A stretch of DNA of 64,000 nt from Castor canadensis (taxonomy: Eukaryota; Chordata; Mammalia; Rodentia; Castoridae): positions 146,222,473 through 146,286,472 of the forward strand of contig NC_133389.1 of NCBI RefSeq assembly GCF_047511655.1, read 5' to 3'. Position numbers and translations under genes: made by a program. Positions 1 through 64,000 of this stretch are shown one piece after another; position 1 is the first letter of the stretch; each line of letters begins with the position of its first letter. The notes beneath the pieces are model-generated. The model saw nothing but the letters and a program-made list of their open reading frames with translations, was not told where the DNA came from and searched no databases.

Positions 1-614
1 CAGCCCGCCGGCCTCCTTTCCCCTTTTACTTTCATTTACTTCTTCCCGGCTAACCTGGGAACTGAGTTGTTCTTGGGGTGCAACTAGCTAGTGACAAGTT
101 TGTATTTTGTGTGTTCTTTTGGGATGTGTAAAGTATATATAAGTAAGACAAAGCACATAATGCATCGGGAAAGCCAGAGTTCAGAGTTTGGAATTTATTA
201 AGTTACAATCATACAATTGAAAGCCTTAAAGCAAGTTAAGTGTTTCATGTCAGGACGTCCTATTCTACAAATATTTGAGTACCTTTGTATGAGTCATTTT
301 TTTCTGGACTTTAAGAATCCAGACCAGACAACCCACATCCTGCATGCATTGAACAGAGCACGAGGGAAAAACAATTACATAATATCAGTGATAAATGGTG
401 TGACTAAAACAAAACAATGATGTGCTGGCTAGCATTTAACACTTCTGTGTTGTGAATCTCAGACTATAGGCTTTAAATGTTACAAATTACACAGGATTAC
501 AACAAACCAATTACATTGAAGTAGTTAGGAAGATATTAAATATAATGAAATAATTCATGCTTCAGCTAAAGCATTAAGTATAAATAGTTTCTAGTCTAAT
601 CGCTGATATCTAGC

Positions 615-803
615 AATTTTTTTCTTTTTCGGTACTGGGGTTTGAACTTACGGCCTACATCTTGAGTCACTCTGCCAAGCCCCCTTTTTTTTTTTTTCTT
701 TGATGGGATTTTTCAAGATAGAGCCTCCCAAACTATTTGCCTCGGCTGGCTTCGAACTGCAGTCCTTCTGAGGAGCTAGGATTACAGCCATAAGTCTCTG
801 GCT
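615..803 (-). repeat. ID+B1 dimeric SINE
   Basis: Reads antisense: poly-T, then the ID half (GGTACTGGGGTTTGAACTT to GCCAAGCCC), a T-run, and the B1-like half ending GCTAGGATTACAG and CTCTGGCT. Confidence 0.85.
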
Positions 804-829
804 AGGACTGAAAATCTTAAAAGGAATTT

Positions 830-909
830 TTGGCGGTATTGAGGTTTGAACTCAGGACTTTGAGTTTGCTTAGGTATAGGTTATACAGTTTGAGCCACTC
901 TACCAGCCC
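830..909 (-). repeat. ID monomer SINE with target-site duplication
   Basis: Antisense ID unit from GGCGGTATTGAGGTTTGAAC to CCACTCTACCAGCCC. It is flanked by AAGGAATTT at 821-829 and 910-918, a 9-bp duplication. Confidence 0.8.
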
Positions 910-1136
910 AAGGAATTTAATATCTTTAATGTATTTTACATTACTGTAACTTGGCCTGCATTTAGGGATACTGGACATGTAACTAAATTTCATTGGTTTA
1001 TTAAAATTAATACACATTTTTTTCCCCTACATAAATTCACAAACCTGAATTCTGTCAACAGATCTTGGTTAGAGTCCCTGTGCAAGACTGACTGGTGCTA
1101 ATTTCTTCTAGGTTGACTTCAATAATATAATCTGTA

Positions 1137-1474
1137 CAGGTTGAATATCCCTAATCCGAAATGCTAGAAACCAGAAGTTTTTCAGATTTTGGAAAATTTG
1201 CACAGTAATATATTTCTTGGGGGGTCTAGCAGCCTGAACATGAGATCATTTGTATTTTCTCTGTATGTTTATATATACATCCTGAAGGTAATTTCATACA
1301 TTATTTTTCCTGCACTTGCGTTTTTATTGGGACCTGTCAAACATGAGATCAGGTATGGTTACATTTGTGACATGTTAGTCCCCAGAACATTGTAGATTGT
1401 GGAGCATTTTAGATTATTTTAGATTTGGGGATATTCAAAATCTAGTATTTTGTATTGGGATACTCAGGCCTGTA
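1137..1474 (+). mobile_element. Palindromic Tigger-type (Tc1/mariner) DNA transposon relic
   Basis: The left end, GGTTGAATATCCCTAATCC, is mirrored by diverged copies at the right end (GGATATTCAAAATC near 1428 and GGGATACTCAGGCCTG at 1459-1474). The interior (CCTGAAGGTAATTTCATACA) matches the common mammalian family with this terminal repeat. The exact family name is uncertain. Confidence 0.65.
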
Positions 1475-1565
1475 TGAGGTCTTCCTGTTTGTCAGTTTAT
1501 ATTCTACTAACAGTTTAAAAGCTAACACAATTGCCTACCCCTCTCCTACTTGGTTATTTAGGTTG

Positions 1566-2190
1566 GACTTTTTTTTTTTTTTTGGTCAGGGTCTCATGTA
1601 GCACAGACTGGCCTGGATCTTAGGCATGTGTCACTCCCCCGCCCCCCCCCCTTTATTTTATTTTTTGGTAGTACTGCAGTTTGAATTGTGGTCTTCTGCT
1701 TTCAAGGCATTCTATTACCTGAGCTAAGCTACAACCTCCAGCACTTTTTCTGGTTATTTTGTATGTAGGGCCTCACTCTTCCCACACAGGTCTGCACTGC
1801 AACCCTCCTATTTTTAGGCTTCCTGCCATAACTGAGATGAGAGGTGTAGGCCACCATGCCCAGCCTTTTCCCATTGAGAATTGGGGTCTTGCAAACTCCC
1901 CTTCCCCACTTCTGTCCTCCTGATCTCAACCTTCCAAGTAGCTGGGATTACAGATATAAGCCACCTGCACTGGCTGCTTCTCCCCTCCCTCCCCCCAGTT
2001 GGGGCTTGAACTTGGCCTACACCTTGAGCCACTCTGCCAGGCCTTTTTTGTGATGTTCTTTTTTTTTTTTTTTTCTTTTGAGATAGGGTTTCATGAACCA
2101 TTTACCCAATCTGTCTTCAAACTGCCATCCTCCTGATCTCTGCCTCCTGAGTGGCTAGGATTTCAGGCATGAGTCACCAGTGCCTGGCTG
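1566..2190 (-). repeat. Stack of B1/ID SINEs, including an ID+B1+B1 trimer
   Basis: Antisense order: a B1 fragment (1566-1648), then ID (about 1660-1742), B1-like (1743-1863) and B1-like (1866-1978), which together form one trimer. An ID+B1 dimer follows (1980-2190). Cues are repeated GTTTGAA(C/T), GCTGGGATTACAG and the GCC-CTG ends. Confidence 0.8.
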
Positions 2191-2394
2191 CTGCTTTTTT
2201 GAGCAGCTGGTTTGAAGTAGTTTGAGGAGGTCTCATGTTTAGCATGAGACACAGCTCTATAGGATGTGTGTCCTTTCCACCCAGTTTTCCCATTGAGATG
2301 ATCATCTGCTGTTAACTTAAGCAAATTTACCTTAACAATATTTTATTTTCCCTGTCCCTCCTCCACCCTTGTTATTGACCAGTATTGTAAAGAA

Positions 2395-2585
2395 TTTAGG
2401 GTTTTGGAGTGAGATTAAAGGCGCAAAACCTAGTTTTGAAAATAGCTGTGTTTGAAATAGTTAGCTATTAACTAATTTGGTTACCTTGAGCAAATGGCTT
2501 TAGATTATCTGTGAACATGAAGTACCATAAAATCTACCTTGAATTTGCTATCACCATTAAATGAGATAAGAAACTAAAGGGCTAC
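2395..2585 (+). repeat. MIR SINE
   Basis: A diverged MIR core: GTTTTGGAGTGAGA, TTACCTTGAGCAAATG and the ATCTGTGAACATGAAGTA region, with ATTAAATGAGATAA at its end. Confidence 0.6.
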
Positions 2586-3243
2586 AGATACCTAATTCGT
2601 TTTATCTTTTCTACATATGTTTATTTCATTAGTGGTTGAAGCACTACATTTCTTTTTCATTTCCTCCCATACTTGATTAGCTCCAGAATGAAGTTTGATG
2701 GTTTCTTCTAGGTCTTCAAGGGGACACTGTTATCTTGCTGTTTTTGTTCTGTTACTCATGCTATAAACCACAGAACTTTTGCTACTTTTCTTGCATTTTT
2801 TATTATATAACTATAGAAGAATATTTTGTTTTCTTTGCCAAACTGAATTCCTTGAGGGGTATTTACTCCACAGCTTTTGTCACACAGTATTCATGACACA
2901 GTCCATGAACGTGCAAAGCTTGTTTGTCAAGCTCTTTAATCCAGTCTAAAATGCTAAATGAAACAAAAATTTAGCATTAACCTAAGGAAGTACTTTAGAT
3001 AAAAATGCCAGCCTTTATCTGCATAGTGCCTGCCTCAAGAATGGAAATGCCATTGAGTTTTGTATCAGAAGGACATTGTTGCTAATACATCTTGAAGTAA
3101 TAATATTCACAAGTTGGATGGAAAAGACAGAAAATGGAAGCGAAATGTAGATAGTCAAAATAGCTAATTTTTTGCTTTTATTACAGAAGTTTAATCTTAA
3201 CCCATCTTTCATTATAGTAATTCACATTAAAAATTCACTGTAA

Positions 3244-3330
3244 GACTGGAGGTACAGCTCAGTGGTATAACAGTTGCCTAGCATGCCAGCCCTGGGATTT
3301 GAGCTCCCCAAACCTCTGTCTGTCTGTCTA
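3244..3330 (+). repeat. ID SINE
   Basis: Starts GACTGGAGGTACAGCTCAGT and contains the tRNA-derived box GGATTTGAGCTCCCC. A TCTG microsatellite follows. Confidence 0.7.
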
Positions 3331-3428
3331 TTATGGTGTATGTATACACACACACTGTTAAAAGTTTACAAGTTGATTGTCCAGTGTAAGTTTCAACAGC
3401 TTGATGCTGCCCCCTAGTGTTTTATTTT

Positions 3429-3666
3429 CCCCAAAGTTTTTTTTTTTTTTTTTATTACATCTGGGCTGAAGGAACTATAATATTCTCAGTGCTGTCTAGT
3501 GGTTTTTTTTTTTTCATTTTTCTTTTATTATTCATATGTGCATACAAGGCTTGGTTCATTTCTCCCCCCTGCCCCCACCCCCTCCCTTACCACCCACTCC
3601 GCCCCCTCCCTCTCCCCCCCAATACCCAGCAGAAACTATTTTGCCCTTATTTCTAATCCCCAAAGT
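3429..3666 (-). mobile_element. 5'-truncated L1 with possible 3' transduction and 9-bp target-site duplication
   Basis: CCCCAAAGT occurs at 3429-3437 and 3658-3666. Between them, read on plus: a 17-T run, about 50 nt of non-L1 sequence (3454-3502), a second T-run (3503-3514), then an L1 3' UTR piece (CATATGTGCATACAAGGCTT and a C-rich tract). On the minus strand this reads L1 end, poly(A), extra sequence, poly(A), the layout of a 3' transduction. The same L1 end recurs at 52808-53487. Confidence 0.7.
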
Positions 3667-6600
3667 ATTTTTTGAGCTCAGTTTCATTTGTACCTTTTCC
3701 CAAATGATACTGTTTAAGTTACAGATTCTTCAGTCCCATAGATGTGATCCACCTTTGTATTTCCTCCAGCTGGTTAGTGTTGCTAATAAAGTGGATATAG
3801 TCTTTTTAAAATTGTTTACTTTTGATTACTTTTAGCCTCTAGTTTTCCAAATAGGGGAAAAATTGGGTGGCGCTAGAACTGTGGAATGTCAACAAGTTAA
3901 CTTGTAAATGTGTATGTGGAGTATTTTCAAAAGGATAAGAGAGTAATGTATCAAAGATGTATCTTTGAAGTTAGCTTTGTATATAAATAATAGCAATTCA
4001 TTTTATCTGGGTTGTTTTGTTTTAAAATAGGGTATTATGAAAATCTGTATTCTGGAAAATTTAGTCCCATATACCTTTGTATTGTTTCTACTGTACTGAT
4101 AATAAAGTTTGAAAATGTCAAATTCACATGGTGAGCTTTTTTAAAAAATTTAAATTTAGACTGTAGAGTGATTTTTGAAGAGAATAAAGTATCAAGGTCC
4201 TTGTCATAACAAGATTTCCTACTCATTTATGTAACTAGGATTTTAGATTATACCAACTATCAGTATTCTAAACTATTGATTTCCTTTTTATTCTGTATGT
4301 TTTGTGGGCGGGCCATTTGCTAACTGGTTTTTCTAAAATGACCAAATATTTTCTCAAACTAGCAAAAAATTACTGGAATATTCAGAAGCGTGTTCAACAA
4401 GTATGAAACAATTCGCAACTGATTTTGTAAAGTTTCACATAACAGTAGGACTACTGAAATTATTTCTAACACACTACTTAGGAGGTCACCTACAATGTTA
4501 AAAAATGTTACAGAACACAATAATTTATTGTCATACCACATAGTGTAAAATGTTATTTTCCTATTCTTTTATCAGAACATAAGGATTTTAGATTGCCCAG
4601 GTATAAGCGTTGGATATGTAGTAGAATTTAATGTTAAAAGTATTTATTTTTATAGTTTGCTAGTAATGGTTACAGGTTTGTGCAAATACAAGGATAAAAT
4701 CTCATTCAAGTAGTGCTTATTTTTACCATCTAAAAGTTACTGGTAGGTGGTTTAATAATTACCTAGTTTTATAATTGTATTTTCTAATTACTCATTTTTT
4801 GATAGTTTGCTGCTGAAAGAGGGAAGTATCAGTTAATTCTAGTCCCTGCATTAGCATTTCTCACTGGCATAATTTTATCCTTAATATACTCTGCTCTTGA
4901 AGATCACTCATCCCATTCAGAAAAGGTTTTTAGGGGTGAGAAAAGTGAATCACAATGTTGTAGGAAGTATCCTTATCGTAGTGATGTAATAAGATTATAT
5001 GCTTTCATAGGACCAGAAATATTGTTACAGAGCTGCTGTGAACTATGAAAGGGATGATTTTTAATCCTTTCTAATTATCTAAGACTTTTCAGTCATCACT
5101 TTAAGTTTTAAATTTATTTTCATTCAGTATAGGAGATAAAATCTAAATTGCAAAGGAAGGTCATAAATGCACACATCCTACTGTGCTATTACTTTAATAA
5201 CTACAAGCAAAAGGAAGCCATTTCAGATATGCTTTCACAAATCTTAGGCTTTGAAAAAGTTCACTGTTATGTACTCTGAATATTTGACTTTAAAATAGTG
5301 GTTTCCCCTACAGTTGTCTTGCTGAATTGATCCTTTTGAGGTGTAGATTAAATTGGAAGTCAACAGGCTAACTTTTTTATAAATTAAGCAATTCTAACTT
5401 TTTGTAAATTAAGTATTCTTGAAATAGCTTCCTCATTCATTTCTGTATTATCTATGCCTGCTTTTGTGCTATAATGTCAGAATTAAGCTTGTCAGAGACT
5501 GCAGACCACAAACTTGGTAGTTTTACTGTTTGACCCTTTCAAATCTGCCAGCCCTAACTCATTGTTAATGTTCCATCATTATTCTGCATGTTGCTTATAT
5601 TCTTAATAGTTACACTCTTCTAGAACCTATATCAGTACTTGGAGTAAATCATTTAAATGATCAATCCATAGGTAATTGAGTTCTCAGGTGTTCTGAACCT
5701 AAATAGTATAGAAACTTCTTTTTGTTTTCCCCTTTCCATTTTTTTCTTTACTGGAGAAACAGCCCTTTTATTGTGCTTGGAATTGGAAAAGGAATGTGAA
5801 AGCCCTGGCCCATACTGTTTTTACTATTTCTTAGGTAGCATGTTTCACTGTTTATCTTCTCTAATTGAAAAGCTGGGTATGCCTCTTAGCTTCAGAGCTG
5901 AAAATGTGTGATCTTTATCTTTATACCTTCTTTTCCTTGCCTTTGTCCCTTTTTCCTTCCCTTCTTTTTCTGTTCTCTCACTCTCCTCTAAAGCAATTCA
6001 TAATTTCATGCTTGCAGGCCTGTGAACACTAGGTAGGTTATCTTACAATGCACCCTACTGAAGATGAATCATTATGATAATTCTGTTTATATGTGAAGAA
6101 GTATACATTGCACTGTGTTTAAAAAGATGAACATAGCCTCCTGATGAAAGGGGCGATGGAAAGGTTGTTTTATATAACTTGTCAATAAGGTGGAATAATA
6201 CACGATTTGTCATTACATTATAAAATGAGATTGGTAAGAGTATAACAAAAATAATTATAAAATAATTTTAATAGCAATCTATATAAACTTATACACACAA
6301 ACATGATATACACATTATAAAACCATGTGATATTTTCTATTCTATGGACATTTTTAGTTTAGAATATCACTTTATAACTTAATGTTTGGGATATTCTTTT
6401 TAAGGTCTTTGTATTAGAATATTCTAGTTTTCTCAAAATGACTGATTCCATTTATGTAATCAGGGAAAAATACAAAGTTTATTTTGAAGAAAGTAATCAT
6501 ATCAATATTTTAAAACTGAAGAAGGAAATCAGAAAGCTATGTTAAAATTAAATCACTGAAAGAGATACTGAGAATCCACTAAATATTTATACAACTGCTA

Positions 6601-6718
6601 AAACTTTTCCTATGAAGATTTTTCTCTAAAAACAAGTACTTGAAGCTATTATTGAGGCTAAAACATAAAGTTTCTTGGTTAGCCAATGACTATAGAAGTC
6701 TTGGATATTCCAGTGAAA

Positions 6719-6930
6719 GTTTTTTTTTTTTTCCTGTGGTGAAGGTACTAGAATCCAGGAACTTGTGCATGCTAGGCAGGTATTCTCTCAATGAACTACA
6801 TCCTTATCTCTTGAATTTTTGATACAGGGTCTTGCTATGTAGCCCAGGCTCACCTCTAGCTCAGAGTCCTGTCACTCAGCCTCCAGGGTGTTATGATTAC
6901 AGACATGTATCACCACAACAGGTGCTCACA
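6719..6930 (-). repeat. ID+B1 dimeric SINE
   Basis: Antisense: poly-T, the ID half (TGCATGCTAGGCAGGTATTC), then the B1 half (GGGTCTTGCTATGTAGCCCAGGCT in two cues; TTATGATTACAGACATG). Confidence 0.8.
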
Positions 6931-9900
6931 GAAAGTTTTCTTTTTCCTAAAAATAAAATGGGTGTCAGTGGTGTTAGGTCTTTAGGGCTGTTGTTATTTT
7001 TCGTTACATATGTTATAGATTAAATAGGGAGAGAAAAGCTTAAATTTAGAAGTATGTAAGAAACAGCAAAATATGTTTCATTGCTTGACATGAAAACATC
7101 TACAGTGACAGGAAAAACATTGTAAAGACACTAACAGAACTAAAAAAAAATAAGAAATTATGACTAAGTTATGTAAAAACTCATGCAAGTTGATAAAAAT
7201 CAGACATCAGGAATTTATGATATAAATTTTAAAATAAGTGCTGTTACTGATTCCAAAATCAACAACACTGTACTGTTAATGAGAGTGTTTTAATCATGCT
7301 GTTGGTGGCAGTGCAACCAAGTTTAATTTCTCTAGAAAATAATTTAGGTATAAGTGTATAGCAAGATCTAAAAAATATTAAAAGTTTTGTAGCCTTTCCC
7401 CATATCTTGAAATTAATTACAAATAACCAAAACTAATGGCATAAAATACAATTAAGATGTTTGCATATTGTGATTAAAACCCTACAAATGTACAAATGCT
7501 TGTGAAAATCCTTGATTTTCTTCCATATATGATGTGATTTTATTGACTCACCAGAATTTTTAAAAATTTATAATTGCTGATTTTCAGTAACTAAACTATA
7601 TTCATGTATAAGTTATCAAATGGTTTTGTGGATTTTCTTAGGTGGGAGAAGAAATCCCCTGTCTCCTTTCATAATGTACCTAGAGATCAGGAATCCTTTC
7701 TGTTCCTTTAGTTGATTCTTATGCTGTTCACTACTGTCTCCAAATGGCATGTCCAGGTCTTCCTGTTGACTTGACCTTCAGCCACTATCTATTTAATGAA
7801 GGATGATTTGGTGCTTTTACCACTTCTGCATACACCAATTCCTCAGTTCTGGTTTCAATTTAGAACATTATTTAGTGTTACATTTTTATACTATAAATGT
7901 TACTTATGTCATAAATGTAACTGATTCATTGAAGTAAACTATTACTTTTTCTTTCTTGCAGTACTTGGCTCTGGCCTTAATTATTTTCTTAATTTTTTCC
8001 TTCTTAATTCTTCCTTTCTATATATCAAAATCTAAACCAGCTCTGTGTTTTGGAGTATAGCTTTAAAAAGGAAAGGAAATATGGGTGCTCAGGGATTTAC
8101 ATAGTTTTCTTATATATTAAAAATTATTAAACTTGGTAATGATGTTATTGGACTGGTAATTGATAATTAGGTTAGTAGTTTGCTAGTAAAAAATTAAGTA
8201 GCTTTGACATTTGGATTACGTTTTTGTAAGAGCCTGCTAAGTGTTAGAACTGTATCATCTCACCTTATTCAACAAAGTGAGGACTTTGATGGCTCAAAAT
8301 AACTAAGGAAAGCTAAAATTAATTGGGCAGAAAGCTGCCCTGGTAGGGAAGAAGTAGCTTCTGTGTTGTCAGCAGCATAAAAAATGTCAGTGTTACAGAC
8401 ATTGCTGTGGAGATAGTGTGATCATTGCTCACTACCTCCAGACTCCAGAAGGATCATTTTAGCTGGTGATTCATGAATGTGTGGTGGGTGAGCTGGTGCA
8501 GAATCAGGAGTGTGTAATAATGATCCTGTGCTGAGAAAGAAAACACAAAGGAAGAGTAAAGATGGACGAAGTGATTAAGAGTTGAGGCAATGGCAGTAGT
8601 TCTGAGAATGTAGACAACTACTCTTCTTGATGTATGTTATTGTAGATTTATGTGCATCTGGAGTGGAAAGAGGTTGACGCCTATTTACTGAAAGTAAAAT
8701 CAAACATTTTGGTAACTTCAAAAGACATTTCAATATTTAGTGACTGATAAAGGCATCCCAGTCAGTGCATTTTTGCTAATCTCAGATGTTCTTTGTATCT
8801 CCAAGTAGAACAGATGTTGCAAAATTATAGGTAGGTTTTTACAATATAGTTTCAGATTCTTGCTAGTGAAAGGTTAAAAAGCAGAATGCAAGTAGTTGTT
8901 TGGACATTTAATGTGAAAGTGTAGGTTTGTACATAAATGGTTAGAATGCAGTAAAGATGGATTTGATGTGTTGATATTTCTACTTTTTAAGTTAGTGAAA
9001 CGGGACAAGCATGAATTATACCTAGGCTCAATTAGCATGCATCTACTGTTTTCATATGAATGTCTCTCAGTGGCAAAATTAGTGATGGCCTGAACTGTGC
9101 TTGCTTATTTGTTATTTACTGATTTATTTATTCATTCACTCATTTACTTAAAGAGTTTCATTGGCATTTTGAACTGTGAATATGACTTTAGTAGATTAAA
9201 TACCTGTAGAAGTAAGAATACAAAATGGTAGGTGAGTTCAGGTGTTACTTCCTTTGTTTTGCAGAGGGTAACTAGTGACAGTGTTGGGATGAACCAGATA
9301 AAAGGTTTCTGATTGCTGGTCTGTGGTGCTTTAGACAAATGTAATGCAATTGGTGGACACACAAAAAAAAATGAGGATGAAACCCAAGTTATATTACTGT
9401 TAATAATTTATACTTAAGTAGCATTTACATATTATAAAAATAGGAAAACAATAAAAAGCATAAGCCTTTTACCACTTAAAAATGTGATTCTCTTAGTTAA
9501 CTGTAAAATAAAGCAGAAATTAATAGCACCACATCATAGGTGGTGATATGACAGAGATTTGGTGACTTGTACAGACTTATAACTAATACGCCAAGTTAGA
9601 CTCTAACAGATCTTTCACTCCTTGACTAAAATTTCTTCATTGGGCATATAGGCTCATTGCTTCTCATTTCTTCTGCTCCTAATGTTATGGAACCACAGAA
9701 GGAAACTAAATTGATACCTGACTAACATTCTTATGAAGCTAAAGACTGATGAAGCCATTCACTGATAGAAATAACAGTTGTGTTTATGTAATTCGAGATA
9801 TAAATAAAAGTGATATTTTACCATTATTTGAAGACATGCAATAGTGAAATCTTAAAAAAAATTCCTTTATAAAATTAGGAAACTGATCAAATAAATTTTC

Positions 9901-10489
9901 ATGTTAAGTTTACTTAAAGCATGGTATATTTACATTATTCCAGTTGAGAGTTTTAGTGATTTTTCTTTGCATTTCTACCACATTGACCTTCAGAATACCA
10001 ATTGGGAACATTGAAAAAGCTAGTTTTGAAACTATGATAAGCTATTTGTATTATTTTTCTATGATTATTATCATTTGTGTGTATGTATATGAGAGAATGG
10101 CAATGCAGGTATTAACTTTTGGTTCTTTGACTTGGTCTTCAATTTTCTTTTTAAAATATATTGTAGATTAAAGTTCCTTTTCTTTTTCTTTTCTTTCTTT
10201 TTAAAAAGGAAGTGAGTGGATTGTAACCAAGGTATATCCTGAGTTATGTGCCCTTCCACTTAACAGAAACGTCATGTTGGAGATAGGATTATTTAGTATT
10301 TACCAGTCACATTTCTTCTTATATCAAGCAATCACTTCAGTAAATAACAGCATTCACAGCGAATTTTTTTAATAATAACTATTATTAGAAGACAGTTCCT
10401 TTTCCCTTTAGAAAAAGTCTTTGTAGTACATTATAGGTGGGTTACTTCAGTGATGATCCAGCAGAGTTCTAGTTTAACGATGTATGTAT

Positions 10490-10640
10490 GCTGGTGTAGG
10501 AGAAAGAGACCTGACTTCATTCTAATCAGATAAATGCCGCGATCTTGAAATCTCACTTCTGTCATGTTGCACATCTTCTGTGAGTCTCAGATTCTTTCTC
10601 TATAAAATGAGAGTATTAGGTAGTCTTAAGGGTATTTTCA
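10490..10640 (+). repeat. MIR SINE
   Basis: MIR-like order: GACCTGACTTCATTC, TCTTGAAATCTCACTTCTGTC, GTGAGTCTCAGATTC and TCTATAAAATGAGAGTA. Confidence 0.6.
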
Positions 10641-11899
10641 TCTTAAATTTTCTACACTTCTGTTCCTCTGTATGGAATAAAAAGCAGTTGTCTTGATACA
10701 GTATCTGTAGAATGATTTGTAATGATAGCAATTAGTGTATAAAGCGATGTAAACTTTAATTTTACTTGATAAAACCTGTATGTAACTTGGCATTTTATTC
10801 AATAAAAACTACAATAGAAAGACTTTAAAGTTTTTTGGAAGCCTTTTTAGAAGAACTTCCTATGGAAAATAATAACTGTAGTTCCTCTTTTTTTGTTGCT
10901 AATAAATAAAAATTGTGTGCTTTCTTTGTATACAAGATTGTGTTTTGAAATAATGTATACTTTGTGGAATGGATAAATTAAGTGAATTAACTTAAGCATT
11001 ATCTCACACATTTTTTTTTTTAATGGTGAGAAAAAAAAAAACACTTGAGGGATTTTCGTGTTACCCTTTGCAAGGTCTATTTAATCTTCTCTGTATCATT
11101 CCAGTTTTAGTGTATGTGCTGCTGAGGTGAACCCTCATTCCTCTCACTTTAGGATCTAGTTAGTCTTTCTTTTAAGTATAATCATGTGCTTTATACTAAG
11201 CAAGATCTTTTGGTTACTAAGGACAGTTTTTTTCTTGTTAAAAATAGATTTTTCTATTACAGTATTAAGAGTACATGTAAAAATGGGTGAAATTAAGTAA
11301 GATCTGTAGTTCAGTTAATATTGTATCAGTGTCAGTCTCCTGGTTTTGAAATGTCCTGTCGTTATGTACGGTGCTGTCATTGGGGAAAGCTGGATGAAGA
11401 GAACATGGAAATTCTGAAGTGTTTTTATAACTTCTTTTGAATCTCAACTTATTTCAGAATTAAAAAGTTAAAAACTTCATCTTCGGGGATTAAGTTTTCA
11501 GGTTTTAAAAAAAATTCTGAGTTTACTAATTAAAAGTTAAAATATATATGTTCTATGTAGGGGTTTAAAGCTAAGTTTTGAACTCTAATGTGCCTGCAGA
11601 AAAATACCCACATTTTCATGAAGCGAAGTACACTCATGTAACCCTGTACCTAGGTGAAGAAACAGAACTTTTAACAAATTCCATGATTTCTCCTACTCAC
11701 TTCCCATACCAAACTGTAAACACTATCCTTACTAAATATTTAGTTCTGATATTACTGCTAAATACAGGAGAACATTATGTGAACATTATTTTTTTCTTTG
11801 CTTCCAAAGCAAAATATATGCATCAAAAATAATATAATAATTAGCATAATGACTACATTCCGTTACTGTAAATTAACTCCACTCTTAACTAGAAATTAT

Positions 11900-11960
11900 G
11901 CTGGAAAGCTGGGTGGAACATGCCCATATTCCCAGCACTTGGGAGGCATAACAGACATAA
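11900..11960 (+). repeat. B1-like SINE fragment
   Basis: Only the 5' part is present: AAGCTGGGTGGAACATGCCC and CCCAGCACTTGGGAGGC, the 7SL-derived start. A second short 5' fragment (GGGTGCTAGTGGCTCACGCC) lies at about 12510-12545. Confidence 0.65.
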
Positions 11961-12739
11961 TAAAATATTTTGGTTAAGATGTTTGAGTTCTGTAAGTGGC
12001 ATGTTAGGGCTGAGTCTTTATATGGACTTGTGTAACATTTTTCCCACTCCTTTCTCCACCCCAAAGATACTCTTTGTGCTATGGATAGGAAGAGATCCCT
12101 ATGTGGAATGCTGGGCAGGCTCCATGAATTACAGCTGAGATGATTTACCAGCCTCCGAGTTGATTTAGGCTGCGTGACTAAGCTCTTGTGAACGGACCAT
12201 GAGAACCCAGAAGTGTGACTTCTACTTCCCTTGCTGCTGAATTTCTGAACCAGGACTTCCTTTCCTTGTCTGCTCCCATTGGTTGAACTAATGCCCAGCC
12301 ACGTAAGGCTGATAGTTTCTAAATGACTGCAGAGAGCTGCCCTTAGACCTGGAGCAGTTGTATGAGAAAAAGAAAAAAACTTGATTATTTCTTAAGCTCC
12401 TGCAGTTTGGGAGGGGTCTCCATAGCTGCTGAGCCTGTACTAGCAATGAATACTTCAATTTATGAATGATGTACTTAAAAAAAAAAAAAAAAAGAAAGAA
12501 AACCTTAGATGGGTGCTAGTGGCTCACGCCTGTAACCTGAAATGTTAGGATTAAAAGCCAAATCTCCAACTTAATGTAGCTTTAGAATTAAATACGTCTA
12601 TAGACTAATTATTTGCTAAAATTCTTGCCTTATGCATGCCATGCATAATCCAACCTGATTTATTCACATAACCATAAAATATTCAGTTGACTAAAGTATC
12701 ATTTTTAACAACGTTTGGTAGTTTCTTGTTATATAAATA

Positions 12740-12890
12740 GTGAATCTCAAACTTCAGCTTGCTTTGAGGCACACTAGGAAAGCCATTGACTTAATAGGTA
12801 GGGTGGGGTGTGATAATTTGCATTTCAAATTTCCAGGTGGTCCTGATGCTGCCACTCCCACAGCCACATTTTGGCTAACCGCTGACATAG
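12740..12890 (+). mobile_element. MER5A-type hAT-Charlie DNA transposon
   Basis: Starts GAATCTCAAACTTCAGC. It contains GGGTGGGGTGTGATAATTTG and CCAGGTGGTCCTGATGCTGC, and ends CACATTTTGGCTAACC. All are in MER5A order. A weak MIR-like piece follows (12895-12985). Confidence 0.75.
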
Positions 12891-13019
12891 GTTATGTGAT
12901 AGCGCCTCACATTTATAGAAGAGCACTTAGAAGAATGATAAATACTTGCATTCCATTATCCTTTTCCACAGATATTAAGTGTTTTGTCACATTTCTTTAG
13001 ATACCCTTCTCTTTTTAAA

Positions 13020-13290
13020 ATAGATAAAATACTGTAGATGCAGTTAAATATGTGTACTTCTCCCACCAGCCAATTCTCTCCTTCCTTTCCTGAGATGATA
13101 ACCACTCCTCAGGATGTAATCAGACCTATGTTACAGTCTCATTGCATGTGTTAATATTAAAAAAGAATTTTTGCATGTTTTTAAATTGTCTGTAAATGAC
13201 ATAGCATGTAACTTTTAGTAATTTACACTTTCATTACCACATTAATTTTTCTATTTATTCTTCCACTGATGCATTTAGATGTGACAGGCA
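13020..13290 (-). mobile_element. Old antisense LINE-1 fragment
   Basis: AT-rich text resembling the antisense 3' region of mammalian-wide L1. Divergence is high and family assignment is weak. Confidence 0.35.
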
Positions 13291-13796
13291 GACTGCCTTC
13301 CTTATTCGCCTCCTTTTGCCTTGGGGGCTGTTGTGCCCCAGGTTCTGTGACTATCCCCTCCTCTCATGTATGTACTCAGGAGAGGTAGCCTCAGCCCTAG
13401 AGGAATGAATGCTGACTGGTTTAGGTGTTTCTCAGTGTTTGGCTTTGACAAGGTCTTTGGTACAGACCTAATCCAAGATATGTAAGGAAACATGTAGAAG
13501 GGACTTCAGGGAAAGATTTTTCTCTGTGGTGGTTAAAAACTAAGGACCAGCTTTGATATGATTATGCAAGAGTGGAATGATTGTAGTAACGGCAATTATT
13601 TTGAGACTCGAGGATGATGATAGCAATAGCAGTTACCTCCAGGACAAGTTTGAGAATGGCAGTGCTTGGGGTTTTGATGTTGTAGTTGTCCTAAAATCAC
13701 CCATGCCTGCCAGTTTTGTTATATGTGGAAGTTTTCTTATTTTTAGACACTTAGAGTTGAGTATTCTTGTTCTTTTCAACCAAAGCATTCATCTTA

Positions 13797-14125
13797 GAAG
13801 ATCAGGCTTGGTGGTTTAATCCCTGTAATCCCAGCTACTTATGGAGATCAGGATTGTGGTTCCAAGCCAAGCTGGGCAAAAAGTTAGTGAGATGTCCATC
13901 TCAACCAGTCAGATGGGCATGGTGGCAGCAAGTGTGATCCCAGCTATGCAGGAAGCCATAGATAGGAGTATTGTGAGCTGAGGCCAGCCCTGGACGCATA
14001 AATTCAAGACCCCAACTGAAAAATAACAAAAGCAAAATGGGCTGGGGGCATTGGCTCAAGTGGAAGTGTGACTGCCTAGTTAGCTTAAGGCCCTGAGTTC
14101 AAACCCAGTTGCTAAAACATTTTTT
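13797..14125 (+). repeat. Trimeric SINE B1+B1+ID
   Basis: In order: a B1-like unit (GGCTTGGTGGTTTAATCCC), a second one (GGGCATGGTGGCAGCAAGTG) and an ID unit (GGGGGCATTGGCTCAAGTGG to CCCTGAGTTCAAACCC). It has the same layout as 37165-37507 and 41232-41570. Confidence 0.8.
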
Positions 14126-14214
14126 TTCAATAAGGATTTTTGAATTTGTCTACTTGTGATTTAGTCAGGAAGGGTAGCTAGAAGTGGGAATTGGGGCTGT
14201 AAAATATCATATCG

Positions 14215-15015
14215 GCTTTAGTAGGTGCCAGATTGTTTCAGAAAATGGTTTATCAGTATATATTTCTATTAGCAGTATCAAATCAGTTTCCATTTATCTG
14301 CATTAGAAATTTACTTACCATCTAGCATTGTCACACGTTGATTACATATTGTCAGTATCTCCTGTTAGTGTCTTGGGACATTATCTAGATTTGCATCATC
14401 TAGGGTATCAGTAACCAACTTTTTTTGCTTATATCTTTGATATAGCTGTCTATGTAATGTTAAGAGGTTTTTCCTTATGAATGTATATTTTGTATGTTCT
14501 GGATACTGATCTTTAATACATATTGTTTATATATACACATGAAAAATATCTTCTAGTATTTGGCTGGTCAAAGCTTTGTTTATGTTATCCTTTTTGTAAA
14601 TTTAAAAGAATTCAATTAAGCCAGAAATTTTTTCTGTATGGTATATACTTTCTGTGTCTTGTCTGAAAAATCTTTCCTATCCCAAGTCATAATGACATTC
14701 TATATTTTCTTCTAAAACTTAAGAATTTGCTTTTCACTTACAGGGCTTTAATTCTTTTGAAATTGACCTTTGTGTATGCATGTGTGAAGAAGGACCATTT
14801 TCATAATCAATATTATTGATTTTCTTTCTGAACTCTGCTGCACTGGCCTATTTGTCCTGGTGCCAGTTCTGTGTTGTTTTGGTTAGTATAACTATGAAAA
14901 AAGTCTTTATTATGTGACTAATCTTCTGAATTGTCTAGATTGTCATTAGGTTTTTGTTGTTCTATATGAATTTTTGAACTTGTTTGTGAATTCTTCCCAA
15001 AATAGTTATCACGAT
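14215..15015 (-). mobile_element. Old antisense LINE-1
   Basis: Shows antisense L1 3' region phrasing: TTTGGCTGGTCAAAGC, CTTTCCTATCCCAAGTC, GGGCTTTAATTCTTTTGAAA, and TGCACTGGCCTATTTGTCC, which reads like the reverse of ORF2 codons. Confidence 0.6.
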
Positions 15016-15021
15016 ACTGAC

Positions 15022-15236
15022 TGGCCAGGCACCTGTGGCTCATGCCTGTAATCTCTGTCAAGGGGCAGAGATCAGGAGGATTGCAGTTTGAAGCAAAGCC
15101 AGCCCAGGCAAATAGTTCACAAAACCCTATCTCGAAAAAGCCTTCACAAAAAAGGGCTGGTGGAGTGGCTCAGAGTGTTGGCACTAAGTTCAAGCCCCAG
15201 TTACCCACTCCCCCCACCCCCCGAAAAAAAAAAAGA
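15022..15236 (+). repeat. B1+ID dimeric SINE
   Basis: The B1-like half (GGCACCTGTGGCTCATGCCT) is followed by the ID half (AAGGGCTGGTGGAGTGGCTC) and an A-rich tail. Confidence 0.85.
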
Positions 15237-15694
15237 TATTGACTGGCATTGAATTAAAGTTGTGCGAACACAGAGGAGACTTTATATGTCTCATGTGATA
15301 TGCTCCATGTACGTAGATGGTCTCTCTCCAGTTTTGCAGTTCTTCTTTACTGTCTTTTTGTAATATCATAAACTTTTCCTTTTGATGGTTTCACATGCTG
15401 TTTTCCTTAGCTCATGAAACCATGTAATTCCATTTTGTAATTGGTTTTCATTGGAAAAGATTTGATTGACATGCAAGGGCTTTGGGTTCAATGCTCAGCA
15501 CCTGATACTATACTCCCTGTACTGTTAGGTAAAATATGTGTGTCAGAAAATACACTGAGCATAAGTGCCATGGATTATCACAAAACGAACATTTGTGTAA
15601 TATTACTCAGGTCAGGAAAGAGAACATTATCACCCTTTGGATCGCTTTACTTTGATCTTTTCCCATTTTCCCCTACCTTCCTTTCAAAACATGT

Positions 15695-15998
15695 AAGGTG
15701 TAGTGGCCCAGGTCTGTAATCCCAACTATGCAGAATGTAGAGATTGGGAGGGTGGAGGTTCAAGGCTAGCCCTTGGAAAAAATTAACAAGACACTATCTC
15801 AAAAAACAAGATGGGAGCTGGAGGTGAGGCTCAAGTGGTGGAAAAGCTGTCTAGCAAGTGCAAGGCCCTGAGTTCAAATCCCAGTACCACCAACAAAACA
15901 AAACAAACTAGGTGTGGTGGTGCATGCCTGTAATTATAGGTACACAGGAGGTGGAGGTAGGAAGATAGTGATCTGAAGTTTGCCCCATCTAAAAAAGT
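15695..15998 (+). repeat. B1+ID dimer plus a further B1 unit
   Basis: B1-like 15695-15800, ID 15808-15906 with a CAAAA tail, then another B1-like 5' part (GTGTGGTGGTGCATGCCTGT) that abuts the CBX3 pseudogene. Confidence 0.8.
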
Positions 15999-15999
15999 A

Positions 16000-16760
<761 letters not shown>

Positions 16761-16974
16761 CTGAAAAGAATATTTAATGCCGTGCTATATCCTCTGCATT
16801 TGAGAACATGGTTTTTTCTAAATGTTAGGGAAATTTTCCAGGCACTAATCAGAACTTATCTTTTAACTGGTATGTCTTAGAGCTATTCTTAGAGCTATTA
16901 GAGCTATTCTGAGTGTTTTGTGCATGCATATACATAAAATAATTAAATTGGGTTTTGGGTTTTGGGGGGTTTTT

Positions 16975-17178
16975 TGTTGTTTTTTTTTAGATGCTGAGGA
17001 TTGAACCAGGCTCTGAGCATGCTAGGCAAGCTCTGTACTACTGAGCTATGTCCCCAGCCTTTGTTCTTTGGAGGAAAAGTCTCACTAGGCAGCTCAGGCT
17101 GGCCTCAAACTTGCAATCCTTCTGCTTCCACTGTCTAACTGCTGGGATTACAGGCATGCGTCACCACGTCTGTCTTGT
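16975..17178 (-). repeat. ID+B1 dimeric SINE
   Basis: Antisense: GATGCTGAGGATTGAACC to GCTATGTCCCCAGCC (ID), then GGCAGCTCAGGCTGGCCTC to GGGATTACAGGCATGCG (B1). Confidence 0.85.
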
Positions 17179-17691
17179 TTTTCTATAGACACATGAATGC
17201 AGTAGTTTGTTTGCAAAATTCCCTATTACCACCATCAACAACTTCCCCACCCAGATGGAGACACTAGACAAATCCTGGTTTGTTTTAAATAGCTAAACAA
17301 AAGTAAGTGGGCATTTAAAGGTTCCTCTAGGGAGCTAGTTCTTTACAGAAAGTTGAAATTTGTGCACTAAAAAGTCATGAATCATGGAATATCTCAGACT
17401 TGGCTTATGGAAATGTGAATTAGCTGGCTAGAGATGTTGGCAGTTTAGGACCTACTAGCATAAAGGGGTGAACAAATGTTTATAAACTGTTGACCTGCAT
17501 GCTTTTTCTTTCCTCCAACTCACTCCTTATGTGTAGGCTCAGTCTTTGCAATATTTGGGTTACTGGTTCTGCAGAAGCCAGGAAAACAGCTTTGTATAAT
17601 CAGAATGTTATCCAACTGTATATTGCTTACTTTATTGTAAATAATGGTGTTTTATATTCCTTAATTAAAAAAAAAGTAAACTAAAGTAGAA

Positions 17692-17742
17692 AGGGCTGGT
17701 GGGGGTGGCCCTGAGTTCAAACCCCAGTACAGCCAAAAAAGA
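17692..17742 (+). repeat. ID fragment with internal deletion
   Basis: GGGCTGGTGGGGGTGGC joins directly to CCCTGAGTTCAAACCCC, so the middle of the tRNA-like unit is missing. Confidence 0.7.
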
Positions 17743-17819
17743 AATTATCTTGGTTTAGTTTTGCTCAATTTATCTTTATACATTTTATTCATTGGCTCAT
17801 TTTAACTTTTTAGTATCGT

Positions 17820-18028
17820 TTCTTTTTTTTCTTTTTTTTGCAGACTGGGGTTTGAACTCAGGGCCTATACCTTGAGCCACTCCCCTAGGCCTTTTTGTGA
17901 TTGTTCCCCACCCCCCCCCCACCCCCATAGGGTCTCACAAGCTATTTGCCCAGGCTGGCTTTGCAGTCCTCCTGATCTCTGCCTTCTGAGTAGCTAGGGT
18001 TACAGGCATGAGCTGCCAGCACCCAGCT
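17820..18028 (-). repeat. ID+B1 dimeric SINE
   Basis: Antisense: T-run, GGGTTTGAACTCAGGGCC (ID), a C-rich linker, then TATTTGCCCAGGCTGGC to GGTTACAGGCATGAGC (B1). Confidence 0.85.
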
Positions 18029-18059
18029 AATTGGTTTCCTTTGATGTTTGCCATCTTTT

Positions 18060-18595
18060 GAGGTGAAATTCACCTCTGTTAACTGAATGAAGGTATAGTA
18101 TCAATTTCATTCCTGTATGGTATTCGGTTGTAGGATTGATGGGTTTTATTCACTCTACTGTTGATAAGCATTTAGACTTTTATCAGATTTGAGCTATGAT
18201 TATGATTATGTGGATATTGGTGTTGGTGTGTTTTGGCATCCATACACATGCATTTCTTCTGAGTAGAGCTGCTACGTGAGCAGATACACTTCAGTTTGAC
18301 TTTTGACAGATTCTGCTAAGTATACTTCTTAGTAATTTGGTAGTGTTTCCAAGACTCCTACCCATTTTCCATTGGTTGTTTTATATATAATTCTCCCATT
18401 TCATACTGATTTGTAAGGTTTTAAAAAATAAATTCTTGATTGTAAATTGTGGTACTTTGCCTAATCCATGGCTTTTTTTAAAGTGATGTCTCTTGATGAA
18501 CAGAAATTCTTAATTTTAATGAGGCATATGGTACCAGTCTTTCCTTTATAATGCTTTTTGTGTACTATCTTGAAGTCTTAAAATTAGTTTCCCAA
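18060..18595 (-). mobile_element. Old antisense LINE-1
   Basis: Antisense L1 text: GATGGGTTTTATTCACTC, GCATTTCTTCTGAGTAGAGC, CATTGGTTGTTTTATATAT and the GATGTCTCTTGATGAACAG region. Confidence 0.6.
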
Positions 18596-18599
18596 ATAA

Positions 18600-19185
18600 A
18601 TCTTCTAGGTGTGCCTTTCCAGTAACAATAGCCACAGGGGGCTGTTGGGCACTTGAGTGAAGATGTGCCATGTGAGATATATGCCTCATTTCAAAGGCAT
18701 AGCCGTAAACAGAATGCAATGTATTTATTGATAAAGTTAAGATATTATGGGTTCACTAGAATATAGTATGAAATTGGCTTCATCTGTTTATTCTAGAAAA
18801 CTTAAAAATTACATAATTGGCTCACATTCTGTTTTTGGATTCTAGAAGTGTGCTGTCCAGTGGAACTTCCTATAGCGGTGCATGTGTTCTGTGTCTGCAC
18901 TGTGCAAAGATGGCAGATACTAGCTCCATCAAAGAGTGAGCATACAAAATATGGCTAGGGTGACTGAGAAGCTGCATTTTAATTTTAATTTTAGTTAACT
19001 AATTTTTTGCTGTTGTTTAGAAAGGGTCTTGCTATTTAGCCCAGGCTGGCCTCAAATTTGGCTCTTCCTGCCTAAGCCTTCAAAGTGCTGGAATTACAGG
19101 TGTGCACTTCCACACTCAGCTTTAGTTAATTTGAATTTAAATATGCACTTCTGGCTGGTGGGTACTATATTGGAAAGCATGTTTC
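18600..19185 (+). mobile_element. hAT-type (MER58-like) transposon relics with a B1 inserted
   Basis: TGTGCTGTCCAGTGGAACTT at about 18850 and GTACTATATTGGAAAGCA at about 19165 resemble the inverted ends of MER58-type Charlie elements. A B1-like SINE, antisense, is nested at about 19006-19125 (GCCCAGGCTGGCCTC; GGAATTACAGGTGTGC). A second shard (ATAGCCACAGGGGGCTGTTG) lies near 18630. Confidence 0.6.
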
Positions 19186-19649
19186 AGGACACTTACTATA
19201 TTAACATTTGTTGTCTCACAGTCAGGCTCACAATCTTACCTATAATTGTTTTTTTTATATAATGTGAAGTAAAAATCAAGTTTTTTTTCCAGAAAATCTC
19301 ATTGACCAAACACCAAGGAAAAGAATATCTTTTACTGTTTTTAGATTCTTTATTTTGTTCTTTTGCTCTTTGTTCTTTAACCAAATACAACTTGGTCTAT
19401 CTATTCTTAAACAAAATACTATACTTTTTTAATAATTAGCAGAGCATCTGCTCCAATCCCCCCCACCTCACAAGTTTTTCTTGATCATTTTTAACCCTTT
19501 CTGTTTCCAAAAAGTATTAAAAATAACTTTGGTTTTCACAGAATGCCTTCTAGGGTTTTGATCAGGATTGTACTGGAACTGTAAAACAAGGCAGTTTTAA
19601 GCATAATACAGCCATCCACTCTGTGACACAGCCAGCCCTCTTTAATTTA

Positions 19650-19970
19650 ATGTGTGATCCTTTTCCATGTAAATGTCTTATATGTTGTTTTTGTTAAATT
19701 TATTATTACTATTTTTTATTTTTTCTTTCTGTGGTATGGGGTTTGAACTCAGGGCCTCATACTTGCTAGACAGGTTCTTTACCACTTGAGCTATTCTGCC
19801 AGTCCTAAATTTATTTTTAGCTGTTTATTACTGTAAATGGTATTGTTTACCATTTTCATTCTCTAATTATTTCTCCATTTGTTAGTAATGACAGTTTCAC
19901 TTTTTTCTGATTCTTACCCATTTTATCATTTTTCTTGTCTTTCTATACTGACCAGAATCTCAGTTTGCAG
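19650..19970 (-). mobile_element. Old antisense LINE-1 with a nested ID SINE
   Basis: L1 antisense text flanks an antisense ID unit at about 19725-19806 (GGTATGGGGTTTGAACTC to GAGCTATTCTGCCAGTCC). Confidence 0.55.
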
Positions 19971-20294
19971 GGATCAGCAAACTTTTTGTAAAGAATCAGA
20001 TAGGAAGGAAGCCAATAATCCCTGCATAAATACTGGTGTTTTCCTTAAAGGGAGTGGGAATAATTTTTGAGTCTTGAGCAGTTTGCACTAATTTGAAGAA
20101 CTGTATACTATTATGATCAACTCAAATGGCCATTTTAAATGGGGAATTGGAGAGGGAAGGAGTGAGTCACAGGCATAAAAAATGGGGAAAAACATTTGGT
20201 TAGTAGAGTAGGAGCTTTGAGGTTGAGTATTTTGAATGTGCTGAGGTATAAAGTAATCCTTCTGTGTTTTTAAATCCCTTTAGGAGAAACAGAA

Positions 20295-21284
20295 ATGAAG
20301 GTACATATGCATACGAAATTTTGCCTCATTTGTTTGCTGACATTTGTTTTCCATCATTGCAACCATTGCCATGAGGCGCATGACCACGGTCCCGAGGAGC
20401 TTCGCAGACATCATCGTGGAATGGCAGATGTGGATCCCAGCAAATTTTCTGTGCAGGCTGAAAATGAAAAAAAATACTATATTGAAAAACTTTTCGACCG
20501 TTATGGTGAAAATGGAAGACTTTCCTTTTTTGGTCTGGAGAAACTTCTAACGAACCTGGGGCTCGGAGAAATAAGAGTAGTTGAGATTAATCATGAGGAT
20601 CTTGGCCACGATCATGTTTCTCACTTAGACATTCTGGCGGTTCAGGAGGGAAAGCATTTTCATTCACGTAGTCACCAGCACTCCCACAATCACTTAAATG
20701 CAGAAAATCACACTGTGACCAGTGCATCAGCAAAAAGAAACCATAAGTGTGATCCAGAGAAAGAGACAATTGAAGTGTCTGTGAAAGCTGAGGACAAGCA
20801 CGTGCGTGACCATAATCATCGCCCGCATCATCGCCATCGTTCGCACCTCCACCCTGACCACAACGCGACCCGCCCTGTCCGTAACGATTCCATGGCTCAC
20901 GGTGAGCGTGCGGAGCCTCTTCATGGACCTTCAACAGAGACCAACAAAACACAAGAGCAACCTGAAATTAAGTCGCGGAAAAAAAATAGGAAGAACATCG
21001 AGGAGAAAAGCAGCGAAAACCCCGAGGTTATCACACCGCGTTTCCTCCCGAGCCGCGATCAGGGGGAACAGTATGAGCACAATCGAGTTCACAAACCTGA
21101 CCGTGTGCACAACCCAGGTCATCCTCACCCGCATGCTCCAGAGCGGAGCGCTCACGACCCTGATCCGGATAATGAAGGTGAACTTCGACACACGAGAAAG
21201 CGAGAAGCACCGCATGTGAAAAAAAGTGCAATTTATTCCGCTGCTAGCCACAAAGATCATAGTGAAGATGATCGCCAACACGAA
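20295..21284 (+). CDS. SLC39A10: SLC39A10 coding exon 1: signal peptide and His-rich ectodomain, residues 1-330
   Basis: The acceptor AG is at 20282-20283, so this exon also carries 11 nt of 5' UTR (20284-20294). The donor is GTAAGT at 21285, phase 0. The ATG has G at -3. Residues 1-25 form a hydrophobic signal peptide. Residues 58-95 keep the helix-forming stretch with YYIEKLF and [11 protein letters not shown]. His-rich tracts follow at 121-135 and 168-190, then a basic, disordered part. N-glycosylation sequons are visible at N138, N190, N197 and N217. Compared with human ZIP10 (from memory), residues about 170-210 have several His replaced by Arg or Pro. A gap of about seven residues near 288 accounts for the shorter length. 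The 3' half of the exon is CpG-dense (see findings). Unspliced, the frame would run on only to 21356. Confidence 0.97.
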
Positions 21285-24200
21285 GTAAGTACAGACGGTG
21301 TCCGCGCTGCTCGGTGGTCTTCACATCACGTGCAGCCCTTCGTAAGGATAAGGTGAAGAGTAGAACCGCGTTAAAAGTCACTTCCGCACGTTTAGCTAGG
21401 GAACAGCAGGTAACAGCCTACAAAAACCAATAAGGAATCAAAATCAGTATGAAGATTTTTTTTTTTTTAATTTGGATTTTCACTTGTCTTGTTTCTTTTA
21501 TTTTGAAATTGTAAATGTTTTTTGAAAACGTTTATTTTAATTCTTCATTGTACCATGTTGCTTATGTGTTATTTGACTCTCCAAGTTAGGTTTCACTATT
21601 ACTATCCTTAGCTGGTCTCTAGGAACTTGAAAATTAAAATTCTGTTGTTCATCCTATCCTTTTGAGGAGTAGCTAAAACAGTTTCTTTTTCACAGTTATT
21701 AATTTATTAACTACTAAGTGGTTTCACAGTCATTGTATCTCTAAAGTTAGGTATTGTGTACGTGTTTTATGCTTGCTTTTTCTGTTCCTTTGTGACAAGG
21801 CCTATTTACTCAGGATATTGATCTTTTCTCAAGCCTTTAACACATGTAGAGTGACTGCAAAAAGATACAATAATAGGAAAGTCCAGGTTTTTCCTTCTAA
21901 ACTGTCATACTCCTGGATACTTTGTCTCCATTTAAAAAAAAAAAACTTTACCATAGGCATATTTTTTTTGTTTCATTAAAGATGTACCAGCACCCTTATT
22001 TATTTTGATTTTTAGCATTCTTACTACAGTTTAGAAAAAAATTGAATTTGTATATTGTTCATATAATAGAAAGCAGTACCATCAAATGTAAAAAATGATC
22101 TTACCCTTTGCTGTTTCTGTCACTGTCATTGAGATATGTTTTGCATCTAAATAAATAACTTTCTTCCCTGGCTAAATCATCATATATTTTGGATTTTAGC
22201 AGTTATAAACACTGTCTTAGTAATACACATTAAGATCATAGTGTGTTTTTTAAAAGTGTGCATTTATTACTATGGACAAGATTCTGGAAGCTTTTATTTA
22301 TAATAACTAAATCTTGTGACTCTGTATCAGACTGAAGTCTGCAGCTTCAGTCTGGTTTTTGGTGACCTCACAAGTCTAATGCATACTGAGAATTCTCAGT
22401 ATGAATGAAAATGAAAATGTTCTATGCATTGAATAGGGTAGTACCTCATGGTAATTAAGACCTAAGAAGAGTCGTTTTTGTGTGTCTGTAGGTTTTGATT
22501 GTTTTGTGTGTGGGTGAGTGTGTGTGTGTGGGTAGATAAAACCATGTAGTAAGATAACAGGTCAGTAAACAAGCTTGTAGTCAGAGTGGATATATGTATA
22601 AAAGGGGAGGAATATCTCCTTTGCATTAATTACAGATACCCCTTTTTACTATAGGATGGATCCAAACTTGTTTGCTTTTTTTTTACTGTAGTGGATAGTG
22701 CTGCCTTTCTTTGTGTGTGTGTGCATGTGTGCTGGTGACTAAACCCCAGACTTTGTAAAGGCATGCTAGGCATCCCCAAAATCTGCTTTTTTTTTTCCCC
22801 TCCCTTGTTCCTATTTTGTGTCCCTCAACCCACATTGGGCTAGAATTTCCCAATAAAACGTTTCCATATTCCCTTTCTTTAAATGGGCTGGGGATTGAAC
22901 GCAGAGCTTTGCACAAGTGCAAAGCTAAGCAGGTATTTAACCACTGAGCTACTTATTTATATAAGCCCCGATATAATATTCTTTGTAAATGCCTTTGGCA
23001 GTCACAGTGTCTATACTATGACTTTTGAGTTCACTGAGGATTGCAGTTTGATAAGGAAATGATTTTTCTCCTCATTTCCTAAGAATATTGGCGCTATAGT
23101 CCCATATAATCCATAGAAAGTCTTCAGTAATCTAGTTGAATGTATGCCTATCATAAATTTTTACAGATTCCTATAAAAATGTGGTTTGTTTTAGATATCT
23201 GAATTATACATTATTTTCAAATGATACTTAAACTATATTTGTTATACCATAATTTATTGTTCTGCATAATCTTTTTAAAGACATTCTTTAATCTGTTTTG
23301 TCAATTTCCTTGCAGTGTTTGAATGTCACTCAGTTGCTAAAATACTATGGTCATGGTGCCAGCTCTCCCATCTCACCTGATCTGTTTACATACCTTTGTC
23401 CTGCGTTGCTGTATCAAATTGACAGCAGACTTTGTATTGAGCATTTTGACAAATTTTTAGTTGAAGATTTAAATAAGGATAAAAATCTGGTTCCTGAAGA
23501 TAAGGCAAATATAGGGGCCTCAGGTAAGAAAGAGTTTTTTAAGTTTTTTCTCCTTTAATACCTGTACTTGTCTTTCAAACTATACCTGAATTAGAAAGGA
23601 ATGTTAACTTGTTGGTTTCCTTTAAGTGTCAGACTTTAATGTTTTGTCAGTTTTTGTGAATGTTTAAAAAGTACTGGGGGGAAGAGAGGAAGCACATGTG
23701 TTAATGACCGCTTCTGTCATTATGAAGGAATGTTTTTGCCATGGACGGAGAACTAGATTAAAAGGAAAACACAAGTTTTTGACCTGTCTTAACCAAGCCC
23801 CTAATTAAACTTCTGTGGTGTTATAATTTACTTAACCTTTAGCACAGTTAGGGCCTCCGGTGGAAAGCCAAGATTGCTAAATTTTTAAAGAAATAGAAAG
23901 GGAAGCTAGTGTGGTTAAACTCCAGGAATGTCTGAGAAATGCCAGATGGTTGAAATATGAACTTCATCACTTTCTTCTACGGAGCCTCAGCTGGTATAAC
24001 ACCAATACCATTTTAAAACTTCTCTTAAGCTTTTTTTCCTGTTATACTCAATTGGCTACATAGCACCACTGTGATATTTGTAAGTACTTCCTTCTCAACA
24101 TCTCAAAAAAGTTTGTACTGCTTATTGGATCCCAAATGCCAATACAAATCATTCTGTTGATAGAATCTGAAACTTTTTTTTCTCTATAAAATCTGCAGCT

Positions 24201-27200
24201 CTTTTTACTCTCTATTTTTTGTTTTCCTTTTTCCCTTAAATAATCAGCTGTGAAGTCCAATTGAATTTATCTCTTGAATAGCTTCTCATTTCATCCATTC
24301 CATGTTATCCTTAGTTCATGTTCATTTTGGTTTTTTGTTTTTGTTTTGTTAAGCTAACTTCATTACCTTGTCTGATTATGTTCCTGTCCCCCTTGCAAAA
24401 CATCTCTAGCACTAGATTTATCATTCTATAATGTGAATGAGATCCTCTGATGTAGAAGCTTTCTTTTAAATAATGATAGCCAACATTTAGTTAATACATT
24501 TTAATTTATAATCTTAGGAAGCATGTTGCAGTCATCCTTCTAAACTCAGTTCATTTACTCCGCACGACAGTCTTATGAGGAAGTAATGTTCTTCTTCCCA
24601 AATAGCATTTCTAAGGTCTCAGAGCTAGTGAATGGTAGTGCAGGAACTCAAACTTCTGTAATTCAACCATTTTGCTATTTATTTGCTAAATGTTTTATAT
24701 ACATTTCCACTAGGTTTCAGCAATAATCTTTTTTATTAGCATACATTAGTAGTACAAGGGTCAGCAATAATCTTGAGGGAGATATTTCATGATTCTTTTT
24801 TATAGGTAAGGAAACTGAGGCACAGAGAAGTTAAACTTATCTACATACAGTTCCCAAGCCTCTAAATGGCAAAGCCCACACACCCTAGGCTTGACTGATA
24901 AAACCTCTCAACAGCTAATTCTCAGACCAATATCTTCTAAATTTAGCTTAATATGGGATCATTTTATGATTTTTACCATATATCTTTATTCTATTTAATA
25001 CTTTGCATTATATCTCTGTTTACATTTCTGAGAGCATGTATTCGATGTGAGTACTAATTATATTTCTTATGCATATTTGCATTATGCTGTATTGTCTCAA
25101 GGTTCAGAGTCCTCTACTTGGCCCACAGGCTTTCTGTAATACCTCTCCTGCCTCTCTACCTTTGCATCCATATCTCTTACCATTCATTTCCCTCTTTTTT
25201 CCCCCTCAGTTTATAACCTTAGCAAACTACTGATAATAAACTGTTCTGTTTTTCTGTCATTCTTCTCCGCTCAGGCATTTGACGCTGGAGTTAACCATCC
25301 TACGTTTAGTAAAGTTTCCTTTCATGACACACCTACATATCTCCTTTGTTGTATAGATCTTGGGACTCATAGTAATTGGATTAATGTGTTTTTGCTAGAC
25401 TGCAGTTGCTTAAAGGCAACTGGAGCTTTCATCTCTTTATCTGTAGCTCCTTAGACAAAGAGAATTTTGGATAAGAAGGGTTGAGTGAATGGATAAATTG
25501 CTTAGTATCACTCTGTAAACCTTCAGTTATAATCTAGGAGAGATGCTTGTTGAAAATGCATCTTTGAAGATCACTGAATGTATCAGTCAACCAAGTAAAC
25601 ATGACAATAAGATGTTCTCAAAACAAAGTGGAATTTTCATGAATTACTCTATCATGTGCAAAACCATTATGGAATTACTATGAATGTAGAATAATGAATG
25701 TGGTATAGGGCTGAAATGCCCAAGATGTACTAGCCCTAAGGTTTAGTAATTAAAGTGACTAAAATGATATGTATGAATAAGGAATGAAAACTGAACTCTG
25801 GCAAAACAAAAGATCAACAGACTTTGAAAATTTTTCATATTGGAGGAATAAAGTAGGGATGTTTAGGAATATCAGATTCTAGTATGTAAGAATTTTATTT
25901 AGGTTAGAGGTGCTTCTTAAGACTTGAACAAGTACAAATAAAAGGAAAATAGATAAATCAATTGTAATAGGCTGTACTTTGTGGGACCTTACTGTGTGCT
26001 AAGTTAAACACTTAAAAAGATGCTTTGTTGGTTCATTCATCATCCATGCATACGAGTTGGGGATTTCACTATATTGCCTTAAACTTGTGGGCAAAGTGAT
26101 CTTCCTTGCTTCAGTAGCTGGATTCACAGACAGGCATCACTGCACCTGGCTCATTTAACTTATTAAATCTGCAAGATAGGCACTCTTATTTGTGTCCATT
26201 TGGTGAGGAACAGAAGGCTTAGAGAAGTTAAATAACCTGTCTGAGATAAGATAGGTACCAGCTATCAGCTTACAGTGATTATGCTTGTAAACACTGTTCT
26301 CTGCCACCATGCTTCCTGCTTTGCTGCTTCCTGCTGAAAGTGTTCTTAAGAATGCTTTGCTAGAATGTTAAGTGACAGAGAAATGGGAGAGTTATATATT
26401 TCGTAGCATTTTCACAGATTTAAAGACATAGCAAGGTGATAGAGAAAAAGTATTATTCTAAGTGTAGATTAGTTGGTGAAAACCCCCCTCAAGAATGGTC
26501 TTCTAAAGTAGACAAGCTGGGTTCAGCCTGGTAAGAACAGTAAAGACAGACAGCATGGGTCTACAAGATGGCTTTGAATTCTCATCTTGGAACACATAAA
26601 ATTTTGTTCTCTTTCTTGACATCACGCGTATTGCTCTTCATAGATGAGTAAGCACCTTGACAGGTGCCTCTCGGATGCCTAAAAATTCTCACTATGGGAG
26701 GAGGAAAGGGAAGCAGACGATAAGCTTAAAAATAAATACATTTATCCTATACAGGGAAGCATGGTGACTGACAAGACTGTCTCGTCTGAAGTTAAAACCA
26801 ATAGCTTTATTAGTACTATTTTCTGAAAAGTTCGAGTTGTTTGTTTTCACATTGCTTGTGGATTATCACTTCTAATTAGAGTTGTCTGTTGTAATATTGC
26901 CATAATTCCTATTTTGTAATGAAGCTGTTGACAGATGCTTAACTGTAGTAATATTGAAAGTTACAGCTTATTCAATCTGAAAAGCCTTAGAGGAAATGGG
27001 ACTTGTTTTGAAAACAAATACCTTACTAATAGTGATATTGATTAGTTGTTCGCAGGTGGTTATTACTATTGTCAGAAATGCAGCTTGAATTAATTATGTC
27101 CTGATAGATGTTAATAAATGTTAGAGAAAATGCCCTGGTAGTAATTATTTTTAATGACTGCTACACCATTAAGAAAGGTTAACTTGTTCTATATAAATCT

Positions 27201-30200
27201 CCCATAGTGACACAGCTACTACCTCATTAACTTTGTTCAAAGACCAAATATGCTGTATAGTGTGCATGGTGGAAATCATTTGTTTCACAAGATTGGCTCA
27301 TTTAGTCATAGAGTTGACCCTAGCTTAATTATCAAGGGGGGTTGTGAATAGGCCGCTAAGCATTTTCTGCCAATTAAAATGCTGAAACAGTGTAGAAAAC
27401 TGCCATCTTGCACATGCTTTGTACCAAGTTAATTAGAAAGTTTCCACAGATGAGCGCTTCTTTTTAAAAGAATGCATTTTCTCTCTTGATAATGAGAAAG
27501 GGAGTTGGTGAATAACTAAGCTTGAAGACCTTTAACGTTTTAAGTGACCTAATTTGCAGAATAAGTGAAGTTTGTTGCAAACATTTAGTGCTTTTTATTG
27601 CATATGATATCTTGGGTACAAATAAAACATTTTCTAGTTGTATTTAATAGTTTGCATATTGTTAGTTTGTTAGAGATTTTTTTAAAGATACCTTTCCAGT
27701 ACTGTTTTGTTTTGCTTTATAGCAAATAAATTGTGATCGATAAGGCACAATTTGATAAATCAAAATAACCATCTGCATGCTTTTTTCCCATATCTAACAA
27801 TTTAGGGAAGTTTATTTATGTAAGTTTAAATATAAATGTAATAAATTCTAAAAATAGGTAAGTAGCATGGTAAAGTATCTCAAATACATTCAGTTCAAAA
27901 CAGCTTCACATTTCTCATAGATCAAAAGAATGATTTTCATTGATGATTAACAAGTTCTTAGAAAAACATGTTAACATTTGTTGTGCTAGAAAACTGAAAT
28001 TATCTTTTAAAAAGTCAGAAGTAAACAACTGAGAATAAGGAAACCTGTTTATAGTCGTGTACATGTAGGAAATAGTTGGGCTGTTTCACTAATGAAGCAG
28101 TTGCCATGGAATAGTGCTCATAAAAAATAGAAAAGATCTGGAAATTTTCTAATTTATTTCCTTACTCCTTAGGTCTGGTAGGAATAAGTGATGATTCATG
28201 TTAGGTGGGAGATAATTTACCCTTACTGTTTGTACATGTATTTTTAAGTGGCACTGATCATGATGTATAATCCTTTTGCTATTCTGCTGAATTTGATTTG
28301 CAGTTACTTTGTTGCGAATCCCCGTTCATAGTGGGTATCAGTCTCTAGATTTCTATCCTGTGCTTCTCCACCTTTGTCATTAGAGTAATGCTGGCTTCAC
28401 AAAATGAGTTAAGACCAGTTCTGTCCATTTTTATTTTTTCAGAAAAGTTTGAGAAGAATAAGAATTCTTCTTTATATTTGTTGAAATTGATCAGTGAAGC
28501 CACCAGGTCCTGGCCTTTTCTTTGCTAGGAGATTTTTGATTAGCGATCCAATCCCCTTACTAGTCACAGGTCTGGTCACATGTCCTATTTCTTTGTTATT
28601 TAGACTTGGTAGGTTATTGCCAGGAATTTTTCCTTTTCATCTATGTTTTCCAACCTGTCTTCACTTTCATTTTTGATGTTAGCAGTTTGAGTCTTCTCTT
28701 TTGCTTACTCCATCCATCTAGTTCATGGTTTGTCAATTTTGCAGTCTTCTCAAAGAATCAACTTTCGGTTTCATTGATTTCTTGTTTTTGTTTTACTTAT
28801 CTCTGTTACAATCTTTATTATTTCCTTCCATCTGCTAGTTTTAGGCTATTTTGTTCTCTTTTCTCATTGTAATCTAAAGTTTTTACTTTGGGGTCTTACA
28901 TGTATTTTCATTTTAGTGATGCTTTAGTTGTGTTCCCTGAGTTTTGGTGAATTTTCATTTTCACTTGTCCCTTAAATATTTTGTAATTTCCCTTGTGATT
29001 TCTTCTTTGATCCATTGGTTGTTTTAAGAATAATATTGTTTACCATTTCCACAAATTTGTGACTTTTCTCACTTTCACGCCTGTAATTGATTTGTAATTT
29101 TATCCATTGTAGTCACTGAAGATACTTTGGATTAAATGTAATTAAAAAAATCTGTTGATTTAATTTGTTACTTTACATATGGTTTATACCAAATATCCCA
29201 TGTGCACCAAAGAATGTACAATTGTTATTTTATTTATTTATTTTTGGCAGGACTGGAGATTGAACTCAGGGCCTTAAACTTGCTAGGCAGGTACTCTACA
29301 CTTGAGCCACTCCACCAGCCTTGCTATTTTTTTTTAAATTTTTTTAGAAAATATTTTTTATTATCATATTATTGTTGTACTGGGGATACATTGTGACATT
29401 TACAAAATTTCTTACAATACATCATAGCTGAATTCACCCCCTCCATCATTCTCCTTTACACCCCCTCGCCGCATTCCTGGAATAGTTTGAATAGGTCTCA
29501 TTTTTCCAGTTTCATACATGAGCACATTGTTGATAGTGTGTTCTGTATATGTCTGTTAGTATGTTGTTTCAATCTTGTATTTCTTTGTTTATCTTCTGTG
29601 TGGATCCTCTATTATCGAGAGTGAGATACTGATGTCTTCATTTACTACTGTGAAATTGTCTGTCTCTTCCATTCAGTCAGTTTTTGCTTCATATATTTTA
29701 ACCTTCTGTTACTGAGTAAATGTTTATCTTACTGTGTTGGGATTTTTTTTATTATTATATAATATCCTGTGTGTCACTATGCCAATGATTGGTCTTCATT
29801 TATAAAATGTATTTAGCTTATCCACTTGCATGTTAAGCAGTTTAGTTTTATTGAATTAGATTTTGGTTCATTTGGTTTTTAGTGACTTGATTTTTTTGGC
29901 TATTTGAACAAAAGTCATTTGGAATTATAATCTCCTCAGAACATTACAATATGTCTGACCTCATAGAATCTTTCCTGGCTTTTTTTTTTTTTTTTTCTTT
30001 TTTCCACATTGAAGACCTTTTTAGACCAGAATTTTAGAAACATTGCTTAGAATAATGTTTATTTTGAGTCATTAGTTTAATGTTCAGGCAATAGATGTTT
30101 TCCCTCAACTCCTTAATGAGCAGGGTTTGAATGTTTATTGTTTTGGTGCTGGGAATTGAATGTAGGGCCTGTGCACAATAGACAAGTGCTCCATCACCGA

Positions 30201-33200
30201 GCTATACCCCCATTCCTATTGAAGAGTCTTTTGTAAACATGTTTGTAAGAGTACATGTTATTTTAATATGATCTTAAATGTAAAATGTACTAAGCTCAAT
30301 TTTTAAATAAGCCTCTCAAGCTAATATTTTATTAGCATGTTAAGTTATATTGTAAAAGTTGTTAATCATCTCAAATTATCAAATTAATAGCATTCTCTGT
30401 ATAATATTTCTGTTGCATATGTCTTCATAGGCAAGTCCAGAAATGTAACCCAAGAAAAAAGAATAAATCAATATAACAAGGTTTACCCAACTAGATTTTT
30501 TTGTAAATACAGATTTTAATGTAGTAGTTTAACCTGGTTTTATGAATTTTCTTGAACATTGAGACATAGGAATAAAATCAGTACTTTTACTGGACAGTGT
30601 TGATGACTCATTCAATTGCAATTTTCATCAAAATACTCAGATTAATAAAAAATTCTGGTAATTGTAAAGAGTTACCAATTTTGCTCTGTATATATTGTGT
30701 ATTTTAAGTCTTATGTGTACTTTTGCAGTGTTGATCCACATATGTTTACATTAGTAAGTATATACAATTCTTTATTCTTTTATAGAGTATTTTAGGAGTA
30801 TGAAACATGGGATTTCCCAAGTAGTTCAGTGCATTTTTCTTTCAGTTATTAGTTGAAGTTGCTTTTAGGTTGCTTCTTGGAAATAAATTGTGTCTAGAAT
30901 GGATTATTTGCCAAACTAAGGAAAATATATACTTGGAAAGGGGAACTTACATATTACTGTTTGAGAAATATTTTGTTTAGTACTAATGTTTTTGTTACCA
31001 GCCTCAATTTGTCCCATTAAAGTACTCTGTCTCCTAACTCCCCCACTCCTACCCTGAATATGTTAGGACCTCAAGAGCTCTGATAATTTTGACAAACCTT
31101 TGTTGGTTTAGTTTTCTGATGACTTCACTGGCTTCAAAACAAGCATGAGACTCTGTGTTCAAATCCCAGTACCACCAAACAAGCAAACAACAACCACAAA
31201 AAACCCTTAGGTCTTAAATTTGTGTCTATGGCCACTTCTCTGACCCATTAATACTGCTCTGCTCTCTCATCAGTTTATTTTGCTCCCACCTGCAAATAGG
31301 GACTACTATAGCAACTGTAACTTGGTTATCATTCATAAGTGAGCCTTTAAACCATATTTGATTATGTGATTTTCTTTCTGGAATAGCGTTGTTTTATTTT
31401 TTTAACTTACAGTGCTTGTAATACTATAACATATGGGGGATTTTCCTGTTATCTTTTGCTTCCACTAACCAGGATATTACTTTTAAAATAGTGTTTCCCT
31501 GACCATGTTCCTCAAGAATTGAGTTCCTGCTTCTTCCTTGCCTCAAAATATTGCAAGAATTGAAACCACTAAATCCAAGTCTAATAGCTGGACCCCCATA
31601 GCTCTCACATTGAGTCTGTTTGAATCTTTGCCTCCTTCGGTGATAGGTGACCTGTTGTTTTAATTCAGTGAGCTAATTTAACAAATGAGCATTGGCAGTC
31701 ATGTTAATGTCATCAGATACTGTGAATACAGTGTCCAGTGGGTAAACATAATTTTATTGATAATGTTTAGAATTTAATGCATCTATGAGTGTCATCCCCT
31801 TACTGGTCTTCTCCTTGTTTCAAACATTTTAATTTATCCTGATGACAAGATACATTTTTCCTTTGCTCACTTACAAGACTTAGTATAATATCGTCCAGAA
31901 AATTTATAGTCGTACTAGATCTGTTGACAAAAATATTTTAGATTAAAACTTTTCAAAATTGAGCTGGAGGCATGGCTCAAGCAGTAGTACACCTGCCTAG
32001 CAAGTACAAAGTCCTGAGTTCAAACACCAGTATCATCCCCTCCCCACAAAAAAAACTTATACAAGATTATTTTAAGTTTTCTATAGGCAGAGTTTGAAAC
32101 AAATAGAATTAAAAAAACTAACTACATGTTTACTTTAGTTTCAATAGAAATCATAATGAAAATACACAGCCCTTAACACTAGCATATATTTCTGGTATCT
32201 GCTTATGAATAGCCAGGATAAAGAAATATGTGCAAAATTACCCTTTCTCACACCTATGTGTCTCACAGGTTATATTATAAAAGCATTCGTATTATTAGTG
32301 AACTATAATCATATAGTGAGGTTTTTTTCTTTTTTTTTTTTTATGGTGGTACTGGGGTTTGAACTCAGGGCCTCATGCTTGCAAGGCAGGTGCTCTACCA
32401 CATGAGCCAGTTCACCAGCCCTTTTTTGAGATAGAGTCTCTGAATTGGCCTTGATTGGCGATCCTCCTGATCTCTGCCTCCCAATAGTTAGGATTATGAG
32501 CATGAGCCACCGGTGTCTTGCTCATATAGTAAGATTTTTTTAAAGTGGTAAATTGTATAGAAAGTCAAGTTGGAGGAGAGACAGTTTGGAGGAGAGAAGA
32601 ATCCAAGAAGAGGATGGTTGAATTTTTTTTGTTTTTTTTAAAGTTATACTGGGGATTAAACACAGGCCTTATGTCTGTTAGCCAAGTGCTCTCCCACTCA
32701 GCTATACTCCAGACCTTTTTTAAAATTTTATTTTGAGACAGTCTCACTGAGTTACTGAGATTGTCCTTGACCTTGCGATCCTTAGCCTCCAGAGTAGCTG
32801 GGATTATGGATGTGTGCCATCATGCCCTGCTCTGAATCATTCTTTGTAACAATAAGGCTACTAGTAATAAGACTTTTTGTTATTCATGTGAATATATTTC
32901 CCTTTGGGGCTGATTTGTTAAGTGTCCTAAACTTTGCATTAGAAAAATTTACAAAGATTATGATACATTCGATACTTGGCTTCATTTAATGCTCACAGGA
33001 GAGTTGTGCAATTATATCCTTTAAGTAGGCTTTTATTGTTTTATGCTCTACTTTTAGATAGTGGAAAATGAATATTTACAGTCTGGATAGTGAATCATTG
33101 CCTTAAGTAATTTTAAGTCACTATTCTAATGTTGTGGACTATTGCAGATTCTACTTATAACTTGAACTGAGTTTCTTAGTTTTTTAAAAAATGTTCAAGT

Positions 33201-36200
33201 TGGTTACATGTCATGTCTTTGTTTTGTTTTTAAGCACAGCAGTGCCATAAAGCTTCTTAAAAAGCATAGTCTGGGTAAGATTATCTTCCGTGGCTCGTTC
33301 ATCTTATGTTTATTATTCTTTGGAACTTTTTTGTTTTATACTGTCAGACTAATGTTGACTCTTTTTTCCTACAGCATGGATTTGTGGTATCATTTCTATC
33401 ACTGTCATTAGCCTGCTTTCCTTGCTAGGCGTGATTTTGGTTCCCATCATTAACCAAGGATGCTTCAAATTCCTTCTCACATTCCTTGTTGCACTAGCTG
33501 TAGGAACAATGAGTGGAGATGCCCTTCTTCATTTGCTGCCCCATGTAAGCAATCTTTTTAATCTGTTAAACTAAAAATAAAAATATTTAAATTCAAAGGT
33601 TCTTCAGTAGCAAGCTGTGGCAATACCAATCTAGTATTTGTGTTGTTTTGTTTGCTTATAGAATGAAGCTTTTTTTCTTTCCATTTTCACAGTTTTAGTA
33701 GCAATGTTTTTGAAATAAATTGAATCGTTAGATTTTTAAATAGTATTATGATATATTTTTTAACTTTGCCGTATTTTAAGAAAGCCTTTAGAAGAAATGT
33801 ATAAGGGGTATTATAATGATTGTGCATGTATCCAGCAAGTCTCAGTAGTAACCTGCTAGTAAATTAGTTGGTGTTTTATTTTACTAAATAAAGTTGTCAT
33901 GTTTACTTCAATTTACAAATGATTAATCACTCCCTATTATTTCTTCTGGCTTGATTCTTTCACTGTAGTTATCTATCTTATTCTTAGAGGTGTTTTAGTT
34001 TTGTTTTATCACAAAATGTAGTACTTTTCAGACAACAGAGTAAAGAAAATTAAATGGAAGATTACTTTAAGTGAGATAATACCTAGGAGAGTACTTTGAA
34101 AATTAAAAGATAGTCACACATGATCGTGTGCAACTGTGCAGAATTTCTGATAGGAGTTGAAGGTAGAATAGTGTTTATCAGAGGCTGGAGAAGGTAGAGG
34201 CAAGAGAGAGATGGAGAGAGGTTAGTCAGCAGGTACTAAGTTATAGTCAGACAGGAAAAAGTTCTGATGTGCTGCTGTACAGTGTGGTGACTATAGAGAA
34301 GGATAATGTAATATATATTTTTCAAAAAGCTAGAAGGATTTCAAATGTTTCCACCACAAAGAAATGGTAAATGTTTGAACATTATATAATGTATGCATGA
34401 CACCCTGTAAATACATACAATTGCTATGTATTAATAAAAAATAAAAATAATCAAATTATATGATAAAAGCTAAAAGGTACATTGTGCTCTCTGAGAGAAC
34501 CTAGATTATAATCCTAAAATGTGAAATATTTCAGTGAGTTGTTTAGAAGTTTTCTTCGTCTTGTTCCTAGTCTCAGGGTGGACACGATCACAGTCATCAC
34601 ACACATGGGCATGGCCACTCTCACGGGCACGAATCGAAGAAGTTCCTGGAAGAGTACGATGCTGTGTTGAAAGGACTAGTTGCTCTAGGAGGCATTTACT
34701 TGCTGTTTATCATTGAACATTGCATTCGAATGTTTAAACACTACAAACAACAAAGAGTAAGTATTCGTTATTTCATTTTATGAGATATACAGCTCAAAAC
34801 AAAAATCATCTTTTTCCAGACATAATCTTTTCTTAATTATGATTTTGATGTGTATTACCCCTCTGTCCTTTTGTAATTTTCCCCTGGTCCTCGAGATCAA
34901 ACCCAGGAAGGAACTCTGACATGTTAGGCAGGCCTTCCACCACTGAGTTACATCCCTCACCCCTATCTTTAAAGGAAAAGTTGACTTTGATCTTTGCCGC
35001 TTTTGTCATTAAATTTATTTTGGTGTTTATGATCAACATAGAGCAGTCTCAGTTTTAGCCTATGTCTGTTATATCATACCTAATTGACTTCAATAGAATG
35101 ACAAAAGCTATTGACCAGTTTTTATTTATTATAAGAGTATGTCAGTGGAAGCACATCACACCAGTTTTCTTAGTTCTCATTGTACTATCTTCTAATGAAA
35201 ATATTTTCACACAACACCTTTTTTTTTTTTTTTGGCAGTACTGAGGTTTGAACTCAGGCCCTACACCTTAAGCCACTCCACCAGCTCTTAGTTTTCTTTT
35301 CCAAACTCTTTGTTCAGACTGGCTTCAATCCATGATCCTCCTGATCTCTGCCTTCTGAGTTACTAGGATTATAGGCGTGAGACACTGGTACCTTACTATA
35401 AAATGCCTCACTAATATTAGAACTACTTGAGCTAAAAGGAGATCAGAATAAGGGAACTTTGTAGGGAGAAAGTTGAATGAGATGTGATAAAGATGCTTAG
35501 ACTGTGAAATACCCTGATTACCATGCTGTCTGTGCTCAGTGTCACATTTATGAGAATAAGAGAAATATCTAAAAAGAATTTCCCCCCAAACAGGACATTC
35601 AGGTCTTCTGCCATTCCCTATGGTTTACCTCCTCCCTCTTCACTTTGGTTCATACCCACTTCAAAAGCCATGTCATGAATACATGTCATCGACGTGTTTG
35701 AGATGCTAACATTACTCATAGTCAGTATATTTCTATTTAAGTAAACCATGAAACTCTTGATTTTGTTAAGTCAAAATATGTTTTTTTTACCCACAAAAAG
35801 TCTGAATAATCATGATCTTATGGGTTAACTCTTAATTTTATGCTATTTTTATTTTGCATATGTATGTATCTTGAATATATCTCTTTGAGACAAAATGTAT
35901 TTTTCTTTGTGTTTTCTTTTTTTGGCTTGTTTTTTAGTGAGATCTGTTTAATAATTTTTGAGGATTTTTTCTTGTAAATGGCTTGAATTTCCACAGGTAC
36001 GTTAGTGGAGAAATAAACTTTTCAATTTGACATGAACTGTGAAAGAGTGGTTTTACAAGTATACCCATAAAATTTAACTGCTCACAACACTATACTTGAT
36101 ATGTATCATATGACCAGTCCCTTAACTTCCAGACTATTTAATGCAAAGAGGCAATCTATCATCTCCACTAAAAAGGAACAAAACAACTCTTTCATTGAGT

Positions 36201-39200
36201 TTATTTTTGTTTGTTTTGAGGTGTGTTTACAAACAGTTAAGTAGAACTGGAAAAATACTTGTTTGTCCTCCTCTATGGATTCTTCCTGAGGGCAGAAGCT
36301 TTTAGAGAGGATGTATGACTTACTGAAAGAAAATACTGAGTGTTCTTTGCTAATTCAGTAATGCATAGATTCTTTTAAAAAGATCCTAACGTTGACTCAC
36401 TGGCCTTTGGGTCATAAAACAGTTACAGCATGGCCGTGCTTTATGTCCAGCACTGCAGGAGGAGCTGCAGACCTTCTGCCCACAAAAGCTAAACTGTAGG
36501 GAAGTCAGATTGATAGCCAAAGGGATGGAGCTGCATCTGGCATCAAAATCAAGATCCCATGGTTTATCTATCAGAAATGCCATTGTTAAGAGGCAAGATC
36601 ACATGAAGATAGCAAGTTTTTACCTACACTGACAATGGGGATTATTTGTTTTGAACAGAGCTCTTGCCCTGGGATTCAGGGGAGTGATTCTAGTTCATGC
36701 ACAAATTAGCTGTGTGACTATGACTCATTGCCCATGATCTCCAGTAGCCATCTAAATCATGGGAAATAAGTCTTCTTGTCTGTATTTTCATATCATTTCA
36801 AATTGTGTACTTATTTTTAGTTATCATATTTTTAGGTAGAACATCATCGTATTTAATTGTTTCCAAAGAAGGGATGACTAAGATGGTGAGCCTGGTAAAA
36901 CATTATCTGAGGCATGGGAAAGGAACTGGTAAGGGCCAACTTAGAGGAAAATGAGAGACCTAATAACATTTCGTCTTTGAAGGGCCATATGGAAGGTAAA
37001 ATAATTCATTCCAGTGGAAGAAGGCAGAATAAAATATGGTGAGGGTGTGGCTAGATGGACACAATAATTACTTAAGGAGAGTAATGCAGACTAATTTAGA
37101 AGGCAGGTGAGAGGGACTCAAACAGGAGTCATGGCATAGGAATAAGAAAGACAACACAATTATAAGAGCTCATCATTAAGCTTAGGTATGGTGGTTCATG
37201 CTAATAATCCCATCTACTTAGGAGGTAGAGATAGATGGGAGGATCATGGTTTGCGGCCAACCCAGGTAAAAAGTTAGCAAGACCCCATCTCAATCAATAA
37301 GCCGGGCATGGTGGCATGTGTCTGTGATCACAGCTATGGGGGAGGCTATAGATAGGGGGATTGCAGTCTGAGCCCAGACAGGGCAAAAATGTGAGACCCT
37401 ACCTGAAAAATAACTGAAGCAAAAAATGGCTAGGAGTGTGGTTCAAGTGATAAGAGTGCCTGCCTAGCAAGCACAAGGCTCTTGATTTCAAACCCCAGTC
37501 ACCCCCAGAAAAATTCATTTAAAAATCATATGGCCATGGAGAAAAAGGATTTGATAAAAATCAGTACTATTCCTTCTGATAAAAATCTAAAGTAGATTAG
37601 GTGTAGAAGAATTGTCCCTCAACCTGATGAAGGGTTCAAACCCTCAGCCAAAATACTGAGTAGAAAAAAAAAATAAAAGTGTTCCCTCTGAGATTTCGAA
37701 TGAAACAATGTGGTTTTAGTTAGAGTAGTTAGGCAACAGAAAGAAATTATTTCTGTTTGTAGAAATACGATTTTGTATGATTCTATGTAGAGAAATATCC
37801 TAATTATTCTATATATTGAAAAACAGAAAGACTTCACCAAGAGACTATTATAACCAATAAATGAATTCAGTAAAATTTTTGGGTACAAAATCAAAATCCA
37901 AAAATCGCCAGTAATGAACTTGATGAGTAAGAAATCATGAAATAAATCAGAATAAGTTTAACCAAGAAAATGAAAGACCTCTACAATGAAAATTACAAAA
38001 CACTGATGAACGAGGTGGAAAAAGATGTGAAAATTTTTTTAAAAATTAAAAAGACCTCCCATGTTAATGTATTCAAAAAATTACTATTGTGAAAATGTTC
38101 CTTCTCCAAATTCGGTATAGTTCCCATCAAGATAACTAATGACATTCTTTATAGAACTATAAAAAACAGTCATGAAATTCATATGGAAGCAGAAAGACCC
38201 CAAATAGCCAAAGAGATCTTGAACAAAAAAAATAAAGCTGGAACCTAGAGACCTCATAGCATCAGATTTCAGACATACTGCAGAGCATAGCCCAAACTGC
38301 ATGGTACTGGCACAGACACACAGACCAACAGAAGAGAATAGGGCTCCTGGAAATAAACCTATTTATTTGTAGCCAACTGATTCTCAATAAAGAAAGAATA
38401 GCTGGGAAAATTGGATATCCATATGCAAAAGATTTAAATGACCCCTGCCTCTTCCCCCCATACAAAAGTAAACTCATAATGAATCAAAGACTTAAAAAAA
38501 GTAAGACCCGAAAGTATGAAACTATTAGAAGAAAACAGGTCAAACTCTTCAAAGTGATTTTTTTTTGGGGGGGGGGCAGATATGACCCCTAAAAGCACAG
38601 GGGACAATAACAAAAATAGACAAATGGGATTGCAACAAATTTAAAAGCCTCCTCTACAGTGAAGAAAACAAATATCAGAGTGTAGAGAAGATCTACAGAA
38701 TGGGAAAAAATGTTCACCAGCCATTCAGCTAACAGAAGATTAATATCCAGATTATCTAATATCAAAATCACAATGAGAGGACTAGGGATGTAGCTCAGTA
38801 TAGACCACTTGCTTAATCTGTTGGTCCTGAACTTGATCCCCAGTCCTGCACAAACAAACAAACAAACAAACAAAAACTTACAATGAGATATCACTCCAGT
38901 AAGCATACCTACTTACAAAAAGACTAAAGATTACAGTGCTGGTGAGGATATGGAGAAAAGGGAACCCTTGTACTCTGTTGGTGGGAATATAAGTTAATTT
39001 ATAAATTAATATAAAAGTCTGGAGATTCCTCAAAAAATTAAAAATCTACCATATGATCCAGACACTACTGAGTATATATCCAAAAGAAATGAAATTATTA
39101 TGTCAAAGAAACATCTTCAATCCCATGTTCATTCCAGCACTATTCACAGTAGCCAGGAAATGAAAACAACCTAAGTACCCTTCAGCTGATGAATGGATAA

Positions 39201-42200
39201 GAAAATTGTGGTACCTATACACAGTGTAATACTACCAGTCAGCCATAAGAAGAATGAGTTCTTGTCATTTGCAACAACGTCGATGGAACTGGCAGTCATT
39301 ATGTTAGCTGAAATAAGCTCAACACAGAAAGACAAGTATTGCATGATCTCACTTAACTTGTGGAATGTAAAAAAATTGATCTTACAGAAGTTGAGAGTTG
39401 AATGGTAGTTACCAGAGGCCTGGGAGAGTAGGAATCTGGGAGGGATATGGGGAAAGCTTGATCAAGGAGTACTGAGTCACAGTTACATAAGAATTAAAAG
39501 TTCTGGTGTACTGTTTGTTACACAGTAGGATGACATAAGTAACAGTAATGTGCTATATATTTCAAAAAGAAAAATTCTGTAAGTTCTCACCATATAGAGA
39601 TGATAAATGAGACAAATCTGCTTAACCTCATTTAAATGTTGTAAAATCTATACATGTATCAACACACAATGTGGACCCTGTTAATATGTAGAATTTTTAT
39701 CAGTTAATATTTTAAATGCTAAAAATGGGCAAATGACGTGAATAGACACTTCTCAAAAAATACATATAGCTAAGAAATATATGAAAAATGTCCAACTTTT
39801 ATTTTCCTTTAGGGAAATGCAAATCAAAAGTACGATGTTAGACTGCATACTCAACATGCATGAGGTCCTGGGTTCAAGCTCCAGAACCACCAAGAAAAAA
39901 TTACCTGTGATGAATAATCTCACCCAGTTAGAATGGATATAATAATATAATAATAATAAAAATGCTGGTGAAGTCATGGAGAGAAAGGAACTCTTACAGT
40001 GTTTCTGGGAATGTAAGCTAGTAGCTACTGTGGAAAACAGTAAGGAGGGTCCTCAAAAACTCAAAGTAGAACTACCATATGATCCAGCTGTCCTACTTCT
40101 GAATATATATCTAAAAGAAATGAAATCAATTACCTCTCTGCCCATATTGCAGCACTATTCAAAATAGCTAAGATACGGAAGCAGCCTTGGTGCCCATCAC
40201 CAGATGAATGAAAAAAGAAACTGGTGTATATACACAATAGAATATTGTTCATACATAAATAAAAATGAAATGTCATTTGCAGCAAAATAGAACTAGAAGA
40301 TAATTAAGTGAAATAGGCCAGACATAGAAAGATGAAGGTTGCACGTTCTCTCATATGTTGAAGCTACAAAAAAACAATACCTATCTACACATAGAAGAGT
40401 GATTACTAGAGGTTAGGAAGAGAGGGGAAGATAACGGTACCAAATACAGTTAGATAGGATTAAGTCCTGGTGTTCATGAACCTGGTTCCCAATAGCCGAT
40501 TTATATTTTGTGAAGATCTAGAAGGAGCTTGAAGGATCTCACATAAAGAAATGATAAAGAGAATGAGATGCTAAGTACCCCAGTTTGATTAGTACATGTT
40601 GTATGCATGTTTTGAAATACCAAACTGAATCCCATTAATATGTATAATTAATGTTAGTATAAAGAAGGGAAAAGTATAAATCAAATAGACTAAAGAGAGC
40701 TTATCCTACTGCAATGTGTGCTTCATATTCAATCTGTTGGCCAAAATGAATCAAAAGGCCAGCCAGAATGCTAGGGCAGCTAAAATGTTAGGGGTAGACT
40801 CCTCTTCCTTATGGGTATGATAGAATGCTCACACATGGAAGGAGGAGATGGATGGCAGCTATCTTTGGACAGAACTGGAAGATAATTAAGTGAAATAAGC
40901 CAGACATAGAAAGATAAATGCAGCATTTAGAAGACCTACACATCTGACTCACAGTTTATAGCCCACAAACAAAATCATCAACAAAAAGGTGCCATACCAG
41001 GCAGTAAGCCCATCCCACAGAGCAATAGTGAAAACACTATTCTAGCTTATTTACTTTCTTAGCATTGGAGGAGAAGCCGAAGTTTAAGTTGGAAAAGTTG
41101 TTAATGGTAGTTACGTTCATATAAGAAGGTAGGGGATTAGAGGCTTGGCTCAAGTGATAGAGTGAAGCCCTGAGTTTAAAACCCTAGTACCATCAAAAAA
41201 AAAAGAAAAAGAAAAGAAATTTGATTAAGTTTTGCCAGGTACTGGTGGCTCACACCTATAATCCTATCTATTTGGGGGACTTGAGATACGGAGGATCGCA
41301 GTTTCAGGCCAGCCCAGACAAAAAAAACGTTTTGTCAATGGAAAAAAGGTGAGCGTGGTGGCAAGCCCCTGTCATTCCAGTGAAGATGGGAAGTGTAAAA
41401 TAGGATTGCAGTCCAGGCTGGCCTGGGCAAAAAGGAAGACCCTATCACCATACTAACCATCATACTAACCATAGCTAAAGGGACTGGAGACGTGGCTCAA
41501 GCGGTAGAGCACCTGCCTAGCAAGTGCAAAGCCCTGAGTTCAAACCTTAGTACCACCAACAAAAGTAATAAAAAGCCAGATTGTTAAGACACAAAATAGG
41601 AACTATTCAAACCTAAACTATGAAATATGATAATTAGTACATATAAATAATTGAGGATAGGTTATATGCAGTGTCTGATTGCAGAAGTGTTAAGAAAGAA
41701 TGCTTTATTTCAAAGTTGCTAAGAGTCAGTTACTGTGATTGGTCATTTTCATACACAACCTCATTTAATCCTCGTAAGAATCTTTTGTTTTACAGATGAG
41801 TATTCTTTTTTTTAGTAATAATAACTTTGCTCAAGTCTTAGAAGTAAACTAAAAATTTCAGATTCTAATTCAAGTTGGACTTACTCCATTATGTCACACA
41901 GTCAAGGAAATGTGAGATTCCATTAAATATAAAATAAAATTCAAGAGAACAAGCTTTAAGTTTAGAAACTGTCTTGTACTGTTAGATATTACATTTATTT
42001 CACTCATTTCATTTGGGTTGTACATAATTTAGTACTGTGCACTTTTTTTTGTGGGAGCACTGGCGTTTGAACTCAAGGCCTCATGCTTGCTAGGCAGGCA
42101 CTCTCTCACTTGAACCACTCAGCCACTCTCTCACTTGAACCACTCAGCCAAGCCCTTTTTTGTGTTGAGCATTTTCAGGATAGGGACTCATGAACTGTTT

Positions 42201-45200
42201 GCCCAGGCTGTCCTTGAACTGTGAACCTTCTGACCTCTGCTTCCCAAGTGGCTAGGATTGTAGGTGTAAGCCACTGATGTTCGGCTTCTGTTCTTAACTT
42301 TAAAGTAGATTAATTGAACCTCATAGTTTAGTATTTAAAAGTATATGCAAATTTAGGTGAATATTTCATCTGCTTAGGTCCCTTGATTGACCTACAAATA
42401 TTTTTTCTCACTGCTTTTCTAAAATAATATGTGTATAAAGTTAGCACCAATTGTTTTCAATAGTTATTAATAAGGGGATATTGCTAATTGTGGCTACATA
42501 ATTTTTATACTTATGTCAGATTTTCTTTTTTTTTTTCAGGGAAAACAGAAGTGGTTTATAAAACAGAGCACTGAAGAATCTACTATAGGAAGAAAGCTTT
42601 CAGATCATAAGTTAAACAATACACCAGATGCTGACTGGCTTCAACTTAAGCCTCTTGCAGGTAGTCAACAGTTCTGACTAAAGAGAAACTTTTAAAACAT
42701 AAAAATTTTCTATTGCGCCTGTGTTTACAATTTTTTTGTCTTTGTGACTTCCTTAATATTAGACTTTCTATCATATTTTTCCTTAAATGTGAGTGTGTCT
42801 TGTGATTTTAATTGTTGGTTTATTCTAGTTAAATTTCAGCCTTAAAATGCTAGGATATGGGATCAAGAAACATTTTGCATTTCTAGTTTGCAGAAAAAAA
42901 TCTTAGTAAAACAAAAAGGACCAGGTGTTGTGTACACAACACCAGTAATCCCAGTACACCAGAAAGGTCATGAGTTCAGGGCCAGCCGTGTGAGACTTCG
43001 TCTCCAAAAAAAAGGTCTTCCTGGGTAGTGAATTAGTTATTTCTTGGCAGTGCAAAATCTCTTTATCATCCACATGAGCTACTCCACTAGCCCATGAAAA
43101 TGTTTTTTAACCTCATTTCCCTCACTTTCTGTTTGAACTTACGTGTTCCCTCAGTGTACTAATGATTTCCTGCAAAAAAGAACAGCCTACAACCTAGCTG
43201 TGGAAATCTGCCTCAAAATATAACTGGGAAGTATCAAGTGCTTTGTCATAAAATAGCTTTGGAAAACTAGTTGAAAAGCCAACCTCAGTTTATAAAAAAA
43301 TTGCTTATCAGATGTTGCCCGCACGGGCTTCTGAACTTTGCTCTTTCAGCGATCTGAGAAGCACTGTGGAAATGGTGGAGCATTGAGGGATGTAAATAAC
43401 TAATTGTGTAACTTGGATAAATTACTGAAATTATAGTCACTAACTCTAGAAAACATTGTTCTATTGGAATGACTTCAAATAATTTTAGGGAAATATATTT
43501 AAAACTTTTAAAAGATGCTCACTTAAATGCTCATTATACTGCTATTCTACCTGGGTTTATATTAGCAAATACACCTCCATTTACTTGTTGATAAAACATC
43601 CTTTGCTGTACTGCAGGAACTGATGACTCAGTTGTTTCTGAAGATCGACTTAATGAAACTGAACTGACAGATTTAGAAGGCCAACCAGAATCTCCTCCTA
43701 AAAATTACCTTTGTATAGAAGAGGAGAAAATCATGGACCATTCTCACAGTGATGGATTGCACACCATTCATGAGCATGATCTCCATGCGCCTGCACATAA
43801 CCACCACGATGAGAGTAAGACCGTGCTGCGGAAACACAACCATCAGTGGCACCACAAACATTCTCACCACTCACATGGCCCCTGTCATTCTGGTTCTGAT
43901 CTGAAAGCAACAGGAATCGCTAATATAGCCTGGATGGTGATCATGGGGGATGGTATCCACAACTTCAGTGATGGGCTGGCAATCGGTGAGCAGATTGGAG
44001 ACCTGCATTGTGACTTGTTGTTCTTCAAGATGGTGTTCTTCTACTATGTCTGTACAAACTAGTCTTAGAAGCTGTAATTTTATAAGATTAAAATTTATCT
44101 ACACCTTAGCAAATATACTATTATGTATTACTGCTGTCATTTGGTTTTTCCAAAAGATAGGATTTTGTGTTTGATAGGTATATTTAGAAGTATAAAGGTA
44201 AAGTGTCAGTAATTTAGTTTTATTTTTTGGAAACCAAACAGATGTCTGTAGTATACTTCCTAGATAATTTCTCATTCAATGCACAGAAAAAGCAACTATC
44301 AAATTTATTTTCAAATACATTCACGCATTTGTGAAAGAGAACAGATTAATTTCAATCTTGGGCTTAATAAATTTTTCACATCTTTGAAAAGGTGAAGAAA
44401 AGTTTTACATTAAAAACATTGTATCAAATTCAAATTTATTAGGCTCTTGGTAATGTCAAGTCATATTACTAGTTTAGGAAAAGATTAATGCATGACCTTC
44501 TTTGGATCCAGACTTTATTAATCACTCAGAAACAGGCTTTGGTTTCTTTCAGAAATTAGAGACTGTTTTTATATCCATAGTAACTGTTAATACTGAAGAA
44601 CAAAGGGTTCTGGTAATAGACTCAGATCATATGCCACACTGTATGTTTAAAAACCATAGCATGTAAGATAGTGAGTCATTCATATATCCTGAAATGAATT
44701 TAGATGACAGAGGAGCCATCTGTCATTGGTTAAAAGAAACGAAAAAGCAGATCAGTAAGTAGCCCTTGTTTCCTTTTTTCTTCCTCAGGAGCAGCTTTTA
44801 GTGCCGGGCTGACAGGAGGCATCAGTACTTCCATAGCTGTCTTCTGCCATGAACTGCCACATGAATTAGGTAAAATCACTGTAAAAATTTTACCAGATCT
44901 TGTCAAAGCTGACCTGTTCAATTGCAAAATACATCCAAATCTCAGAGATGTTAAAACATAAGAACGGTCGGTGCCAGGTATAAAGTATCATTTATAAAGT
45001 GTCATTAATTGTAAGGTATATCTAATATAAATGAAAAGTGCTTTTTGAAATTGATGAAATGTTTTATTTCTGTGTGCTTTCTTGGTATTTAGAAACAATT
45101 ACACTGTTTTGATGAATGATCAGAAATTATGACTTCTTCACTGAATGTGACTTTTAAAAAAGAAGTTGTTTTTTTCATAGTCCTGGAGTTTGAACTCCAG

Positions 45201-48200
45201 GCCCCACACTTGCTAGGCAGGCATTCTACTGCTTAAACCACACCTCTAGCCCTTTTTTGGTTTTTTAGGCATTTTTTCACGTATGGTCTTGCACTTCAGT
45301 TCTCATTTTATACTTCTTGTATAGGTAGGATAACAGGTGTGTGGCACCATGCCCAGCTTTTATTGGTCGAGAGGGGAATCTCTAGCTTTTTTGCCCAGGC
45401 TGGCCTCAAACTGCAATCCTCCTGATGTTCAACTCCCAACTAGTTAGGGTTACTGGTGTGAGCCACCACACCTGCCTCAAAAATCTTAACATAACTTTCT
45501 TACATGATTTTACTAGAGTGGAGCCTAATACTTGTTAAATAATTTTTAATGTTTTGTTTATTTGTTTGTTTGCTTTTGCTTAACAATAGCCTTTGTACTA
45601 TAATATTGACGTAAAACTTTTCTGTTCAGGTTGGACTTTGTTCTTTTTTTATCTTCTTACTTCTTACTCTCATTCCCCTCCCACCCCCTTCGTTATTGGT
45701 GATCATTTTCTTATTTTTATTGTATGATTATTGCCATATGTTACAAAAATATTATTTTACGTGCACATGTTTTTAATTTATGTAAAGAGTACTGTGTTAT
45801 ATCCCATTTTGTTCATTACCTTATGTTGCTTACCATTGTCTTTTTAGACTTCTCCATGGGTTACTAAGAGTTAATTTAAACTTCTTCCCAGTACTTAGAG
45901 CCCCAAGTATTAGAAATAACCTATAACATTTAATTTCCTGCCACCAGAGATAGTGGTGCATTGAGCATCTGTGGACTTGGTACCTACTGATGCCTGTGAG
46001 AACACCTGTGCTTATATACCCTGACATAGAATTAACAGGTGCTCAGATATATATGCCTATGAAGTACCTATCACTACCCTAAAACAGCAATACCTATGTC
46101 ACCACATCTCTGCCAACATTTGGCATTAACTAAATGACTTAGTTTCGCCAGTTTAGTAGGTGTAAAATGATATTTGTTGGTGTACCAATGATTGGTTTCT
46201 CTTAATATGTAGCAGTACTTTTTTTTCTCCTTTATACATTGAAAAATAATAGCAATAAATATGAACATGTATTCACATAGGAAATACCTGAGGGAAATGG
46301 AGATAGCTGGAGTTTGAAGGAAAAAACCTAATTCCACATTCTGAATGTTAAAGAATTTCCTCATGTGCTCTAACTTATTTCTTTTCAAAAACTCACTTGG
46401 CTGTGACATTTCTGTCATTTGATCAGTCATCTCGATTGGTAGTAGCTTCATTTGCTGATTTCAAATAGAAGTCTTTCATGTAATTTGCTTAAAATTAATA
46501 GTTCTCCATGTAAAATAGAAAACAATGCATTAATGCATACTTGATGGTGATTCCTTAGGACCAGGCTCCTTATGGTTTTGTTTACTTTGTCAATTTTCAG
46601 TACCACATAGTCTGGTTTTTTGTTTGTTTTGTTACTTTATGTGTTTTTTTTTGAAACAGGGCCTTGCCATATAACCCACGCTGGCCTGGAACTCACTAGG
46701 TAGCCCAGGCTGATCTTGAATTTATGATTCTCCTGCCTCAGCTACCCAAGTGCTGGAATTACAGCCTCCACTGGCTGGACACTAATCTTAATTCTTCTTC
46801 TTTTCCCATAATCTTTTACCCAGACCAAGTAATCACTGTCTTTGTTGTGTTTTGCTTGGATGGTGTCCATAGTCTCTGTGGTTTCATTGAGTTCTAATCT
46901 ATCACATCTACTCATTACTAGATACAGTTTCTTAAATATAATGTGCTTATGTGATCAGAATCTTTCAATAGCTTTCCTTACATATAAAACTGGATTCATT
47001 AGTGCAACTTGCAGTGGCCTTCACTTTCTCCATATACTAACCTTTGCAGTCTCACCTGTTGGTGGTTTCTACTTCACTTAAATACAGTTTACCAAATGTA
47101 AGCTGTATTTTAGTGTAGGTGCCTGAGTTGGTCTCTTGTCCGACTGGTGGAATACCTCTACCCCTAATTCATCATATTAATAGTCCTTCTCCAACTTCAT
47201 TACTGTTCTCTGCTACCTTATACCTTGAATTTACTTTGCCTCTAAACTTCACCACTTTCTCTGGGTACTTAGTATATTTTCTTTTCAGATATCCTAATTC
47301 TTAAACTGTAGGGTTTTTAATATCTACAGATATTATATCCTATAGCCTTCTCTAGCAGATATTGCCTTTAGACTAACTACATAGCAAAACAAATCAAGAC
47401 TTTCATTCAGTTTTTATGTATGCGTAACATATTGCCATATCTTTAATCTTTTACTTTTAAAAAAGCTTTCTTAGTACTAGACTTAGAAAATCGACACACA
47501 TCTCTAGTATGCTAGGAAAACCTCTGACTTAACCTTTCTGCCCATCTACCTAGTACCCCTTTAAGTGGAATCTGTCAGGCCACCTTTTGCTGAAGTGTGG
47601 TTTTACTGAATTTTCCTGACTCCAGAGAATCTAGTTAGGCACAGAATTGGAAACAGTGAATTTTGGAGATGAGGATTTTTTTTTTTTAACCACTTTTTTC
47701 TCTCTAGTTCCTCATTGAAGGGGTGATGTATGAACAAATGTAGTACATAGATTAGGTTAGGTAAGCCCTTGATACTCATGAAGAGCTCTGATAAAAAGCT
47801 GTACTGGAGAACTATGCTTAACCAGGACCCCTCAGTGAGCCATTCAGACCCCAAGTACCTGCCCTTTCCCTCATCCCCACCCCACACCAAGACAGAGGTT
47901 GAGATGTTGCTACTGCTGTGAGAAGAAACATCAATACAAAGTATACCGAATTTTACCAAAAGGAAAGGGAGCATGACTTCGTGAAAACGTATTTTTCTCT
48001 CTAGTACACAGTGCTAAGTTAACAAACTACTCCATACTCTAGCTGGATAGGTTACTAGGGAAGAAAGACCATAAAGAAATGACCCAGCTTCCTCCTCTGG
48101 AGCTTGTATCTATTAACAATGTAGAAAGGTTCCATTGCACATAAAGGAAGTGAAACATGATTTGAGGGCCCAAGTTTTGCATACTGCACAGTAATGGTGT

Positions 48201-50105
48201 GGAGACTGGCACAAAAATGTCTTTCTCAGGACTCCCAAGCATGGGGAAAATCACTCCCCTGTAGGCTAGCATGAATAAGGAAGATTTAACTAGGGTAAGA
48301 TGTGGACACATTTTTAGATAATTTGATTAAAACCCGCTCTGTCATAGCTATGTTTTTTTATTATGAATTCCTAAAATAATCCCAAGAGTTTTGTAGTTTT
48401 CCATACTAATATCAGACCCTACATGGAAACACATGTATTTAAATTACATTGGAGTCCTACCCTCAGTCATTCAGTCAGTGATTCTAGACTTTGGTGTTCC
48501 TCTCTTGAACAGATTGCTGTTTTTCAGTAGTGTACCAGGTATGTTTTTGTTTGTGACAGATCTGATCAGGCTTATATTGTACATTAGTCAGACCACCCCT
48601 ATGGTCTCTTGTCCTCAACCTCCCTGGCCTACTTAAAGCAATTGCATGAGGTTTCTTTGTTCTGTTTCATATATAGATATATGAAGTCCATCAGCCAAGG
48701 AGATTCTTTCTTCAGAGATATTTCGTGAAGGAATTGAAACTGTCCTAAGAAAATAGTAGAACCATGTCCTTTGTTTCATGTTTGCCCTGGGTATGGTAAT
48801 GGGTGCCAGTTGCTTAAATTATTAAATCACTACTCTTTTCTGTTTGCCAAACTTGCATAACAGAATGTAAGCAAGTTACAATGTTACGTTTTTATATTCT
48901 ATCTACTTTTTCCCCACTGTCCTTCAGTAAGGACCTCGTACAAAGAAAGCCAGCAGAAGGACCTATAAAGAGGAAATGAAATTGGGAATAATCCAGGAGA
49001 CAGGCCAAACTGCCTTCTTGATGTTGAGTAATGTGTTTTAGCTTCAAGGAAATAAAAATTTTGATTTAAAAAAATATATATATTTTAAAGACCCAGCTCA
49101 GATAAGTTACAGTGCTGTAACATTTTTCTTTTCCTCTCCCAAGTTTTTTAAGGATTACAAAATAAGTTTTTCATAATGTGCTAAATTGTGCAGGGAAGAT
49201 TGAGCATTCAATGTAGAGGTTTATATGGAATTTTAATATGTATTTAAGCATAATTTAAGAATAAAGAACCTTAAAAGCATATTCTTGTTTTTAAAAACAG
49301 ATTCAGTAGTTGATATTAGCTGATGTTAAGATAACTGTACCATTGGATCATGTTAGTTTAACAGCTTTAGCAGTACACCTCATTCGTTGTGCTAATGATA
49401 CCCTTTGTCAGGAGGAAAGAAAGAGACTGATTTTTCTAATTATGAAGAGATCTGCATGTTCATCTTAAATCCCAGTTGTGGGGAATCCTTTGGCTTATTT
49501 TAAAAATACTTACACAGGTTCTTGCTGAGAAAGGAGGTGGAGAAAATATGCAGAAACCTTTGAGAATTTGTAATTTGAAATAAAGACTAGAACAGAGATT
49601 TTTAAATGAAAGAATTCACTTAATATGAAGATTATTATAGAAAAACATTTGTGCTGTATAATGTAGTCCATAATAGTACTATAGCACAAAATATTTAGCT
49701 TAAATCTAACACAAATCACCAATCAAAAGCGCTTAAATGAAAGATACACCAGGCTCATGACCAAGAGGATTCAACAGTGTTAAAGTGTTTAATTCTTGTA
49801 GATTTAGCGCCATCAAATACCCAGCAGGTTCTTTTACAGAGAGACGAATGAGCTTTTTAGCAGTTTTATATGCAGAGGGAGCAGAACTTGAACACCCAGA
49901 GAATGTACAACAAAGTTAATTTCAAGATGTGTTGTGAAGCCACAGCAGTTGGCTTGGTAAAGGAATAGATAGATACATCAGTGAGACAAAGCTTAGAGTC
50001 TTCATATTATTACAGTTATTTTCAACAAAAATGTGAAGAAAACTCCATGTAGAAAGTGTAATCTTCAACAAATGATGCTGTAACAATTGAATTCATTCTC
50101 ATTCT

Positions 50106-50153
<48 letters not shown>

Positions 50154-53100
50154 CCCCCCTCCCCCTCCCCTCCTCTCTTCTTTCTCTTTCTCTCTGTGGT
50201 ACTGAGGTTTGGACTTAAGAGCCTTATGCTTGCTAGACCAGCGCTCTACCACTTGAGCCATGCCCAGCCTGAATGTTCACTTTCAGTGTACGACAACAAA
50301 AACATCAGAAATCTTTGGCTGTACCTTACAAACCATAGACAAAAACTAACTCTAAAATAAATCAGTGCCCTGAATTTGAAATCTAAAAAATAAACTTCCA
50401 AACGATAACATACTTACTGTATTCCTGTTTACTAAGTATCTACCCAAGAGAAATGAAAACTCAGGTAGTAACTTTCTTCGTAATTGCCAAAAACGACCTA
50501 AATTGTTGAATGTCTTTGTGCCCTTGGGTTACAGACTGTTCTCAGACACAGCACTAAAAGTGTGATCCATTAAGGAATAAAGTAAAGGCCTTTGGAACCA
50601 AATACTTAAACACCTCTTAATTTAGTATAGGAAAACAATCTGTTCCCCCTCCAGAAAAAACAGGCAAAAAAATTTGAATAGACATTTCACTAAAGAAAGT
50701 ATACAGATGAAAAATAAATGCGAGATTTATTTCAGCTGTTGGAATTGTTGTCATGGGCTGGTAAGGATATGGAACAACTGAGAACTCTCACAATTGCTGC
50801 TGGAATGAAGTTTCTTACAGAGTTAGAGACACACTTACTGAATTCCTGTTTACTAAATATCTACCCAAGAGAAGTGAAAACTTAGGTAGTAACTTTCTTC
50901 ATAATTGCCAAAAAAAAAAACCAACCTAAATTGGTGACTGGGTAAACAAAGTATGGTTCATCTATGGAATGAATAAAAAGAAGTAATTTCCTGATATATA
51001 CAGTAACATGGCTGAATCTTTCATATATTATGCTAATTGAAAAAAATCCAGACTCATTTCATATTACATATGATTGCATTTATATAATGTTCTGAAACAG
51101 GTAAAATGATAGGGGCACAAAGCCACTCCATGGTCTTGGGGTAAGAGGCCTAAGAGAATTTGTGGGGTGGGGGGTATTAATGAGACAGTTTTGATAGTGG
51201 TTATGGTTACATGGTATCCATGTCTGTCAAAATTCATAGAATTGTACATCAGAAATATAAGAAAAAAAGTATATCTTGATTTTAAAAGTATTAAATAAAA
51301 ACGATTCATCCTGAATCTCGATTAGTTAATTCACGCTGTTCGACTGTTTACTCAGGAATGAGGTAAACCATTATGGTATCCAGTAATGAGAAAGCAACAG
51401 AGTTGATGGAGTTTGACCCTATTGTTCATTGACAAAAGTATTACTCATTGAGTATTCAGTAAACCATCCTCCTGTTAAGCCACATAATAAAATTATAAAA
51501 GAATGCATCTCACAACCTAAAAGACCTTTTTGTAGTCTCATTTCTTGTTACCTGAACTATTACCTAAGTGAAATTGCCCCTTCAGCACAGTTGATTCAGG
51601 ATAAATTATTGAAAATATGGAGGAGAAATTTGTGGAGGAAAAGGTTAGGGAAACATTTTCTTAGAAAAAAAAAAAAAAACCCACAAAGATTTAAACCAAA
51701 CCCCAGGGGAGAGAAGAGATGAAAGCTGATAGTAAATCCAATCTCAGCAGGAGAATTAAGGTGGATTATTTAGGAGGAGAATAGGGTTATGTGGAAGCTA
51801 GAGCAGTTTGGAAGCCAGCAAGTATTCTTGGTGTGCTATCTTAACTTTCCAAATAATGCTGTGTTTTTATACTTGGTAGCAATTTACTGCAATCTAGAAA
51901 AATAATGCCTTACCCTAGTTCCTTTCTTGTTAACTTCTACTTATCTGTTTCAGGAGAACAGATCATGCATTTTGAGATATGTAGATGTTGGGGTCCTTTT
52001 TAAGGATAGGAAAAAAGTCCAATGAGTAAGAAAAAGCATTATAAGTAAAGCTATTGCTTTTGACCCCTCAGCTTCAAGAGTATGACCTCTAGCAGCATTT
52101 TACCCTTCCTCTAACATCAGAGCAGTAATTAATAATATCCCTGCCTACCTGCCCCCCCTGCCCCATCTGCAATGTTCTAACTTTAAACTGATGAGGAAGA
52201 AAATCAGTCTTCTTCAAGATCTTTTTTTGGTCCATTGAGACATTTGTATGTATGTACTTATATCTTTAGAAAAAGAGTCCTAGGATTTTCCCTCCTTTGT
52301 ACTTCTGTCTTGCTTCAGTTCCTGTACCCATGCTTCATGCTTACAGTTAGAAACCAGACAGTGACTTTGGAGTATGGCCTACTAAGGGCCTGGTGTTTAC
52401 TCTCTTCTGGTATTGCGGATGCCCTTAGAGCAGCAATCAGGACATTTATGTGCACCCTTATGGCAGCATGGAAGACGGTAGAAAAAGCTCTTTATTTGCC
52501 TTACTTTTTTTGGATTTTCAGTTAATGCTAATTTTTTCTTAAGGAAAATAAATGTGAATATAGCATAACATGTAGAAAGCAGAAGTGAGAGCAGAGAGCC
52601 CTTAATTGTTACTTTAAAAAGCAATGGCTATTCTTTTTATTCTCTTGTATTTTTCTTGACTTTTTTATTTTTAAAGAAATCTTACAAGTTGCACAGTAAA
52701 ATTGGCTTTTTGTGTATGAATTTTAACGTGTAGATTTACATGGCTACCACCATAATCAGGCACAGAACAGTTGTATCACCTAACAATCCTTGCCCCATAC
52801 TATCCTTTTTTTTTTTTAATTTTATTATTCATATGTGCATACAAGGCTTGGGTCATTTCTCCCCCCTGCCCTCACCCCCTCCCTTACCACCCACTCCGCC
52901 CCCTCCCTCTCCCCCCACCCCCTCAATACCCAGCAGAAACTATTTTGCCCTTATTTCTAATTTTGTTGTAGAGAGAGTATAAGCAATAATAGGAAGGAAC
53001 AAGGGTTTTTGCTGGTTGAGATAAGGATAGCTATACAGGGCATTGACTCACATTAATTTCCTGTGCGTGGGTGTTACCTTCTAGGTTAATTCTTTTTGAT

Positions 53101-56100
53101 CTAACCTTTTCTCTAGTTCCTGGTCCCCTTTTCCTATTGGCCTCAGTTGCTTTTAAGGTATCTGCTTTAGTTTCTCTGCGTTAAGGGCAACAAATGCTAG
53201 CTAATTTTTTAGGTGTCTTACCTATCCTCACCCCTCCCTTGTGTGCTCTCGCTTTTATCATGTGCTCAAAGTCCAATCCCATTGTTGTGTTTGCCCTTGA
53301 TCTAATGTCCACATATGAGGGAGAACATACGATTTTTGGTCTTTTGGGCCAGGCTAACCTCACTCAGAATGATGTTCTCCAATTCCATCCATTTACCAGT
53401 GAATGATAACATTTCGTTCTTCTTCATGGCTGCATAAAATTCCATTGTGTATAGATACCACATTTTCTTAATCCATTCGTCAGTGGTGCCCCATACTATC
53501 CTTTATTAAAGCTGTTTTTTTGGTGTTTTTGGGGGGCAGTACTGGGGTTTGAACTCAGGGCCTCACACTTGCTAGGCAGGCGCTCCACCACTTGAGCCAC
53601 TCCACCAGCTCAAGATGTATCTTTTCAATGTTATTCTTAACTTTTTTTCTCATGGGTTTTCTCCATCCCAACTTTTTTTTAAAGCCAATGGTGTTAAAAC
53701 TCTCCCATTATTTCTTAATTGCAGGTGATTTTGCAGTTCTTCTTAAAGCAGGCATGACTGTAAAGCAAGCAATTGTGTACAACCTCCTCTCGGCCATGAT
53801 GGCTTACATAGGCATGCTCATAGGCACAGCTGTCGGTCAGTACGCCAACAACATCACCCTTTGGATCTTTGCAATCACTGCAGGGATGTTCCTCTATGTA
53901 GCCTTGGTGGATATGGTAAGATATTTGATGTTTGTTTGTTACCCTAAACCTGCAAAAGTAGTATGCAGCTTCCAGACATGGAAGAAATCTTTGGCGTGGT
54001 TTGAAGCCAAACTTTTTTTTTTCTTTTAATATAACCTATTTTAAAGATGTGATATCCAAAATAATCTATTAGGAGAAGACATTTAAGTAGAAGGATTCCT
54101 TTTTCGGAACCCAGTTGAGATGCTGAAAATTTCTAATCAATTGCTATCACTATTTAAGTAAAAATAATATTTAGAAATACAATCACAGATAAGTTATGCT
54201 TTGGGCTATAAGTGTTTTATTAACAAAATCTTTTTTAGCTTGTTTTACGGCAAACAAGAAAGAAATATTACTGTTTGGTAAGCCAGTGATCTACAGGGAA
54301 TGGCGTATATTCCAAAGGATTTTTGTATTTTCTCTTATTTCTTTCTAACTTTGGCTTAAAGCTAATGAGTTTAAACATCAGCAATTAGTTTTATTTGCTT
54401 TAATCCTCCAAATATGTTAGATAATGTCTCTATAGAACTAACAGTTTGGTTAGATTTTATTTTTATTTTTTTTAACTAGATATTACATTTATTTTTTTCT
54501 GGTAAAACTATGATAGACTCATTTCATTATATAGCCTAAATGTTTATCCATAGAATACCTATTTAATATGAAAAAATTTTAAATGTAAATAAGAAGAAAT
54601 AAAAATAATTTATATTCTGTTACCTAGAGATAGTCATTTCCCTTCCTTCTTCTTAGATTCCCGAATTCCTCATTTCCAATCTTGATAACTTCCAAAACTG
54701 AAAACTTGCTTTCTATTCATGGGGAACAGTGAAGCCATCCAGATACCCTCTACAAGTTCCCTCACCATTCTATTCCGCTTGCTATATCCCTACTCATTTA
54801 ACCTTTCTCCTCTTATTAAGAACTGTCCATGTACTAGACAAGGCTGGTCCCTCAAACTGTTCCCTGGACCCATCCCCTCCTGCTAACTCCCTTAAATTGT
54901 CTCTCCTTTTTCTTGCATCATTGCACCCTCTCTGCTGGATCATTCCTGTCAGCATATGAACTGTTCATTACTTCTCCTTTCTTAAGAAAGGTGAGAGAGA
55001 AGAATCTCTCTTAGCTCTAATTCCTACTTTAGCTATCACTCTCTTTTAATCATTTTTTTTTAATTTGTGGACTAAAGTTTGAACTCAGGGTTTCATGCTT
55101 GCACAGCCAACATTCTACTGCTTGAACCATACCTCCATTCCATTTTGCTCTATTTATTTTGGAGATGAGGTCTCACAAACTTAATTTGCCCAGGCGGGCC
55201 TTGACCTGCGATTCTCAAAATCTCAGCCACCCAAGTAGTTAGAATTACAGGTGTGAGCCACTGGTGCCTGACTATCATTTATTTTTAGATTCTCCTCTTT
55301 TTTGAGTAACACCTCATCAGTTTTCTCCCTGACTACTTTGCCAAAACTGCTTTAGTCAAATTTACCATTGACTATGACATTGCTAAGTCCATTGGTCATT
55401 TTCCATTCTTCATTTTTCTTGTCCTAACAGCAGCATTTGACAGGTTATCCTCCTTTGAACTTGTTGTAAATATGCTTTTGTAACACCTGGCCTTCTTACA
55501 CCTTTCTGGCCTTTTCTTTCTCAGTCTTCTCCCCACCACTGAATGTTGGCACATAGCCTTTGAATAGTCCCATCTCATAGCCTTCAAAATTTATTGCCTG
55601 GCATTTCTTATATTTATATCTTTTGCCCAGACCTTTCCTTAAACTCTGATCCATTTACTTGTATGTCTAAAAGACACTGCAAACTTCTGTATTCAGAACT
55701 TAGTTCTTGATATTTGCTAACACTATTCCTAGAGCATTTCTTAAAGACTTCATCATCTTATAAATGATACCTGCATTCTTCTAGTTGCTTAGACTAGAAG
55801 TCTGAGTATTTACCTTTGTCTGCACTTTTTCTGCCCTTCCCACAATCCACTTTGTCACTAAATTCTGAGGCTTCCTACCTCCAAATCACTAGTACCCCAC
55901 CAAGCTCAACCATGTCACCACCATCTTTCTCTTTTTAACTGCTCTCACTATTCTATCCTTGCCCACCAAACTCTGTATTAGCACCTCAGCTAGAGTGACA
56001 CACATAACATCATAGATGAGGTCAGGCTTGCATGAGCTTGTATATTGTATACACTGTGTGCTTCAATATCATCTCAGTCAGAGTGAAACCCTGAAGGCTT

Positions 56101-57744
56101 ACTTTGACCCACAAGGTTTTTCATCATCCTTGAACATTTGCATTCCCTTCCTGCCTTAATTTTCCTAACCTTATCTCCTTTTCTCTCACTTTTTGCTATA
56201 AGACTGTCTCAGGTTCATAACTCGTGCTTTTCAGACAGATCTTCTATGGCTAGTTCTGTCATTTCCTCCTTTTCTGAGGGGTTGGGGGGATACTAGAGAT
56301 TGAACTCAGGATCTGTTGCTTGGCAATTGCACTACCACTTGAGCCATGTCCTTTTGCTTGTTGTTTGTTTTTCAGACCAATAGTGTCTCCTGCTTTTTGT
56401 CTGGGCCAGACTCAGACTAAGATCTTCCTCTGCCTCCCAAGTAGCTGAGATTGCAGGCCTGTACTACATGCCTCATTTATTAATTGCAATGGATTCTTTT
56501 TGCTAGCTTTTGCCTGGGCTGACCTTGAACTGTCATCTTCCTAAATTAACCTCCAAGTCTCACTTTTATGAGTCATCCTGTCTAAAATTTCAGCCTCCCG
56601 CCTTGACATTTCACATCCTCAAATCCCCATTTTTGCTTTTTGTTCTTTACATTTGTGCTCAATCTATTATTAACACACTAAACATTTTACTTACTTACTG
56701 AGTTTATTGTCTTCACAAAGTATCAGCTCTGGAAGGGCAGGCATTTTTGTCTTCATGTATTGTAGGAAATGTAGTTTACACTTAGTATTGAAGACGAATG
56801 AGTCTAGGAAGCTAGAAATATAAAATGAGTTTTTATGGCAAGGATTTGTAGTTTTAATGAAGAAGTAGCTATTAATTACAAGTATTTTGATTTGTGTTAG
56901 GATATTTTGATATACTGTGTTTGTGGAACTGCAGAGAGGCTAGCTAGGAAAGAGAGTTTGGGACATTTTCCTGCAATTGGAAATCTGAGCCAAGTCTTAA
57001 AGAATGAAGAAGAGTTTATTGGAAGCAACAGGGAAGGGTGAATAAGTAAGATGAATGACAAATAGCAGCATTCCTTTGGCTAGTAAGTCTACTTCTGGGA
57101 CTGTATTCCAAGGAAATAAAATAAGCAAAGAAACAAAAATAATCCCTACTAAAGTTGACATGCTTCACAATATCACAGTTATATTGGAAGTGCCCTAAAT
57201 GTTCAAGAAAAAGGATACAAACTATTCACATATATTTTCTAGGATTTAATGACAATAAAATTAATGTATTTTCTAATGTTAGTGGAGAAAATGGATTAAA
57301 AAATTCTATCCATATTGTCACCAGGCAGGTGTTGGCCAGATCATGCAGTCAGGCAGCATGCCATAAGAAAAACATTAAGTTTATCTTGTAAACTTTAGGA
57401 GAAAGGAGAGAAAAGGTGTAATTAAAAAAAAAAAGTGCCTGCTTTGCAAGTATAAAGTCCTAAGATCAAACCCCAGTCCCATCAAAAAAAAAAAAAAAAA
57501 GTCCTGCTAGCACTGGATATAGAAAGTTGCCAGTTGTAATCTTGACAAATTTTGAATTGCTTGTAAAGCTCAGTTTCTTTTTTAGCTTCCAGAAATGTTG
57601 CATGGTGATGGTGACAATGAAGAACATGGCTTTTGTCCAGTGGGGCAATTCGTTCTTCAGAATTTAGGGTTGCTGTTTGGATTTGCCATCATGCTGGTGA
57701 TCGCCCTCTATGAAGATAAAATTGTGTTTGACATCCAGTTTTAA
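20295..57744 (+). CDS. SLC39A10: SLC39A10 (ZIP10) zinc transporter, complete spliced coding region
   Basis: ZIP10 is a LIV-1 subfamily zinc importer of the plasma membrane. Coding exons: 20295-21284, 23316-23523, 33375-33544, 34571-34756, 42540-42660, 43617-43985, 44789-44869, 53725-53915, 57586-57744. They total 2,475 nt, giving 824 residues plus TAA, against 831 recalled for human. All junctions are GT-AG and phases agree. Domain order: signal peptide about 1-25; His-rich ectodomain to about 400, with the CPALL (PAL) motif at 358-362; TM1 about 401-425; TM2 about 430-454; His cluster 461-476; TM3 about 491-511; long His-rich cytoplasmic loop about 512-655; TM4 with HNFSDG at 673-678; TM5 with [10 protein letters not shown] at 701-710; TM6 about 722-745; TM7 about 753-775; TM8 about 796-816. 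HNFSDG and [10 protein letters not shown] carry the metal-binding residues of the family, and both are intact. The start is the first ATG after the acceptor, opening a clear signal peptide. The gene looks functional. Identity rests on near-complete agreement with human ZIP10 as I remember it. Confidence 0.97.
20801..21400 (+). other. CpG-dense patch across the coding exon 1/intron 2 boundary
   Basis: By hand count there are 49 CpG dinucleotides in these 600 nt, about ten of them in the first ~115 nt of intron (21285-21400). The preceding 600 nt hold about 13. The density is CpG-island-like although no promoter is expected here. The intronic part shows that codon choice alone does not explain it. 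Confidence 0.8.
22499..22532 (+). repeat. GT microsatellite
   Basis: An interrupted TG repeat in intron 2 (TGTGTGTGGGTGAGTGTGTG and onward). Confidence 0.8.
22720..22960 (-). repeat. Two antisense ID fragments
   Basis: The first (22730-22772) keeps GACTAAACCCCAGACTTTG. The second (22868-22955) starts GGGCTGGGGATTGAACGC and ends in the TTAACCACTGAGCTAC box. Confidence 0.65.
23316..23523 (+). CDS. SLC39A10: SLC39A10 coding exon 2: membrane-proximal ectodomain with PAL motif, residues 331-400
   Basis: The acceptor is TTGCAG ending at 23315 and the donor GTAAGA at 23524. The length is 208 nt, entering in phase 0 and leaving one base of an Ala codon. It encodes [14 protein letters not shown] and the CPALLYQ motif. 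In the LIV-1 subfamily the PAL domain mediates ectodomain dimerisation. Four cysteines fall in this exon or next to it. N333 lies in an N-V-T sequon. Only a few residues differ from the human protein as recalled, so this part is far more conserved than the preceding His-rich region. Confidence 0.97.
24500..24900 (+). repeat. Two MIR elements
   Basis: 24530-24670 has ACAGTCTTATGAGGAAGTAA and AAGGTCTCAGAGCTAGTGAA. 24790-24900 has GGTAAGGAAACTGAGGCACA and GAGAAGTTAAAC. These are the MIR core and 3' parts. Confidence 0.75.
25085..25490 (+). mobile_element. LINE-2 3' end
   Basis: L2 order: CTTGGCCCACAGG, CTCTCCTGCCTCTCTACC, CTAGACTGCAGTTGCTTAAA, and finally GAGTGAATGGATAAATTG, as in the L2 terminus. 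Confidence 0.65.
26040..26290 (-). repeat. B1-like SINE followed by a MIR (MIR in plus orientation)
   Basis: Antisense B1 at 26045-26152 (GGGGATTTCACTATATTGCC to CTGCACCTGGCT). The MIR at 26153-26290 shows GGTGAGGAACAGAAGGCTTA and GAGAAGTTAAATAACCTG. Confidence 0.7.
28290..29950 (-). mobile_element. Antisense LINE-1 ORF2 region with nested insertions
   Basis: 28290-29212 and 29530-29950 are one old L1 read backwards (CACCAGGTCCTGGCCTTTTC; TTCTGTATATGTCTGTTAG; TTTTTGCTTCATATATTTTA). Between them lie an antisense ID (about 29226-29325) and a short antisense L1 3' UTR of another family (about 29335-29527, GTTGTACTGGGGATACATTG). Confidence 0.75.
30138..30222 (-). repeat. ID SINE
   Basis: GTTTTGGTGCTGGGAATTGA to GAGCTATACCCCCATTCC, antisense. 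Confidence 0.7.
31120..31195 (+). repeat. ID SINE, partial
   Basis: 3' half only: GTGTTCAAATCCCAGTACC followed by a CAAACAA-type tail. Confidence 0.65.
31957..32055 (+). repeat. ID SINE
   Basis: GAGCTGGAGGCATGGCTCAA, CCTGCCTAGCAAGTACAAAG, GAGTTCAAACACCAG and an A-tail. Confidence 0.85.
32325..32525 (-). repeat. ID+B1 dimeric SINE
   Basis: Antisense: T-run, GGTACTGGGGTTTGAACTC, CACCAGCCC, then the B1 half ending TAGGATTATGAGCATGAGCC. Confidence 0.85.
32625..32830 (-). repeat. ID+B1 dimeric SINE
   Basis: Antisense: ATACTGGGGATTAAACACAG, CAGCTATACTCCAGACC, then TTTTGAGACAGTCTCACTG to GCTGGGATTATGGATGTG. It belongs to a different subgroup from the neighbour at 32325. Confidence 0.8.
33375..33544 (+). 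CDS. SLC39A10: SLC39A10 coding exon 3: TM1 and TM2, residues 400-456
   Basis: The acceptor is TTTTTTCCTACAG ending at 33374 and the donor GTAAGC at 33545. At 170 nt it completes the split Ala codon and ends in phase 0 after a His codon. It encodes TM1, a hydrophobic run opening with [10 protein letters not shown], then a short NQGC loop and TM2 ([14 protein letters not shown]), followed by [13 protein letters not shown]2 is part of the first half of the ZIP fold. The segment appears identical to the human protein from memory, as expected for the membrane core. Confidence 0.97.
33545..34570 (+). other. SLC39A10: SLC39A10 intron 4
   Basis: 33545-34035 holds nothing I recognise. A sense L1 3' end occupies about 34040-34450. 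The last 120 nt lead to the acceptor. Confidence 0.85.
34040..34450 (+). mobile_element. LINE-1 3' end, sense
   Basis: Typical L1 3' UTR phrases: GTGTTTATCAGAGGCTGGAG, GACTATAGAGAAGGATAATG and TACAATTGCTATGTATTAAT, then an A-rich tail. Confidence 0.65.
34571..34756 (+). CDS. SLC39A10: SLC39A10 coding exon 4: His cluster and TM3, residues 457-518
   Basis: The acceptor is TTGTTCCTAG ending at 34570 and the donor GTAAGT at 34757. The length is 186 nt, phase 0 at both ends. Residues 461-476 form a dense alternating histidine cluster ([16 protein letters not shown]) on the TM2-TM3 loop, likely to bind zinc. [12 protein letters not shown] leads into TM3 ([20 protein letters not shown]). Because the exon is a multiple of three, skipping it would keep frame but remove TM3. 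Confidence 0.97.
34878..34965 (-). repeat. ID SINE
   Basis: CCTGGTCCTCGAGATCAAAC, GTTAGGCAGGCCTTCCACC and ACTGAGTTACATCCCTCACC, antisense. Confidence 0.7.
35218..35396 (-). repeat. ID+B1 dimeric SINE
   Basis: Antisense: T-run, GCAGTACTGAGGTTTGAACT, CCACCAGCTC, then the B1 half ending AGGATTATAGGCGTGAG. Confidence 0.8.
36670..36775 (+). repeat. MIR SINE
   Basis: GATTCTAGTTCATGCACAAA, TTAGCTGTGTGACTATGAC and AATCATGGGAAATAAG: the MIR core in plus orientation. Confidence 0.65.
37165..37507 (+). repeat. Trimeric SINE B1+B1+ID
   Basis: B1-like (GGTATGGTGGTTCATGCTAA), second B1-like (AAGCCGGGCATGGTGGCATG), then ID (TGGCTAGGAGTGTGGTTCAA to TTTCAAACCCCAGTC). Confidence 0.85.
37508..39715 (+). mobile_element. 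LINE-1 ORF2 3' half and 3' UTR, sense, with nested ID
   Basis: Degenerate ORF2 in order: AGAAAAAGGATTTGATAAAA, ACTGCATGGTACTGGCACAG, CAACTGATTCTCAATAAAG, CCATATGATCCAGACAC, CATTCCAGCACTATTCACAG. A 3' UTR follows, with CAGAGGCCTGGGAGAGTAGG. An ID SINE with a CAAA-repeat tail interrupts at about 38783-38875. Stops throughout; inactive. Confidence 0.85.
39716..40680 (+). mobile_element. Second LINE-1 3' portion, sense
   Basis: The order restarts at an earlier ORF2 point (GTGAATAGACACTTCTCAAA) and again runs through CTACCATATGATCCAGCTGT to the 3' UTR, so it is a separate copy or a duplication. An ID 3' half lies at about 39835-39900. A further shard (40860-40935) repeats GATAATTAAGTGAAATAAGC, seen at 40295. 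Confidence 0.8.
41140..41216 (+). repeat. ID SINE with internal deletion
   Basis: GGCTTGGCTCAAGTGATAGA joins GTGAAGCCCTGAGTTTAAA, so the anticodon-like middle is missing. An A-rich tail follows. Confidence 0.75.
41232..41570 (+). repeat. Trimeric SINE B1+B1+ID
   Basis: B1-like (GCCAGGTACTGGTGGCTCAC), second B1-like (GGTGAGCGTGGTGGCAAGCC), then a well-preserved ID (GACTGGAGACGTGGCTCAAG to GTTCAAACCTTAGTACC). Confidence 0.85.
41755..41900 (+). repeat. MIR SINE
   Basis: CCTCATTTAATCCTCGTAAG, TTTTACAGATGAG and CTCAAGTCTTAGAAGTAAAC: MIR 3' core. Confidence 0.6.
42040..42293 (-). repeat. ID+B1 dimeric SINE with a 25-bp internal tandem duplication
   Basis: Antisense ID then B1. Within the ID half the 25-bp unit at 42099-42123 is repeated exactly at 42124-42148 (starts CACTCTCTCACTTGAACC). 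Confidence 0.85.
42540..42660 (+). CDS. SLC39A10: SLC39A10 coding exon 5: start of the TM3-TM4 cytoplasmic loop, residues 519-559
   Basis: The acceptor follows a strong T-rich tract, with the AG at 42538-42539. The donor reads G|GTAGTC at 42661, a weaker match than the GTAAG-type donors of most other exons. The length is 121 nt, phase 0 in and one base out. It encodes the hydrophilic segment from [10 protein letters not shown] to LQLKPLA, including a Ser/Thr-rich stretch ([13 protein letters not shown]) that could be phosphorylated. Skipping this exon would shift the frame. Confidence 0.96.
42661..43616 (+). other. SLC39A10: SLC39A10 intron 6
   Basis: It contains a B1-like element (42922-43012) and an antisense ID remnant near 43070-43095. 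Otherwise it is unremarkable, AT-rich sequence. Confidence 0.85.
42922..43012 (+). repeat. B1-like SINE
   Basis: GGACCAGGTGTTGTGTACAC, CAGTAATCCCAGTACACC and an A-tail after CTTCGTCTCC. Confidence 0.7.
43617..43985 (+). CDS. SLC39A10: SLC39A10 coding exon 6: His-rich cytoplasmic loop and TM4, residues 559-682
   Basis: The acceptor is GTACTGCAG ending at 43616 and the donor GTGAGC at 43986, phase 1 in and out, 369 nt. Residues about 599-653 form the long His-rich loop ([17 protein letters not shown], then [18 protein letters not shown]). In LIV-1 proteins this cytosolic loop is thought to sense or buffer zinc. TM4 follows, starting at [14 protein letters not shown], with the transport-site motif HNFSDG at 673-678. 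The loop keeps its histidines, unlike the ectodomain exon, where several are lost. Confidence 0.97.
43986..44788 (+). other. SLC39A10: SLC39A10 intron 7
   Basis: About 800 nt of AT-rich sequence without a recognisable repeat, ending in a strong pyrimidine tract. Confidence 0.85.
44789..44869 (+). CDS. SLC39A10: SLC39A10 coding exon 7: TM5 with the CHELPHEL motif, residues 682-709
   Basis: The acceptor is TTCTTCCTCAG ending at 44788 and the donor GTAAAA at 44870. The length is 81 nt, phase 1 to phase 1. It encodes [20 protein letters not shown] then ELPHEL; the final Gly codon is split. The HExPHExGD signature is therefore divided between this exon and the next (D710). Its His and Glu residues coordinate zinc in the ZIP family's binuclear centre. 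All are intact here. Confidence 0.97.
45170..45478 (-). repeat. Trimeric SINE in reverse (ID+B1+B1 as read on plus)
   Basis: ID half (GGAGTTTGAACTCCAGGCC), B1-like (GGATAACAGGTGTGTGGCAC at its end), second B1-like (TTGCCCAGGCTGGCCTC to GGTGTGAGCCACCACACC). Confidence 0.8.
45750..46180 (-). mobile_element. Old antisense LINE-1 3' region
   Basis: TGGTGCATTGAGCATCTG, TGAGAACACCTGTGCTTATA and GTAGGTGTAAAATGATATTT are typical of antisense mammalian-wide L1. Confidence 0.55.
46640..46775 (-). repeat. B1-like SINE
   Basis: TTTGAAACAGGGCCTTGCC, CCCAGGCTGATCTTGAAT and CAAGTGCTGGAATTACAGCC, antisense. Confidence 0.75.
46790..47285 (+). mobile_element. LINE-2-like fragment
   Basis: Pyrimidine-rich text in L2-like order (CAGTTTCTTAAATATAATGT, GATCAGAATCTTTCAATAGC, CTTACATATAAAACTGGATT). 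Strongly diverged. Confidence 0.45.
49880..51300 (+). mobile_element. LINE-1 ORF2 3' part, sense, rearranged
   Basis: Starts near a match to the ORF2 region before ATTTTCAACAAAAATGTGAA. It is interrupted by the CT repeat and an ID SINE (50098-50275), and continues to the L1 3' end. A ~100-bp segment occurs twice (50410-50510 and 50831-50935), the first copy out of normal L1 order. Confidence 0.7.
50098..50275 (-). repeat. CT microsatellite with C-rich tract adjoining an antisense ID SINE
   Basis: About 23 CT units (50105-50150), then C-rich and CT-rich sequence to 50195. An ID unit follows (GTGGTACTGAGGTTTGGACT to GAGCCATGCCCAGCC). The CT tract probably grew from the SINE's tail. Confidence 0.85.
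52792..53503 (-). mobile_element. 5'-truncated L1 insertion with 16-bp target-site duplication
   Basis: GCCCCATACTATCCTT occurs at 52792-52807 and 53488-53503. The insert starts, on plus, with a T-run (its poly-A tail), then a C-rich 3' UTR, then antisense ORF2 end text (CATTGTTGTGTTTGCCCTTG; TTCCATTGTGTATAGATACC). Length is about 680 bp. The clear duplication indicates a fairly recent event. Confidence 0.9.
53530..53611 (-). repeat. ID SINE next to coding exon 8
   Basis: GCAGTACTGGGGTTTGAACT to GAGCCACTCCACCAGCTC, antisense. It is close to its consensus and ends about 110 nt upstream of the exon. Confidence 0.9.
53725..53915 (+). CDS. SLC39A10: SLC39A10 coding exon 8: TM6 and TM7, residues 709-772
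   Basis: The acceptor is TTAATTGCAG ending at 53724 and the donor GTAAGA at 53916. The length is 191 nt, phase 1 in and phase 0 out. It encodes G709-D710, closing the HELPHELGD motif, then [22 protein letters not shown]6 and TM7 (to LYVALVDM). Its upstream flank is crowded with recent insertions: an antisense L1 ends about 220 bp before it, and an antisense ID element ends about 110 bp before it. The polypyrimidine tract remains intact. Confidence 0.97.
55055..55273 (-). repeat. ID+B1 dimeric SINE
   Basis: Antisense: AAAGTTTGAACTCAGGGTTT, then GATGAGGTCTCACAAAC to GAATTACAGGTGTGAGCC. It interrupts the L2-type element. Confidence 0.8.
56276..56572 (-). repeat. Trimeric SINE in reverse (ID+B1+B1 as read on plus)
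   Basis: ID half (GAGATTGAACTCAGGATCTG to GAGCCATGTCC), B1-like (GTCTGGGCCAGACTCAGAC to GAGATTGCAGGCC), then a partial second B1-like (TTGCCTGGGCTGACCTTGAA). Confidence 0.65.
57060..57310 (+). mobile_element. Old LINE-1 fragment, sense
   Basis: AAGTCTACTTCTGGGACTG, CCAAGGAAATAAAATAAGC and GGAAGTGCCCTAAATGTTC follow ancient L1 ORF2-end order. Confidence 0.55.
57436..57500 (+). repeat. ID SINE, 3' half
   Basis: GTGCCTGCTTTGCAAGTATA, GATCAAACCCCAGTCCC and a poly-A tail. It lies 85 nt upstream of the last coding exon. Confidence 0.75.
57586..57744 (+). CDS. SLC39A10: SLC39A10 coding exon 9: TM8 and C-terminus, residues 773-824, stop TAA
   Basis: The acceptor is TTTCTTTTTTAG ending at 57585. 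The frame runs [20 protein letters not shown], then TM8 (about 796-816) and the conserved tail ending KIVFDIQF, with TAA at 57742-57744. The tail matches human ZIP10 as recalled, with one I-to-V change before the last helix. This is the last exon, and the 3' UTR continues without a further splice. Confidence 0.97.
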   Translation, partial: LPEMLHGDGDNEEHGFCPVGQFVLQNLGLLFGFAIMLVIALYEDKIVFDIQF

Positions 57745-60335
57745 CCATTCCCAGTAATCACTGTTGATTACGAGAATGTTACCATGCAGCTTTGCATCTG
57801 TTCCTTGTACTGTATGCACATTGCTCAAAGAAAAGTCAGTGGCTTGCACTACTTACAAGTTCCATAGATTTGAGCCTAACCACAAAAGACTGGTGCTCAG
57901 TACTGTTTTCTCTGCATGAAAAGGGGTCTTTTAAAAACATAAAGTTTATGATAAAGAGGAGAAAATGGGACTCCATGAACCAATGTTGGTATGTTTGATT
58001 AAGACTGTTTAAAAAATAATCATATAAAACACTAGTCTCTATTAGTAGAAACTTCTGTGGCTATGCAGAAATAGAAATTGAACCAAAAATCATTTAAACT
58101 TTAAAAAATACTTCAAATGGACTTTGAGCAGACTTCTTTGTGCTAAGTATGAATTGTAGTGCCCTTTAATTCAGCTACATAAATACATATTGCGTGATAG
58201 GGATCAACTTGACATGACTTTGAAATTGCATAAAGTAGACTATAGGAACTAGAGGAAAGTCCAGGCTGCGTTAGAGTGAACTTAACATTGGGAAAAGCCC
58301 TTATTCTTGAATCTAGAGTTACTATTTTTGTATATATTTGCATAGTGCTTAAACTTGCAGCCTAAACTACTGAAATTTGTGATTGTATGTTTGTGTGAGC
58401 TTCAGTTTGATGAAAGATTCATAATGGTTCTTTGTGTTATTATAATACTTGGTGTTTGGGGGGTATTTTTCTGTTTTCTTTTTTTTTTTAAACTTTCATT
58501 TTATTTTCGTTTGGATTTTCTTGGGGGGAGGTGGGGTTCAGAGCATGTAGTCAAATGCTTTTTTCCTTAAAATTATCACCCTCTAGAAAATATCAAGTAA
58601 ATGACCTAGACATAACATTCAATTTTCCAACTTCACAGGATTAACTAGGTTAATTGGGAAATTTAAGTTCTGAACATTCACATTACCTTGCTAGTTTGGC
58701 ATTGGAACCAAGAGCACATGCTGTGGTTGGCAGTAAAATTGTAAGGTAGAACATCTAAGTTTACCATATCTGATCTGTACATGAGTGTCAAACAGTTGCC
58801 AGGATAAAAACTCCATTGATAGCATGACTATCATGGTACCAAGTAAAATGACTAAGCTGAAATCACTTGATCATTTTGTGCCAAGATAGGCTGGTGGTGC
58901 CTATCTCTTTTTTTGGGTGCCCTGTTCTTCTACCATAATTGCAAATGATTTGTGAGAAGTGCAAGCCATGCTTATCCTGAATTTTTACTCAATAATTTGT
59001 AGTACTAGTCCTATGCATGTAGCTTTCTGTTTACATCTTGTGCCACATGGTCTTCATTTATGCCAGGTAAACTGTATTTGAACTTTGTACAGCTAGCTCT
59101 GTTTTACTGTGCTTGGAAACCAGTGTAGCTCTTTTTAAAATCTTACTGTTCAAATATATAAGAGCCAAACTATTTCCATTCCATTTTAAACATTTTCATT
59201 TACTCCTCCTTTCCCAGCTCTTTTCCTCTTGCTGTATGAACTTTTTAACACAAAAACAAAACTTTGAGAGCAGAGAGCAGCACACACATCCAGGTATTAA
59301 TAGGTTGTTGACAGTGTTTCTTCTTTATGCAGTTAGCAAGAGAGCTTTGGTGTTGTTACATCTTTAATTTATGTTTGAATTTGAAAAATTATTTTTGGCT
59401 TTCTTCATGGCCTCCTTTGTAGTAAGTAGGCATTTATACATAGTTTTCCACATTGGGCACTGAATTTGGACAGTCCTCATCTCATTGCTTGGCCCTTCAA
59501 GCAGCCTAGCTAAAAGGTGCTGACATTTTATTTCATACTGCCAACTTCAAGTGATTCAAATATCTTGCTTTCTGAACCAAGATTAATATTTATAGTTCAC
59601 TTTTGAGTTTTTATACCCAAGGAGGATTGTGCATTTCAGCATTGAATCTGCTTCATTTAAAAGCAACAACTGGAATATACTCCCATTCTTAAAATAAATG
59701 CCTCATTTAAAGCAGATTGGTTATACTAAAATATAAAAAGTTTTATATTCTCTAAAAAATTGTATTATCTTTATTTGCTAGACTTTCTTAATATTTTAGG
59801 AGGGCTGTAACAGTTGCTGCTAGTATTTTGATAGGGTTCCACCAGTATTTAGTTCTCACATCATTCTAATGTATATTTTCAAGTCTTACTAGACAATCTT
59901 AATTCCACTACATTTCTGTTTGACTCCAACATTCCTTTTAGCTTGACCAGTCTAATTTTAACATGTGTTTGTTGGGGATCATTAATGTTACTTGTACAAT
60001 GCTGTCACTGTGTGACATCCATATGAATTTTGGTGTATATCACATTGCAGTCAATCAGCTGTGATTATGCTTAGAAATACTATAGTAACTAGATGCAGTG
60101 TGAATTATTTCCATTAACAGTAAGTCAGTGGCTTAAATGTGATTATGGTCCTGCAAGGTGATACTTGCTAAAATATCTAAACTTTTTTTGTTGTAACTGA
60201 ATCATTTTTTAAAAAATTTATAAAGCTGGAAATGATCAAATGCTGTTTTTTTCATTGTCAACAGTGGTGTGTCATTTTATGTGTGTTCCTAATGCTTATG
60301 GAACTCTCCCAAAATAAAAGTTACTCAAAAAGAGC
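57745..60335 (+). other. SLC39A10: SLC39A10 3' untranslated region
   Basis: From the stop codon to the predicted cleavage site is about 2.6 kb. It is AT-rich with several ATTTA pentamers and no recognisable SINE or LINE, unlike every intron here, which suggests constraint or at least selection against insertions. An internal AATAAA near 59694 could give a shorter isoform. The last good signal is at 60313. The cleavage point is inferred. Confidence 0.8.
60313..60318 (+). promoter_or_regulatory. SLC39A10: SLC39A10 poly(A) signal AATAAA
   Basis: A canonical AATAAA lies 2.57 kb after the stop. A GT/T-rich downstream element (GTGTTTTCTCTAGTCTGT) begins about 30 nt later. Cleavage is expected near 60330-60340. 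Confidence 0.75.
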
Positions 60336-60460
60336 AAATATACCAATGTGTTTTCTCTAGTCTGTATTTCAGAACATTCCTTACATTGAAGTGTGACATT
60401 TTAAATCGAGGCTGCATTTGCACATAAGTAAATTCGTGATTAAGAATAATGTTAGTTAAC

Positions 60461-60466
60461 TTTATT
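60461..60466 (-). promoter_or_regulatory. DNAH7: DNAH7 poly(A) signal (AATAAA on minus strand)
   Basis: Plus-strand TTTATT at 60461-60466 reads AATAAA on the minus strand, about 80 nt after the DNAH7 stop codon. It implies a very short 3' UTR with cleavage near 60440. Confidence 0.6.
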
Positions 60467-60545
60467 TCAACCAAAAAATTGTTTAAACAGTAACATATTC
60501 TCAGCTGCCTAACATGAAATGGGAACAAGAAGATGACACTTCGGG

Positions 60546-60752
60546 TTATGAGTTTAGTTGACATAACAGTGCTACACCCCGTCCAGTCCAGTGCTCCTTT
60601 GGGTGTTCAGAGGGGAGAGTCATAGCGATCACAAAATTTGTGGAATGGCCAGTGGTGGATAGCGTTCCTCTCCGCTCACTCGTCTTGTACAGTGGAGCAA
60701 CGTAACTTGGTCGTTTTGGTATATCTACCCTCTTACAGGGCTTTAGCCACAT
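60546..60752 (-). CDS. DNAH7: Dynein axonemal heavy chain, last coding exon (DNAH7, partial)
   Basis: Read on the minus strand, 60752 to 60546 gives 68 residues ending in TAA. They include [20 protein letters not shown] and the terminus [12 protein letters not shown], which is the conserved end of dynein heavy chains of the DNAH3/7/12 type (C-terminal cap of the motor). The exon starts right after an acceptor on the minus strand (CTTTCTTCCAG; its AG corresponds to plus-strand CT at 60753-60754). DNAH7 is the known convergent neighbour of SLC39A10 in human, so DNAH7 is preferred over its paralogues. The protein is an inner-arm axonemal motor subunit of cilia and flagella. Upstream exons must lie beyond base 64000. 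I found none between 60760 and 64000. Confidence 0.87.
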
Positions 60753-61240
60753 CTGGAAGAAAGTGCATAATACCTCTTTAAGTCAAGGCTGTGACACTTG
60801 CATATAGTTGAGCCAACTGTGGTATTCTCAGAGTAAGTTAGTCTGAGATTCTGTGGCCTACATAGAATTAATTTTTGTCAGTAGTGCTCTAATTGCTCAA
60901 AACACTTTTTAAAGAACTCACATAACTTGAGAATCAGTTTAGAAACTGAAGGAGAAAAAAAGTTTTTATTTCATTTGTCAAAAGGTATATTACCCAAAAG
61001 GCATATTCTTCATCACTCCATATGTACCTGGGGGTGATTTTTGGTGTTTACAATAAAACAAAAATCAGATATATTTTTAAAGGAGAAAATTGTCACTACT
61101 GATACTCAGAATTTTTAAAAATTAATTTAAAGCCAGTCCCCCAAAAGATTTTCATCAATAGTTGTATGAATAGATTATGGGAGATTATTTTAAAGTGGAT
61201 TATATGTATACTATACTATCTGTTTAAAACATAGTCATAA
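60753..61240 (-). other. DNAH7: DNAH7 last intron, proximal part
   Basis: On the minus strand this is the sequence before the last-exon acceptor. It is AT-rich, and I recognise no repeat or exon in it. Confidence 0.6.
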
Positions 61241-64000
61241 GATGGCTGCATAGAGGCATGTAGTACAAAGAAGAACCAAACCAGCAGGCAAGTAACTGCC
61301 TACTGAGGTGAGTGACTGTGGGAAAACACTAAAATTCAATAGTAGAAAAGGAAATCTTACAAAATCCATAGACCTGGGATGCCAGCACCTCTGTCACAGC
61401 TCCATAGCTGGGGGAGGACTCTCCCCTCCATATGGGTGAAGGTGAAAGTGCCAGCAAACTCAGTACTGACAATTCTAGATGTTGAAAAGTTTCATGGCCC
61501 GCCCTTAGAGATTAGAAGCCTAAAATCTACACAGAAGTTTGTCTTTGGGAAAGGAATTCACTTTCTTTCCCAACAAACCCTCATGTTGGTATGGTAGCCA
61601 GTACCATCTTGGGAAGGGATCTATTGTCTGAACTTGGACTGCTCCAGAAGTCAGAAAGCCCTACATATTCCATCCCTGGGACCCACCTCTCTGCAATGAC
61701 TCAGCAGTTAGCTGCCTTATCAGCCAAAGCTGAGAGTGCTCTGAGGGGAACAAGTGCCGTGCCACAGAAGGAAGTGAAGGGTGCCAACTCAAGCTTGGGG
61801 GGATCAGGGAGCCTGCCCTCAGATAGGGTGTGGGAGTCTTCTGTAGTTTTGCAAGGTGACAGAACTGAGGTTGGCTGCCCTCTCCCAGCACCATGCACAG
61901 GCACCTGTGATTGGCAAGATGGAGAAAGAACTCAGATTCCACTACTTCCCAGCCCAGAGGGATTCTGGGGCAGTTTCAGTAGTGCCACCATACCTCTGGC
62001 TGTAGCCCTGCCTTTCTAGACACACAGCCTTACAAGGACATAGCAACAAGAAAACTATAGACTATCTCCAATGAGCAGGGATGCAAGGTTTGCTTAACAT
62101 GTGCAAGTCAATAAATATAACAGCAAATAGGCAGAATAAAGAACAATCACATCTCAATACATGCAAAAAAATTTGATAAAATTCAATATCCCTTCATAAA
62201 AGCCCTGAAAAGGCTAGGTATAGAAGAATTATAACTCAATATAATAAATGCTATATGTAACAAAACCATAGCTAACACCATAATGAGGAAGTACATTTTC
62301 TGTATGAGCAGAAACAAGACAAGGGTTTCCCCACTGATCACTCTTAATAAAATACCAGACATTTTAGCCAGAGACATTAGCAAGAAAAAGAATAAAAGGC
62401 TTACAAACTGGAAAGGATGAAGTCAAATTATCCCTCAAATTATGACAGAATTCCTACTCACAACAGCAGTTAAAAAATACGAATAAACCTAAGTAAGGAA
62501 GTGAAAGACCTATGAAAATTACAAAAACTAAACAAATTGACATTAGAAGGGGGAAAGACCTCACATAAATTGGGATAATTATTGTTAAAATGTCCATACT
62601 ACCCAACGTAATCTACAGATTCAATATAATCTCTGTCAAAACAGCAATGACATTCTCTACAAAACTAGAAAAGCCAACCCTAAAACAATGTGGAAGCACA
62701 AAAGACCCTGAATAGCCAAAGAAATCCTGAGCAAAAAGAGCAAAGCTGGAGGCTTCACAATACCTGTTTTCAAGATATACTACAGAGCCATACTAACAAA
62801 AACAGAATGGTATTTGCATAAAAACATACCCAGACCTTTGAGACAGAATGGAGAAACTCTATACATCTGTAGCCAACTAATTTCTTGGCAAAGGAGTCAA
62901 AACACAGACTGGAGATAGGACAGTCTCTTTAACAAATAGTGCTGGGGAAACCGAATATCCTCGTGCAGATAATTGAAAGTTGACCTCTGTCACTCACCCT
63001 GTACAAAATTCAAAATAGATCAAAGACATTAATGTAAGAAAGATCTGAAGCTTCAAAACTACTGAAAAACATAGGACAAACACTTCAAGATAACTGGCAC
63101 AGGCAATGATTTCTAGATAGGACTCAAAAAACCCCACAAAAATTGGCATATGGGACTACATGAAACTTAAAAAGCTTGTGTATAGCAAAGGAACAGATCA
63201 ACAGAGTGAAGAGACAAACTACAACACGGGAGAAAATCTTTGCTAACTATCTGACAGAGATGACTATCCAGAGTGTATAAAGAAGTAAAAAAAGAACTTT
63301 AACAAAAAAAATAATTCAGTTAACACTGGACAAGTGATCTAACTAGACACTTCTCAAGAGAAGACTAAATGACAAGTATGTGAAAAAGTGCTCCACATCA
63401 GTAGCCATCAGAGAAACAGAAATCAAAACTATAATGAGACACCATCTTACCCCAGAGTTGATGTTAGATGGTTATTGTTAAACAAAAGAAAAAGAAAAGC
63501 CAGGTGCTGGTGGCTCACATTTGTAATCCTAGCTCTCAGGAGGCAGAGATGAGGGGGATCACAACCCTGGGCAAATAGTTTGTGAGACCCTATGTCAAAA
63601 AAAAACCCTTCACAAAGAAAGGGCTGGTGGAGTGGCTCAAGGTGTAGGCCCTGAGTTCGAGTCCTAGTACCACAAAAAAAAAATCTACCATATGCTGAAG
63701 AGGATGTGGAGGCAAAGGAACCCTTACACACTTTTAGTAGAAATGTAAATTAAATTGGTACAGCCTCTGGAAAACAGTATGGAGGGTCTTTGAAAAAAAA
63801 AAAATAGGGACGGGTGGAGTAGCTCAAGTGGTAGAGCACCTCCCTAGCAAGCATGAGGCCCTGAGTCTAACCCCTAGCACTGCCAATAAATAAAAAGTAA
63901 AAATTTTACCACACGATTCAGCTCACCCACTCTTGGATATCTATCCAAAGGAAATGAAATCAGATACAAAAGAGACACCTGTATGCTCATGGTGTTGTAG
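61240..64000 (+). mobile_element. Internally deleted LINE-1, sense (antisense to DNAH7), cut by window end
   Basis: 61240-62028 is GC-richer and starts AAGATGGCTGCATAGAGGC, like an L1 5' UTR. From about 62029 it changes to ORF2 reverse-transcriptase text (ACAAGAAAACTATAGACTAT; CAGGGATGCAAGGTTTGC) and continues through the 3' half of ORF2 to the window end. ORF1 and the start of ORF2 are missing. Two SINEs are nested near the end. Stops throughout. Confidence 0.75.
63497..63685 (+). repeat. B1+ID dimeric SINE inside the L1
   Basis: GCCAGGTGCTGGTGGCTCAC (B1) then GGGCTGGTGGAGTGGCTCAA (ID), with an A-tail. A separate ID monomer with GTAGCTCAAGTGGTAGAGC lies at 63812-63890. Confidence 0.85.

Follow-up and report, generated by a model that had tools for sequence, protein, structure and literature searches.

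A CpG-dense patch across exon 2 and intron 2 of the Castor canadensis ZIP10 gene, probably an intragenic CpG island

The window, i.e., the whole stretch of 64,000 nucleotides of Castor canadensis DNA analysed here, contains the zinc transporter gene SLC39A10/ZIP10 with a patch of ca. 590 bp of dense CpG. Judging by its composition, this patch is probably an intragenic (orphan) CpG island with low germline methylation as the most likely mechanism, a reading to which we assign a probability of roughly 0.6. It covers the 3' half of exon 2, continues for 106 bp into intron 2 and is poor in G+C for an island. The excess of G or C at synonymous sites of the patch is specific to CpG context, and the stretch within the intron combines dense CpG with an ordinary G/C content outside CpG.

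The ZIP10 locus and the extent of the patch

The human and mouse ZIP10 proteins used for comparison are provisional sequences, and comparisons with them serve as leads only. Exon 2 is identical to provisional human ZIP10 at 254 of 338 positions (tblastn), with agreement of the open frame and the splice boundaries, while seven of the eight tblastn stretches downstream of it are 87% to 98% identical and the eighth, which extends into an intron, is 68% identical. Joined by script, the nine exons give a coding sequence of 825 codons whose last codon is the sole stop, i.e., a full-length reading frame of a LIV-1 type ZIP protein, and there are three Pfam Zip matches in the window. The genome comprises 2.81 Gb, and the window carries ID- and B1-related SINEs by comparison with consensus sequences. 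Two Rfam tRNA matches (32344-32416 and 53534-53606, both on the minus strand) coincide with ID-type SINE matches and, because of this overlap, are probably no tRNA genes, and an Rfam U6 snRNA match within intron 1 (11030-11132, minus strand, 51.9 bits) is probably a U6 retrocopy. The most similar of the repeat pairs of more than 100 nt that were listed (3507-3657 and 52806-52961) is 92% identical and C-rich on one strand.

By the count of an earlier note on this DNA, 20801-21400 contain 49 CpG and the 600 nt before them about 13, with about ten at the start of intron 2; these counts proved exact, with precisely ten in the intron (Table 1). The 600 nt in question have a GC content of 0.528 and a CpG observed/expected ratio (o/e) of 1.18, and the neighbouring 600 nt contain 13 CpG upstream (20201-20800) and two downstream (21401-22000). 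Across the whole window, the GC content is 0.358, the CpG o/e is 0.17 and 600-nt windows taken at a step of 50 contain 3.2 CpG on average, with at most 10 in any that is clear of the CpG-rich segment. By its CpG positions, the core extends over 20801-21389, and the next CpG downstream lies at 21529. The maximum-scoring CpG segment (20377-21389) is wider than the core and extends 5' of it because the first half of exon 2 (20295-20790) is itself mildly enriched, with 13 CpG and an o/e of 0.59. At 600 bp, the stretch 20801-21400 is an island by the classical thresholds (200 bp, GC of at least 0.5, o/e of at least 0.6), and its GC content falls below the 0.55 of the strict definition (500 bp, GC of at least 0.55, o/e of at least 0.65).

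Table 1. Features of the CpG-dense patch and its surroundings (positions of the window).
Feature	Position	Strand	Remarks
SLC39A10/ZIP10 exon 2	20295..21284	+	start codon and N-terminal His-rich ectodomain, 330 codons; splice donor 21285
Weaker CpG-enriched shoulder, exon 2 first half	20377..20668	.	12 CpG
CACGTG E-box	20799..20804	.	motif scan; factor motif, contains CpG
CpG-dense core, ~590 bp	20801..21390	.	49 CpG, GC ~0.53, o/e ~1.18, GC outside CpG 0.436
Codons 170-201	20802..20897	+	~9.5 of ~14.2 weak-to-strong differences from provisional human ZIP10 within CpG
Intronic part of patch, first 106 bp of intron 2	21285..21390	.	10 CpG, at 21296-21389
Second CACGTG E-box, intron 2	21327..21332	.	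motif scan
ETS-type motif GCGGAAGTG	21379..21387	-	3' edge of patch; 0.02 expected, 1.8% of shuffles

The ten intronic CpG are free of codon demand, which we count for the island reading. Outside CpG, the GC content of this part (21285-21392) is 0.42, which lies within the intronic range since 14% of 786 intronic windows of 108 nt have at least this value, and CpG in the flanking introns stands at only about 15% of the level predicted by local base composition. From the first half of the exon to the coding patch (20793-21284), T falls from 132 to 77 and C rises from 98 to 147 with A and G nearly unchanged; this shift is absent from the intronic part and perhaps reflects amino-acid make-up.

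Synonymous sites in and outside CpG context

GC-biased gene conversion (gBGC) favours G or C at any mismatch of weak (A/T) and strong (G/C) bases, whereas loss of methylation affects CpG only. The sites compared were third codon positions with a synonymous choice of C or T or of A or G, split by whether the strong state makes a CpG. In CpG context, G or C occupies 23 of 50 such sites in the patch compared to 18/121 in the remaining coding sequence (p=5e-5), while the excess of the shoulder within the exon's first half is not significant (9/42; p=0.34 against the rest). Outside CpG context, the patch is indistinguishable from the rest (55/113 vs. 169/346, p=1), with 52/120 for the exon's first half. 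CpG is thus undepleted in the patch, given that the fraction in CpG context (0.46) is about that outside it (0.49). As a control, exon 2 of the paralogous ZIP6 gene in the same genome (locus L040, which we take to be this exon from its reading frame) has G or C at only 2/47 sites in CpG context and at 93/183 outside.

These counts make an unmethylated intragenic island, which the earlier note had offered as its second possibility, the best fit to the composition of the patch. An undepleted composition would be compatible with selection for CpG or raised CpG fixation as well: it shows that depletion was lost, not what caused the loss. The two products of methyl-cytosine deamination point in different directions, with CpA at an o/e of 1.06 in the coding patch vs. 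1.40 in the exon's first half, which we count for the island reading, and TpG still at 1.29 in the coding patch, which counts against it. Another point against it is the raised GC content at codon positions 1 and 2, which is 0.695 and 0.409 in the patch as opposed to 0.584 and 0.295 for the exon's first half and 0.556 and 0.337 for the rest.

Residue changes and alternative explanations

Compared to provisional human ZIP10, residues 170-201 differ by ca. 14.2 weak-to-strong and 1.0 strong-to-weak changes (summed by hand), in line with the lean from A/T to G/C described in the earlier note, and most of the weak-to-strong changes lie within CpG (Table 1). The remainder of the patch stands at ca. 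19.5:11.0, and the resulting 33.7:12.0 for the whole patch is no higher a ratio than the 14.0:4.5 of the first half of the exon. The earlier note had polarised the changes against human only. Of the 15 differences in residues 170-201, five are common with provisional mouse ZIP10 (R180, R193 and V195 among them), six are unique to the window and four differ three ways. CpG sites are hypermutable, so CpGs lost on the human side would pass for gains in the window, and where human and mouse had lost them in parallel, adding mouse as a third sequence would not correct the error. With lists joined by hand, 19 residues of the patch are unique to the window against provisional human and mouse ZIP10, 12 of them weak-to-strong and two strong-to-weak. 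Residue changes in the patch thus lean weak-to-strong and do so partly outside CpG, where seven of these 12 are found, another point against the island reading.

The linker shows a modest net loss of histidines, with 23 His compared to 28 in provisional human ZIP10 and 18 Arg compared to 14. At 0.679, the patch has a lower identity to provisional human ZIP10 than the exon's first half (0.867) and the rest (0.964). PMC5874730 presents the His-rich fragment in the ectodomains of ZIP6 and ZIP10 as predicted to be unstructured, which fits the tolerance of change in this linker. We note that seven residues of provisional human and mouse ZIP10 are absent between 21161 and 21162, a difference of 21 nt inside the patch.

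A mixture of processes, in which an unmethylated island also recombines and gBGC speeds the fixation of new CpGs mainly in the 5' 120 nt of the patch (20791-20914), seems rather unlikely. This segment has G or C at 8/13 synonymous sites in CpG context and at 17/27 outside, the latter figure counting against the island reading, and its residue changes are the most one-sided. Canids, which lack PRDM9, are reported to recombine at transcription starts and to show a rise of GC content there (PMC11323403). However, 17/27 is a small sample near the 0.49 of the gene, and with G or C at 6/25, non-CpG synonymous sites in the final quarter of the coding patch point in the opposite direction.

That gBGC at a recombination hotspot is the main cause, with repair favouring G or C at all weak/strong mismatches along a tract of ca. 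600 bp over exon and intron, was the first choice of the earlier note and is improbable. The size of the patch would suit a hotspot, its extension into the intron and the raised GC content at codon positions 1 and 2 are as this process would have it, and the one-sided residue counts, both against provisional human ZIP10 and among window-unique residues, lean the same way. Yet gBGC of the strength that would raise the G/C fraction in CpG context from 0.15 to 0.46 predicts a rise from 0.49 to 0.82 outside CpG context at equilibrium, or to 0.68 if one-way, and the observed 0.487 departs from both (binomial p=5e-16 and 3e-5, respectively; bootstrap P=0.003 for the weaker version). The GC content at third codon positions (GC3) of the patch is 0.482 compared to 73% to 100% for genes in a high-GC region of gerbils according to PMC7403616, and the residue ratio, as described above, is not elevated over the first half of the exon. 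We reject gBGC as the main cause on the non-CpG synonymous sites, including those of the ZIP6 control. A CpG-rich coding patch with changes to G/C-rich codons is easily taken for gBGC, but here only CpG context is shifted, and counting CpG-context and non-CpG synonymous sites separately distinguishes these two look-alike causes.

It is very improbable that the stretch is methylated and its CpGs are kept by selection or by raised fixation of TpG and CpA to CpG, since these forces, although CpG-specific as observed and both named for methylated islands in PMC4417305, would need to act specially on a divergent linker and an intron for which hypomethylation accounts without any special force.

The candidate island and its relation to known systems

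Under the preferred reading of a hypomethylated intragenic island, low germline methylation over the patch would prevent deamination of methyl-cytosine, CpG would not be hypermutable, and it would then stay at about the frequency predicted by local base composition. Low methylation may be kept by CpG-binding proteins of the CXXC type together with H3K4 methylation, perhaps with help of factors at the E-box and ETS motifs, and the patch might be used as an enhancer or promoter. The weakly constrained His-rich linker would have tolerated the CpG-linked changes between His (CAY) and Arg (CGY) or between Leu and Pro or Ser, with the codon changes being a consequence of the process at the DNA level and not its cause. 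Around 37% of weak CpG-context sites would need conversion to strong, which seems slow if unaided on one rodent branch, so pure hypomethylation suits old CpGs that were kept better than new ones that were gained. An unlikely version is that the island of this exon goes back, unmethylated, to an early placental ancestor, that methylation (e.g., in primates) let CGY arginines decay to CAY histidines, and that this species keeps the older state rich in CpG and Arg. If so, the His-rich, candidate metal-binding linker would partly record the methylation of its exon, and the balance of His and Arg in a zinc-sensing segment would be governed by germline methylation, with no selection acting on the protein. 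If truly unmethylated, the patch would be a candidate regulatory element inside a zinc transporter gene and an example in which the epigenetic state may influence how much His and Arg a metal-binding linker contains.

Fifteen motif strings (14 distinct) were tried in the patch and three of them reach 1% to 2% against shuffles. Two CACGTG in 20793-21392 compare to 0.23 expected, with two reached in 1.7% of shuffles, and these E-boxes and the ETS-type motif (Table 1) are a weak hint at regulatory use. The third is a human PRDM9 13-mer, with one match at 20849 and 0.01 expected; this check had been proposed by the earlier note, and the match is of doubtful meaning since the human motif may not apply to this species. 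With three of 15 strings at this level, motifs of CpG-type factors were rejected as too weak a basis for an explanation.

For comparison within the same genome, we surveyed 349 kb at a step of 50, in 6478 windows of 600 nt with no more than 60 N each. This survey comprised the window itself, 10 flanking and 14 arbitrary 10-kb loci, L040 and the search loci other than three overlapping the window, some of the search loci also overlapping one another. At least 25 CpG per 600 nt are reached in only five sources, i.e., the patch and loci L007, L026, L029 and L040, to which a base-by-base scan adds L024 (27 CpG), and the 14 arbitrary loci all stay below 25, with a maximum of 23 in L036. L026, L029 and L040 are loci at ZIP-family genes, and the CpG-rich stretches of L026 and L029 sit in a G/C-rich setting with a non-CpG GC content of ca. 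0.6 compared to 0.436 for the patch. The nearest strong CpG peak upstream of the patch, ca. 21 kb away, is found at 9389-9988 of L007, a locus separated from the window by 473 bases, and is presumed to be the promoter island of the ZIP10 gene. Two windows in its upstream shore (8551-9200) resemble the patch in composition, with an o/e of 0.92 and 1.08 and a non-CpG GC content of 0.44 and 0.41, which we count for the island reading. Inside this presumed promoter island, positions 9161-9410 are 250 Ns.

No retrocopy of exon 2 that could serve as a fossil outgroup was found among the protein and DNA matches in the genome. The protein search returned the gene itself and one weak match elsewhere, presumably a ZIP5 exon, and a DNA search with the patch, in which very common words were skipped and only the best candidates scored, returned only the patch. 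A search for relatives gave one chance-level match and no relative among solved structures and none among viral contigs, and our literature searches found no paper with both SLC39A10 and "biased gene conversion" and none giving ZIP10 peptides of this stretch.

Intragenic islands are a described class for which germline hypomethylation has been described as a keeper of CpG (PMC4417305 and PMC11170920), the former listing germline hypomethylation, selection for CpG, gBGC and CpG fixation as mechanisms and the latter reporting wide turnover of orphan islands between mammals. The patch is like these mammalian islands in its o/e near 1, its length of a few hundred bp and its position off the presumed promoter, and species differ widely in the set of orphan islands that they carry. 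It is unlike them in its G+C content of only 0.53 and non-CpG GC content of only 0.44 and in lying mostly in an internal coding exon. With the gerbil genes of high GC content (PMC7403616), it shares locally G/C-richer rodent coding DNA with amino-acid changes, but their high GC3 extends over a large region whereas the patch combines a GC3 of 0.48 with a shift in CpG context only over 590 bp. The presumed ZIP10 promoter island differs from the patch in that its CpG-richest 600 nt have a GC content of 0.76 and a non-CpG GC content of 0.67, yet it is like the patch in its o/e above 1 and in an upstream shore that is equally low in non-CpG GC.
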